The notes under the pieces: generated by a model
Seen by the model: only the letters and a program-made list of their open reading frames with translations
Database searches by the model: none
What the model was told of the DNA's origin: nothing
Shown here: one piece after another, positions 1-64,000 of the stretch
Layout: each line of letters starts with the position of its first letter
Position numbering within the stretch: position 1 is the first letter of the stretch
Source of the DNA: Patiria pectinifera
Lineage: Eukaryota; Echinodermata; Asteroidea; Valvatida; Asterinidae
Assembly: GCA_029964075.1 (NCBI GenBank)
Contig: CM057147.1
Span: 20,915,513-20,979,512 of the forward strand
Length of the DNA stretch: 64,000 nucleotides
Direction of reading: 5' to 3'
Made by a program: the position numbers and the translations under genes

Positions 1-2753
1 AATGAACTGCAATGCCCGATTTCATCTGCTGGCATCATTAATTTCTGTATAGTGGTAATGCGTTTGTCGAATGACACATTAATTTAGGGGAACCTGACCT
101 GGGAGGGCAATAGCAACAGAGCTGACCCATTCAATTAGTTAATGAGTAAATTAACGTTCTGATTCAACTCCCACCGTGTGCCATATTAGCTTCATTCCCT
201 CGTGCTAATTGGGGCTATTGTTTATTACCTGAAAAAATATTCCAATACACGCTGACTCACTGATGTCTTTCATTTATCTTTGACTATTTGAAGACAGCAA
301 TTCGTCCCTGTGATTAACACTCGCGCACCATAAGAATACAATTGTGACAACCTAATGTTGAGTCAGAAAATACGAGTCGATGGATGTCGGGAAAATGCAG
401 AATCGAATGGAGATTATAGTGTTACGAATTTTACTCTTTCACAACAAAACGTCCCACCAAAAATTTACGTGATAAATCGATTTGGCATCATATCAAACTT
501 GCAAGCACCAGAACATATACTGAGAATTGTTTTTGTACAGAAATTGCAAAGATAACAGAGAGAGAGTAAAGCCTTCATTCGGCTGAGCGGAACAAAGAAA
601 GGGCAGGAATATTTACGGTTGTATAAGTAAATTCAAACAGATACATCTGTTCTCGGACTGTTTCGAAGCGGTGTGCATTATACTCTTTTAACACGATAGC
701 CAAATACAAAACTGTTCTTGAAAATACCGTTATTGGAAAGGGGTGTACATTTGACACAGCGGTCGAAGACAAATTTGCATTTAGGGCCTATAAGCATAAC
801 ACTAACCAACAATTTGCAATTATCAGCAGGACCCTGTGTTGGTGTGTTTAATTAAAGCAACATTATGGCTCTCCCCCGTGACTTACGGCCGGTGAGCAGG
901 CCGCCCTTTGATTTGTTAATTTCCGTAGCCGGGGCCAATCATGTTGATATTACCCGTGTTTATTAAAAACAGCGAATTGCTGCTAAACTTGCGGGAGACT
1001 CGCCCAGGCATGCAGGCGCGCTGTGGCGTTGACAGACTGCAAGAACCTATAGTTGGTTTGATGTCAACTTTACCCTCTGTCAGTACATACACTGAGTATT
1101 AAAGGAGGGTCCCAAAAGGGGACAGAACTCGGTTTCAGTGTTGTAGTCATCACTGAGTTCATCGCTAGTTCGGTCACAGGTAAATCACAAGTCCCTTCAC
1201 AAAATATAGTCACAAGTAAACAGGGCATGGACAATAACAAAGGGGTGCTTTTGACACGGCTCATTTGAATGGCTTGTGACTTGACTTGAAATTACTAGTC
1301 TTGTTAGGACTAATTGTGATGACTCGACCACAACACCGATCTGTTTTATTCAAATGTGCGTGTCAATTATCATTTAGAGCGGCTTTGTCCGTGCAGTGGG
1401 GATGATGTCTTACTCATTTGCGAAGGTCGTCTGATGCTGCAGTCATTAACGTTGGTCAAAATCCAATTCGGATATCATGGTGTCTGTGTTCTTGGGCAGG
1501 TGTCTGTTTTCACAAGAGCTCTTAACCATTTTAAACCGTATGATCCACTGCACTGATATTTGTAAAAAAAAAAATTTAAATAGAAATCTGATCACGTGTT
1601 TGATAGGCTTTGTTGTATCTGGGTCATCAGAAATATGAGCCTTGACTTATCCTTCTTGTTTATGGCACAGCAAACATTATACATTATTCATCACTAGAAC
1701 TTTTTTTGACCAATGAGAACTCTTTTCGTATGATCAACCAATTGGTGATCTATTCTCAGTTTGAAAATGTATGAACTAAATCTGTAAAGGCCTACGTAGG
1801 CCTATTCGGTAAGTGTGTGAAACTACATTGATTTTAACTCTTGTTGAACACCATCACTCAAATTTTCCCTCAGCACATTTGAAGTTGTCCTTCGCGCTGG
1901 AAACGTTAACCGTAGCATCAGTAGCCTCACGTATTGGTTTTATTTTATTTTATTTCATCACCCAAAACTGTACCCAAAACACATCACCCAAAACTGTACG
2001 AATCTGTAACATCGTGTCTTATTATTGTGATCACAGCCAACTATCTATGACTATGGTAACCGGTTCCTGCATCCGGTTAGTGCTTTTGCTCGGCTTCTGT
2101 TTGATCCAGATACTTTGTCTTCAGAATTGAAATTCTTCCTCAGGTTGTTGCCCTTTGACAAGTAATTAAAATGTCATGAAATCACCCCCAAAAGATAATT
2201 GTGACTTGATAAATCAATTTTCTTTCAAGAATGTTGGTCCGTGAAAAATGTGGTTGTAAAATAGTTTCCTATCACGTCCTCATATTCCAAGCGAGCCGGC
2301 ATTAGTTGTGTCCGGGGCGGGTATAACCGGATACCCGATTCCCAAATAACCGTAATCGCACAGCATTAGCCCAATTTGAAGTTATAGTCGGTCGTGCAGT
2401 TGAAACTCTGAACTCCGACCGGAATGAAAACTGGATATCAAAACATCGGTGTTTGAAATCTGTCAGATTCAACACATGCATCAGGGAGAAACATTTACTT
2501 GGAGATGTGTCAAGACAAAGCACTGCGAAAGGGTCATAGATCGGCAACAAAAACCTACTCCGAGGGCGAAGGGCGCCATAAAATTATAACAAACGATTTT
2601 AAGACGTGTTCGAATTTTGAAAATGTGCTGCGCTACCCAAGTACTAATAGGCGGATTTTGAGAGACACTTTTCCGTCAGTGAGCATATCATAATTACTGA
2701 GACAATATGTTTGAAGGTATCTCTGTCTGATATGGATGCCTGATACTGGGCAA
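1..2753. other. AT-rich intergenic or intronic DNA, no gene recognised
   Basis: Only short ORFs with no recognisable domain occur here. A run of A residues lies near 1563 and a short internal duplication (CACCCAAAACTGTAC) near 1958-2000. If the SLC6 exon at 4.2 kb belongs to an intact gene, this stretch would lie inside its first intron, because that gene runs leftwards. No downstream SLC6 exon could be identified here. Confidence 0.5.
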
Positions 2754-3280
2754 TTATAGCGTCACCATAGTGGCCGTTTTAGCCAATTTTCGGCTAACTT
2801 TGACAGATTTTTTGCTAAAAACGAGTTTGACTGAAAATTTGACAGAATGGATTTTTTTAGCAGATTTCTGGCAGAATTCTGCAAAAAAAAAGGTTATTTG
2901 ACAAAAACAGCAAATTTGCACCCAAAAAATGGTACATTCATTTACAAAAGCTTTAATCTTTTCAAGCAAACCCTTGCAAAATGGGACAGGTTGTCTGGTC
3001 TAGATGCTGAGGTTCACTGGGAACCGTATTTCGTCGAGTGATGCAACCGCGTTTTGCCTGAAATTTATGCAATTCCATATTATCTTTATGTGGCTATAGG
3101 TTGTTTATAATGTAATTTGAACATTAATTAAGGCAATATTACAACATCTGTCTGTGATTTATAGTGTATTTCGAGTAATTCTGGGGAATTTGGCAGATTT
3201 TTGATAAATCTGACAGATTTTTGAAGTGCATTTAGCAGAATTTAGTCATGACCTTACGGTCACCCTGAGCGTCACGGACA
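2754..3280. repeat. Possible non-autonomous transposon with iterated GACAGATTTTTG motif
   Basis: Both halves carry repeated variants of GACAGATTTTTG / GGCAGAATT. The segment is bracketed by GCGTCA at both edges (about 2759 and 3269), which could be a target-site duplication, and its edges are weakly related as inverted repeats (GGCCACTATGG-like against GGTCACCCTGA). The terminal match is poor, so the boundaries are uncertain. Confidence 0.3.
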
Positions 3281-4171
3281 TTTAATCAGACTGGTCAGAC
3301 ACATATTGTTTTCACTTTAGGAGTTCCGAGGTGAATAAAACTGAACATTTTTTTTTAATCTTTATATTCATCCACCGTCTTGTCTGTTCAAGGAGATAGC
3401 ACACTGGGAGTTTGTGTCATTTCTCTGAATCATAATCAGATATTATGGTTAATTGGCTCTGTCACGGACTTTACATTTTCTTCCATTAACACTGGAATTG
3501 CCCTACTTTGTTAAAAGGGAAAGTCTGGTAACCGATCGAGTGAATTATATTTTGCTGATTACAGCTATAGGTTAGACTGGTACTTACCATGTGTTATTTA
3601 ATGATGTTTATCATTGACAAAGTTAGAGGTTAATTTACTTTTTATCTCTACTCTGTCAAAACAGTAACGTACCGTTGTCAAAGTGCTTACAGTAAAGCGG
3701 AAGATTCGAATACATAAAAAAAAAATAAGCTAGCTTGTATTGCACCGAACTAGAACGCCCACAAACACATGCAACAGTTGATGAACATTGCACTAGGCAG
3801 CAATCGATAGTATGGTAATAAGCATATGGGTGAGTATAGATATGCGCAGGCAGGCTCTGGATATTATCCGGGTCAATAATATTGACCCTTACCGAGGGCA
3901 GTTTTGACCCAACAGGAGTCTAAGTGACCCCAAGTGGTTAAATTCATTTGCTGGGCTATTTTGGGAACGAGAGGGAAATAAATGTTCCATGAGTGTAACC
4001 AAAAAATGTTACATGAAAGTTAATGAGAACATTCGATTTTAATCAAATAGAATGTAAACAAACACAGACCACACACACACAAAAATCATTACTCCAGAGA
4101 GGTACACATGTAAGGACCCAGGGGGGTTACCGGAGGGGTGAGGGAATTAATAAATAATTGGGTGCTCCTAC
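3281..4171. other. Non-coding stretch downstream of the SLC6 exon
   Basis: There is no coding signal. A small dyad (GGGTCAATAATATTGACCC) sits near 3870-3888. The stretch would be intronic to the leftward SLC6 gene. Confidence 0.4.
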
Positions 4172-4346
4172 CTCCCCCGTTTTTGTAGCACATGTAGGGG
4201 AATCGCCAGACGTTGGCCAGATCTACGCAGAAGCCGATGATGGAAAGGAGAAAGTCCGCCTTGCCGCCCCAGGTCGGGCGGGCGCCGCCGTGCCGTCTCC
4301 CCGGAGCTAGCTCGCCGCCTTCCACGCTCACTTTCAATAACTTGCC
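4172..4346 (-). CDS. SLC6-family Na+/Cl- neurotransmitter transporter, single N-terminal exon
   Basis: The minus strand encodes a peptide whose core [17 protein letters not shown] runs into [19 protein letters not shown]. This is the hallmark of TM1 of SLC6 transporters (dopamine, noradrenaline, serotonin, GABA and glycine carriers): a W-x-x-K-x-DFLLS entry, the unwound TM1 sodium/substrate site around the Asp of [11 protein letters not shown], and the NGGG turn. Asp in VDLAN is the residue that contacts the amine in monoamine transporters, so a monoamine-type carrier is favoured. The exon ends G|GTAGGA (donor at 4171-4170), a split after NGGG that is usual in the family. The upstream side has a pyrimidine-rich tract and an AG near 4347, so the 5' edge is approximate. 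No ATG is in frame nearby, so the start codon is probably in an upstream exon. The remaining exons are not visible, and the gene would continue leftwards beyond the window. Confidence 0.85.
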
Positions 4347-5937
4347 CTGCGCTGCTACTGTTTTGCCCCCGCGATCATCGCGAAGATGGCACGGAAGTAC
4401 GAAAAAGAAAACGAACAGAAAAAGAACGAGGTCCTTAAAAAAAGATTATATTCTTGGAGTTGTTGATGTGGGTGATTGCAGTGTCAAAGATTTCTCTTAG
4501 AAGTAGCAAACATTTTTTGGAGAAAGACACGATACCCACTTTTAGAACAATCATCTTATAAAAACATTGTGCAAGAAATTCAATTCCTCCAATCTATATG
4601 AAGATGAAGGTCCTTTTACAAAACTTTCAATCAGTCCGATCACCGACAAGGCAATCAATGAAACACTACAATCGCAAAACAAAAACTTATATAAAATTTG
4701 ATTTCGAAAAGTTAACAATATCAGAAAAGTTTGGAAGCACCTTGGTAAAACATTTCATATTTTATCAAACAATAAACCAAACACATAGCAAAAGTAAAAA
4801 CACAAAAACAAGTATTGACAAAGCTTTCTGGAAATATTCAATAACAAGTTCAAATCTGCACAGCTGACATATTCTGACCACGATATCAAATTGCTCTGCC
4901 ATTCCTTGACCGAAGAGTTGCGTTTCAAGCGTAAGACTAATATCCTTTGACTATTTTGCACAACAGAACACTGACCGACACACAACTTCCATTGTCCTCG
5001 TGCCAATTCCAAAACATCAAGAAAATGAAGCAGAAAATTTGACAAGACTAATCTGTTTGCACAACCATACAACTGGACTCTGGCCACGCACTGACCACTG
5101 GAAATTCGACCCATTCCTTATAAAAATGGGGGTAGAAACAAAACAACGAATTGATTTTTCGGGTCAGGGAAAAGTCACCTTGTTGTTTTTGGGACAGGAA
5201 ATAATCGGCGGCCCTTACCGCAAGGTTCTGCTTATAATACGAGCCTTAAGAAATCTTGGATAAGCTTTATGCATAATAATCATCCCAGAATGCAGAAACA
5301 TTATCAGCCTCGCCGCTATCACAAGAGTTTCACATTTCCCTCTCCATATTGTTCCCCCCCCCCCCCCCCCAAAAAGGGCTTGATAATAGCCCCGCCTGTG
5401 GTGAAACGACTTCAGGCCTGTATTGATCTGTTTGTCGAGATTTTCATTCAACCGTTTCGTCGTGAGATGCGGACTTATTTCAAGACACAAACTTGGTACC
5501 ATCCCCGGCTTGTAGTTATCTTCACGGGGCTCTTTTCTCGATGGAAATTGAAAGCTGTCCACAGTTGCAAGGTCAAGTTTGTTTACTTTTGCGAGGATGT
5601 CATAAGGTTATTGCTATAGGAATGAGAATCGTTCGGAAAGGCTCGCAGCTTCCGTGATAAGCTCCAACCGCGACAGTTTAAATACTGTCATTGGCGTCGA
5701 TCACCAAACTTCAAAGATGACATGTGGGTTTTTTTCATTGCCTTTAAGTTAGGGATATTCTCGTAACAGGTGGCAAAACTAGGATTAATTTGAAGGGAGC
5801 AAAAGTGGGGGCCTCATTTTTCCGGGTCGGTCAGATGGGCTTTTAAAAAAAATCCAGTTTTGCCTTTCCTAAATTCTGAGCGGGTGAGGACATGATTAAG
5901 GGGAGGAGGAGGTGTAGACCTCATAGAGGAATCTACC
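4347..5937. other. Intergenic or upstream DNA, no gene recognised
   Basis: Only shadow ORFs are present. A homopolymer C run lies at about 5353-5370. Around 4380-4430 the minus strand is pyrimidine-rich, consistent with a 3' splice-site tract for the SLC6 exon. Confidence 0.4.
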
Positions 5938-6080
5938 CGATGTTCCCCAATACCGATGTTCCCCACTACCGATGTTCCCCCAAATCCCTAGGATTAGGGT
6001 TAGGGTTAGGGTTAAGGTTAGGGTTATATAGGGACTTCGGGGAACATCGGTATTGGGAACATCGGTATTGGGGAATATAG
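5938..6080. repeat. Palindromic element with interstitial telomeric repeats (copy 1)
   Basis: The left arm repeats GATGTTCCCCAATACC-like units, followed by CCCCCAAATCCCTAGGAT. The centre holds five TTAGGG-type units, one of them degenerate (TTAAGG). The right arm is the inverse (GGGGAACATCGGTATTG, repeated). The whole would fold into a hairpin with telomeric DNA near the loop. Related copies are at 37438-37563 and, in reverse orientation, at 59700-59912. Confidence 0.85.
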
Positions 6081-8754
6081 GCCGGATCCAGTGTCCCTAT
6101 GCATTGCTCCTTTAGTTACGCCACTGTTCATTGCTAAGCGATCGTAACTGATTATTAGGTGAGGAGCTTCCCTGAAGCCTTACCAATATAAGAAGTAATC
6201 CAGCTGTATCCTCACAGGACATTGTGTCAACCAAAATTCACGTTTACCTCGATTTCAGAAAGGCATGGAATTATTCAGGAGACGGGTTGAAATCGCGGCT
6301 TCGTCTATACAGTTTAGGGTCCAGGAGCTTTGAAGCGCCCGGCTCTGTGAAGTGGACTAAATTGGTTCATGTTCTGCTTCAAGATCATCAAATATAATAA
6401 TGTGAGGACACATTTAGGGTATTTCTGTAGGAGTTGGGCCTTATACAGGGTTCTTAATTATTAAGAAGCATATGGAGCCGAAGCCGAAACGAAGTCGAGG
6501 TTTGAACCTCAATAAGATAATACTGCACGATCATTTTCATAGGGCTATGCATGCTTGATAAAAACATTGTATTTCACCCAGCTGTTGAACTAATATTAAA
6601 CTTCTGGGAAACGCCTCAGGTAAAAAGTACAAAAACCCTCAGTCCTGTAGGTAGAGCAGGTAAAGCGATTATCCAAACAGTTGTTCGGATTTGCGGCATT
6701 ATAGCTGTACCGTAACAGATTCAGCGGGTGACGGTAAAGACCGGGGATCGAGGTAGGGACATTGCCAATATGAAGGGGTTTAATTTTGTTTTCACAAGGT
6801 CTGCAACTTCTGCAGACCGATAGCATGATTGTATGGGAGTTGGACTTAAAATGATCGAACCACTTCCATTCATTGTGTTACAGTTATGGATTATTCCAAA
6901 CCAACCATGCAGAGCGGCAGGCCGGAGTAACCCACATAGGTCGCCAATTATTTAATGATTGTAGCTTTCAGATTGTTTCTACCTGTTCAAAATTACTTTT
7001 AAAAAGAAAGAAATGAAGTGAAACAGTTTATAAATATTTACTCAAAAAGCCAAATAAAGAGACTGTAAAAAGAAGGTAGGGACCACACATTGAAAATACC
7101 ACGCTTAGTTTAAAAGCCAAAGATCATTACAGGGCCTCCATTCAATTCCATTTCCAGATTCTGTGAGCAAGTTAAATTTGCAGGTCCACAATTCCCATAC
7201 CCTTTTTTCATTTAAAACGATCTAAGGCGTTCACCGGAGGGATGTAGGGCACGCCCCCTCCCATAACTTTGAGAACAAAACCTTTCGATTAATTTGATTC
7301 AATAATCAGCGGCTTAACTATACATGGGACACGGGGGCACGTGCCCCCCGCTCCCCCAACTCCTCAGCGGAGGACCGCCCGGGTGGTCTGCCCCACCCCG
7401 CCCTTTAATATCTTCAATTGCGCAAAACAATGTATCAGGTGCCTTCAGTGCCCCCCCCCCCCTTTGAAAAATCGGTGCACCCCCAGATACCCCCCCCCCC
7501 CAGAAGTGTGAAAACCCATTGGGTTCCCACTCAAGAAAATGAGTCCCCCGAGTGTCCCCTGCACCAGACCCGTGTATGCTCCCGGCCGGACACACACACC
7601 AGGCATTAAATAGAGGTTGCCTATGCCGACTTTTCGTTTGGTGACATGTCAAACATCAACACTCGGAATTTGATAATCCTTGCCCTGAGAAATTATCATC
7701 GTGGATGCTGACAAGCAAGCAGACACGTAGGCCTACTGACTGTTTCCCACACTAAAACAGAGTTGTATTGCTTACCGTTAGAATTCATGTTGATGCCGTA
7801 AAACCTGGGGTTGTCGTTAGTAGTGGCACTGTCCGTCCGCATGTCGGTTCCTTTTGGACCCTTGGCACTCCGTTTTCGAAAAGACAAAATAAAAAAAGAC
7901 CAGGAAAAAAACTCGGTGCAGTTCAAACTCTGGGTTTTATTATGCCGAAGTGAGCTGCATCTCTGGTCGATTAAAGCGACGATTCACAAATAATACTTCG
8001 AGTAGAAATCGAGAGGTATAGGAAGAATACGCGATCGCACTGGAGCTTGGAAATCGCGAGCAGACGCAACAGGTTGTGTGAGCGCCTGACGGAGCTCTGG
8101 CGAACTAGGCTAATAATGGCTCTCCGCTGCCCAGCGCCTGTTGCTACTCTGTGTATGCCCGACCTGGCTACCCTGTACGGCGACTCCAGCACCCCCTCTG
8201 GTCCATCAGCACGATATCAACAAGTGGGCATGGGTATACCCCCCGCAGCGAGCAATACGCAGAGAAGTAAGATACAAGCCAACGCTTTGCCATATAGGAC
8301 GATGGCGATACAACCGGCATCCAATCACGGCCTTCTCTGTCTCTCTAATTAAAAAAAAATAAAAGAATCCAGCAGGAACCGGCTATGCAAATGTTGCGGC
8401 GGGAGTTTCCGTTCGGGAATGGCCCAGGGTTTGATTGAGAAACATTGATCGTGTCGTTGTGTGACGCAATATGCACTGAGAGACTCTTACATGTCTTTTC
8501 TTATCTTTATGAAAAGGAAGACATTTGGCGCACTGAATTAAGATGATGGGAAGAAACAACGGGAGTAAGATAGGAATAACTTCAAATCTAAATATTCACG
8601 AGAGGAAATAATCAATCCTATAATCAATCCTGTGCAATTAATTTTAATTGTTTGGGGGCGGTACAGGTATAGGACTTGTCAATCGACGTGGGTTCATCTT
8701 TTTCCGAACTATAATGTTTGAAACATTTTCCCGGACATTGTGAGAGCAAATGTT
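6081..8754. other. Intergenic DNA with G/C-homopolymer-rich repeat remnants
   Basis: No gene is recognised. The segment 7230-7610 has several runs of 10 or more C residues and looks like the remnant of a hAT-like element of the type seen elsewhere in this window, but no clean ends could be assigned. The region 7970-8330 is GC-richer with several CpGs; a 101-codon ORF at 8047-8352 shows no known domain. Confidence 0.4.
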
Positions 8755-8825
8755 ACGTGCAGGACTCGAATCCCGGGATCTCAAACTTACGTTCTCAGGT
8801 GTCTTACCTACGTGACTACTTAGGA
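8755..8825 (-). repeat. tRNA-like SINE head, minus strand
   Basis: Read on the minus strand, this stretch has a box-A-like start (TAGTCACGTAGGTAAGACAC) and a box B (GGGATTCGAGTCC) about 40 bases later, the layout of a tRNA internal promoter. The downstream SINE body is not obvious, so it may be a truncated SINE or a tRNA-derived fragment. A functional tRNA is unlikely because a clean acceptor stem is not seen. Confidence 0.45.
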
Positions 8826-11540
8826 TATTCAGTCGGCTAAATGGGGGAAATTTGATCTTGGTTTCTTCGTTAACGCATTTTCATGTGGCTACCTTGGCCA
8901 TCATTTTAATGTTGTACTGTCGTCGTAAATGTTGTGATTTCGTCGCCACTCCGAACTCTCCCCATCCTGAATCACCACCCGTCACTATTTTCACCATTCA
9001 TTCAGCACAATCTGGTGTCAGTCTTCGTCAGTACTCACCACTCACCATCGCCCAAGTCGTTAACCCTCTCCCTCCCCCTCCCTCCCTCCCCCAAGTACAA
9101 TTTCCTCAATCAAGGGCTTATACGAAGGAGGATGGATTAGGATGAATAACTAACCCAAGCCCCTCTCTGTCCTACAAATGTTTATTATCTACATAATGAG
9201 AGAGCAATCCCGACTTTCTTGATCCGCCCCTGTTCCCTGTTCCTACCCGCCAAACCCCTTTCTATAATCACCACTCGTAACACCACGCTGACTTCACCAT
9301 CATCACCGCCATCCTCTTAGTGATATTGTGTGATCATTTCTGCCCCGAATACTTTTCGTCATTTACAGTAACACAAACAAGGCCATACTTGTCGCTGCCC
9401 CCTCAAGACTTCATCCCTCTCTTATCATACGTCCACGTCACAAATTCATCATCCGCATCATATATAATAACCATCATTTCAAATGACAGCAATAACCATA
9501 CCTTACATTAATTATCTATGGGCAGTGTCCATCCAAGCTTCATAAGGCATCATCTTCCCCTTATCTCGGAAACTAGGAGTTAGGGGCTACTTATAAGCTC
9601 TTTTTTCCTCTCTCTCCTTCTTCTCTCTTTGGGACGAGCCCGCCTGGGGCTAGCAGGTGGCAGCACATTGGTCACATGGACGCCACTCTGCCCTGGAAAC
9701 GCGATCCCGCCAATGGTCGATGAAAGCCAAGACCGTGAAACCTCGCTGGGCATCGCCGGATCGAAGCTTCCGAGATCCCCCTGAAAACACGGAGAAGGCG
9801 GTCTGGCGCTGCTCATGTCTGCGTCGAGATTCAGCGTACGTCAGCAGTATATGCCCAGCTCCTATTCTCAGTTTGTATTTGAGCTGAGTTACAAAAAAAA
9901 ATAATCCCTCTCTTATCATGGCGTTTTTGAGGAATGTTGTTAGGGCAATGAATACAACAAATGAAGTGGAACATTGTTTGCGAGTTGGCTTGGGACAATG
10001 TGAATTCTAAAATCTGCAAAAGCTTCGGTATTTTTCAGCCAAAATATTTATCAGTTACTATATTGATAGAAATGTGTTATTTCTAAAGTTTGTTTTATCT
10101 TTATTGCAAGTAGGGCCTTCAAAATCTTCTTTTTGGATGCTTAAATCTTTAAAAAAAATTATACACATGTGGGATTTTAGGCGATAATAGTTACAATTGT
10201 TTTCAATCATATTGCTATTTGTTTACAGTGAGTCTCTTTCAGTATCGTAATTCAGCAATAAAGTGGTGTGTATAAAAACCAGAACCTCGTCATTTTTCTA
10301 TAAATCATATTATGACAATGCAGAATACTTTGATTTTTTGTTTACGTATCTTTCCTATCCTCCCCCCCCCCAGTTGTACCTTATCGTCATTTTTGAGACT
10401 TATTCGATCTTGTGTTGAACATCTATTTTCCCTTTAATCAGTACTTGTTTTCAGGAAAATATGCTCTGTATTATTCCACTTTATAAATATATATAATAAA
10501 TATATATCTCGTATAATAAATAAGTAGTTTGTAAAAACTCATCAGAAATGTACAGTCATTTGCATTTTGCCAGGGCAAGGCCTTTATTACGTAAACAATT
10601 TGGTTCTAATGAATTTATTAGGCCTAATTAGCCATTAGTTGATTTATATTCAGGTGCGTAGAAAAACGGAACGTATCCATCAACCGCACACTAGGTTCAG
10701 TAACCTTTCTTTAATAGTAAATGAAAAAAAAACTCTGATTGGCATGCATTCTGGTTTGACTGAAAACACAATGCTTCCAGTTAATCTCATGAGCTACGAC
10801 GTCATTACTGGAGGATGGAAGGACGCAAATCGCAATGTGAAATGGTGATAAAACGTACAGTATCAGTAAAACACTTGTGCATAAACGCTCAATTGTTCTC
10901 TGGGATTGTGGTAGCAAAACAAACAAGTCAAAAGTCAGCATCATTGTCATAACTGCACGTCAAAAGTGCACATAAGCGCTTTTATTATGTACATCTATAT
11001 GTAGACAAGTTGCAATCTTGGTGTGTACAGTCTTAGTGTGCCGTGGTGTCAAACCCGCATCGTTTCGAACTTTTAACCTATAAACAATGTCACAATTTTT
11101 CATCGTACTTTTACCGCGGAACAAATTTACGCCGTTGAATTTACGTCAGTTACTGCCATCATGACAAAGAACCACCGTCAAGAAATCCTAGCCACGGGCT
11201 TGATGTTAAGACTGTTTTTGTTGTGTGCAATGTTTTTTCTTGTATTACGATTTAAGCCTATATAAATGCAAAGAGTTCAGAGAAACCTCCAGGGTTTTGG
11301 TTAACAAGGATTATTCAGGTTATTGGGTGGCCAGAAATGTCCCACCGACATGGGTCATTTGCAAAGCGTCTTGCCTTAGGTATAGCTTGGGGAATAACTT
11401 GACGGAAATACCTCCTTCATCGTCGGGTTCTGTCCTGACCACGCCCATTTAGCAAACTCAGAAGCCAGATTTATACTCTTAGAGGGTGCCTCTGCATTAC
11501 TTGGCTCCGTCTCCCCTTTAGACATGTGCATAGTGAAAGC
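8826..11540. other. Intergenic DNA with a G-poor pyrimidine-rich tract and a small GC-rich island
   Basis: From about 8940 to 9500 the plus strand is strongly G-poor and C/T-rich (for example the CCCTCC run near 9066-9090). About 9620-9850 is a GC-rich island with open frames on both strands; on the minus strand a pyrimidine-rich acceptor-like site (CGTGTTTTCAG) leads into an open frame with no recognised domain. From 10000 to 11540 the DNA is AT-rich with no gene seen. Confidence 0.35.
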
Positions 11541-11859
11541 CAGGGGCGGCGGAACTGGGGGCAGGGGGCACTTGCCCCCCAGATTTACCCCAGTGCCCCT
11601 ATTGTGGACAGAAATGTGCCCCCTCGAGCATAAATGTGCCCCCTCGAAATGAAGACAAAACTAGCCCTAACATTTCGGATAATTGTTTTCAATAATTATT
11701 TCCCCTCCCCCTCCTCCCCCCCCCCCTACTATTTGATTTTACGGAGGCCAAGTGGCCTGTGAAACGAACATGTGGACATTTCAGTACGGTTTTGCCCAAA
11801 AAATATTAAGCAAGTGCCCCTTTTTGGTGATGCCCCCCCCCCCCCTTCGCCGCTGCTGA
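11541..11859. mobile_element. hAT-like non-autonomous element with GGCGGCG-type inverted ends
   Basis: The element begins CAGGGGCGGCGGAACTGGGG and ends CCCTTCGCCGCTGCTG, which are imperfect inverted repeats. The interior is rich in GTGCCCCCT motifs and C homopolymers. Related elements with clear 8-bp target duplications occur at 28202, 43622 and 49235. The flanks here (GTGAAAGC and GATGAAAGC) are suggestive only. Confidence 0.55.
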
Positions 11860-12159
11860 TGAAAGCAGTTGTAGCAACTTCCCACAGGCATGCGTGTTTA
11901 CTGCCGGCCGGAGCCGAATACTTTTGACACAGTCATCAATGTGGGGGAACGATAGTTGCTAAATGACGAAATTAAGAACGAATTGGAAAAGGACGCAGGT
12001 AATGTTTTTACGGTTGTTCCACTGTTCTGGTACATTTTCTGCAGCTTTTCATGTAAGAGAAAAGTCTGTCACGAGCCAATGTGGCCCATCAGGCCGGAGT
12101 TTATTATTATCAATTCCCCGGTTTCAGTAGCAATAAATGACTTAATATTTCTATTCCCC

Positions 12160-12345
12160 CGGATAGGATGATAGTCCATCACAGGTTACTCCCCTGCTAA
12201 TACTAGTACCCAATTATACTCCTGGGTGGAGAGAGGTAGGTGGGGTGAAGTGGCTTGCCCAAGGACATTATGACCAGCAGCTGGATTGGAACCCCTGACC
12301 CTCTGATGAGTCACGAACCCTAAGCACTAGGCAAGGATGTAGTCA
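12160..12345 (-). repeat. tRNA-derived SINE, minus strand
   Basis: Read on the minus strand it has a box B (GGGGTTCCAATCC), followed by a central block complementary to TCCTGGGTGGAGAGAGG and AGTGGCTTGCCCAAGG. The same block (GGCAAGGCACTTTACC to CACCCAGGTG to GGGTACC) recurs in the SINE at 47505 and, degraded, in that at 48795. Such a conserved SINE body is widespread in marine invertebrates. Confidence 0.7.
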
Positions 12346-13454
12346 ATGGTAAAAAAACGAAAACGGGGTTGATAAACTTAGTCAAAAGTGTGTATCATTC
12401 TGAGTTAAACTAAGTAAATTGTGTAAAAAGCAAAGTCGACAAACATGTTATTTTTTTTATTTGAGCTTAAATTCTTAAACTACTTGGTGTCTCTCCTTTG
12501 CATCACTTTCCCCTTGAACATTACCCTTCGCATTAAAAGTATTTTTAGAAACTAAAAATAGGTTCGAAGTGTGTCAAATGAATGCCCTGGGACGAATTTT
12601 GCTCCTAAAGTACTTGACAATAGCCACGACCCGTATAATAATTTCTTTTCATGGCGGTTTGGTAACACTGTACTTCCGTTTGTTATTCTTGTACATTCTA
12701 GCCCTGAGGATACAAACTCCGACTTTTATTTAGCATCGTTCTCTTGGGAAATCCCCCTCCGTCTTGCCTCTGTCTCCTCCCCCGTGTTACTCCAGGTCGC
12801 TCAGGGTTGTCTCTCATCACACTGACCCGCTTGGCATCAGTCCCACCCATCCACTTATGGCGAGAAGCTGTATACGCCCGGGGCATCTTAAAGAGCCTTT
12901 AGATTAATGGACAAGTTATCATGCCGATTTCTCTCGTGTTTCCTTCATCTCCAGTGTGGACCGACTCTTGTTTGAATTGAGATTTGGATTTAAATTATCT
13001 CCTTTGTAAAATATTACAATGATTTTGACTATTGTGTTTAACACTACACCCTACGGATGAGACAGCAAGACAGGAGACAGCAAGTTCATGAACTACACAG
13101 TGCATTCCTTTATGACAAATGCTGGCACCGAGTATTTAGAGTACAGGTACGTCCGTCAGACGAAGACATTCATTTGTGAGGAATAATTCTATTGTATATA
13201 AGTATCTGGAAGGTTTAAAAGCTTAAACCTGTATAATAAACCACTGATATCAAAACAGGAGCTGCATAATCGTGAAGTCGGTTTAACATTAATTCTCGTC
13301 TATCATTATCATTCAGTGCCACCTTATTAATTATAGAGAAACCGTTCGGGATTGAAACAAATGCTGAAACTTGGCCCAGAAGCAGGCAACACTCACTCCA
13401 TAAAATTCATCGCATACAATGAGAGCAGGCCTAAGTCTACGCTTTCAAATCCAT
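12346..13454. other. Intergenic DNA, nothing recognised
   Basis: Only short ORFs without domains are present. A short repeat (GACAGCAAGACAGGAGACAGCAAG) lies near 13060-13085. No mobile-element ends could be defined. Confidence 0.35.
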
Positions 13455-13524
13455 TTTGTGAGTTTGTGTGGCCCTTCAGAACCAGGGAGAACTCAACGTT
13501 TCGAGCAGTATGCTCTGCCCGTCC
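13455..13524 (-). ncRNA. Hammerhead-ribozyme-like motif, degraded copy 1
   Basis: On the minus strand the stem GGGCAG / CTGCTC encloses a short loop and is followed by GAAACG, as in the two copies at 30957 and 36038. The expected CTGANGA box is damaged here, reading GGAC in place of the full box. About 70 bases of flank are shared with the other copies (GTGAGTTTGTGTGG on plus). It is probably a relic of a retroelement end. Confidence 0.45.
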
Positions 13525-13839
13525 AGATTTGTTTCATGTTGCAAGAAGGCTGTGTAACTTCAAACTTACTTTTATTGCGCTCTTTGCCTTGCAAACCTTC
13601 AAATCTTAATTCATACAGTGCTTATGAAGTGCTAAAAAATAAATGCCACATGCGCGCTGTGTCCAGAACACAAACTATGGCTACTGCCCAAGTAGCTCGC
13701 TATAGCGAGACGTATATGTCAAAAATCGAACAATAAGCTCACTGGGACCGGCTGGTTGACATGCATCAGGCGACAAAAGGATCGAATAGCGCAATAGGTA
13801 GATAGATGAAAATGACTGGTAGATCAAAAATAGATAAAT
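13525..13839. other. Intergenic DNA, nothing recognised
   Basis: Two overlapping short ORFs (to 13609 and 13736) carry no known domain and overlap the retroelement-like motif at 13.5 kb. Confidence 0.35.
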
Positions 13840-14090
13840 CAGCTTACTTTATATATCTTGATATCGATTGTGAGATGTCTCGTAATGGTTTAGAGATATC
13901 TTTAAATCGTTTTGGGGATATATTGAAAGCGATTTCGAAATATATCGAAATGAGCTAGACATAAAATTATCTTGAAATCGATTGGGAGATATCTTCAAAT
14001 GATTTCAATATATCTATAAATCATCAAATCTATTTAGAGATATCTCAAAATTTATCTTTAAATCTTTTCGAGATATCTTGAAATAAAACA
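13840..14090. repeat. Degenerate array of GATATC-centred palindromic units
   Basis: About eight to ten imperfect units of roughly 25-30 bases built around GAGATATCT and AAATCGATTT follow one another. Most units contain a self-complementary core. The array is AT-rich and non-coding. Confidence 0.7.
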
Positions 14091-14970
14091 AAGCCACTGC
14101 TTTAACACAAATAAATGTCACTAGTGTACGCCATTTTAAAAAAACGTTTGTTTTACCGTAACGCCTTTAACCCGAGTGAACATGGACTCTCATCATCGTC
14201 CGTGCGCGCCTAATCCCCTTTGACCAACCCTTAATCCAAGTTGACCCGCCTCTAATCCCGGTTGATGTTACCCAAGGTGCCGAAACAAACACTGAAAGTG
14301 GACCCTTAGCTGCTAGCACTCATCGCGAGCCTTTTTATCCCAGCACGTCACTTTAGGCGTTACAAATTGGGTCCCGCATTATGACGTGATGATGTATCAA
14401 GGTTAACCCAGGCGAGATGGAGTACAAGTGGAATTGAAGACGGTATCAGAGGACTGAACGACACAGCAACTTAATGAAAATTCCTTACAAGTCGGCCATA
14501 GGTCAGGATAAAGACCTTTCAATACAGTAAAAAATAAAACACTTAGAGGACAAAATAAAAAAGCCTTTGTTAAAAAAAAACAATTATACGTTTTCCATTT
14601 AACTCTAATAGGCAAGCCATTTGATAAAAGAGACACGCATTTTGTCTAGAGGGGCAAAGCACATTATTTCCAAAAATCCTTGTAGGCCTACTTTAGCCTA
14701 GCATATTCTCAATGAAGGATTTTTGTCGAGGTTTTTTGTTTGGGGGGGCGGGACATTTGCCTACCCCACCCCACTGACACCCCTGCGGACGTCCATGTTG
14801 TTTAAATTAAATTAACAGCAATATGACTTCGCACCTCGTCTTCTTTTCTTTTCTTTTTCTTCTTCTTTTTTTTGTCTTTTTTTCCACTTCCCGCGCTGGG
14901 GGGGGGGCGAAGCGATCCCCCCCCCGCCTGATCCTGGCGACGCCGATGGCGGGATGGTGGCACGTCTATC
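14091..14970. other. Intergenic DNA with pyrimidine tract and G/C homopolymers
   Basis: The stretch includes TAATCC..TTGACC repeats near 14210-14265, a TTTTCTT-rich tract at about 14840-14885, and G and C homopolymers at 14898-14927. GGCGACGCCGATGG near 14936 resembles the end of the hAT-like MITE at 49235 (GGCGACGCCCATG), so a related element may end here. Confidence 0.4.
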
Positions 14971-15320
14971 TTAGAGGACAAGACAATAATTTTTCGGGTA
15001 AATGAGTAATAAAGGCTTTTGTATTTTTGTTGTTCTATTGTTCAATGTTTAAAGCTACTTGCATGGGTAGCAAACCTGGAGAGGACATACCCACACATCC
15101 GGGGGGGGGGGACATTAACAAAAGACAGTGTAAGTCAAAAACTAATCTTAGAGGACAAGACAATAATTTTTCGGGTAAATGAGTAATAAAGGCTTTTGTA
15201 TTTTTGTTGTTCTATTGTTCAATGTTTAAAGCTACTTGCATGGGTGGCAAACCTGGAGAGGACATACCCACACATCCGGGGGGGGGGAGGGGGAACATCA
15301 ACAAAAGACAGTTAAAGTCA
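14971..15320. repeat. Tandem duplication with 177-bp period
   Basis: TTAGAGGACAAGACAATAAT starts at 14971 and again at 15148, and the two units then match almost base for base through a G homopolymer (about 15103 and 15279) and ACAAAAGACAGT. The high similarity indicates a recent duplication. It is non-coding. Confidence 0.85.
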
Positions 15321-17095
15321 CAAACTAAACTCCGTGATATGGACAAGAAATAAAACGACATCTCCGCCAAAAAAAACCCAGCGATACTACACAGCTTGTA
15401 CTTGAAATCCGTTTGCGAATATATGACGATCAACCAAACGACTACTTATACTGTTTCCTGTGCGTATCATGGTGACATTTGCAAGCAATTGATGTATAGT
15501 TCCCAACCCCCTCCCCCATTGTGAACCTGTATAGTCACGTGACAGGCGATTAAGACGTCTAAGATATTTTTTACGACCCGTTACCGTGACCAGGCCTGCG
15601 GTCAGTGACCAAGTCCAATGGTTCTCCGAACGCAACATCATAACTTGTTCCAAGTTCAAGAATGCTTCATGTTCATTCGTTGTGCTTGTGTGCATAAGGT
15701 AAAAGTGACTAGTGCAAGTCTAGGTACACTTGTTCTTGGTCTAGGTATACTTGGCTGACAGTCAATTGTACACAATCAACACACATGTACACAATCAACA
15801 CAGTGAATCATTTCTGAGCTTTAACCAAGAATTCTACTTCCCAAGCCTCACCTTCTTCACATTCACTTTGCTGTACGGGTGTGCAGAGAAAGTCAGGCGC
15901 ACCCGAAGCCTAGATTTGCGGAATGGGCCGTGAAAAGAAACCGGAGTGGGGTCACAATATACCGCCCTCTGTAAGACTACACATTGTGGCCACAGTCAAA
16001 TACACAAGCGGCTATGGCTTCGCATGTGCCGCTGACGCGCCACGGAGAGTAGCCGGAGCCGTTGATAGCACCACCTGTCTCGGAAAAGATCGACATTTAA
16101 ATTATTTCTTCAAAGTTTTGATTATCATTTACTACTCCCAAGCAAGTGGTTTTTACATCTTTATTACCGACCGCAGCGAAGATACAAGTACTGTTCCGCT
16201 TGTAATTGTGTAACCTCTCACACACCAACCTTCGTAATATCCATTAAGGCTTTGGAATAGCTAATATTAAAAGTCCTGGTAGATAAATTTGAAAACAAAA
16301 ATCCAATTATTTGTATTCATAATCAGATCCCTTGAACTATGGCACGCCCTGCCTTTCCAACCAGCATTTTCTAACATAATATCGACTACATTTACTGGTT
16401 TGTATTTTGTGCATAGCCTATGTAAAATGCCTCCGCTAATTTTGGTATTGGATAAAAGAAAAAAGCGGCCCCATAAGTCTTACCTATAGGGTCCTGTGCA
16501 AAGTAAATCGGCAGCGATGCATAATGCATCGAATCAAAATGTGTTGACACTGTAGGAAATGTTCATTACTCATGATAGTCATCAAGTTATTTGAGATTGC
16601 AAATGGAGCTCCATCCATCAACAATGGCCGGACAAAAAATGCCCCTGAAATTTTGAGAAACGCTCGACCTAATTAATTCGTAGTTGATTGTGCTCAAAAA
16701 AGAGAGAATGGTTTACTTTGTACTCGTGATTGTAATGTAAACGGACAGCTGTTGGGGTTGTTAGTTTGTGTTATTGTGTGGGATAATTGTTTCTTTTGGA
16801 AATGTGATGGTCCAATTTAATGACTTTTTTATTGATCTGTTTAAGCATAATTAACTCTCTGGGCCAAGTTTGCCGTGTGACAGTGTTAACGAGCTGTTTT
16901 GCTTTGGTATTTGTACATCGGTAGGTGACAAAAACAGTGGTAGTCGCATATATTCAGCAATACCAGCAGAAATACAGACCAGAGGTGTGCCTGATATGCG
17001 AGTTCCATCTGCTGGAAGGGTGAAAGAAAAACGTGTGATAGAAAATTCCGAGACTATCCACGTCTCGGAGCTCTTGAGTCCAACCTGCCTCTAAG
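15321..17095. other. Upstream region of the 17-kb GPCR, no other gene recognised
   Basis: No coding or RNA gene is recognised. Short tandem CACAATCAACACA units lie at 15771-15801. The last few hundred bases should contain the 5' UTR and promoter of the GPCR at 17096, or an upstream non-coding exon, but no clear TATA box was identified. Confidence 0.35.
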
Positions 17096-18301
17096 ATGGA
17101 TAACTCCTCGTCTGTTGTTGACAACACTTCAGAGTCAAATGATGGGATCAGCGATTGCTACTTCCCGGTGATGAATCTAACGGACGAGCGTATCGCAGAG
17201 TTCTACTTACTGAATGCGCTAACCGGCCGGGTGATCCTGATAGTCATGTTCATCATCTTAGCTATCGGTGTTCCAGGGAACCTGACGTTTCTCATCACGG
17301 TGTTCCGGGTGCAGGCCATGCGCAACGCCACCAACATGTACCTGACCAGCCTTGCTGTGGTTGACCTTACCTTCCTGTCGATAAGTATTTTCACGTACTT
17401 CTTCTACTTCAACAACACCGTCCGGACCCATCTAACTACCGCTGATGTGGTGGGTTGCATCGGTGCCTTCATCGTCCCCTACTTCACCTACTTCCTGTCC
17501 ATCTCTACCGTAACTCTGGTGACGCTGGACAAGTACAACGCTGTCTGCAACCCCATCAGCTACATCCAGAGGCGAAACAAACTACGGGCACTTCGGCTCA
17601 TCATCGGCAGCTGGGTAGTTGCCGTACTGCTGGCTGGATTGGTCATACTTCGCTTCGCCAGGATGGTTAAATTTTGTGCTGTGTGGCCGGACACGGAGAA
17701 GTATCAAGACCTCCCTGTGGTGCTTGGATACTGCGTCTCTATCTCGGATGCCGGGTTTATAGTCGGGCATCTGGTGGAGGCAGTGGTCTTTGTTGTGGCT
17801 CTGGTGGTTAATGCGGTCATGTACGCACGGATCATCCTTCACCTCAGCGCTCGAGTCAACAAGAAGAAACAGCAGCAGCAGACGATCCCTACCCAGGCCA
17901 CTCAGATTCGCAATCAAGTCTCGCGGCTTCTCATCACCTTCGGTACGGTGTTCTTCCTGTGCCAGGCTCCGTTCGTCATCATCTCCTTGGCCAACATCGT
18001 GGACTATCTCATTGGCACGCCACCCGCGGTCACCTACCGGAAGCTTGTTCTCCCGCTGACCATCAGCCACGTTTTCATCTTCCTGAATTCTGCCATCAAC
18101 CCGGTCATCTACAACTTGACCAGCAGGATCTACCGCAATGCCTTCAAGCAGACCGTGTGCGGTGACCGCTGCACTCCGACAAGATGCGATAGCGTCACCT
18201 CACTACCGATTGACAAAGCAGACCCGCCCGATAACAATAGCTTCGAAAACAGATTGCAAGATGATGAAGATGATGTCGATGCTAGAGATTCTAAGCTGTA
18301 A
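17096..18301 (+). CDS. Intronless rhodopsin-type (class A) peptide-receptor-like GPCR
   Basis: This 401-residue seven-transmembrane receptor is encoded in one uninterrupted exon. The N-terminus carries N-glycosylation sequons at N3, N10 and N27. TM1 has GVPGN (N62, the family 1.50 Asn), TM2 has LAVVD (D90), Cys121 and Cys194 can form the TM3-ECL2 disulphide, TM4 has W173, TM5 has Y243 and TM7 has NPVIY (335-339). Two motif positions are unusual: the DRY box is DKY (145-147) and the TM6 CWxP motif is CQAP (289-292). A poly-Gln patch lies in the third cytoplasmic loop, and the tail is acidic. The start ATG has a favourable A/G context (AAGATGG). The TM1-TM2 style is that of neuropeptide receptors such as thyrotropin-releasing hormone or growth hormone secretagogue receptors, but the ligand cannot be assigned. 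It is a distant relative of the three paralogs at 28.8-45.9 kb. Confidence 0.95.
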   Translation: MDNSSSVVDNTSESNDGISDCYFPVMNLTDERIAEFYLLNALTGRVILIVMFIILAIGVPGNLTFLITVFRVQAMRNATNMYLTSLAVVDLTFLSISIFTYFFYFNNTVRTHLTTADVVGCIGAFIVPYFTYFLSISTVTLVTLDKYNAVCNPISYIQRRNKLRALRLIIGSWVVAVLLAGLVILRFARMVKFCAVWPDTEKYQDLPVVLGYCVSISDAGFIVGHLVEAVVFVVALVVNAVMYARIILHLSARVNKKKQQQQTIPTQATQIRNQVSRLLITFGTVFFLCQAPFVIISLANIVDYLIGTPPAVTYRKLVLPLTISHVFIFLNSAINPVIYNLTSRIYRNAFKQTVCGDRCTPTRCDSVTSLPIDKADPPDNNSFENRLQDDEDDVDARDSKL

Positions 18302-21300
18302 GAACAAATTTGTAGCAAATCTGGTAGCGTAACATAATGCAGACCTGGAGGAAATATATAACATTGGATAATAATATCCGTTCCTTGAACAACTCACATG
18401 AGAGAAAGGTCTTACCAGAGTGAATTTGAATCCACGATATCCTGCTGGTTTATAAACAACTCACTTCATCCTATGCGCCAACTGAGTCCAGTGATAAACA
18501 CTTGGCGCTTCTCCATGAAGATGACAAAAGCTTTTAAGTCACACGCTCGCAGTCTCAATACTCTTTAACAAAATGTAGTCTTTTGAGCACAAATCTGAAA
18601 TTATAACAGTAAATTCGGCACCTAAAGACAGTCTGTTTCAATCAAGGGTTTTCGTCATGTCTTTGCTGTGGACGAAACTCGGTATAAGATTAATTTTGAT
18701 CCATGAGAACAACAGGGCCAACTCCACCTTTTTGTTATTGCGCTTAGAATCCACACAGTATTATGACACTTCGTGTGTAACAGAAAGGCCTGGGTACTCA
18801 CTCTTTTCTTAGGTATTGAACAAAGACAAAAGTGAGCAATTTGGCACTGTCCTCCACGTATTTACAAAACGAACGTTTTTGTAGACGCACAATTATTGTG
18901 TTCATGCTTCCCAGTGTTGTGGCCGAGTCCTATTTTTCCGAGTACCGAGTACTGCCGAGTACTTAATAACGTTGTGTGGACATCCATCCCCCTGTATTGT
19001 GGGACATTAATCGGTTAACTATTCCAATTTGATTGCTTTAATTCAATGTGCACTCTTTCAACTACTAGTGGTATATATTCAGGCAGTAGTGTGCGGACTC
19101 TCTGCACAAATTTGACTTTCGGATAATTATGTACATTTTAATCATTAACGTTTGTACAGAATTGAAAAGTGGAAAACTAAAAAATACTGGTCTTGCTTTG
19201 AATTATTAATAATAATAATGTTAGGTATTACCATCCACTGACCTAATTATTGTTTCTGCGGGGGGGGGGGCAATATCACATGACCGCGATGGACAGGATT
19301 TTTCCCGTTTCCGAAAAAAGGTCGAAGTTTACCGAATACGTTTTCGTTGACACTCAGATATGTTCTCGATAGAGCGCGTACTTTAGGATGTAAAATTGTT
19401 TGATTTTAAATGATTTAACATCAAAAATACCTAAACTTGTTATCATGCCTGTCCATGTTGAGTCCAACCAATCAAGGCTCGCATTTACGACATTCAATAC
19501 CAGGCGATGCAAAGTTCCCAGCATCTGATGTAGTTAAAGTCCGTCTCGGCCTTTTGCCTCTAGTATGCACTCACTCGGACGAGGACAGCGCTTTGCTGTG
19601 TCAATGTAACGGCTACCTGGTCACGGCCACATTGGCCACAGAGACGTCATATGGCTCGTCAGGTCATCAGATCAACCTGCGACGCAGATATTGTGCGGGT
19701 ATAGGCTTATAACGGCCATAACTTGCGAATAGAAATGAAAGCAATGATATAAAGTTAATTACCAACTAACACCAGTCTCCTATGAAATAATTTAAAACTT
19801 GTGATTAAACATACCCTAATGTTTAAGCCACATTAAAAACATATATATAATCGAAAAGAAAGCGAGGCTTGAAACGGATAACTAGTCTGGCACCATCCAG
19901 TTCAACAGTTAACAATTTATGAAATACATTCAAGGAACACGATCAAAAATGGCTTCCTTGTGATTAAGGTGTACAGGAAACAAAATGTATCTCGGAAGTT
20001 AGTTGCTGATTATATATAACTATGGGCAATGTGTATTTCACATCAAAATGTGATCAATATACACATGGGTTCGGTGTAGTAGCCACATAAAATGGTGATA
20101 TTAACCAGTTGGTGACATATCCCGTAACTATTTTATGGTCTCTATTAGAAATGGTATAAGTTTGTATGGTTATTTCGTATGGCACAGTATTGGTAATGTG
20201 CATTCACATTTCAAAATTGTAAGATGTACATATGTAAGTTTGATGAAATAAACACATAAAATGGTGACTTTACCAGTTATTTTTTACCCGAGCTCCTATA
20301 TTATTATCTTATTATGGGGATTCTGTGCTGACAGAGTTAGTAAAGAATTGCTGTGCTTGCGCTATCTGCACAAACTTATGTTCTTCACAAATACTAGGAA
20401 AAGATGTTGTTCTTACAGGCATGCAAACTTAACTACAAAAACCATCACTAAGCCACTGAACGACCTGAATAACAAGGCAATAAAACTGATAAAAGTGATG
20501 GTATCTTCAGTACAATGTGAATGTCAAGGATATTAATATAATGAAAGCCGTACGTGCCAAAGTATTATTGCTCCTACATATTTTGACCGATTCAACCAAA
20601 CTTTGTCAAAAGTATCAGTAGCCCAGCCCCAACATGTCACATGACCAAACTGGGGTCAAAGGTCATCATGGGGCCACTGGGGTCAAAAAGCTGATTCGTT
20701 TTTCTACTCCAAACAATACTCCTTCCAGAAAGTACATGGCACAATCACGTGACTCATGCATGAACACGAATTCGTTGGCCCGCTGTTGATCTATTCGATT
20801 GAGCGATCTCTACTCTTAAATTAACGTGTGGTCCCTAGAGAGAATTTTCACTAAAAAAAAATATTAATGTCTACTCTACTAAACAAATAAAGATATATAT
20901 TGGCTTATTACAGATATCCATTGTGTTTAGAAAACCCCTGAAGTACTATATCAAGGCCCATTCAGGTGCGTAATTGATATTTCAACATCGTTTCTCTTGG
21001 AATTGGCTATCTCATTCAGCCTTTAATTTATGTGGTTTTCAAATCAAGGCGTGTGCCAATCGAATTGATGTCAATGATTCTGAGTATAGATCTGTTATTT
21101 TCAAATAAACCAATTTTAGTAAAATTATGGCGATTGGAAACGATTGACAGCATTTTGTAATTGGTTCTGGAAATAATACTGTCATGTGATATACCATGCA
21201 TATAACTTGAATAACGTCGTATATAGTTTATGTAACGTAGTTGCAAATGTATACTTTAAAAGATGAATATCAATATTGTACATGTACGTGAATAAAATAC

Positions 21301-21509
21301 AAATGAAATAACAAAATTGTCCTTAAATGTGGTTGTTATTCGACTTTACATTGCGATTTTTATGATATTTTTATAGTCATGTAACACAGGCGTGTAACAC
21401 AAAGAACAACAAAAACTAGAAGCAAAACACACGGAGGCGAGGCGTGAGAGCAGGTTGCGTTTGAAGAAAGTCCCTGAGATTCCTGTGAAGGATCCAGAGC
21501 CAAGAGGGC
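18302..21509. other. Intergenic DNA, no gene recognised
   Basis: This is the 3' flank of the GPCR followed by AT-rich DNA. A diverged duplication (CACATAAAATGGTGA at 20086 and 20252) is present. A DR1-like nuclear-receptor motif (GGGGTCAAAGGTCA) lies at 20652-20665 within sequence that looks repetitive (several GGGTCAAA copies). Short ORFs at 19437 and 20261 have no domain. Confidence 0.4.
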
Positions 21510-21705
21510 GCCCTATACTCACATCTAATAAAACCTGGACACGACATTTTGCTCTCCAAACTGTTGACAAAATCCTGCTTGTAAGGGATTCGTGCGCCAA
21601 AAAAAGAGGGCGCGTTTTACCACTTTTGAGAGCTCCGTGGACGATGTGCCTGTGCGTACTGTACTGTATTGTTTCGCGCGCGAATTACGCACGACTTCCT
21701 GAATA
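21510..21705. repeat. Left inverted repeat of a 3.2-kb composite block
   Basis: Segments such as TAATAAAACCTGGACACGAC, GCGCCAAAAAAAGAGGGCGC, TTTTGAGAGCTCCGTGGAC and CGCACGACTTCCTGAA recur in reverse-complement order at 24590-24745. The arms are about 160-195 bases with moderate divergence. Confidence 0.75.
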
Positions 21706-22016
21706 AGCTATTAGACTAAGAGCTGGATATAGGGTTTTATCAAAATTTCGGGAACAAATCCCCTGATTGTCTTAAAGCATAGTATCATCGACCCTATTCA
21801 CAGAATGGCCAGTCTTAAGTTTCGCTAGATCAGACAAAGGCCCATTGGCGCCATGCCTAATGTGGCCGATTTTGCATTTAATCAAAATATTGAGAACAAG
21901 AACAAAACCAGTACCGGTATCATTTGGTAGCTTGGAGCTTGTAGATTATAGAAATATATTAAGTTAAGAACGATTTTCGATCAGATTAATTAACTAAAAA
22001 GCGTCCCGAAAAGACA

Positions 22017-22935
22017 CTGTTTAGGGAGAGAAAAACAATATTTCGTTAAAATCTTCTTTATAGTTTGTCTTCTTTTCATGACCAATCATCTGGCCACAAT
22101 TCAATTCAATTCTCCAATTAATTTTTGAGAAAGCGTGTAGACGAGGACTATCATTCCTGTGCAAAAGTGAGGCAAATGTTCTGTTTAGACTGACACTGCA
22201 GCCCATCGCCAAATTTTGCTACGTGTTGCGACACAAGACACTGTTTAGGGAGAGAAAAACAATATTTCGTTTAAATCTTCTGTCTATTTTGTCTTGTTTT
22301 CGTCACCAATCATCTGGCCAAAATTCAATTCAATGCTCTAGTTAATTTTGAGATAGCATGACGTGGTGGACTATCGTTCCTGTGCAAAAGTGAGGCAAAT
22401 TTTCTGTTTGGACTGCCACTGCAGCCCATCGCCAAGTTGTTCTCCGTGTCGCGACACAAGACACTGTTTAGGGAGAGAAAAACAATATTTCGTTTAAATC
22501 TTCTGTCTAGTTTGTCTTCTTTTCATGACAATTCATCTGGCCAAAATTCAATTCAATGCTCCAATTAATTTTTGAGATAGCATGTCATGGTGGACTTTCG
22601 TTCCTGTGCGAAAGTGAGGCAAATTTTCTGTTTCGACTGCCACTGCAGCCCATTGCCAAGTTTTGCTACGTGTTGCGACACAAGACACGGTTTAGGGAGA
22701 GAAAAACAATATTTCGTTAAATCTTCTGTCTATTTTGTCTTCTTTTTATGACCAATCATCTGGCCAAAATTCAATTCAACGCTCCAATTAATTTTTGAGA
22801 TAGCATGTCGTGGTGGACTATCGTTCTTGTGCAAAAGTGAGACAAATGTTCTGTTTGGACTGCCACTGCAGCCCATCGCCAAGTTGTTCTCCGTGTCGCG
22901 ACACAAGACACTGTTAAGGGAGAGAAAAACAATAT
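22017..22935. repeat. 224-bp tandem satellite with ABAB higher-order pattern
   Basis: The unit beginning CTGTTTAGGGAGAGAAAAAC starts at 22017, 22241, 22464, 22688 and 22911 (the last truncated), a period of 223-224. Units 1 and 3 end in TTTTGCTACGTGTTGCGACAC, whereas units 2 and 4 end in TTGTTCTCCGTGTCGCGACAC. This implies duplication as an approximately 447-bp dimer. Confidence 0.9.
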
Positions 22936-23041
22936 ATGGGCGTGACTGTAACCTTCTCCTTTTCCTTTTCGCTGATACCGTTGCAACGCAATGTGGGAAA
23001 GAGAAAATAAAACCAGTTTGTATTGATGCCTTGTCATCAAT

Positions 23042-23945
23042 TTATTTAATTCTACCATGCAGGTAATATTGGATTGCAGGTATTATGGGACGCATGAAAT
23101 AAAATCGGCGCTTGTTCAACTGTAAACCTTCGGCGGCAAGAAATAGCGCCCCAATAGTTGTAATAGATCATTGCCTTCACTGCAAACGTGGATGATTAGT
23201 TGTCGAACTGAAATTGTACTGAAAAAAAACCACTTAAATTGGACAAGGCATGTGAAGTTAGCAGTATTGTTTCCTCTGATCTAAAAATAGATATTTTACA
23301 AAATATGCTGAAATTGTTGAACAGTCCGGGGGTAAGCTGAATTCTTGTAATATTTAGGAACTTTATGAAGTGTTTTCAGCGTGTTGTGGGGTACTGTATT
23401 TAAGGATTTATTAACCGTAAAATGCCTAAGGTTTTATTAACCATTGAATGGGATCTCCCGCGTCACAACGAGGTGCAGGTAATATGGGAAAATGGTGGAC
23501 AGGGTTTGTTTACTGCAGTGGCTTAGAATCACCGTCCCATATTAATACCTGCACATAGTGTCCCATAATACCTGCATACACCGTCCCATATTACCTTTGG
23601 TGATGACGTCATACTTTGCATCTTACTGTCATAATGGATACAACACGGTATAAATTGTTGCATTGATTTGCATTTGTAAATACATTTCAGTTGTGCAAAG
23701 CAATTTAAATATCACTGCAATGTCTTAGAATCACCGTCCCATATTACTTGCACACAGTGTCCCATATTACCTGCATACACTGTCACATATTACCTTTGGT
23801 GATGACGTCATACTTTGCATCTAACTGTCATAATGGATACAACATGGTATAAATTGTTGCATTAAAAGGAAGGGTAGTTGAATGACTTTGTCTCTGTTTA
23901 TGCAAATTATGTAAATGAGCTTAATGGTCCCATATTACCTGCACT
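23042..23945. repeat. Repeat cluster with iterated GGTAATATGGGAC motif in both orientations
   Basis: The motif GCAGGTAATATGGGAC or its inverse GTCCCATATTACCTGC, with small changes, occurs about ten times: near 23060, 23080, 23473, 23538, 23557, 23579, 23737, 23757, 23781 and 23929. It faces inwards from both ends. A 202-bp direct duplication (23512 and 23714) lies inside and carries a perfect CRE palindrome TGACGTCA in each copy (23604 and 23803). No ORF is associated. It is probably a non-autonomous element with iterated terminal binding sites. Confidence 0.65.
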
Positions 23946-24025
23946 TACCCTATCCGCGTTAGAGTGATTTTAGGTCAGAGTAATTACGTTAAGAGCGGCG
24001 TCAAAAGCCCGGTATAGGTATAGGC

Positions 24026-24517
24026 TTAAAGATGTAGTCCATCATTTGTAATTTGTGCATTTTGTTCGTTTGAAGCAACAAAAGTGTTCAAAATCTAATG
24101 AAGGATACTGAACAACTAACCTGATGAAGTTTCAGCTCAGCTTCAGCTGTATATTCCGAGCAAAACAGCATTCTAGGATCTCAATTTCAAATCAAAAGTT
24201 GCTGAATCATGTTTTAATTGTTTTGAATTGCAGCTATACGCGATGTCGCGCACTGATCCGACGAATTATAGCAACCGTGCGCGCCTGTGTGTCGTGCCAA
24301 TGCTTGCGCGCGCTGCGCCGCATAACAAAACGAACTACTAATTTGAATTTTCTTAAGGCCTACTTTCGTTGATTACTTCAAAATGATAGCTTGCCAGAAA
24401 GATTAATTTCACAGGGAGTTTAGTCCACTTACTATCTTTCAACCAAGTATGTTTTTCAACAATACTATATGCCAGTTACTTTTTCGGATGGCTGCAAATG
24501 ATGGACTATAGCTTTAA
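24026..24517. mobile_element. piggyBac-type MITE flanked by TTAA
   Basis: TTAA at 24026-24029 is followed by AGATGTAGTCCATCATTTG, and its near-perfect inverse CAAATGATGGACTATAGCT precedes TTAA at 24514-24517. TTAA target sites are diagnostic of piggyBac-like transposition. No transposase is encoded. The interior is homologous, inverted, to about 38770-39095, with a shorter partial match at about 27880-28030. Confidence 0.75.
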
Positions 24518-24589
24518 ATGTTAATTTTCCATTATTTTGAGCATGTAGGCCTGTAAAAAAACATGGGAGGGCGTGAAGACGCGGTGGCT

Positions 24590-24745
24590 AATGGCTTTAA
24601 CGCATTCAGGAAGTCGTGCGTACAGTACGCGCACGCTGTGTGTGTCCCGTCCACGGAGCTCTCAAAAGAGGTAAAAACGCGCCCTCTTTTTTGGCGCACG
24701 GAGCCCATAAATGTCGTGTCTAGGGTTTTATTACATCTATGCGTG
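24590..24745. repeat. Right inverted repeat of the 3.2-kb composite block
   Basis: This is the reverse-complement partner of 21510-21705 (TTCAGGAAGTCGTGCG, GTCCACGGAGCTCTCAAAA, GCGCCCTCTTTTTTGGCGC, GTCGTGTCTAGGGTTTTATT). The block between the arms holds the satellite, the iterated-motif cluster and the TTAA element. Confidence 0.75.
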
Positions 24746-25826
24746 AAACCGTTGGCGACCGGTGACCTGAAACAATCACGCGATATTTGATATATCTTGC
24801 AATGTTGACGCGTACGGCGACATTGTCAGTGTTTTCAATAAAAGACATAAAAGGGATCACAAAAACAAACAATCATTTTGATTACATTCTGGGGAGGACG
24901 AGCTCAGATTCCCTACTCGGCAAAAACAAACAAAGCAAAATTAATAAGCCGCCTTTGATTTAGCAAAAAAATGGTTTAGGCGTCGTGTGTTTGATTCATG
25001 TTCCAAGCTGGCCCCAAGGGGGTTTGATTGAGAGCAAAGATAAACAAATGGGAAATGTTGCGCACAGAACTGTCCAACTCCATGATATAACCAATTCATT
25101 TAATGTCTTTCAGAAAGGGTAAGTGGTATCGCCATCGATACACAAGGGAACCTTTGCCGATTGCTAAAGGTAAAATAACATCACAACACAACTATTTCCA
25201 AGTCCTGCATGGCGTCAGAGAGGACATCAGATGTTCGAGGGGTTCAGTTATTAGTTTTGCGTGTTTGTTTGATCTCCGTTTTAATTAAAATTGCAGGAAC
25301 AGGATATTGAAGTTTGATGCAAAGATAAATGGGAAGTGTGGAGGATCAATCTTTAGCCTAGATACACTTGTCACATTTCGATTGTACCGGATTCATAATT
25401 AAACGTTCAATTTGTCTTTTCTTGTTGTTTTGCCCCACATGGGAAAAGTCACGCGACAAGGCATGTTATTATTATTTTATAGAGTCTTATTTTGATGTTT
25501 GCTGTCCATGATATCTATTTCAAACGATGAATGATTTGTGTTTTTAATTGCGTATGTGCCGGAAAAACAATTTACTCCTGTTTTTTTTTGTATATTAAAA
25601 CAACATTGTAATAGTGCTTACAATTAGGTATTGATATTATGCAAAACAGGTGCCGGTGTCATTCTGAAGCAGAGAGAACTTTTATGTGTTACTGTTGCTC
25701 CCCACTACAAAGAACGGTGTGCTAAAACCACTCAAATGGGTCATTATTATCCTTATAACAAAACAACTTTTGAAAGTCAATCGTTGAAAAGTGCAATCGC
25801 TTGCTTTTACATTTAAATTGAACAAT
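24746..25826. other. Intergenic DNA, nothing recognised
   Basis: AT-rich DNA with only short ORFs lacking domains. Confidence 0.35.
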
Positions 25827-26090
25827 CAATTTAGTTAATTGATTGTTGATCTAAACGTGCATCCAAATTCGTGCGAAAATGGGTGATTCGTCATCAATTT
25901 GACTGCCAAATCTATTAAACTGATCAGAAAAACCTATATTAAACCACTCGTGTTCATTTAAGTAAATTATATATGTTTTCCCGGCTCAGTTTAATAGTTT
26001 CGGCAGCCAAATTGATGATGAATCACCCATTTTTCGCACCAATTTGGACAGATGCACCTTTAGATCAACATTCAATTAACCAAATGGATC
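25827..26090. repeat. Foldback element with about 100-bp arms
   Basis: The left arm (TTAGTTAATTGATTGTTGAT, CGAAAATGGGTGATTCGTCA, CTATTAAACTGA) is mirrored by the right arm (TCAGTTTAATAG, TGATGAATCACCCATTTTTC, ATCAACATTCAATTAACCA), with a loop of about 60 bases near 25925-25980. The TTTTCCCGGCT at the loop edge recurs at 36143 and 36627, so the family is dispersed. Confidence 0.75.
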
Positions 26091-28201
26091 GTTCATTTAA
26101 ATGCGGCAAAAACATGCGATTGCAATTTTCAACGATTCAATTTAAAGTTAACGCATTCCAATTAAAAGTCATTCAAATTTGCAAATGGTATAAGGGGGAA
26201 TTGTTTTTCTTTGCCTGTCCACGGCATGTACACGGTTTGAAACATTAGTTAAACCATTTCATTACAGTATAGAAAAGGAATGTTCGAGGCTCAGCCCAAA
26301 CTGACATTTTACAGTAAATTTAATTCGTTTACGTTTGATTCTATTAAGAATTTACAACATGTACATTGATTTTGTGTCATGTTTTGAACCCACGAGTTAG
26401 CAGTTTATGACTTAGGATGGTATTTTGAAAAGGACAGGATGTAAAAAAAAAATAACAATAATGAAAGATGCGTAAGGAATTCCCTAACAAAAACATACAA
26501 CATGCATTTCAAATGTCTTAGCGTTGATTTATATTTAACCTTTCGGTAAACACAAATGGGATCCTGATTCCATAGTGCTGGTAGTGCACGTACATTCCCC
26601 GGCAGCAGCCTATAATGTGTGACACGCAACCGGGGATATAGTGCAGGCTATGAGGTAGTGGGACTCTGGAATGAATAGAATATCCAATTATTTTGATCTT
26701 TATCCCCTTTAATATAAACTGTTATTGTAATGGTATACAATGTGCAACTTGTTTAAACATTGCGTGTCAAGGATGTGTATTATGTCTTTCACATGACTAT
26801 GGGTTGGTTACCAAACAATTCTTTAGTTGATGATAAATCGTATAACTAAGGGAAATGAGAGTAATTGATTTATCATAAATGGGATGGGGAAAGGGTGGTA
26901 CTTAAACTGTAGCTGCCGAGTCACACAAACGTGCCTCGAACATGTACGACGGTGCTACCCAGGACTTGTAGACAACACCAGCAGTGGATTGACAAGTTGC
27001 CCTAGAGTCTTGAACATGAAAGTACGACATTTTGTCTTTGAGCTTCCAGACTCCTCGCGCGGCCCGCCTATAGGCATTTTACCCTGGGTTGCCCTTTCTC
27101 TTGCTATAATTGTTGACAGAATGATTTCTAACTGTAATCACATCAAGAACTTACATTCAGGTTGGAATTTTGTCTCGGCTTTCCACGAGAAAAAAAAAAT
27201 GATGCGAAATCAGTTGGAGATGGGTAAAAACGAATTTTACTTACGACCTTTCACATCCAGCATTTTCGAACCTAGTTCTCCTTGTTCGATCACGTTTGTT
27301 TTCACATCGCGCATTTGCGTGAGAGCGAAAATGATATTAAACTACGCAAAGATTTACCAACCTGCAGCCGATGGGTTCTAAATTGAGTCGGGCTTGCTTG
27401 AATGCAGTTCTTAGAAACGGTAATTTTAGTTTTGTTTTTAAATTGATAATGAGTTCTTCAAGTGTATTAATTTTTTTTTTACATTTCAGTCTCCTATTTA
27501 AGCTTCAGTTTTCACCCAATGACAGCCACTAAAATTATTTCATAAACATTCATCTGTATACGAGTGCTCCGAGTTCCACTAGTCCACATGTATTTTAGAT
27601 TTTAGGAGGTGAGAATTCCATTTTGGTACATCTTTCTTTCATGTCAGGGGATTTTTCAGTTTCCATAAATTGAAATGCTAAAGTTAAAATTTACAAAGGC
27701 TTTTTTTTCCGAGGGTGATTTTCTTAAGAAATCAAAGTACCAAAAATAGTTAACTTTTGAATTATGGCACGTTAATTTTCCGGTTTAAGGGGTCCGAAAG
27801 CGCACCCCTCTGAGTAAACTTTTAGGCTCTATTGTTAACATTTACTAACAAACTTATATAGATAGATATAATCATTTGCTTTTCATGCGTTTTGTTCGTT
27901 TTCAATATAAAATAGCACAACTCAAACTTCGAAAAGGAATGTGCAAAACCTAATTTGATCCAGTTTCAGCTCAGTGGATATATTACCCTTTTCGAGAAAA
28001 CAGTGAAAACCCATGCACGACCTTTCGATGGTGAAACACGATTTAGTCAATCGAACCCTCTTTTGTCCCCGAGCGATCAGTCAATCGACTGATCGTTGGA
28101 AACCACCGGCATTTCTTCATGGTGGTAATAGCAATTCTATATAGTGAAGTGCTAACACTGATGGTCATTAAGTCTGGGCCTTCTTCTTAGTCCGTTCACA
28201 G
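26091..28201. other. 3' flank of GPCR paralog A; segmentally duplicated at 38 kb
   Basis: Parts align with 38.04-38.3 kb, for example GAATGAATAGAA, AATTATTTTGAT, TATAAACTGTTATT and ACATTGCGTGTC. The longest anonymous ORF here (26884-27381, 165 codons, ATG start) has a hydrophobic patch but no recognisable domain and no counterpart in the duplicated segment, so it is not called a gene. About 27880-28030 is partly homologous to the TTAA element interior. Confidence 0.45.
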
Positions 28202-28496
28202 CAGTGGCGCACACGGGGGGGCCCTCGGGGGGCATGAGCCCCCCCCCCCCCTCCAAAGGGGTTGTCAATTTTTTTTTTATTAGTCCGACGATTTGCCCTC
28301 GGTGATATGTATGTGGCCTATTTTCGAGTAGTACAATAGGGGTGTAAGCGGAGCCACCAGCGCCAAAATAGTCCCCCCCCCCCCGAAAAAAACCTCAATT
28401 TTTTTCTGCGGCCAAAAATTGTGGGCAACATTTTTTGAAATGTTTTTGAGCCAAAGCCTGTTTTTGAGCCCAAGCCAAAGCCTGGGTGCACCACTG
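28202..28496. mobile_element. hAT-like MITE with 8-bp target duplication
   Basis: The element starts CAGTGGCGCACACGGGGG and ends GGTGCACCACTG. Flanking octamers are GTTCACAG (28194-28201) and GTGCACAG (28497-28504), one mismatch apart, as expected for the 8-bp duplication of hAT transposition. G and C homopolymers occupy the interior. There is no transposase. Confidence 0.7.
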
Positions 28497-28825
28497 GTGC
28501 ACAGCTTCCTGAAGCAGTGCCTAATGGAGATGTACATTATTTATTGTACTAACGAGACCTAGTCATATAGCAAGATAATTTGGCCTTGTTTCGTACTGCA
28601 TCTTATACAGAGTTCATGTGTAGGCATTGTGTCTTCAAACTGTCCATACGGAAGAATACTTCACTCTCTAATTTCCGGGTAGAGCCAGCTAAAAATAGTA
28701 TTCCCGTAGCTAGTCCAGCTAAACACTGTATAACTGTATCGGGCAGACCAAAAACATGAAATTACCTAGAAAAAAAAGCAAATCACCTAATCGTTTTGTC
28801 GGGATGGCAAAGTTATCGACATGTT

Positions 28826-29905
28826 TCAATATGCATTAATGGAATTTATTGAGCAGGTAAATGCCCTCCGTATCGCCCGACGATAAGATGGGCACACAGC
28901 ACAATAAATAATGGGATTGATGGCTGAGTTGAGAAACAATAAACTGTGGCTGAAAACTCTCAAACTGTTCCAAAGGTCGTTAATTTGCAGGAAGGACATC
29001 CCCTTGGTAAGGCCGGATATGTAAACGAAATTGATGCAGGCATAAGGGAACTGGCTGATGAAGAAGACCGTACCATTGATGACCAGCATGTGGGCGACTT
29101 GGTTGCGGACCAGGCGAGCCCTGCTGGCCGACTCGTCTTGCTCGTCGATGTTGGTAATATGGCGGTTTCCCAGAGTACGGATGATCTGGATGTACATGAA
29201 TGCATTGCCAACCAGCGCGATCATGAATGGTACGGATGAGGCCAGGTTGCCCACGACCAGGGCCCAAGGTGCCAGCGGCAGACAGAGGCCGATGATATCC
29301 GGGAGATCGGCGAATTTCTCGGTGTCGTTACCATTGCTGGGCCAGGTGACGCAGATACGGACCGGGTCGGCGTACTGCAAGACGGCGAGGCAGGTGAAGG
29401 CCAAGCCCACGCACCAGGTGGCCAGGACAAGCTTGACCGCCCGGCGCTTGCTGTTGACGGTCAAGTGCTTCAGTGGCCGGCAAATGGCGTTGTAGCGCTC
29501 GGCAGCTACCAGAGTCACTGTCGAAACGGAGGTTAAATAAGTCAGGAACGATATCGAGACAGCAACGGGACACCAAACGTTGAGCAGGGAATGAATGTGA
29601 CTGCGCACCGGGGCTGGCAGGTACAGCAGGTAACTGATGACGCAGAAGACCAAGAAGATAATATCAGCTAGGGCAAGGTTGACTAAGAAGATGTTAGTGA
29701 TGGTCTTCATGTAAGGTACCCGAGCTACCGCCACAAGGAACGATACATTCCCTGGCACACCAATGATCAAAGCTAGGATCATGACACCCAGGATCATTGC
29801 TCGCGATCCTGGGCTGATCATGTAGGTAGAGGCCCGCTTGACATCATCTGATAGCTCCAGTTGGTACAGATCCGAACAGTTCAAGTGACTCGTATCCACT
29901 ACCAT
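28826..29905 (-). CDS. Intronless class A GPCR, paralog A
   Basis: This is a 359-residue, single-exon seven-transmembrane receptor. The start is the ATG giving MVVDTSHLNC, shared by all three paralogs; an in-frame extension upstream begins only with TTG and is not used. Visible landmarks are sequons at N9 and N193 (extracellular loop 2), GVPGN in TM1 (N53), LALAD in TM2 (D81), the Cys112-Cys185 disulphide pair, ERY (136-138) in place of DRY, W164, P226, Y238 and NPIIY (330-334). TM6 reads SQFP (284-287), so the usual toggle Trp is Gln. It is a tandem partner of paralog B at 39.5 kb, about 88% identical by eye. Intronless tandem receptors of this kind resemble the lineage-specific sensory GPCR expansions described in sea urchin. 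The ligand is unknown. Confidence 0.95.
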   Translation of the reverse strand: MVVDTSHLNCSDLYQLELSDDVKRASTYMISPGSRAMILGVMILALIIGVPGNVSFLVAVARVPYMKTITNIFLVNLALADIIFLVFCVISYLLYLPAPVRSHIHSLLNVWCPVAVSISFLTYLTSVSTVTLVAAERYNAICRPLKHLTVNSKRRAVKLVLATWCVGLAFTCLAVLQYADPVRICVTWPSNGNDTEKFADLPDIIGLCLPLAPWALVVGNLASSVPFMIALVGNAFMYIQIIRTLGNRHITNIDEQDESASRARLVRNQVAHMLVINGTVFFISQFPYACINFVYISGLTKGMSFLQINDLWNSLRVFSHSLLFLNSAINPIIYCAVCPSYRRAIRRAFTCSINSINAY

Positions 29906-30406
29906 TTTGCATCGACACACCTTAACTGATTGCAAAGTAAGCCTACTTCAAGTTAAGATGTAGAGTAGGATGTCGATACTTCCTCTCCTAGTATCACACG
30001 CAGTTAATATAGCACTCAACAGCTTGACAATATTGAAACCATCTCGTCTACATGCAGAAATCTGTATGATGGGGCGCGACCACACAGTTACATCACACAA
30101 TGAAAGTTAGAACTGATCAGCACAGTCACGGATGAGCGATTTTTTTTTTTATACCTGGTTGGGATTTATTATACCCTCATAAATTGACTGACCGCAAGCA
30201 AGTCAAACAAAAGCAGTGATTTTATGCATATTTGTCATGAACAATGCCGGAAGCAACTGGGCTGGAAGAGAAATAAAAAGATAGATAATCAGGAAAACGA
30301 AGGGTATTTTTTTTTAAGGTGTCGCGCTTTTTTTTCTCACTGAAATCAACCTAAATAATATACCGTGAAGGTGATACCCGCACTTTCGGACGTTTATATT
30401 CATCTC
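29906..30406 (-). promoter_or_regulatory. Conserved 5' flank of GPCR paralog A
   Basis: This region aligns with the 5' flank of paralog B (40631-41080): AGCACTCAACAG, TTGAAACCATCTCGT, CATGCAGA, CACGGATGAGCGAT, ACCCTCATAAAT, CACTGAAATCAACC and ACCCGCACTT are shared in order. On the minus strand a TATAAAAA sits just upstream of the conserved ATCGCTCATCCGTG block, about 250 bases before the ATG. That block is a candidate transcription start region, which is inference only. Confidence 0.5.
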
Positions 30407-30862
30407 TTAGCCCTAAAGGGGCCGGGGGCGGAATCCGCCCCCCCCCCCTCAACATTTTCCGTGATAGCCTCTAAAAAAAAAAATTCGCGACCCGAGCTGT
30501 TATGACTTTTTAGCCTCGAGCTTTGCGCATCTTTTGACACCAAAAACATAAAAATCGGACCGCGGGTTGCCGCGTAGCGAAAAATTTTCCGGCGCTACGC
30601 GCCGTGAAAACTGAATTTTCGCATATACGTCGTGTATACAGAGCAGAATTGCCATTCGTACATATGAATAATTGATTAGCCATAATTCCAAAACCCTTTG
30701 ACCTATAGTCATGAAATTTCTTGGGTATGTTTAGGAAGAGTTGCTCTATGCATGTGCCGAGTTTCAAAATTTTTCGTCACTCGATGGCCAAGATCTTAGG
30801 GGGGTCGGAACCCCCCCCCCGGCTGAGAGATGGTCAAAATAACCCGGCCCCTTTAGGGTTAA
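30407..30862. mobile_element. MITE with CCCTAAAGGGGCCGGG inverted ends
   Basis: CCCTAAAGGGGCCGGG at 30411 is perfectly inverted as CCCGGCCCCTTTAGGG ending at 30858, with TTAG/TTAA on the outside. The interior has C homopolymers and a minus-strand ORF (30510-30767) without a known domain. It is non-autonomous. Confidence 0.7.
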
Positions 30863-30956
30863 TTAAAGGTCAGATAAGAAAGTTTTAATGGGCTTTTTGT
30901 TTGTTGTTGGTTTTAATATAAGATTAAGTTAACGGTTACACAATGCAACAGATCTG

Positions 30957-31035
30957 TTTTGTGAGTTCGTGAGGTTCTGAAAAGGACCAGGGAAACTTGT
31001 TTCGGACAGTATGCTCTCTGCCCGTCGTCAGGAGG
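30957..31035 (-). ncRNA. Hammerhead-ribozyme-like motif, copy 2
   Basis: On the minus strand the order is CTGACGA, stem GGGCAG, loop, stem CTGTCC, then GAAAC: the CUGANGA...GAAA core of a hammerhead ribozyme with a 6-bp stem II. One extra C lies between the first box and the stem. Compared with copy 3, the second stem pair is G:C here and A:T there, a compensatory change. Hammerhead motifs are known in Penelope-like elements and retrozymes. Stem III and the cleavage site could not be modelled confidently. Confidence 0.5.
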
Positions 31036-32281
31036 GATTCCGAAGGGTGGTTATGGTGTAGAACTATAGGCATGGAAGCGTGGAGGCGTGAAGAATGCGA
31101 CTGTGGAGACCAAGCTGGGGCAGGGAATGCTGGGTGATTAGTGACGCGTGTCTGCAGCGTGGTGAAAGGGAGCGATAGGGCAGGTTGCCTACTCGGGACC
31201 CGTGGGCTGATTAGGGTTGGGGTACGTTGTCCTGGGTATAGGAGACCCATTTGACTATCTAGAGAGGATAGGGTGCCATATGTATGTGATGGAAAAGCGA
31301 TGTCAGCGGGTACCGTGTCGTGCTTGAAGATTCGATGGCCTCTCGGGTGCGGCGTGGGAACCAGTGCTCAATGCTGGTGAAGAGCTTGAGGGTAGGATCC
31401 AGTTGAATAGTCCAGTGGCTGCAGGAAACATCTTGTCACGCTGGATTAAAGCGCCAAATTTGGTACACTTACTGCATATGTCCCTAGAGGACATTCTAGA
31501 GGGTGGTGCCCGGTTTTGACGGCCTAGGTCAAGGTCAGGCCAAGGTCATGGTTCATATGCTGTCTTAAACATATTTATTTGAAGTAAATTTCCACAAAAG
31601 CCCGAAATTTTAATTTCTGAATAGCATAAAAGGATGTCTGGCAATTATAAAAGCTACTATATCAGAAAAAGTTTTGCCCAACAAAACAGTGCAGAGCTTA
31701 TTCCATTTCCGAAAATGATGAGTCGGCACTTTTTAGAAACTTTGTTTTATGTTAATATTAATGTTATAGAAAAAAAAGCTTTGTTCTTTTTCACATGACT
31801 ACTTTGGTACATGCAGACTAACAAACATAAATTTAGCTCTTCCTTTGATTTATTTATCAATTATATGGTTTATTAATTATCTTAATTACAACGTTAGTTT
31901 GTTTTCAATGATGATATTAAGCTGATTATGTCTGCATATGTATGTATTGTATACATTGAACTCACTGCTCTTGTATTGCATTACGCTCAAGGACAGACAA
32001 CAAAAGGAGCACAAAGGGGCCTTTCATCCTCGGACGAAGGTGCCTATTGTCCTCAAATGCCGGTTTGTGTACTTAGTCTATGGGAAAGGTTTAGATAAGG
32101 GAACAAAGTAAAACACAAAGCCAATCCTCGGAAGCGTAGCAAAACACGACTGTGCGTGCATGAAGGTGTATGTGTCTAGTAGATCATTCCTTTTTTTAAA
32201 AATATATTGATCTCTCCATTATTATTCTTTGGTTGTATGGTTCCCGGTGGCATGGTAGGCCTGTATTGGATACTTTCTCTT
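31036..32281. other. Intergenic DNA, no gene recognised
   Basis: The GC-richer part to about 31500 continues from the hammerhead-like motif and may be the remainder of the same retroelement. No reverse transcriptase or endonuclease motif could be seen. The rest is AT-rich. Confidence 0.35.
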
Positions 32282-32323
32282 GCTTCTTCTGTTGTAAGTT
32301 ATCCTTCTTACAACAGAAGAAGC
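32282..32323. repeat. Perfect 17-bp hairpin
   Basis: GCTTCTTCTGTTGTAAG is followed after 8 bases by its exact reverse complement CTTACAACAGAAGAAGC. Pairing continues weakly outside. The stem is short for a microRNA precursor. Confidence 0.7.
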
Positions 32324-32554
32324 GTGAGAAAATCTAAGCAAGAGGATTTACAGACATTTATTCCAGCACGGACATTCTCTCCTGGGGAATAGGGGTATGC
32401 ACAGGTAGTGATGCTTTTCGCCCTATCAATTTCTCATTCAATAAAAGCAGTTTTCCCAAGAAACCGCTTCTCCATTATGAGCTTATCAGGCCTTTATTAC
32501 TTATTCCGCGGTGTATTCTTTAATCATAGGGGCAAGTTATTAAGTGGTAAATAT

Positions 32555-32713
32555 CAGGGGCAGATTCAGTTTTGGCTCAAGGGGCGGTAGCATGCATATG
32601 TTCATTGTTTTCTGCGTGATATTCCTATTTTCAATTTTTTTGTGGCGGGGGGGGCTTGGGTTAGACCCCAAACACCCCTCCCGCCCCCCCCCCCCCAACA
32701 GATCCGCCACTAA
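32555..32713. mobile_element. Short hAT-like MITE remnant
   Basis: It begins CAGGGGCAGATTCAG and ends ACAGATCCGCCACT, with G and C homopolymers inside, matching the other CAGGGGC / GCCACTG elements. AAATAT on both sides may be part of a target duplication. Confidence 0.55.
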
Positions 32714-32775
32714 ATATGTAAGTAAGAATTGTCTTCAGGGTTTAAAATATTACCATCACTATGCATTTACCAGCG

Positions 32776-33060
32776 GCAGCTTAAATGGCTTCGAAATGCG
32801 CTGAGAAAACAAAAAAAGACCTGGTCAACCTCTACGCCCTCCACCAACCTGTCCACGGGAACCGTAGGAAAGGAAGACCTTCCTTGATGTACCCACAGTA
32901 CATTGCCAGACTACTCTCTAAAGATGTAGATCTTATACACCTAAGGAGATCCATGAGGCTGCCCTAGGTAGAGCCATATGGAGAAAGTTGTGACCGGCTA
33001 TAATGCAGCCGTAGTCGGCTGCTATGCAGCCGACTAGTGGTTGTAGTAGTAGCAGTTACA
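32776..33060 (+). pseudogene. 3' end of a non-LTR retrotransposon, frameshifted
   Basis: The translation shows RRKGRPSLMYPQYIARLL in one frame, then IHEAALGRAIWRKL in the next frame. This is the C-terminal signature of some LINE polyproteins (KRGRP...Y..YI..L...D......A..R..WR.L). A +1 frameshift and the lack of upstream reverse transcriptase show a dead 5'-truncated copy. It ends in GTAGTAGTAGC-type sequence with inverted GCAGCCG / CGGCTGC motifs. Confidence 0.6.
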
Positions 33061-36037
33061 TCGATCGTACCTATCTGAATTTTTGACGAATTGGGGTTTT
33101 TCGCATATTCTGGTTATGCATGATGAAATTTTTATTTTCTGAACATTTCAACTTCATAAGTGGCCTAATTAGCTCATTAAGCTGATTCAGCTAATTAAAA
33201 ATGTTGACCTATCGCTACAAAAAGCAAAATTATCATTTCACGAACTGACGCATCGAGATATGTCACTTCGTGAAACGCGTAAACAACGCTGTCAGTTTTC
33301 CACGAAGTGACTTACAGAGTCTGGTACCTGGGTTTAATGTGGTCCCTATCACTTTCTTATGAAATTGAGTTACTTGGGTCCAGTCTTTAGCGTTATCAGA
33401 AACAATGGCGGCGTACACATGTCGTTTGATGGCTGAACGAAACTAGCAAGTTTCAATCGAGTTTCTGATTCTCTAAACGTCTGTAAGTATATTCCTTCTG
33501 TAATTTGATTACTCGTATTGCAATATGTTCGTGTTGGGCTTTGTCTAAATACATGTTTTGCAGAGACTCGTGTGTATGATAGCACAACATCCTACACTAA
33601 TTAGTCCATTGGCGTACTGTAGTATAGACGGTAGTGGGTAGTCATAATCAGTCAGAATAACACTTGAGTGGGGTTCGATTCCGAACTAATACTTTTTAAT
33701 GACATCTCGGTTGATATTTACGTTGATTCACTGACTGTCCTTTCGGGAAAATATTTATGAAATAAAAGGTTCAAACTAAGGTTGCTTTTTTAATATTATG
33801 ATTCGTGATTGGTTTGGTTTGTTTGTGTTACAGAATGTGGATGTCTCATTGGTTAATTGCAGCCAAAAGTTTTTACAGAGCACCATTCGACTACATAATT
33901 GAATGAAGTTTTGAAAACGCTTCGTTGAAAGGAAAGTGATCGATTCCTGGAGAATGAATGTAAGCAATTTTTTTTTAACATAAAGGTTATTATTTAACCT
34001 TTCATACTTTTGCTGCTTATTATTTTGGTTTTATACTGCCCGGCTCAGATCAAAAAGAGCATTGCGTCTGTTCTTCGTTTTCACGTTTTGTGCTTCGTTT
34101 CTCTCTTTTTAAATGTTGATTTAGTACTCCAGTCTTGCTACAATTCTAAAGTCAAAGCAGATAACAAAAAGAATATAAATGGGGTGAACTGCAAAAAAGT
34201 TAAATTCAGTTGCTATGATTTGTTTTAGTTAATATTGCAAAACATGTGAAAATCAAAAAAAGACACAGACTGCAAGGATAGTGACACCAGACATTAAACA
34301 CATTCTGAATGATTTACCAATGATTCCCTTTGACAAACTGTAATTGTTTTATATTGATTTTCCATGTCGACTATATTAAAAGAAAAAAATCCAAATAAAT
34401 GTTCATGTAGATTCTAAATTTAAATTTAATTACTGAATGCACGAACCACCTGCCACAGTCTGCCTCGGAATGTAACGGAAAAAAATCTCAGCCTTAAAAC
34501 ATAGGGCGACTACTGATTGCCGATAAAATGTTGAGTGAATGTATTTCTATTCTTTTTGGGGTGCATTTCTCCAGATTTTCGATGTTGTGTGCGTGTAACT
34601 CCACAATCTTTGAACCAGGAGCTGTTCCTTAGCCGTCACTGGTTTCACCTTTGATCTACATCCTTCACTAATGCCAGACTTATCTTGAAATATTAAGAGA
34701 TACCTCTTTTATTGTCAGTTCTCGCACTATTTCATTTATGCACCTAAAGTTTGAAGTAAAACTAAAAACTAAAAACAGTGATTAAGAACAAATAAAGGAA
34801 ATCCATTGCTAAGAACGTTTCAAGTAAAGCCCTCATTTTTAAATTTGAAAGATTGCTGGGAACAACTCTTTGCACTGCCTCTCTGTTGAACTCTTTACAT
34901 CAGACCTGCATCATGATGGTCAGTCCCAGTTCAAACATCAAGGCAGTACTTGTCTTTCTACATAATTAATTTGTTTCTTAGAGTTACTTTTCTATCCCTT
35001 GAGTGGCCCTTAAATCTGGCCTGTTCTGATAGTCGACTCTCAAAACTAAACATCACATTTTTATTCAGTTTTGAAGTTTTGGGCATTGTTAATTAAAATG
35101 CAGCCGATTTTTTTTGTTTTTAATGTATGTCATTGATATATATCATTATTAATAAATTGACTGGAGAGGGGCTTGAACCTGTTCAACCTTAAAATAATTA
35201 TTATGCACATAGTATTTTGTTCGATAAAAAGGGTTCAAAATGATCAAACTTGGATACACACCAAGTCCGTTCTCTTACATCAAGTATTTCGTAAAAGATA
35301 CCGAAAAAGTTAAACTCGGGCTCGGAGGCTATACATTTAGGACATTGCAACTCAAAAATGAACACTAGTAAACATTTGCCAAATCATTTTATTGAATCTA
35401 ACTGACATGTGACTGACCTATTTAAAGAGATAAAAGACATTTGTGCAGCATGAACAAGATTTCCATAATGCATTTAATTATTTGATTACAACCTAGAAAT
35501 TGAATTTTCGAGGCTCTGCCCAAAATGACAAATTGCAATTACTTGTGTACATTTAAATTTATAAAAGTAAGGTAGCACTAAAAATGACTAACTGGAGTGA
35601 ATGTTTGCATGAGCTTTCGTAGCAACAACAGTACTTCATCAGATGCAATGAAGAGCGGCATCATCATACAAGGTTTATCTATAGGTACATGTACAGTAAA
35701 TAACAAACTAGGAGGTTTTGATACGAAAGCTTGTGCAAACTTTCATTCCACTACCTTACTTTTATGTATTTCATTTTGCCGACTAACACGGCTGTCCACT
35801 ACTTTTTGTTTACATTCGATTTCCATTTCAAATTTATCAAACATTTGTTTCTGTTTCATGATATTTGGACCTGGGATACCAGTACGAAGACTTATAATGG
35901 TAATTTTAAAAGGACAGTCATTCAAACAAAAGATTTATTAAAATGAAAACCAAAGTCATACCACATAATGGTATGTGGTATAATTCGAACCTTTGAATGA
36001 ATTGGTTTGCGGAAACACCATGTGAATGATATCTCTT
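33061..36037. other. AT-rich intergenic DNA, no gene recognised
   Basis: Only short domain-less ORFs are present, the longest being 114 codons at 35597. CGAGGCTCTGCCCAAAATGACA near 35510 matches the 26.29-kb region (CGAGGCTCAGCCC), evidence of a dispersed family. A 10-bp-arm hairpin (ATACCACATA / TATGTGGTAT) lies at 35959-35982. Confidence 0.4.
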
Positions 36038-36116
36038 GGTGAGTTGTGTGGTTCTGAGAAGATCTACTTAGTTTAACTCGACGTTTCGAACAGTATGCCC
36101 TGCTCGTCATCAGGAG
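36038..36116 (-). ncRNA. Hammerhead-ribozyme-like motif, copy 3
   Basis: The minus strand shows CTGATGA, stem GAGCAG, loop GGCATA, stem CTGTTC, then GAAACGTC. This is the best of the three copies, with the full CUGAUGA and GAAA boxes and a 6-bp stem containing one G:U pair. The flank (GAGTTGTGTGGTTCTGA on plus) is shared with copies 1 and 2, which indicates a retroelement family rather than chance. The extra C after the first box and the missing stem III need modelling. Confidence 0.5.
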
Positions 36117-37437
36117 AACTTTCTTTGAGCTGATTTATATAGGTTTTCCCGGCTATTTTAAAACGTTGAACGTTCTTTTTCACCTGTTTTAATATTCAAA
36201 TTCGTCCAGCAAAATCTATTAAGTGCACTTACAATTTTTAAATTCGTCTTTTATCATACAGCTGAAGCAAATTCAAACCACTGAATACATATATTCGTCA
36301 AGAGTATTCGATTTCGTCTCATATCTACGCCGAAGCGTATTGTTCAGAAAACAAATTTGTCCATATCAATTTATTCAACACACATGTGTTAGTGTGACTA
36401 CCCGAATTCGATCTCTGCATCCTTCAGTCGGCAACAGCTAAAGACGAATTCAATTTGTATTGGCAAATGTCTTTAAGCTAGTCCTTAAATACATAGGAGG
36501 ACCAAACTTATAAACTGATTGATAAATGACTAGGCCTTAATTGATTTAGCCAAAACCATGTAAAATTATTTTGTGGACGGATCTGAATATAGTAATTGGT
36601 AAACTGGAATGATCTTTTTTTAATAGCCGGGAAAACCGATAACTTCGTTTACGTGTGTTTTCCAATGTAATTCTACCCAAAAAAATGGGTTTTTTTCTTC
36701 ATTATATTGACACATGGGATACCAGTAGGCCCCATGGAGACTTATAATGTATTTTTTTTAAGGATAGTTACGCAAACAAGAACCTTTAAAGGAAAAGTAA
36801 GAAATGTTTGACACACCGTTTCATCTTACATTTTCATCTACGCCGAACCGTGTCAGAATACAATTTCGTCCTGACAAATTTACTTCACAGACGTGATAAA
36901 GTGATTGATAGGCGAGTTCGATCTCTGAATACTGCCGGTCGGCAACAGCTAAGACGATTTCAATCTGTATTGAAGAATATTCTTGAGCTATTCCTTAAAC
37001 AAATTGGTTGACCAAACTTTGAAACTGCGTGATAAATGACTCAATTGATTGTGCCAAAACCATCTGAAATTATTCTTGGGCGAATTTGAATATAAGAATC
37101 GGTGAACTGGAATTTAAAAAAAGGTGTGAAAATTGCAGGGAAAACCTACAACTTCGTGTGCGTGTGTTTTTCGATGTTAATTTGCACACACACAAAATTA
37201 TATTTGGACCAAGGGATAATAACAATAATAAACTTGATTTATTGATGGTAGCCATGTCACCTCGGGATAATTTTCAAAAAAAATCAGAGTAAAAATACAT
37301 TGAATATTTACACTACACAATACATTAAATAGATATATAAATATATAGGCCAATATACAGGATGCTTGAAATACAATAAAACACAAGGCTAAAAATTCAA
37401 CACTCGAGGAGACCCAGACCAATCCAGACGGTGACTG
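36117..37437. repeat. Diverged repeats with CCGGGAAAAC and AAGACGAATT motifs
   Basis: Segments around 36130-36660 and 36780-37190 resemble each other: CATTTTCATCTACGCCGAA / TCTCATATCTACGCCGAAG, CGATCTCTG, TCGGCAACAGCTAA, CAAACTTATAAACTGATTGATAAATGAC / CAAACTTTGAAACTGCGTGATAAATGAC, GGGAAAACC. This indicates a degenerate duplication of about 550 bases. No coding function is seen. Confidence 0.5.
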
Positions 37438-37563
37438 CTCTATGTTCCGACACCCTATGTTCCGACAACCTAGATTGTGTTACTCCCGGTAGATTGGGTT
37501 AGGGTTAGGGTTAGGAATAGGAATATATGCAGTCGGAACATAGGGGTGTCGGAACATAGAGGT
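37438..37563. repeat. Palindromic element with interstitial telomeric repeats (copy 2)
   Basis: Left arm: CTATGTTCCGACACCCTATG then TTCCGACAAC. Core: GGGTTAGGGTTAGGGTTAGG. Right arm: GTCGGAACATAGGGGTGTCG then GAACATAG. The architecture matches 5938-6080 but with different arm units (TTCCGACA in place of TTCCCCAA). Confidence 0.85.
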
Positions 37564-39550
37564 GTAATCATCCAGACTCCTAGAACATACGAAGAGACAA
37601 AAGGACAGGACACAAGAATCCCTGACTATCAAAGACCACCAAAATAATGACATCCAATGCCTTGAATAAATTGAAGACTAAAAAAAACCATGACCATCAT
37701 AAATCCCTAAAGACTTAATAAAAAAATAGACAATTACTCAATGCTTAAGACCTACAAACAGTGAGGACACAAGTACAAGTATGAAGACTGGTATTATCAA
37801 GAAGAAAAACCGGAGGCAAAAAGACTTAAAAGGAGAGAAATTCCTGACATACCACTCGTGTCTCGAACAGTGTGATTCATATGGATCTTTATGTACTGTA
37901 CACGCAGTATGCGTTCCACTTTCCATAGTACAGTGTGCGGTGCACATTTGACATAGACCCCCCTTTGAAGGATGTAAATGTATGACATGCAATTCAGACT
38001 ACAATACAGAAACATTATGGGGTTAAAACAGCAGATGGATTCTCTAGAATGAATAGAACGTGCAATTATTTTGATATTCACTCTCTTACATATAAACTGT
38101 TATTATAATGGTAATATATGCCGTGCAATATGTTTTAAAATAAACATTGCGTGTCGAGTACGTGAGGTTCAACTGAACTATGTGTGGATTACAAAAACAA
38201 AAAACATGAGTTGATGACATAACACATCACACAATTTGGTAAAACAAAAATGAAGGTAATTGATTGGCTGCCTCATAAATGTACGAAGGTGCTAGCTAGG
38301 AGGAGGTGAAGAAAACAACAGGAGGTATTGCTTTCATACTGACCAAAAAAGAATTAAATAAAAGTGACTGATGAGGGATTTATCAAGAAATGACACGAAC
38401 AGGATTCTTTCGCAGGGCACGCAGCATATCGAATACAACTTTTCTTTCATTTTGACATTAGGCATACACTTTAAAGAGGCAATGTGCGTGACATCGACGG
38501 GATTTCCCAAACACATTTGAGATTTAGGCTGACACAAGTTTCTGAAGCTGAACAAATACAGCTTTTAAAGTTGGTATATACATGCTTTTTCCAAAATTTG
38601 ATTTTCTTTTCCGGACGACGTGTAAAGGAATATAATGCCCCGTAAAGTGCTGGTTTGTTTTGCAGGCTTTTATACAGTTATAAAAATTGGTTTTGAATGG
38701 CGTGTTCCAGCTCAAAAATTGAGCACACTTTTCATAAATAAAGAAAACGATAAATATCCAAAGATGTGTCAATGGTTTGGCGAATCTGGGAGCGCACAAG
38801 CGTTGACACGACGCACACGCGCGCAAGGTTGCTACTATATATTCGTCAGTTCAGTGCGTGACATCGCGTTGCGGCAATCGGATGGCTGAACCAGAATGTC
38901 CCCGGGCGCTGATTTCGGGCGCAATTCAAAACATGACTCTGCAACTTTTGAATTGAAACCGAGATCCTAGAATATTGTTTTCTCAGAATATACTGCATTC
39001 ACAGAGCTAAACCTTCATCAGGTTAGTTGTTAGGCACCCGTCTTTAGATTTTGATCACTTTTATTGCTTCAAACGAAAAAGAAATGCACCAATGACAAAG
39101 GATCTACCCTACCTTTAAAAGTTAGCCAGTCTGCACCACATAGAAACGCATGTGATTAACTTTCACCCACCCCCACAACCCTGATGGCAATATGGCAATT
39201 ATTAGCGATAGTGCTAGCATCGATGTCCATTAGGCCTAAGTGTAAGTTTCCGTGCAACATTAGGCTGTACACGATTTCCTGGAGATTAGCTTAATGGGGA
39301 TGGTACCTTTAACTAGACTTGCATTAATTTGACCCCGTTTCGGAGCGCATCTCGTAGAGTTCATGTTCATGGCATCATGTCGGTAAACGGCGGATACCGA
39401 AGAATCCATTTCTGTCTAATTTCTGAGGTGAATCTGCCAAAGACGGTGTTTCGTAGCTGATAAGGTTAAACCACTGCACTGTATAGTACCTTCAAAAAAG
39501 ATGAAATTCCTGACCTTTTAGTTACGGATGGTGAACGTATTGACAGGTTC
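37564..39550. other. 3' flank of GPCR paralog B, segmentally duplicated
   Basis: About 38.04-38.30 kb matches 26.67-26.9 kb, and 39.33-39.48 kb matches the 28.58-28.73 kb flank of paralog A (AGAGTTCATG, GAAGAAT, CTAATTTC). At 38770-39095 lies an inverted homologue of the TTAA element at 24.0 kb. No gene is recognised. Confidence 0.5.
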
Positions 39551-40630
39551 CTAATATGCGTTTGTGGAGTGCGTTGAGCTGGTAAACGCCGTGCGTACCG
39601 CCCGGCGGTAAGATGGGCACACAGCACAATAAATGATAGGATTGATAGCTGAGTTGAGAAACAATAAAGTGTGGCTGAAAACTCTCAAACTGTTCTGAAG
39701 ATCGTTAACTTGCAGGAAGGACATCCCCTTGGCAAGGCCGGATATGTAGACGAAATTGATGCAGGCATAAGGGAACTGGCAGATGAAGAAGACCGTGCCA
39801 TTGATGACCAGCATGCGGGCGACTTGGTTGCGGACCAGGCGAGCTCTGCTAACCGACTCGTCTTGCTCGTCGATGTTGGTAATATGTCGGTTTCCCAGAG
39901 TACGGATGATCTGGATGTACATGAATGCATTGCCAACCAGTGCGATCATGAACGGTACGGATGAAGCCAGGTTGCCCACGACCAGGGCCCAAGGTGCCAA
40001 CGGCAGACAGAAGCCGATGATGTCCGGCAGATCGGCGAATTTCTCGGTGTCGTTACCATCGCTAGGCCAGGTGACGCAGATACGGACCGGGTCGGCGTAC
40101 TGCAAGACGGCGAGGCAGGTGAAGGCCAAGCCCACGCACCAGGTGCCCAGGACAAGCTTGACCGCCCGGCGCTTGGTGTTGACAGCCAGGTGCTTCAGCG
40201 GCCGGCAAATGGCGTTGTAGCGCTCGGCAGATACCAGGCAAACTGTCGCGACGGAGGTGAAGTAGGTCAGGAATGGAATGGCGAACGACACAGAGCAACT
40301 GAGGTTGAGCAAAGAGTGGATGTGACTACGCACCGGGGCTGGCAGGTACAGTAGATAACTGACGATCGTGAAGAACAAGAAGATAATATCAGCTATGGCT
40401 AGGTTGACCAGGAAGATGTTTGTGATGGTCTTCATGTAAGCAACCCGAGCAACAGCCACGAGGAACGATACATTCCCTGGCACACCAATGATCAGAGCCA
40501 GGATCTGGACACCCAGGGCTATTGCTCGAGATCCTGGGTTAATTAGGTAGGTAGAGGCCCGCTTGATATCATCTGATAAGTCCAGTTGGTACAGATCTGA
40601 ACAGTTTAAGTCGCTCGTATCCACTACCAT
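39551..40630 (-). CDS. Intronless class A GPCR, paralog B
   Basis: This 359-residue single-exon receptor has the same length and motif layout as paralog A: sequon N9, GVPGN, LAIAD, Cys112-Cys185, ERY (136-138), CQFP in TM6 and NPIIY in TM7. By eye about 43 residues differ from A, and only five of those fall between residues 135 and 259. TM2 end and TM3 are the most divergent part (LSCSVSFAIPF against VWCPVAVSISF), which lines the typical ligand pocket. The start ATG gives MVVDTSDLNC. It lies in the same orientation as A about 10 kb away, and head-to-head with paralog C. No pseudogene features are seen. Confidence 0.95.
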   Translation of the reverse strand: MVVDTSDLNCSDLYQLDLSDDIKRASTYLINPGSRAIALGVQILALIIGVPGNVSFLVAVARVAYMKTITNIFLVNLAIADIIFLFFTIVSYLLYLPAPVRSHIHSLLNLSCSVSFAIPFLTYFTSVATVCLVSAERYNAICRPLKHLAVNTKRRAVKLVLGTWCVGLAFTCLAVLQYADPVRICVTWPSDGNDTEKFADLPDIIGFCLPLAPWALVVGNLASSVPFMIALVGNAFMYIQIIRTLGNRHITNIDEQDESVSRARLVRNQVARMLVINGTVFFICQFPYACINFVYISGLAKGMSFLQVNDLQNSLRVFSHTLLFLNSAINPIIYCAVCPSYRRAVRTAFTSSTHSTNAY

Positions 40631-41080
40631 CTTGCATCAACACGCCAATAACTGGTAGCAAAGTAAGCCTGCCCCAAGGTAGTTTTTCAAAGGCCTGAAG
40701 AGTGTATGATGTCCGTAACGCTCCTCTTCTGGTATTCGCACGCAGCCAACAAGAGCACTCAACAGACTGACACAATAAATTGAAACCATCTCGTTTACAT
40801 GCAGAGATCGGTATGAGTGGTGCGCGATCACGCACTAAAGCGACATGGAGAGATGCACAGCACAGACACGGATGAGCGATGGTAATAACTGGTTGGGGTA
40901 TAAGTGGCGCCGCATACCCTCATAAATAGACGGACTGCAAACAAGTCGCGTACAAGCAGTAATTTGTCATCTCCCATTGAGCGACCAATTGTGGTTTTTT
41001 TTACTTAAAGGTGATGCATTTGGTTTTCATCACTGAAATCAACCATATAATGTAAAATATGTTACCCGCACTTCGAACAT
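40631..41080 (-). promoter_or_regulatory. Conserved 5' flank of GPCR paralog B
   Basis: Ordered blocks are shared with the 5' flank of paralog A, including GACACGGATGAGCGAT at about 40865 and CACTGAAATCAACC at about 41030. The TATA-like stretch of A is not preserved exactly (ACTTATACCCC on minus). The conservation shows that the duplication included the promoter region. Confidence 0.45.
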
Positions 41081-41867
41081 TTTGTAGTCATCCAGTATTT
41101 GGAGGTCATACAAACCTTTTTTGTGGCTGATTATGTTTGTTCGTAAGTTTGTGTACTGCGAAATGTTATATAGTAATCGTTTCTATATTCATGACTAAGC
41201 AGTAACGTCAAAATCTACAGGTATGTTAAAGCTCTTGTGAATTTTCTCTTGAACACCAGGTTATGTACAAGCTTTGGTTCACAAAATGTGTCGGCAGCTG
41301 ACAGCTATATACATGTCGTTATTGTGGTGAACTCAACAAATTACCGAAAGGCTTAAAATTATAAATACATATGTACACATTATATTTACAGTTTATTTAC
41401 ACGATTCCAAGTAAAAGGTGCATTGTCATTAAATCTCGCATTTAGGGCGACCCCATCTGAAAATTTACAAACTTATATGCTTCACAATTTTTAATAATAG
41501 TTTGATTTATACGTCATCCCTACCCCGTTAGGAAGTTGTGCATGGTTGAAATATCTTGACAATTCACAGAACTGTCTACCCGGAAAATACCAAGGCAATT
41601 ACTTAAAGGCTATGAGAGTTTTGACGAGATTTATGGGCCGGCTCGAGACAGGAGGCCATCTTTTACTGGCCAACTGCGGCCCGTAAAAATGCAGTTAAAA
41701 AAAATTGACCTGCGCGCGCAGCCTATACGGCCTCGTTACCACGCAGAACGGTGAGTGTTGCTGGTGCTATTTTTGTCTTTAGATGATGTACGCAGCATGT
41801 TTGAGACCGTACCCTTCATCCAGTCAAGTATCCGTTCGGGTTAGGGGCGGATCTGGATTTATGGTGT
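41081..41867. other. Intergenic DNA, nothing recognised
   Basis: AT-rich DNA between the divergent paralogs B and C, with no domain-bearing ORF. Confidence 0.35.
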
Positions 41868-42010
41868 ACGTGTGTTCCATCAGCTGGAGAGAACAGCATT
41901 GACCGGGGGAGCGGGGGAGTGGGTGACCGTGAGAGGCTAAGGTTATTTCCAAGTGTCCCGACCATTTGGGCCGGGATTGTAGCTGGTGGTTTGGAGTCAA
42001 CACATGAGAC
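41868..42010. repeat. Dispersed repeat with CCCCCGCT-type minisatellite, inverted partner at 55.9 kb
   Basis: CAGCTGGAGAGAACA, GGGGGAGCGGGGGAGTGGG, TGACCGTG, AAGTGTCCCGACCATT and GGATTGTAG occur here; their reverse complements (AATGGTTGGGACACTT, CACGGTCACCCACTCCCC, the CCCCCGCT array, TGTTCTCTCCAGCT) are at 55950-56060. Confidence 0.65.
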
Positions 42011-42699
42011 CAAAAGCCTTCTGTGCAGCGCACAATGATTTTCAGTAAGGTTATGACGAGAAACGTATAAAGCTGTTTGCTGGTACCGAAGGGTCAGCCC
42101 CGTGACTGCCACTGACTTTCTAACCGACTCACTGATTTGATGTCACTTGAGAACCGGGTAGTGCTATCGTGTATGATTCCCCCGTTATGCCAATGAACGA
42201 TCTTTAACCGGCCAGTAGACCTAAGACCCAATGACGTCACACTTTTTTGTGCGCGTACATGAGCCACAGACATGAGCACATAATGTGTAATGTAGACAGC
42301 GCCCTCATGGGTTCAAAATAATGGATTTACTCTCCCGAGAAGAACCATGTAAGGGTACAGCAGCAGTACCAGTAGATCGACTCAATAAACCTCAGTGAAA
42401 ATTAACCTATCGCGGTAGAATCGCGTAAACGCAGCTTGTGGAACATTGTTCAATTAGGCCTACTTGATATACAAATGGACGCGGAACGCCCAAATCTGAG
42501 ACAAATATTTACGTACACAATTCCACAGGGGTGTCTAAGCGCCGTGCTTTTTACAAACCTTCAAGTTCATTGCCGACAAAATGCTCTAATAGCAAAAAGA
42601 AATTAGGGCATTTAAATCGTGATTTGGCCCGCAGACAATTTTTGGGCCTTTTTACCTGTCAGCACCCATACCCTACCCCTCCAAAACACCCTTATAGGA
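42011..42699. other. Intergenic DNA, nothing recognised
   Basis: A perfect CRE palindrome TGACGTCA lies at 42232-42239. There is no gene. Confidence 0.35.
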
Positions 42700-43350
42700 C
42701 GGAGCTCTGAAGGTGCCATCCAAGATGTTGAGGTCCTGACATCAGTTTTCACGGAATGATCGCATCTTACAAGTATAAAAGATGTCAAGATCCTGAGATA
42801 CTTTATCACGTGATGATGACATCGTAAAAATAGGATGTCAACATCCTTAAACAATTTATCAAGGAATAACGACACGTCGTCGACATCCCAAGAGTAGGAT
42901 GTCGACAACCTAAAGAAACAGATCGCGGGATGACGATTCCTGAAAGTTCGATTACTTTCTCATAACTCCACTAAAAAGCATTCGAATTTATCTCAGGTTG
43001 TCGACATTTGAGTTTGAGGATGTCGTCATCTTGGGATTAACTACCTTAGGATGCCAACATCCTACTTTTAAGATTAGATAATCTCTTGATACATTCTCTC
43101 GGGATGTCGACATCCTACTTTCAATATGTTCTCATCCACGTTGATATATTGTCTCACGATGTCGGAATCTTACTTTCAGAATTGTGCCACCCGCCGTAAA
43201 GTATCTGAGGAAGTTGACATCTCTCTTAAAACATGTCGTCATCCCTTGATAACTTATCTCAGTACCTCAGGATGTCGACATTTTACGTGTACGATGTTGC
43301 CATCCAGGAATAAAATATTGTCAGAATCTCACCACCTTGGAAGGCACCTG
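42700..43350. repeat. Long hairpin built of GGATGTCGACATCC-like palindromic subrepeats
   Basis: About a dozen imperfect copies of GGATGTCGACATCC are spaced 40-60 bases apart (for example near 42723, 42789, 42832, 42881, 42897, 43016, 43050, 43101, 43269). The outer ends GAAGGTGCCATCCAAG and CACCTTGGAAGGCACC are inverted, as are the inner ATGTCGACAACCT and AGGTTGTCGACAT. The axis is near 42955. The element is thus palindromic at two scales. Confidence 0.75.
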
Positions 43351-43621
43351 TATTATAGAAATTAAAGGTTTTTAAATATGCGGGTATAATTTGAGAAAAG
43401 ACCGAGGATTTTATACCAATGTTGCAAGTCAACAACTGACGTGCACACGTGCCAGGCTTTGTGTTCACACTTCATCTACTCGGCACAAGTCAAACGGAAA
43501 AATAACGGCCACTGTGTGATATCAAAACCGGCGGTGTCCCACATTTTCATTAAATCATAAAATCGTATGAAACGATAAAAGTCTGCAACACATACTCCGA
43601 GTTGTTCCTACATCTTGAGTC

Positions 43622-43987
43622 CAGGGGCGTAATTCCCAGGCGATTGGGGATATATCCCCCGCCCCCTTTTTTGACGGGTGGATGGGCTATTGAATCATCC
43701 CCCCCCCCCCTTCGTGATATTAATAAGAAATACGGACTTTGAGGTATTTTTCGAATGTTCCAACAACGAAAATGTATTCAAAAGCGCTGAAAAGTGGAGA
43801 AACAAAGTGCAAAAGCTTTTAAAATGCGCCCTTTTCATGTAAGCGGGAGTATACATATTGATATACATCTCAAAGAGCGCCCCTAGTGTTATGTGATGTT
43901 CAGCCCCCCCCCCCCCCCCCGCGTTTCAAATGTCCACGGCCAGGCATTATGGTCATCCCCCATTCCCACCACCCCCCTACGCCACTG
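43622..43987. mobile_element. hAT-like MITE with 8-bp target duplication
   Basis: It starts CAGGGGCGTAATTCCC and ends CCCTACGCCACTG. The flanks are CTTGAGTC (43614-43621) and CTTGAATC (43988-43995), an 8-bp duplication with one change. C homopolymers are at both ends. It is non-coding. Confidence 0.75.
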
Positions 43988-44799
43988 CTTGAATCAAAAC
44001 ATTCTTTGCGCCCGAACTTTAAAAAAGTTGGAAGTAAGTCGAACTGTGCTTAATCATAGTTCTAGTCGAACTTTGTATTATTTTATATCAAGGTGAATGC
44101 TGTTAAGGATATATCTGTGTACTCCAAATGTTGGGTAGGGACTGTTGAGATATTTGTCAAAATTCCAAAATAAAATAATAATAATATCAAGAAGGTCATT
44201 TCGACCTGGTTGGGGAAAAATTGCAGGTATGCGCTAAATCACGGCAAAGCCCATATACGTACGTCATTATAGTCCTTGACTGTCACGGTTATTTCCACTC
44301 ACATCAGTAAACACCTAGTGGGGTAAGGTTTAGTATTGAGATGTACACCATTAAAATGGACGATAGATGTACTATCCCAAAAGCAATTCTAGCCATAATG
44401 GTAATGGACCTCGGCACTATTTCAAACGTTGATGAAATTATGTAATGCTCGTGCGTGACGTGTTCGCAGTCCGGCTCACGATGCGTACACGCGGCGTCTG
44501 ACTGTGTTGCTCAACCAATTTTCATTAATGCTGCCATTACTCATCTTCAACTGCACTGTACTACCTTTCACTACAGGTATGAAGTATCACTGTGTGATCT
44601 TCCATCCGTCAGACCGAACTCTGTATTCAACAGGTGCCTGCATTCAGCCAGTTGGGTTTGTCTGTAAACTGTCTGTGAGACCCTAGACTTAGTAGAACGG
44701 ACATCGTTCTTAACAAAGAACTCTGAGGAACGAATCATTGAAACTGGCGGCAGGATAACATTGTTTTATTAACATTAGGTAAAGGCGTGATAATCCAAG
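43988..44799. other. 5' flank of GPCR paralog C
   Basis: Unlike A and B, the sequence upstream of paralog C shares no obvious blocks with the other two promoters. No separate gene is recognised. Confidence 0.4.
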
Positions 44800-45879
44800 A
44801 TGGTAGTCGACACGAGTCACTTGAACTGTTCGGATCTGTACCAACTGGACCTATCAGATGATGTCAAGCGGGCCTCTACCTACCTGATCAGCCCAGGATC
44901 GCGAGCAATAATCCTGGGCATCATGTGCCTGACTTTGATCGTTGGTGTGCCAGGGAATGTATCGTTCCTTGTGGCTGTGGCTCGGGTGGCTTACATGAAG
45001 ACCATCACTAACATCTTCTTAGTCAACCTAGCCCTAACTGATATCCTTTTCGTGGTGTACACTGTTACCAGTTACCTGTTGTACCTGCCGGCCCCGGTGC
45101 GCAGTCACATTCATTCCCTGCTCAACGTTTGGTGTCCCGTTGCTGTCTCCATATCGTTCCTGACTTATTTTACCTCCGTTTCGACAGTGACTCTGGTAGC
45201 TGCCGAGCGCTACAACGCCATTTGCCGGCCGCTGAAGCATTTGACCGTCAACAGCAAGCGCCGGGCGGTCAAGCTTGTCCTTGGCACATGGTGCGTGGGC
45301 TTGGCCTTCACCTGCCTCGCCGTCTTGCAGTACGCCGACCCGGTCCGTATCTGCGTCACCTGGCCTAGCGATGGTAACGACACCGAGAAATTCGCCGATC
45401 TCCCGGATATCATCGGCTTTTGTCTGCCGCTGGCACCTTGGGCCCTGGTCGTGGGCAACCTGGCCTCATCCGTACCGTTCATGATTGCGCTGGCTGGCAA
45501 TGCATTCATGTACATCCAGATCATCCGTACTCTCGGCAACCGCTTCGTCACTCAGAATACCGGCCAAGGGCAGATGGTGCTGAGAGCTCGCCTGGTCCGC
45601 AACCAAGTCGCCCGCATGCTGGTCATCAATGGCACGGTCTTCTTCCTCTGCCAGTGTCCCTATGCCTGCATCAATTTCGTCTACGTATCCGGCTTTATCA
45701 AAGGACTGTCCTTCTTGGAAGTGAACGATCTTCAAAATAACTTGAGGGTTTTCAGTCATGGTCTCCTGTTCTTTAACTCAGCTGTCAATCCTATAATATA
45801 TTACGCTATGTGCCCGACCTACCGTAGCGCTGCGCGTACGGCATTTAGTATTAGAACGAAATCCTCGCCAGACGGATAG
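44800..45879 (+). CDS. Intronless class A GPCR, paralog C (inverted)
   Basis: This 359-residue single-exon receptor has the same N-terminus (MVVDTSHLNC) and landmarks: N9 sequon, GVPGN, Asp81 in the TM2 motif LALTD, ERY, TM6 CQCP and TM7 NPIIY. Residues 103-160 match paralog A except at position 124, while residues about 153-248 are almost identical to paralog B. The third cytoplasmic loop (residues about 249-262) and the C-tail are unlike both. The patchwork suggests gene conversion. It lies head-to-head with B, 4.2 kb apart. Different loop 3 and tail imply different G-protein coupling or desensitisation, which is inference. Confidence 0.95.
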   Translation: MVVDTSHLNCSDLYQLDLSDDVKRASTYLISPGSRAIILGIMCLTLIVGVPGNVSFLVAVARVAYMKTITNIFLVNLALTDILFVVYTVTSYLLYLPAPVRSHIHSLLNVWCPVAVSISFLTYFTSVSTVTLVAAERYNAICRPLKHLTVNSKRRAVKLVLGTWCVGLAFTCLAVLQYADPVRICVTWPSDGNDTEKFADLPDIIGFCLPLAPWALVVGNLASSVPFMIALAGNAFMYIQIIRTLGNRFVTQNTGQGQMVLRARLVRNQVARMLVINGTVFFLCQCPYACINFVYVSGFIKGLSFLEVNDLQNNLRVFSHGLLFFNSAVNPIIYYAMCPTYRSAARTAFSIRTKSSPDG

Positions 45880-47504
45880 ACACAAGCTCGTCACTTTTAA
45901 GCTGTATTTTAAGACTCGACGTACATATGCGGTAAGAGTGCATTGTTTAGGTGCACAGTGTATTTTGAACATACTGTATTCTATCACACTAAATCCCAGC
46001 CCAATTATGGTCAGAACAAGGAATAAGTCTTTTATCAGCATATTTTACTTTAAAAGTCGATAGGATCAACCAACTCTTTTTACCCTCATAATATCGGTAT
46101 AAAGATACCAAACTGGTATATCAGTGATATATCAGTTGAAGAAATGAGGTTGCTCATACGAATGCATGTGAAAAAACTCAAAAGTGAACATCAAGTGTTG
46201 TTAAAGGATCATTGTCAACAAGCTTACTTGGTTTACAGATCGTACTGGTATGGGTTCCAAACATTTTTGAAATAATTCAGTCTGGCTTGATGTCACTTGA
46301 AATACATTTAAAAATGTAGGCGATTCCAAACGATTGGTCAATTGACTCATTTTGGAAATATAAAACAGTGTTACTGACGAAGTCGTGTTTCGTGATCAAA
46401 AAGGTAAGTGATGCGCTGAACTGAAACTTTAACAGATGAGGTTTTGAACATTCGTCTTTGGTGGTATTGTCGGAAAAGTACAAAGTGCATGAAAAGTAAA
46501 TGATTGGCTCATTGCGTGGAACCCTCGGTCAAAATTGGTAGAAGCGCAACTATTTATGCATTCACATGGTGCTACCGCAAATACTGTGGTCAGGCCAACG
46601 TGATGTGTGGAAATGCAATTAACAAAGTTATCATCGGTCATATCTTTTGACGTAATTGTTCTTGAGAACCCCAAATGCTTTTTGAAGCTTTTCTTTTCAA
46701 TTTTCTTTTCAAATTACATTCTTTGCAGATTCCTCATTCACATTCAGTTGGAGGCATTCGACTTTGTAGCATTAAACCGAATTGGGATTTGTTGTAATAA
46801 ATTTTCAATTCACACTCGCCATATTACATAACTGTACAAACTGTTATTAAATTTAAAGTGATTACGAAATTAATCATTGTACTGCCGATTGTAAACTCAT
46901 CATATTACATAACTGTAAACTCATCATATTACATAACTGTACAAACTGTTATTAAATTTAAAGTGATTACGAAATTAATCATTGTACTGCCGATTGTAAA
47001 CTCATTAATTGCATACTTGTACATAATAAAATAGATACGTCTTAGGTTTATCTACCATTCATAAATACATGACAGCTCACTCATTCCTATTGGTCGAAAG
47101 CCCGTCACGTGGGTGATTTTAAACTGCTGATAAAACACCAGCTGGTTTTAAACACTTTATTCCTGCACCGCTGCGTTCTGCGCCACGCACGCGCAAGGGA
47201 CATAGCATAGACATTGACAGAGGATTGTTTCACAAAAGAATGAGGTAAAATTGTTGGGAAAAAAGGCTGGGAAAATTCACATTTTTTGTCTTGTTTAGAT
47301 GTTTTGACTGAGACGTATTTATGAATGGTAATGTGCTTGGCCGGTATTAAGCAAGTACGTTTAAAACCGGATAGGGACCTGGACGCAGCTAATGGCCGTC
47401 GTCATTATCGTTTATCTACTTGTTTAAAGCTGGCTAAGCACATATTGTATTCCCTTAGTAAGTAGCATGTGTTTTAGGGGGCACGTAGCATGTGTTTTTT
47501 GGGG
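45880..47504. repeat. Intergenic DNA with a 105-bp duplication at 46.8-47.0 kb
   Basis: CATATTACATAACTGTACAA occurs at 46820 and 46925, each followed by the same 60 or so bases (ACTGTTATTAAATTTAAAG...). A shorter 24-bp unit is repeated between them. Elsewhere no gene is recognised. GCATGTGTTTT..GGGGGCAC is repeated just before the SINE. Confidence 0.7.
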
Positions 47505-47786
47505 GCACGTGTGGTCTAGCGGTGGAGGACAGGATTCGTGATCATGAGGTTGTGGGTTCGAGCCCCACCGTAGCCATGCGTGTTGTGCCCTTGAGTAAGG
47601 CACTTTACCTCAATTACTCCTCTCAACCCAGGTGTTAAATGGGTACCGGCATTGTTCAATGCTGGGAAGGTAACAGACTCGCTGTGGAGGAGGTGTGGCG
47701 ATCCCCCAACAGCAGCATTTCATGGACTCGAGTCTGCCCCAATCGCTAACGAAAGAGAGATGGGCACTCCGTTCCTGTGAATACAG
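47505..47786 (+). repeat. tRNA-derived SINE
   Basis: A tRNA-like head has box A (TGGTCTAGCGG) and box B (GGGTTCGAGCCCCAC). It is followed by a conserved body with GAGTAAGGCACTTTACC, TCAACCCAGGTG and AATGGGTACCGG. The body is the same as in the minus-strand SINE at 12160. RNA polymerase III would transcribe such an element from its internal promoter. No LINE-type tail is identified. Confidence 0.8.
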
Positions 47787-48794
47787 GTTCGTCCCCTTTA
47801 CCTTTACTTTTTATGTGTTTCAGGGACTGTTTTGTAGATTTATAGGCTTAAATGTTAATATTTCAACTTTTAAAGGTAAGGGCTGAAACAAAAACATCTA
47901 TGTAGAAATGGTGCATTTCGGCACTCGTTGTCAATATCAACGATGCATGGATTTTTAATTACAAAAGTAAAGGCAGAGAAAGTAAATAAAACGAGGTGTG
48001 TTATACATGTAAACTGGAAAAAAAAAACGATGGCGTTTATGGAACCCGCTGGCATTTTGGCGGTTAAAAAAAAAAATGATTGATTTGTTTTTGTCACCTG
48101 CTTGACATTCATTTTTAGGGAGAACTTACAAAGGTGCCCTTCCAATTAAATATTTTCTTCGATATCAGTTATCACATTAAATTCCATATCTCTGACAAGT
48201 ATAATATAGTTTTTTTTCTATAATAATTGCGGTTTTGATTATTGGAGTGCTTGCAATTTCAGGGCAGAAGGAAATATACACTTCAAAATATTCGAAATTG
48301 TAAAGGAATACTTTATAAAAGAAAAATACCACCATTTACCCGTTCGAAAATAAAATATAATATCAGCATCTGCACGTTCGCTACTAAAATCGAGTCGGCG
48401 CCATGTGCCAAAACACAAGTTTACTGTTGACCGTGTAGTTGGTGATAATTTATTATGTTTGGTGAACGTGTATAGTTGGTGCACAGCTCCATGGTTGGTG
48501 ATACATAGCTGCGACTCAACGAGTCTTGTCGCTCCGTTAGTTTGTTCGTTCGTAACAAACGATCAGCGTGCAAGCGGCGTCTGTGCACTGTACATCACCC
48601 TGGCAAACTCCTGCCTGAGGCACTGTGTCACTTGAATGGGTCTCCAGTGAGGGAGGACAGAGTTGCAATATCGAGGTCGCTAATTTGCATTGATAAATTA
48701 CATGGCACAATAACGTCACTCATGCACGAACACAAACTCATTGGCCTGCAGCTTCCGAGATCATTTTTGTTTGTATTGTATTTTTGTTTTAGTG
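47787..48794. other. Intergenic DNA, nothing recognised
   Basis: Several A homopolymers are present and ORFs lack domains. CATGGCACAATAACGTCACT near 48701 resembles CATGGCACAATCACGTGACT near 20745, a shared dispersed-repeat fragment. Confidence 0.35.
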
Positions 48795-49160
48795 GAGTGC
48801 TGTGACCTCGTGGTCATGGGCATATTGGATTCTTGGTCTGCGGGTAAAGTGTGTGCTCGAGTCCAGCCAGGGATCATGGAGCGTGTGCCTTTGGAAAAGG
48901 CACCTTTTCAGTCATTGCTTCTCTCCACCCAGTTGTAATATAAATTGGTACCTGTGAGGGCAGAGATTGCTAGTGTGGTTGAATTAGCTTCTAAGTTGCG
49001 CCGAAATGGCAGCATCGAGCTGAATACTTCTCAGGGAGCAGCTGAGATGGTGTTAGGAATGTTTCATGGGCCCAATGAGCAGGGGTAATAATGATGTAGC
49101 GCCTTGACCACCAGTCCTTGTGGATACGTGCGCTTTATAAAGATTCACGTTTATTCCACT
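48795..49160 (+). repeat. Second tRNA-related SINE copy, diverged
   Basis: A box-B-like GTGCTCGAGTCCAGCC (about 48852) is followed by GGAAAAGGCACCTTTTCAG and CTCCACCCAGTTG, degraded versions of the SINE body blocks. The tail TAGCGCCTTGACCACCAG to GCGCTTTATAAAGATTC is absent from the SINE at 47505, so this is a different subfamily. Confidence 0.6.
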
Positions 49161-49234
49161 AAATGTACCATTAAGTAATGGAAGGAGACATGTTATCGTA
49201 ATTTCTTCGAACGGTGGGAGACATCAGTCATTAG

Positions 49235-49500
49235 CATGGGCGTCGCGAGGGGGGGGGCACTTTGCCTGGAAAAGCAAAAAAAAAGAAGAAAAAAAGAAGA
49301 AAAAAAAAAAAAGGAAAAAAAGAAAGAAAAAGAGGCGCGAAGACAAAGTGGTGTAAATTTAATGAGTTGGGGGGGGGGGGGCAAAATGTCCCTGCCCCCC
49401 TCTAAAACTGATAAGTCGAGAATGTGTTGAGAAATACAAGCATTTTTTGGCAAAATTTTTTTTTTGCCCCCCTCTAGAAAAAATTCTGGCGACGCCCATG
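49235..49500. mobile_element. 266-bp hAT-like MITE with perfect target duplication
   Basis: It starts CATGGGCGTCGCGAGGGG and ends CTGGCGACGCCCATG, inverted repeats of about 13 bases. The flanks are identical octamers GTCATTAG (49227-49234 and 49501-49508). The interior is an A/G-rich tract and a G homopolymer. The perfect duplication suggests a fairly recent insertion. Confidence 0.85.
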
Positions 49501-49508
49501 GTCATTAG

Positions 49509-51702
49509 GGAGACATTTTCATGTCTCCCAGTAATGTTACAGCCCCCGATCGAGGCAACATTTTCCGTCGCAATTAGGTTTTATTTGTTAGTCGTACGTT
49601 GTTTAATTGGTAAACATACCGAAATTCGTGAAAAAAGGACAAGAGAATATTGGGTGAGGGCAAATTTGAAAAATTTTGTGCACAAGTCTATGAGAATGTC
49701 TCCCAAATGTTCAATCCCAGGTAATTATAATTATTATCTTTATTATTTATATTATTTTGTTTTCGAACCCGTAGATGGTGATATAATTGTATGCATTTTC
49801 CCCTAGAAGTAGAGCACTTATTTGTCAGAAATTCGGGCTCAAATTCCGGTTTCTAGCTGGGACCTTTCATTGCTACAAATCCTCAAATGCGGACGGATAC
49901 GTGAGGGATAAGACAATAGCGATTTTTTTATGGTCGACGTAGGCAGTTTAGGCCTCTTTATTTACTGGCCTGAAACCTTAAACCTGGTCGTGTCGGCTTG
50001 GCAGTAATTACAGTAGCGCCAAGAAATGAACTGCGCAATTCTATTTTCTTTACAGGTCTAATAATAGTATGATCACCTCAATTAGTGCTGATTAGGAGGT
50101 AATAGCTTGTGTGTAAAATGCCCAAGGACATGCAGGGACTAGTAGTGAGTATTAAGATTACAGACTGCCAGCAAGCGGTCTTAATACCCCCATTACAAAA
50201 TTACTTCCCCGCACAAATAACCCAATCAATTCTACTATCCGTCAAATTAGCATCCAAATGACTCAGCACGCTGGTATTAAAGCGATATTTGTGTGTGGCC
50301 GGTATTCGAAATACGGAAATTACCCTGTTGACATAGGCCCTAGATAGGAATATTGCAGGTACATAATTCAGATTAATGGGCATTTGGATTTGTAAGTCAA
50401 GCACAATCCATTGTTTATAGGCCTAGCAGTTGCAGGGAAGAATCAAATCCATTAGGCTACTTGTCACATCTACATTCAAGAATTCTCTCTCATTCTCATT
50501 CTCATTTGCGAAGACTGTGAGTACCGCGGTGCATTGAATTCACAGGGTGGATTGTTTACCTATCCTATTTCTATGGTCTGCTTGAAAGGAAACTAACCTA
50601 ATTTCCTACCGTTCCCGAGATGAGACGGAAATCGGCTGTTCATCGGACAAGGCGGACATTTTGTGGCATACGAACCAATTCACGGATGTTGTGTCTCGAA
50701 TTGTACGGAGTGCAGGATTCACAGCTAGTACCCAAAAGTTCGATTTTAACATTGTGACCCCGAAATTCGTTCTGGCATGGTTCTTGCAAGAATAACACAA
50801 AATCGCCCAGTTTTTTTTTAAGAATGGTTCGATGGACGTTTATATCCCACTTTTAAACGCTCTTTCAAATTAACATCATTTTTTTTCTGTAGCTCATTAG
50901 GCGCATTTATGGACTTATTGTCCCTTAAAGCGATGGGCCGGGAAGGATTATTGCATTCAAGATTTAAACCGTGTGGTACAAGAATTTACTGAGAGAAATC
51001 GTCTAAATATTCTTCAAAGTTAAAATTTTTAATTTGATGACAAAAATAAATAACAGTCATGTTTATGTATTGAAACCTTTCTTGGTTTTTAAACGAGAGG
51101 CAAAAATATTTGGCTTCAGTCAACTGCCTGATGCCACTTGCACCCACGTGTCGTGAACATGCTTGAACAATTGTTCGTAAATTCTCCTGTTTGTGGTACG
51201 GTGTGCAAGGTATGATGTGATTATGTGACATCAAATTTTGCAATTTAAAAGTGAGACACGCAATAGTCGAATAACATGTCCAAAGACACAAGTACAGCTG
51301 TGTCAGTCAAAAGTCTATGAATGCATTGGGGCATATGATAAATGAGTATTCTCCATTAAGCGATGATTTCTGTAAGCTTCACAGGTGATGAATTGTTCCC
51401 ATCGAATTTGCTTCAACGCCAAAGCAAAAGACTAGTCATAACAGTAGCCTATTATTGCGAATCTCATGATCGTATGCAATTATGTCTGCTTCGTGATATA
51501 TGATCACGAACTATAAGCCCCTCTTTATCTTTACGAGTGAGGACCATTCATTTTTTTTTTTCATTTTGATAAAAAGCTCAAAACTTATTTGTCTTGAAAC
51601 GAGTTAAAATACATTGCTTTGGCTGTGATGATCATTCGAATTCGGCCTTCATTATTGACAAGGTATTTTTTTAAGACGGCCAGGATCACATTAATCACAC
51701 TG
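49509..51702. other. Intergenic DNA, nothing recognised
   Basis: AT-rich DNA with only short ORFs and no conserved domains. Confidence 0.35.
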
Positions 51703-52205
51703 TACAGGGTGGATAAAAACAAAAACGAAACCTAGATAGTATTGCTAATTAGAACAGAAGAAGGGCACATGTGAATCAAAGGCAGATATCTTCTGTTGGG
51801 TTGAATCTCCTCTTTAAAATGACACCCTGATCATGTCCTTACATTCACGGTTGACTGAGCAGTGACCAATTTTATGAAAAGGTCTATTTAGAGAATTGCG
51901 CCACTTTTCATGTTGAAATCTCTGTTTTCCCTACCTGCCTTGATTGGCAACCATAGCCTTTCAGTCTGTGACAAATGACACCACAAAAACCACAATTGAA
52001 AAGTGGCGCAATTCTCTAAACAGACGCTTTCATAAAATTGGTTAAGGCTCAGTAAACCGTGAATGTAATGACATGATCAGGGTGTCATTTTAAAGAGGAG
52101 ATTCAACCCTTACAAAGGATATCTCCCCTTGAATCACGTGAGCCCTTCTTCTGTTCCAATTAGCAATAATATCTCGGTTTCGGTTTTTTTTTATCCACCC
52201 TGTAG
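51703..52205. mobile_element. Foldback MITE with about 220-bp arms
   Basis: It begins TACAGGGTGGATAAAAAC and ends TTTATCCACCCTGTA. Inside, TGACACCCTGATCATGTC is mirrored by GACATGATCAGGGTGTCA, and GAGAATTGCGCCACTTTTCA by TGAAAAGTGGCGCAATTCTC. Arms run for about 220 bases each with a loop of about 60. The TACAGGGTG ends resemble Tc1/mariner-type termini. Confidence 0.85.
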
Positions 52206-52426
52206 AGTATACTCTTTTGTTGACACCAATCGTGGTTAAAATAGACATTCGTTAAACAATAAAATAGGCATTCAGTGCCTTTTCCCCTCCCTTTCCACTC
52301 ATATTAAAGATGCATTCCCGTGCTATTTTCGAGTTTCACAAGAATTCCTTTTCGTAATTTCTAGCAATAGAAAAGTTATTCACTTTTGATGAGACATCGA
52401 CCGAAAAATACAAATCGGCCCTCGTT

Positions 52427-52736
52427 TAGGCCAAAAAAAGTCTCCGGTTTCTGGTATGCGCGCGCGTCGCCGTAGCCATGCGCGTCGGCAAAATGAAAAA
52501 GGTTTTTTTTTTTCAATAAAACCGCCAAACTCACTGGTTTGACTGGAATCCTGCTGCTGCACAGTTTTGACATGTTTTTAGATGGGGTCATGATCGAGAA
52601 TAAGCTTTATGTGGCCTCTCTGGACTCCCATATATTTGCACTAAGTTTAGTCGGGCACCATTTGCAGTCATCAGCCGACATTTGAAGCAAAAAGAAACAG
52701 GAAAAAAAAATTTTTAAAAAGGGGCGTTTTGGCCTT
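52427..52736. mobile_element. MITE family M1, copy 1
   Basis: It starts TTTAGGCCAAAAAAAGTCTC with CGGTTTCTGGTATGCGCGCG and ends GGCGTTTTGGCCTTA. The interior (AAACTCACTGGTTTGACTGG, GGGCACCATTTGCAGTCATC) is nearly identical to 58494-58858. It is non-coding. Confidence 0.75.
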
Positions 52737-53061
52737 AGACATTGAATAAATATTTTACAAAATTTGAAATTGAGGCCAATGACAATAATTCCGTTCCGTG
52801 AGTTAGGCTAGTTCCCGCCCCATAATCAGTATCGATAACATATGGACCGGCAGCCAGTCTGCTCGCAAGTTTGTAACCAAAGCTAAAGCCTATTTTCAGA
52901 CGGTTGCAAACGCCCCGCCCCCTCCCAAAAAGGGGGGGGGTTGGTCGAATTTGTTGAAGAGAATGGGGAATGCAAATATAGATAACATATCAAAGTTATC
53001 AAAAATTACTATTTTTGATAATTAAACGACTTTGCATTTTGATTAGCAACGTGGCTCTGCG

Positions 53062-53402
53062 TTCAACTTAAGAAGCCTGAAAACATCCCGAATTCCGGAC
53101 AAATTTGCTGATGGTGCGAAGCTAGACTAATGGGACGGTTTATCCGGTCAAGAAATCTTCGAATTTCCGGCAAATTGATGGAAGACATGATTGAAACGTA
53201 TAACGAAAGCATTGGACAATAATGCCTTTTAGTTCAACTTAAGAAGCCTGAAAACAACCCGAATTCCGGACAAATTTGCTGATGGTGCGAAGCTAGACTA
53301 ATGGGACGGTTTATCCGGTCAAGAAATCTTCGAATTTCCGGCAAATTGATGGACGACATGATTGAAACGTATAACGAAAGCATTGGACAATAATGCCTTT
53401 TA
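53062..53402. repeat. 171-bp tandem duplication
   Basis: TTCAACTTAAGAAGCCTGAA begins at 53062 and 53233, and the two units match almost perfectly to CAATAATGCCTTTTAGT. The few differences (CATCCC/CAACCC, GGAAGAC/GGACGAC) show a recent event. Confidence 0.9.
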
Positions 53403-54788
53403 GTGCTTAAGTAGTAAAATTGTCTCTTGAGAGATCGTACCGTGAACCTCCCATTGTACCCGCTGATTGGGTCCAACTCGGGCGCCACATTATCCCTTGT
53501 GTGAAACACATTTGTCTGTGCGTGAAGGCGGAAATTTGTAACCACAATGCAAATTTTCTGGGACTCGATAATGCTTACTAGACCATATATTGCCGTGCAG
53601 TATTATTAGCTATTTGTTCCTGAATAGTGATATCCATTTCCGCAGCAGTTTTGTTCTTCTACCCTGGCAAAATTGTTGCATTGGATTTCTATCAGTGCAT
53701 ATAAAATGATATATATGTGTAACGTAATGAATTACATATATCAATTCCATGGTAACTTACGACACATTAATGGGGGTCTTCCGTCAACTGTCTGCCGTTT
53801 TTCTTTGAAGTCAAAGCATTTAGGCTTCTCATACACTTGAATTAAGGCCAATAAAATACTCGGTCTCTGTCAACCTTTGTTTTCTTCAAATTATCCATAG
53901 AAATTAACATGGAAGCTACAACAGCGCCCTCTTTTGCCGCACCTCCTCAAATTTTTGTACCAAGGAGCACCAAGGAATGGGGAAATTGCACCAAGGCAAA
54001 TTATGGAGGACACCAATGTATAATGAGGACACAAAAAAGGAAAATAGTACCAATTGTCTGTACAATTCAAGCTTGGGGAAAAAAGCCACCAAAAAAATAA
54101 TAAAACGCGTCGCCGCATTAATTCCGGAACTTCGGTCTGACCAGAGACCGACAATTTTTTTTTGGCCTAAGTCGGAATAACTATAAGTTGGTGTTTAAAA
54201 AAGAGAGGAACTAGAGGTTGTAAGGAACAACCACACGGTGTTGGGCCATGGATTACCGGCCGCAAACTTACCTTGCATTACGAAACCGGCTCTCTTAAGA
54301 AAGTGGCTAGTTTCACACTGTTGAAAGCCCCTGGGGAGCCCTTAAGTAAACCAAACTCCCCTCCCTGCTCCACAGTCCCAGAGAGATAATGACTTGTGGT
54401 AAAATGAAATACCACCTGTTAGCCACACTGATTTCTGGAACTATACTTTCTGGTGAATTGCGGTTTTATGCTAGCACAACAGTAACAGATCGTTCTCAGC
54501 CATTTATTCACGGATTTTCACATTTCAACATATAAAACAAGTTAACATTTCAGGTACGTCATTATGATAATACAATTTGTTGGCCGACAGATTAAATTTA
54601 GCAACCAAATATTATGCTTGAAATCTCCCAGGCAGAGTGACCTTCGCTCCTTTTTGGAACCAATTATAGAATATGTGCTTATAAATATCTTAATCCCCTA
54701 GGGCAAGCTCCCAAAAATGATGTGTCCCTACCCGAGTTGCCTACATAGTTGGTCGGGTTGGTCTTACTCGGAGGAGTGTTCACGTCAT
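53403..54788. other. Intergenic DNA, possible degraded MITE near 54.1 kb
   Basis: CGCGTCGCCGCA and TTTTTTGGCCTAAG at 54104-54170 resemble the 3' end of family M1. No gene is recognised. Confidence 0.4.
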
Positions 54789-55741
54789 GCCACACACAAC
54801 AACTCATGTTAAAATCCATGTTTGACTTTTTCAACATGCCGCCAGAGGGCGCTCTAACATTTGATGACGTCACTGTTGTTTTTTTACAGTACCGCCTAGG
54901 GGCTAGGCAGACACTCACATCGTTGAAAGCAAGTTCGCATCTTCTGCCAATTTCAAATAATAAGGCACTTCCGGTTTCGACCGGAAGGAAGGGTCACGTG
55001 ATTTTGCACTTAATACCAAAAATGAAGACCCTGCAATATTGTATCGATTGCCATAAAAAACAAAATCAAATCTGTAGCAGTTGATTTTATATTGATTTTC
55101 AAAGATTAAATCTAGAAATCTTTGATTGCTTGTAATACGATACTGGATGACGTCATTATGACGTTATCACCAGAAAGTTCAAGAGCTATTTTAACTGTGC
55201 TATATACATCCAAATCTTTATTATATCTATCACGGTATATTTTCTAGCAATTTTTGACGGTTTAAAGGTCTTTTTATTGTAACTTCCGGTCCGATGACGT
55301 AATCATTTTTTTTTCGCGCACAGGTGCTGTCTGCATTATGGTCATCATGTACATTAATTTTGAAGCGATTACCGCAAACTTCGCCACAGACATCAAGTGA
55401 AAATGCGTTTTTGACGTTTTTTAACCTACCGCTAGAGGGCGCTCCAACACTTCATGGCGTCACCCATTATTTTTTTTGAAAGGCCAATCCAGGCAGACAC
55501 TTAAATCGTTAAAAGCGAGTGCATATCTTGTTCCACTTTCAAATTATTAGGCACTTCCGGTTTCGACCGGAAGGAAGGGTCACGTGATTTTACGCGCACA
55601 AGATAAAATGAAGATCATGTATCATCATGTCGATTCCCGCAAATTTCAGGCTCCGGTCTCTCACGGTTGATTTTATATGGAATTTCAAAGATTAAATTTA
55701 TTAAACTTTGAAGTGACGTCACGTGACCCGTGATGACGTCA
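54789..55741. promoter_or_regulatory. Diverged direct repeat dense in palindromic transcription-factor motifs
   Basis: Two segments about 590 bases apart (54.83-55.10 and 55.42-55.69 kb) are diverged copies. Each contains a CTCF-like core (CCGCCAGAGGGCGC at 54839; CCGCTAGAGGGCGC at 55429) and an identical 42-base block (54964-55005; 55550-55591). That block holds the ETS-type palindrome CTTCCGGTTTCGACCGGAAG and an E-box CACGTG. Perfect CRE palindromes TGACGTCA lie at 54865, 55148, 55714 and 55734. The function is inferred from motifs only; a transposon origin is equally possible. Confidence 0.5.
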
Positions 55742-56060
55742 TGATTACGTAATTGCAAAAAAGCACATCTGCGGTAGGTTGTGCATTCATGTATTGACAA
55801 TTGAAGTTCATATATGTTTTCATTTTGACACGCAGTTCTGGAAACGAATGTGTATAGAAGAAAAAAAAAACTAAAAACCCTAGCAAAAACAATAGGTTTT
55901 GGGCTAAAGCCCAACACCTAAAAATCACAAAACCCGCTTCGATCTCGGTCAAAATGGTTGGGACACTTCCTGAGCATCCCACGGTCACCCACTCCCCTGT
56001 TTCCCCGCTCCCCCGCTCCCCCGCTCCCCCGCTCCACTAATGATGTTGTTCTCTCCAGCT
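55742..56060. repeat. Inverted partner of the 41.87-kb repeat with CCCCCGCT array
   Basis: The 55950-56060 part carries about four CCCCCGCT units and flanking blocks complementary to 41868-42010. The preceding 200 bases show no feature. Confidence 0.6.
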
Positions 56061-58310
56061 AATGGAGCACACACTGCGCAATTAGAGACAACATATTGAG
56101 TGAGGACCGAGGGGTTGGAGGCCCTGCGAGATTTGGCCAGGATTGTAGTTTACATCTTGCCAGAACCGCGACAAGTTTCACTGAAAAACGTGTTAGTGTC
56201 GTCATATTTATATATTTATTATATACCTACGAGTGTCGTAAAACAATGCGCGCGCACTGTTGTGTGCACGCAGATGTGTGTAAATGTAAAATGTATCTGT
56301 GCAGAGCATATACAGTGCATTCATGTAATTTCAAAAAGTCAGGAAAAAATTTAGCTCCCCCCCCCCCCATTTATTTTGGAAAAATATGCAATTGGCCGCA
56401 TCTCTCTGAAACACCACTCAGATGAAAGTGCTTGTAGTTCTGAAGACTTCATAAAAGTTCAACCATGTCAACTTGTGCGTGGCGGAATTGCCCATCCGTG
56501 TATTATGTTGTTTCTTATCTTGTGGAAAGACTGGTAAAATAGTTTTGATGCTCATTGTTTTGTTTTTAATTCAGTGTGCTACACGTACACTCACCTTCCT
56601 TTTATTAAATGTTTTCTTTAGTTTTGATACTGAATTCAGAGGGCCAGGCAATTCAATCCAATTTGCAGAACGTAGCTGATATGTTACATTAATAAAGTAC
56701 AACTTACAGTTCAAGTACAAACTGGTAACATTTTGTTTCTGTATTACAAACAAAACACCTTAGAGAGTGGTTTGGCATTTGTATACCGTTTACTTCTTGT
56801 CTCACCGAGACACATATCGCAATTATGCATTTTACTCACAAGGAACGGTTATGAAAATAAGCGTGAATGATGTTGTATAGACCTTCACAATTTACGCGTT
56901 CGTGAACTTGTTAGGGTTCACTGCACATTTTTAAGGAGCGGTACGTGTTGTGGAATGCAAACAAATAGACGTGTCAAAGTCCTCCGTGGTGTTTTGTCCT
57001 TTTTTTACCATAGCCTGGGAGTGTTGATACATGTACTATTTATACTGAAGTATTAATTCATTTCATTTAGTTATGAGATCATTTCTCAGGCAAAATACAA
57101 GACAAAAGTATCAATTGCTACAAATGCGTGTACATGGATATACCATTCCGACTGTGTATTAACTTAAGCCTATTTTGTTCATTGGCGGAGAAGGCGCCCC
57201 CCCCCCCAACAACAACAACAAAAACCACGATTTTTGTTTTTAATTGGAGGAGTGAAGACACATTTTGACTTCGGAAATTAAGACTTTGCGTATTTTCCTC
57301 GCATGCTATAATATTACATGTTGAAATAGCACATGATCTTATATACTTAATCCCCTTCCCCTTTTTGAAAAAGAATAATCTAGCCCGCCTACCACCACCC
57401 GAAAATGCATTTCTGTATCCGCCCCTTATTTCATCACACCTTCCAGCCGCAAACTTACCAACAAGGAAAGTACTTGAACAAGTTTATCGGGAACATAGAT
57501 CATGACGTATTCTCCCCCGACAACGTCCATTTTGGCGGAACTTATAGTGCCAAATATTCGTGTCAGTAAGGTCTTTGGATTGTCTTTGCATGCACAAACT
57601 GAACACACAAGGCTTAGTGCCTATTACCGATACCGAGGTTGAGATAAAGGTGAGAGATTGAGTTCAGAATTACCGTATGATAAACACATTTTGTAGGTTT
57701 TTGCTGATAATAATAATTTTAATTTTCAGGCCTAACCGTTGGAAGTTTGTTTCCATTGAAAATGCGGTCACTGCTAAGGCTGCGTTATACATGCACTGGC
57801 AAGGTGCACTGTGTTATGGACGGCTACACTTGCTGAAACCACATCTGGTGTGTGGTTTGTGTGTTTGCGTGTGTGCTGGAATTCAGTAGTTTTCCATTGC
57901 TCCATATTCATGTAGTGAATATCGGTCTAGGAGAATCGATTCTAGTTTAGATTTCGGTTGATCAGTATCGAATTTCGGTATTACTAGAAATTTTCTTATT
58001 ATAATCGTTCAACAGTAATATACAGCGACTAAGCGTATTTTGTACTCAGAAAGTTTTTGTGATGTTTGATTTATCAGAGTGAAAGCCTAGTACCGTACCA
58101 TTTTGAGAGGAAGAAAAATCATTGCTGATAAATTTGCTGCATTAGGCAAATGTTTGGGGGGGGGGTTTCTAGAATATTTATGTCATACTGCCATATTTTG
58201 CTATGCGTACAACCAATAAATATACGTAAAATACTTATTTAATTACAAAAATGAAGCGGACAAAGAAAATATGAAGAAGCTACAATCTTAATGGTAACAT
58301 AACACACATG
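56061..58310. other. Upstream intergenic DNA of the NLR gene, nothing recognised
   Basis: ORFs lack domains. C or G homopolymers at 56357, 57197 and 58157 may be remnants of hAT-like elements. An upstream exon of the NLR gene with a signal peptide or ectodomain was looked for and not recognised. Confidence 0.35.
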
Positions 58311-59163
58311 TATACAGGACCGTGAGTCAAAAAGAAAGTTACCCAACTTAATGATTATTTATCTTAAAAAGCAATCAAATTCGAAACACCAATAAAATAT
58401 ATCTGAGAGATCATCTTCTTCCACTCATCTAAAAAAAAAAAGAAAATACTAAAATATTGATCCATGCTGTCAGGAGTTATGAACGTTTTACCAAGGCTCA
58501 AAAAAGTCTCCGGTTTCTGGTATGCGCGCGCGTCGCCGTAGCCATGCGCGTCGGCAAAATGAAAAAGTTGGGGTTTTTTTCAATAAAAGATGATGTCTCA
58601 AAACCGCCAAACTCACTGGTTTGACTGGAATCCTGCTGCTGCACAGTTTTAACGTGTTTTTAGATGGGGTTATGATCGAGAATAAGCTTTATGTGGCCTC
58701 TCGGGACTCCCATATATTTGCACTAAGTTTAGTCGGGCACCATTTGCAGTCATCAGCCGACATTTGAAGCAAAAACAAAACAGGTAAAAAAAAGCCGCGT
58801 CGCCGCACCACTTTTTGGGCAAGCTCCATACCAGAAACCGGAGACTTTTTTGGGGCCTAATTTATATAGCTGTCAATGGAATACTGTAGAGCTGGGTGAG
58901 TATTACAGATTACACGTCCACGTTTCATTGTACTCAATAGGCATTCATCGGTTCGTAAAACGGTAAATGATCAGTAGTGGACAGCCGAGTTTTGTGATTT
59001 TTTTATTGAAATAGACATAACTTGGAATAGAGTATGCAAATTACGTTAAATTTCAAAGTTAAAAGTCAATAGGATGTACGTTGTTCCAATTGTTTGTGAG
59101 TGAAATGGAGCTAGCCTAATATTCTTAAAATATTTCTTTCTTTCTTTTTGACCCACCTTGTAT
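58311..59163. mobile_element. Mariner-like non-autonomous element, interrupted by a nested MITE
   Basis: The left end TACAGGACCGTGAGTCAAAA and right end TTTTTGACCCACCTTGTATA are inverted with AAAGAAAG / CTTTCTTT inside. A second element of this type starts at once at 59166 (TATACAGGGTGGGTCAAAAA), so the junction forms a hairpin. The M1 MITE at 58494-58858 lies inside. No transposase ORF is present. Confidence 0.6.
58494..58858. mobile_element. MITE family M1, copy 2 (complete, nested)
   Basis: GGCTCAAAAAAGTCTCCGG plus TTTCTGGTATG at the left end is inverted as CATACCAGAAACCGGAGAC plus TTTTTTGGGGCC at the right. The interior matches 52427-52736. Because it splits the mariner-like element, it inserted later. 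Confidence 0.8.
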
Positions 59164-59310
59164 AATATACAGGGTGGGTCAAAAAGAAAGATTTTAAAAA
59201 TATTTTTAAAATGTTATAGTGCTTAATTGATAATAATTGTTATAGTATAAGCCCTAAAGATTTTTTTTAAACTACTGTAATTCATTTGTACAGTTCAGCG
59301 CACTATAGCA

Positions 59311-59473
59311 ATGGCAACATCAGACAACATGACAACCGTTCAGGCTGCACCCAGGCCCACCGTGCTCCAGCCTACACCTGAAGGATCAGGACTGGATGCC
59401 GGGGCCTGGGCAGGCATTGGCATTGGAATTGGGACTGGCTTGATAGCTTTGATCGGACTAATTCTGGCATTGT
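59311..59473 (+). CDS. NLR gene exon 1: stalk and transmembrane helix
   Basis: From the ATG the exon encodes 54 codons: a polar Thr/Pro-rich stretch (sequon N6-M-T; APRPTVLQPTPEG), then a helix of about 24 apolar residues (AWAGIGIGIGTGLIALIGL, residues about 31-55). It ends TTG T|GTGAGTT, a strong donor at 59474. Upstream, TTTGTACAG at 59285-59293 with a preceding T-rich tract could be a 3' splice site, and the frame stays open through it, so ATG 59311 may be internal and a larger ectodomain could precede it. No signal peptide is seen. The Arg/Lys cluster in the next exons puts the C-terminal side in the cytosol by the positive-inside rule. Confidence 0.7.
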
Positions 59474-60231
59474 GTGAGTTGATTGGATGATCACTGCCTA
59501 CCTTAAAATTGTTTCAGGGCAGAGGATCCGAGAGTTGGGGCGGGGGTGCAATGGACTGAGTAATCATTTTTCAAAATGGGCAAATCAAGCTTTAATTTGA
59601 TGTATGTCTTGATGACCTGTAAGACTCGTTAGTATTTTCCCCAATTTTGTTTGAGGTGGGGTATTATCATTGGTGCCTATGGGAATTGATTTACTGGTAT
59701 ACACCCGCAAAGGGTGCATACCTATGTTCCCCAGGCCCGATACCTATGTTCCCCCAAATCCTTAGGATAAGAGTTCCCCAATAACGGTTCTCCAACCCTA
59801 ACCCTACCCCTAACCCCAACCCTAACCCTAATCCTAAGGATTTGGGGGAACATAGGTATTGGGTAAAATAGGAACTGGGGAATATAGGTATTGGGGAACA
59901 TTGGGTAGACACAAACAGGGGGTCCCTACTCCGACGCAGGTAATTGGATATGTTTTAAATGTGTGAAAATACAATCCAAACTTAAAATTGTATTTCGTAG
60001 GGATGCACACGCTCAAAATAGATAAAATATTGAAGTAAAAAAATACAAGTTAAAGTTTTATCTGGATTATAAAAAAATCGAATTCGAAAAAGAGCAGGGA
60101 TAGTGTATCTTTAAACATAATTTGAATTTCTTATATTCTCATTTACCTCATATGAAACACGTGGGAAATGTTGTTGGTGACCTAATAATAGGTATTTCTT
60201 TTAATAATGGCATTGTCTTTCTTTTCATTAG
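59474..60231 (+). other. NLR intron 1, containing a telomeric palindrome
   Basis: Bounded by GTGAGTT and a TTTCTTTTCATTAG acceptor. It contains the third telomere-motif palindrome at 59700-59912. Confidence 0.65.
59700..59912. repeat. Palindromic element with interstitial telomeric repeats (copy 3, reverse)
   Basis: Left arm: ACCTATGTTCCCC units and CCCCCAAATCCTTAGGAT. Core: CCCTAACCCT-type units. Right arm: ATCCTAAGGATTTGGGGG then AACATAGGTATTGGG. The reverse complement aligns with 5938-6080 through CCCCCAAATCC-TAGGATTAGGG. Confidence 0.85.
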
Positions 60232-60288
60232 TGAGATATTTGTATGGTGATAATGTCATCGGTAGACGTCGAAAGCAGAGCACGAAAG
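60232..60288 (+). CDS. NLR gene exon 2: basic juxtamembrane segment
   Basis: This 57-base exon follows TTTTCATTAG and precedes GTATGA. Read in the phase left by exon 1 it encodes LRYLYGDNVIGRRRKQSTK, completing the helix end and a strongly basic stop-transfer segment. Its length is a multiple of three, so phase 1 is kept. Confidence 0.65.
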
Positions 60289-60654
60289 GTATGAATTAGT
60301 TAATTATTACATTGCCAAGTCATTTATACCTAAAAACTTTTTAAACATTAATTAGTAGAGCTTTAACATTGTTTAGTTTTAATATTATTACGGTTCAAAT
60401 TTAGGTTCGTTTTGATTAAAAAAAAAATTGATAAACGCACTGGGATACTTATTGGGGGAGGAACAACGCCTTTGGTGTCCAATGTCTAATAATTATCGGA
60501 GGGACATCCCCCTCCCCCCTTTCTCAATCCAGGTTTTGTTGAGGTTCATTTATAGGCATTTATTTTTAAAAAAAAACCACTTTTTCCTATAACATAACTG
60601 CAAAGGACAATTCCTTAATCCCAAAGTAACTTTCGGATTGCATATTTTTTTCAG

Positions 60655-60738
60655 GTCGGCGGCGTCACTCACGGAGCCAGGAAGAGGACAGTGAACAAGG
60701 GATACCACGTAATACAAGCATGCCTACTGCTCCGGCAG
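60655..60738 (+). CDS. NLR gene exon 3: basic/acidic linker
   Basis: An 84-base exon between TTTTTTTTCAG-type and GTAAGTCC splice sites. In phase it encodes GRRRHSRSQEEDSEQGIPRN and MPTAPAG, a low-complexity cytoplasmic linker. Length is a multiple of three, so it could be skipped without a frameshift. Confidence 0.65.
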
Positions 60739-61146
60739 GTAAGTCCACACGCAGATCTACTTTTTCTTTTGCTTTGTACACAAAAGTTTGCCAGCAACTT
60801 TAAAATCTAATAAGGCAACGGTAGACCAACAGTTGATATCCATTCTCATAAAAAAAATATCTAAATTTGCTTTTGTGTAAAGAAAATGTATCAAAATGTT
60901 TTGCCCTGCAAACTGAATTGAAGAGGTTTTCAGATCGGGTTTTAATAGACAATGGTGAATTGACTCTTGATTGACTTGCGATTTGACTGGTGTTTTGCCT
61001 TGTGGTTGAGCTGTGGCTGACTCAATTAAACATAGTATATTAGGGCTATCCAAACTATTGATTGACATCAATTTGATTCGTGATTTTGTCGATATATTGA
61101 ACAAGGAAACCAGTTGTAACGGTTGGCGTATTTATTACTTTCACAG

Positions 61147-63368
61147 GAGAGACGAACGCTACTCGGCCAAAGTCAGAGCCAAGACGGGCTAAGCAAACTG
61201 CTGCAAGTAGGTGTAGGAAGGCCTTAAAAGAAATATACACTAGCACGGGTAGCTATGTGCAGATGCTTCCATGGGTCGATGACGACAAAAAGCATATTAT
61301 GGACATCTACACAAAGTTACAATTAGAAAAGGGCGATACTGATTTAAAGGGAAAGGTAAAATCGTATTGGGATATTTTCAAACTGAAATCAAAAGAGGGT
61401 CATCCAATCATACGGGCAATTTTAAGAGGATGGGCTGGTCTAGGGAAAACGACTCTTATTGACAAAATTGCTTACGATTGGGCTTGTGGCTCTGTTGCTG
61501 CACTGAAAAAGTACAAACTTGTTTTTGTATTGAAAATGCATTCCCTGCAACAAAAGTCGGATGTGATCGACGCATTGTTTGATCAGTTATTAGATGAGAA
61601 GACCATAAATAGAGAGGATTTGAAATCCTTCATTACAGCCAACCCTGAGGACGTGCTGTTTCTGTTGGACGGATTTGATGAATTCATGTCGACCGAACTT
61701 GATGTGACGGAGTTCAGTTCGATTCTTAAAATGCTTAATCGAAAGGGAGAGTACAAAAAATGCAGTGTACTTGTGACAACCCGCCCCTCACACTATGACA
61801 GACTGGTAAAGCAGACTTTGATTCAGAAACCGTTTGCTGTTGTGAATGTTTTGGGATTTAGTAAGCCCGATATTGAGGAATATGTACACAAATTTTACTC
61901 AGAAGAACCATCCAAAGCTGACGGACTTCTTCAGAGGATTAAATCCCCAGTTCTATTTGATTTGGCGAAAAGTCCCATGTTGTTGTTGTTGATGTGTTTG
62001 TTATGGAGAGAGAATGCAACACTCCCTGACACAATGTTCCGTCTTTATGATAAGGCACTGTTTTACATATTTAAACGTAAGGCCATTATGTCAACAGAAG
62101 AAATATCAAGGCTTGTTATTGCAATTGGAAAGGTTGCTTTGGGCGGTCTTCTTTCATCTGATCAAAAGCTAACATTTCAAGAGGAAGATTTTGAGCCGGA
62201 TGTACTTGATTTGGCCATACGAGCTGGCATCCTCACCAGTCAGAGAGTCTTTAAGGATATCGACACTTGTAAACGTGTTCATTTCATCCATAAGACTTTT
62301 CAAGAATTTTGCGCTGCGAAATGCTACCAAATTTTAACATCGGAAGGCGAAACACAACCATTTCAAACGTTCTTCCTTCAACTGTCTGAAACAGCAGGGT
62401 TTGAATATCTACTGCGCTTTTGCTGCGGTGACAATGAAGGGCCACGTACAAATTCAATTTTAAATATGTTATCACATAAAGTCAAGCAGGCAGGAGATCT
62501 AGATGATAAACACTTACAATTAGCCCTGCACTGTTACTTTGAAAGTCAGAGCCAGACATTGCCACCGTTGGTGTTAATACACTACGTTATTGTTCCAACA
62601 CTCTGTGTTGAAATTGAAAGCCGTGATGAACTGACATCGTTGATGTACTTCCTACACAACGTTACAGACCAAACACAAGATGGGGGGGATGCTTACCTTA
62701 ACAATATACAATCACTGAGGACATCACCCGTCGCTTTTGGAACGTTAGGTACAGAATTTGTGAATTATATGACTAGAATGGCAAATCTTCGTGATTTTCG
62801 TATAAGTGCGGAGCATGGGCTATCGTTTTTTTCTTACAACTGTATACCTTTACTTAACTCTTGCCTGAAAGAAATGACGTCGCTTCAGTCCGTGACCTTG
62901 TTGAGCTGCCATCTAATGCCGTATTACATGGAACTCGTTGTGGGGGGATTGAAAAGTATGCCCAACCTTGTTGAATTGGATCTGTCTGGCAATACCCTAC
63001 TTGCTGGATCACGTCGGTCGTGGTTGTACTTAACGGAAATTAGAACCCTCAACAAACTGGCCTTGCGTGTCTGCAATTTGTCAAGGAATAACATACAACA
63101 CATTGCCGTGGCACTGAGCAATATGCCCAACCTTGAAGAGTTGGATTTGTCTAAGAATAAGACCCTTGCTGGATCAGGTCGGTCATGGTCTCACCTAAAG
63201 GAAATCAAAACCCTCAAAAAACTGGTCTTGAATGACTGCAGTTTGTCAATGAAGGACATAAAGCACATTGCCGTAGCAGTGAGTAATATGCCCAACCTTG
63301 AGAAGTTGGATTTGTTTCACAATACATGTATACCCTTGCTGGATCCGGTCGGTCATTGTCTCACCTAA
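61147..63368 (+). CDS. NLR gene exon 4: NACHT NTPase and leucine-rich repeats
   Basis: The exon starts after TACTTTCACAG in the same phase and brings the predicted protein to 841 residues. Residues are numbered from ATG 59311. A basic lead with ALKEIYTSTGSYVQMLPW (a stretch often found before the NACHT in invertebrate NLRs) precedes the NACHT domain: Walker A GWAGLGKTT (196-204), Walker B VLFLLDGFDEF (271-281), sensor-1 LVTTRP (about 310-315) and winged-helix FIHKTFQEFCAA (481-492) with its conserved His. C-terminal ribonuclease-inhibitor-type LRRs repeat MPNLEELDLSKN and LKKLVLNDCSLSMKDI in 165-base double units. No DEATH, CARD or PYD domain is seen; the transmembrane segment takes that place. 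The frame is lost by a +5 indel near 63325-63340, so stop 63366-63368 may be an artefact or a true truncation. Likely role: innate immune sensing. Confidence 0.85.
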
Positions 63369-64000
63369 AGGAAATCAAAACTCTCAAAAAATGGTCTTGA
63401 ATGACTGCAGTTTGTCAGGGGAGGACATACAGCACATTGCCGTGGCAGTGAGCAATATGCCCAACCTTGAAGTATTGGATTTGTCTTTCAATATCCTTAC
63501 TGGATCAGGTCGGTCATTGTCTCACCTAAAAGACATTAAAACTCTCAAAAAACTGGACTTGAGTGTGTGCAATTTCTCAAGGGAGGACATACAGCAAATT
63601 GTCGTGGCACTGAGCGATATGCCCAACCTTGAGGAGTTGGATTTGTCTAACAATACCCTTGCTGGATCAGGTTAGTCATTGTCTCACCTAAAGGACATCA
63701 AAACTCTCAAAAAACTGGGCTTGAGTTTCTGCGATTTGTCAAGGCTGGACATACAGCAAATTGTCGTGGCACTGAGCGATATGCCCAACCTTGAGGAGTT
63801 GGATTTGTCTTACAATACCCTTGCTGGATCAGGTCAGTCATTGTCTCACCTAAAGGACATCAAAACTCTCAAAAAACTTATCTTGAGTCACTGCAATTTG
63901 TCAAGGGAGGACATACAGCAAATTGTCGTGGCACTGAACGATATGCCCAACCTTGAAAAGTTGGATCTGTCTTACAATACGGCCCTTGCTGGCTTGGACT
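62958..64000 (+). repeat. 162-165-bp tandem LRR-coding repeat
   Basis: ATGCCCAACCTT recurs at 62958, 63123, 63288, 63457, 63619, 63781 and 63943. Each unit encodes two LRRs of 26-29 residues. DNA similarity between units is high, especially for the last three 162-base units, which implies recent expansion or homogenisation. Confidence 0.9.
63369..64000 (+). pseudogene. Continuation of the NLR LRR array, broken frame, runs off the window
   Basis: LRR units continue with MPNLEVLDLSFN, MPNLEELDLSNN and so on. ATGCCCAACCTT starts at 63288, 63457, 63619, 63781 and 63943. The 169-base spacing between the first two, against 165 or 162 elsewhere, comes from +5 and -1 indels, so the frame is shifted by one. 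A TAG at 63673-63675 (where neighbours have CGG or CAG) then interrupts the new frame, which stays open afterwards to the edge. Choices: a decayed 3' part, an alternative splice (CAGGTTAGT around 63669 looks like a donor), or an assembly error in near-identical repeats. Confidence 0.7.

Follow-up and report, generated by a model that had tools for sequence, protein, structure and literature searches.

The window (the whole stretch of DNA that was analysed, 64,000 nucleotides) carries on its forward strand a gene that is predicted to encode a membrane-anchored NACHT-LRR protein of 841 amino acids. The reading has four exons with GT/AG borders (59311-59473, 60232-60288, 60655-60738 and 61147-63368, +), and all 3/3 junctions are in frame and in phase 1. 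The first coding exon follows an acceptor at 59293 and begins with a putative 5' UTR portion (59294-59310, +). Its coding part (59311-59473, +; donor GTGAGT) provides the ATG, a Thr/Pro stalk with an N-M-T sequon, and a single TM helix. The second exon (60232-60288, +; 57 nt, phase 1-1) encodes the basic stop-transfer segment RYLYGDNVIGRRRKQSTK, and the third (60655-60738, +; 84 nt, phase 1-1) a linker. The last, read up to the end of its open frame (61147-63368, +), encodes the NACHT-LRR body. Rfam and tRNA scans of the 64-kb window were empty.

The initial annotation described small exons with good splice sites and a uniform phase. The phase holds, and five sites are strong: the acceptors at 60232, 60655 and 61147 and the donors at 60289 and 60739 have scores within the top 0.03-0.8% for the window, which contains 3385 AG and 3757 GT sites. 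Two others, acceptor 59294 and donor 59474, are mediocre and reach only the top 8%. Codon usage of the three small exons was not significant, as equally high scores occur in 7%, 42% and 22% of non-coding stretches that lack stops. This signal is too weak as proof, and therefore the case for the small exons rests on conservation.

Stalk-TM exon copies were searched in the 613.5-Mb source genome. Nine matches were listed, of which the ninth (C4, E 1.5, 34% identity) was left out, giving 8 credible copies. Each of the 8 is followed, 2.1-7.7 kb downstream and on its own strand, by a NACHT exon, so that the proximity of a TM exon to NACHT in relatives, which had been set as a test, was found throughout, in paralogues of one genome. 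The phase-1 small exons recur in most of the copies: a 57-nt counterpart of the stop-transfer exon is present in 6/8 and a linker counterpart in 7/8, the window included in both counts, and the linker also occurs in the Death-type paralogue L018. A detector combining ATG, Thr/Pro stalk, helix and donor, tuned after the examples were known, recognized 7/19 loci and 0/19 antisense controls; in the window it recognized only exon 59311, and it missed L025 owing to a TAG. On the sequence evidence, the four-exon model is real and stands above chance, as the same exons recur in paralogues, and the TM-type genes appear to form a small NLR subfamily with a conserved anchor.

The NACHT domain (61419-61907, +; residues 193-355) was detected with a Pfam E-value of 5.6e-29 and has intact Walker A (GWAGLGKTT) and Walker B (VLFLLDGFDE) motifs, which are kept in 11/11 paralogues, window included. 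LRRs were detected as LRR_4 (6.8e-10) and LRR_8 (1.3e-9). A PDB search gave NLRP3, NLRC4 and NLRP1 as sequence relatives, the NLRP3 match having an E-value of 6.3e-22. The NACHT-LRR structure model was mediocre (mean pLDDT 64.3, pTM 0.50), and with it Foldseek placed NLRP14, NLRP3 and NLRC4 near the top, at TM-scores of 0.28-0.47 on the query. The block pLDDT of residues 1-100 of the NACHT exon was 25-54, which makes the model uninformative for an N-terminal death fold. Pfam revealed no Death, CARD or PYD in the spliced protein at E up to 1. When collections of viral and prokaryotic contigs were scanned by pattern, no relative of the NACHT exon could be confirmed. Judged by a NACHT domain with Walker A and B and by C-terminal LRRs, the predicted product is a bona fide NLR, though the frame breaks inside the array.

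The exon had been annotated as a full NACHT-LRR exon. This stands for NACHT followed by LRRs, and the LRR region is not full. The array (62957-63980, +; 162-nt units, 6.2 copies) shows shifts of repeat unit length near 63,320 and near 63,391; the frame is lost past ~63,320 and closes at 63368, and a TAG lies at 63673. The array continues to 63980 in a different frame that closes ~50 nt beyond the window. The window copy is thus probably partly decayed in the LRR region. Damage was found in at least 3 of the 8 TM copies: the window copy is hit in its LRRs, L025 has a TAG within the TM exon, and the NACHT of L033 contains stops. The locus could be a decaying pseudogene, with the architecture functional solely in less damaged paralogues, and we rate this a little short of an even chance. 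The two length changes and the TAG within the array speak for it, as does the finding that 12 of the 14 other matches with at least 61% identity keep open frames of 824-1242 aa with no stop in the match. On the other hand, the NACHT motifs, helix and splice borders of the window copy are intact, and its NACHT dN/dS against 10 others (0.40-0.59) lies within the spread of the full set of 55 pairs (0.36-1.14, median 0.61). An assembly error is also possible, and even with shortened LRRs the protein could be functional.

Before NACHT, the window copy has a single strongly hydrophobic segment, whose best Kyte-Doolittle 19-mer (residues 36-54) scores 2.47. Of the 27 residues after the helix, counted on the translated model, 10 are basic and 1 is acidic. 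A further hydrophobic stretch lies behind NACHT (residues 370-388, KD 1.83). In the 7 scored stalk-TM copies the 19-mer value stays at 2.06-2.62 although residues vary. An N-x-T sequon at residue 6 was found in 7/7 aligned copies and in L033, and an N-x-S/T sequon is present in the stalk of all 8 copies, likewise in the distant L012 and L020. In drift simulations, a helix of this kind in an open frame persisted in 15-29% of copies at 0.15 changes/site and in 3-15% at 0.2-0.28 changes/site; with ATG and sequon included, these values were 5-9% and 0.4-3%, respectively. Residue-level constraint on the small exons is weak, with pN/pS near neutral (0.75, 1.00 and 0.92 for exons 1, 2 and 3).

The charge pattern, short tail and sequon are compatible with type III (reverse signal-anchor) insertion. 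The reading we infer to be best is an NLR with a reverse signal-anchor: ~32 residues outside that include the conserved N-x-T sequon, one helix, and the NACHT-LRR body in the cytosol. The single-pass NLR that had been proposed is supported, with NACHT-LRR predicted to be cytosolic. Outer-membrane signal-anchors such as Tom20 have a short N-terminal tail, a helix and a basic cytosolic flank, a layout that the window gene also fits. The helix could accordingly anchor the NLR on the mitochondrial outer membrane instead of leading it into the secretory pathway. This is rather improbable, since both the high hydrophobicity in the 7 scored copies and the stalk sequon shared by the 8 copies and the two distant loci favour the ER route.

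The ATG at 59311 is common to all 8 copies, and in 6/8 an in-frame stop lies between acceptor and ATG, 6 or 9 nt before the latter. Only in the window copy and L033 does the frame run from the acceptor to the ATG without a stop. Acceptor 59293, which had been taken to leave room for an ectodomain upstream, is better read as the end of a 5' UTR intron. An upstream ectodomain is unsupported because the stop precedes the ATG in 6/8 copies and no Ig or Death homologue was found in the window: at an E-value threshold of 1e-3, tblastn of the 64 kb with paralogue frames (7 Death, 4 Ig, 1 TM) matched nothing. Both window strands were also scanned with a regular expression for Ig-like motifs, which returned one antisense match of no value.

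A classical type I receptor would have undetected ectodomain exons (Ig, as in AjNLRC4) further upstream, spliced to 59294. Such exons would find an acceptor at 59293 and, in the window and L033, an open frame up to the ATG, and elsewhere in this genome NACHT exons (L021, L022) do occur with Ig exons and a TM segment upstream. We nevertheless consider this reading very improbable, given the stops in the other six copies, the empty tblastn search, which leaves room for an ectodomain of a kind that was not queried, and the phase 1-1 exon scan of 45.9-59.3 kb, which yielded just two candidates, overlapping each other. Coupling to an extracellular event, as first envisaged, is unlikely because no upstream ectodomain is supported and the stalk, at only ~32 residues, offers little recognition space.

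Four Death-type paralogues (L010, L011, L015 and L018) have NACHT-LRR regions 64-67% identical to that of the window. Their Death exons were recognized by Pfam in 6/6 frames tested (E 5e-7 to 3e-13), and those of the close paralogues are in phase 1 at 7/7 donors and 5/5 acceptors found. The N-terminal module was exchanged at least once, because these four close paralogues bear phase-1 Death exons instead of the stalk-TM exon, and this suggests that the two modules were swapped as ready-made phase-1 exons. In a tree of 11 of the 15 close paralogues and 4 outgroups, the TM/Death labels need 2 changes; 0% of the bootstrap trees need 1, and 31/500 shuffles were equally low for TM. The well-supported branches force only 1 change, with 7/12 inner branches open. 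The tree suggests several TM/Death exchanges but does not establish them.

Modules interchangeable at phase 1 could also serve one gene as alternative first exons, with a soluble NLR as the main product. Neighbouring modules were sought in 9-10 kb per fetched locus and, for the window, in the 59 kb that precede the gene. These scans argue against this explanation, which we regard as distinctly improbable: no Death match lay beside the 6 other scanned TM loci or in the window, the L033 Death matches were weak (E 0.09 or worse), and no stalk-TM match lay beside L010, L011, L015 or L018.

We consider it fairly probable, from these sequence comparisons, that the gene belongs to a TM-NLR subfamily with a stalk-TM module where its siblings have Death, arisen by phase-1 exchange, anchored in type III orientation and signalling at the membrane as follows. 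The helix would act as a reverse signal-anchor, leaving the N-terminus outside or lumenal and holding NACHT-LRR at the cytosolic side of the membrane. The LRRs would sense an intracellular ligand, and NACHT would oligomerise as a ring on the membrane. Either membrane clustering or joint assembly with the close Death-domain relatives could provide the output. A more elaborate and unlikely version is a modular sensor/helper system, in which phase-1 exchange toggles anchor and Death within one clade, and tethered sensors recruit soluble Death siblings through their similar NACHT, so that a ring resembling an inflammasome forms on the membrane.

The statement that animal NLRs are mostly soluble is out of date, as TM NLRs have been published for sea cucumber, anemones and sponges. 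In Apostichopus japonicus, AjNLRC4 is described as a NACHT protein on the coelomocyte membrane, with a helix at 483-503, a cytosolic NACHT at 600-757, Ig-like and Ig domains outside, a second 'TM' at 776-795 and, in the domain description given there, no LRR (PMC8699970). Its helix precedes the cytosolic NACHT by ~100 residues, and the window gene likewise has a predicted helix with a basic flank ahead of NACHT. The two differ in that AjNLRC4 has an Ig ectodomain and, as described, lacks LRRs, whereas the window gene has LRRs and no ectodomain was found. By analogy, the second 'TM' of AjNLRC4 may correspond to the hydrophobic stretch behind NACHT in the window gene (residues 370-388). Another NACHT protein of echinoderms, AjNLR-new (1197 aa), likewise has TM segments; its reported topology places NACHT on the outside and Ig on the inside (PMC13133943), and no Ig was found in the window gene. 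Anthozoan TMD-containing NLRs are described with 3-5 N-terminal TM helices before NACHT (PMC5094078), as opposed to one helix plus a conserved stalk here, a comparison made by architecture. Putative membrane-bound NLRs with TM are also described in the sponge Dysidea avara (PMC12909245), and the likeness is drawn on that point only.

Canonical NLRC, NLRP and NLRD proteins carry an N-terminal death-fold domain, which the window gene lacks by Pfam at E up to 1 and by tblastn of the window. Its Death-domain siblings L010, L011, L015 and L018 have a similar NACHT-LRR and phase-1 junctions, and L018 the linker exon in common with it, but Death replaces the stalk-TM module. Seen here at the exon level is a shared anchor with no ectodomain, next to siblings of the Death type whose N-terminal module is a different one. 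What an NLR gains by swapping its death domain for a membrane helix becomes directly testable, and the comparison points toward an exon-shuffling route linking soluble and membrane immune sensors.

We found that the borders in the window agree with the four-exon join of stalk, TM helix, basic segment and NACHT-LRR proposed in the initial annotation. The stalk-TM exon (59311-59473), a basic exon (60232-60288), a linker exon (60655-60738) and the NACHT-LRR exon (61147-63368), all on the plus strand, have GT/AG borders and join in phase 1 at the three junctions to give an 841-residue reading. Five of the seven splice sites scored among the best 0.8% of the window; the acceptor at 59294 and the donor at 59474 were only within the best 8%. 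Pfam detected NACHT (E 5.6e-29) and LRRs in the protein but, with E values up to 1 allowed, gave no match to a death fold. The sequence relatives of the NACHT-LRR exon in PDB were NLRP3, NLRC4, and NLRP1. The AlphaFold model of the NACHT-LRR exon was mediocre (pLDDT 64.3); among the 50 Foldseek matches listed for it, the best included NLRP14, NLRP3, NLRC4, and NOD2, with TM-scores on the query of 0.28-0.47. The window copy has kept its Walker A and Walker B motifs, sensor 1, and the winged-helix motif intact. A pattern search in 11 paralogues found both Walker motifs in all of them, sensor 1 in seven and the winged-helix motif in 10. As read from the sequence, the architecture of this NLR is anchor, NACHT, and LRR.

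The window copy is damaged in its LRR region. The array is built of 162-nt units with a single 169-nt spacing. Owing to changes in unit length around 63,320 and 63,391, the frame stops at 63368; a TAG occurs at 63673, and the LRR reading continues in a different frame, which is closed roughly 50 nt beyond the window. The locus may be a pseudogene or a polymorphic allele, or the assembly may be wrong here. The window also holds four long reading frames for rhodopsin-type GPCRs, each in a single exon (7tm_1 by Pfam; 17078-18301, 28826-29947, 39551-40636, and 44794-45879), three of which resemble one another by eye.

The 54-residue stalk-TM exon was used to query the source genome (613.5 Mb, 1020 contigs), in which the window is C19:20915513-20979512 on the plus strand. 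Of the nine matches, eight had E values no higher than 0.019 and were taken as credible: that of the window itself, another on contig C14 and six on C17. The initial annotation had called for a check of the TM exon beside NACHT in relatives; among these same-genome paralogues, each of the eight copies has a NACHT match downstream of it on its own strand, at distances of 2.1, 7.7, 4.5, 2.8, 5.4, 6.1, 5.8, and 4.7 kb (by coordinate subtraction). The 57-nt basic exon is present in six of the eight and was not found in loci L017 and L019, where its absence would be frame-neutral because the small exons are phase 1-1. The linker exon is present in seven, repeated in L014 and L016, and was not found in L033. 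The NACHT of L033 is interrupted by stops, and an intron of this copy contains retrotransposon-like reading frames (L033:3378-5578).

An ectodomain upstream of the stalk-TM exon, for which the initial annotation had left room, is unlikely on these sequences. The ATG of this exon is common to the eight copies. In six of them an in-frame stop falls between the likely acceptor and this ATG, 6 or 9 nt ahead of the ATG; in the other two, the window and L033, the closest in-frame stop lies at or ahead of the acceptor. The search of the 64-kb window for Death and Ig homologues found neither. The extracellular or lumenal part would therefore be about 32 residues, rich in Thr/Ser/Pro. An N-x-S/T sequon occurs at residue 6 in 7/7 aligned copies, and one was found in L033 too. 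Inverted repeats (58499-58852 and 59139-59191) lie immediately upstream of the first coding exon and are perhaps the ends of a DNA transposon; a copy resembling them by eye lies near 52.4-52.7 kb.

The TM helix appears to be maintained among the copies. Its residues vary (e.g., GIGIGIGTGLIALIGLILAL vs. IVGVVIPVIMLIIAI), and the best Kyte-Doolittle 19-mer means were 2.06-2.62 across the seven copies scored; the L025 copy has a TAG ahead of the helix. In a drift simulation started from three stalk-TM copies, 15-29% of the simulated copies still had an open frame and a helix of this kind after 0.15 substitutions per site, and 3-15% did so after 0.2-0.28; when the ATG and sequon were also required, these values were 5-9% and 0.4-3%. 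Counting against upkeep, the pN/pS values of exons 1, 2, and 3 (0.75, 1.00, and 0.92) indicate that the residues of the small exons are hardly constrained.

The NACHT family is very large, with at least 101 matches in the genome (101 scored of 439 candidates), and there were at least 150 Death matches (150 scored of 595). Among the matches listed, large NACHT clusters occur on C16, C17, and C21 and large Death clusters on C17, C20, C22, and C422; some NACHT open frames are very long, the longest having 3129 codons. The search with the NACHT exon, in which 73 of 527 candidates were scored, gave at least 76 matches. Fifteen, counting the window and one fragment, were at least 61% identical to it, and the next was 58%. 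Eight of these have the stalk-TM exon upstream, five have Death exons (L010, L011, L015, L018, and L034, the last with only a 19-residue remnant), and two, in the C17 cluster at 9.71 Mb, were placed in neither group. No locus carried both modules within the stretches examined. Death exons are also phase 1 (7/7 donors; 5/5 of the acceptors found). In a tree of 11 of the 15 close paralogues with four outgroups, the two types did not form separate groups, and L014, of the TM type, was sister to the rest (support 95/94). The labels need two changes on this tree, and the well-supported branches require just one; it is therefore implied that the modules were exchanged at least once.

One basic and three acidic residues precede the helix, and 10 basic and one acidic residue are found in the 27 after it. 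This charge pattern suggests a reverse signal-anchor with the N-terminus outside. In the most likely mode of action, the LRRs would sense in the cytosol, NACHT would form a ring on the membrane, and output would pass through clustering or through pairing with the Death siblings.

Two distant NLRs of the genome have a candidate upstream exon of this kind, with ATG, stalk, sequon, and helix: L012 on C21 (L012:6856-7000, minus strand; MAELGSMNVSTT...; NACHT 29% identical) and L020 on C5 (L020:3833-4016, plus strand; MAEFDGMNTTTNT...; NACHT 33% identical). Upstream of their NACHT exons, L021 (2450-2917 and 3312-3599) and L022 (6205-6645) carry a TM segment as well as Ig frames of V-set or C2-like type (V-set E 7e-10 and 1.4e-8). 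Since sea cucumber AjNLRC4 has this layout, it hints at an echinoderm genome; a search for mitochondrial COX1 gave no match.

Among the best literature matches, taken by titles and abstract openings and with most subscription journals outside the set, no paper dealt with an NLR that crosses the membrane once on a short stalk and lacks an ectodomain. Related papers cover anemone NLRs with 3-5 TM (PMC5094078), TM NLRs of Dysidea avara (PMC12909245), NLRs with V-set in Chiridota heheva (PMC8913654), AjNLR-new (PMC13133943), NACHT combinations in amphioxus (PMC2575513), ctenophore NACHT genes (PMC11797021), and a survey of the NLR inflammasome (PMC11508797). In the sea cucumber, AjNLRC4 is described with Ig and TM ahead of NACHT (PMC8699970), and the Ig-TM-NACHT order of L021 and L022 matches this published layout.
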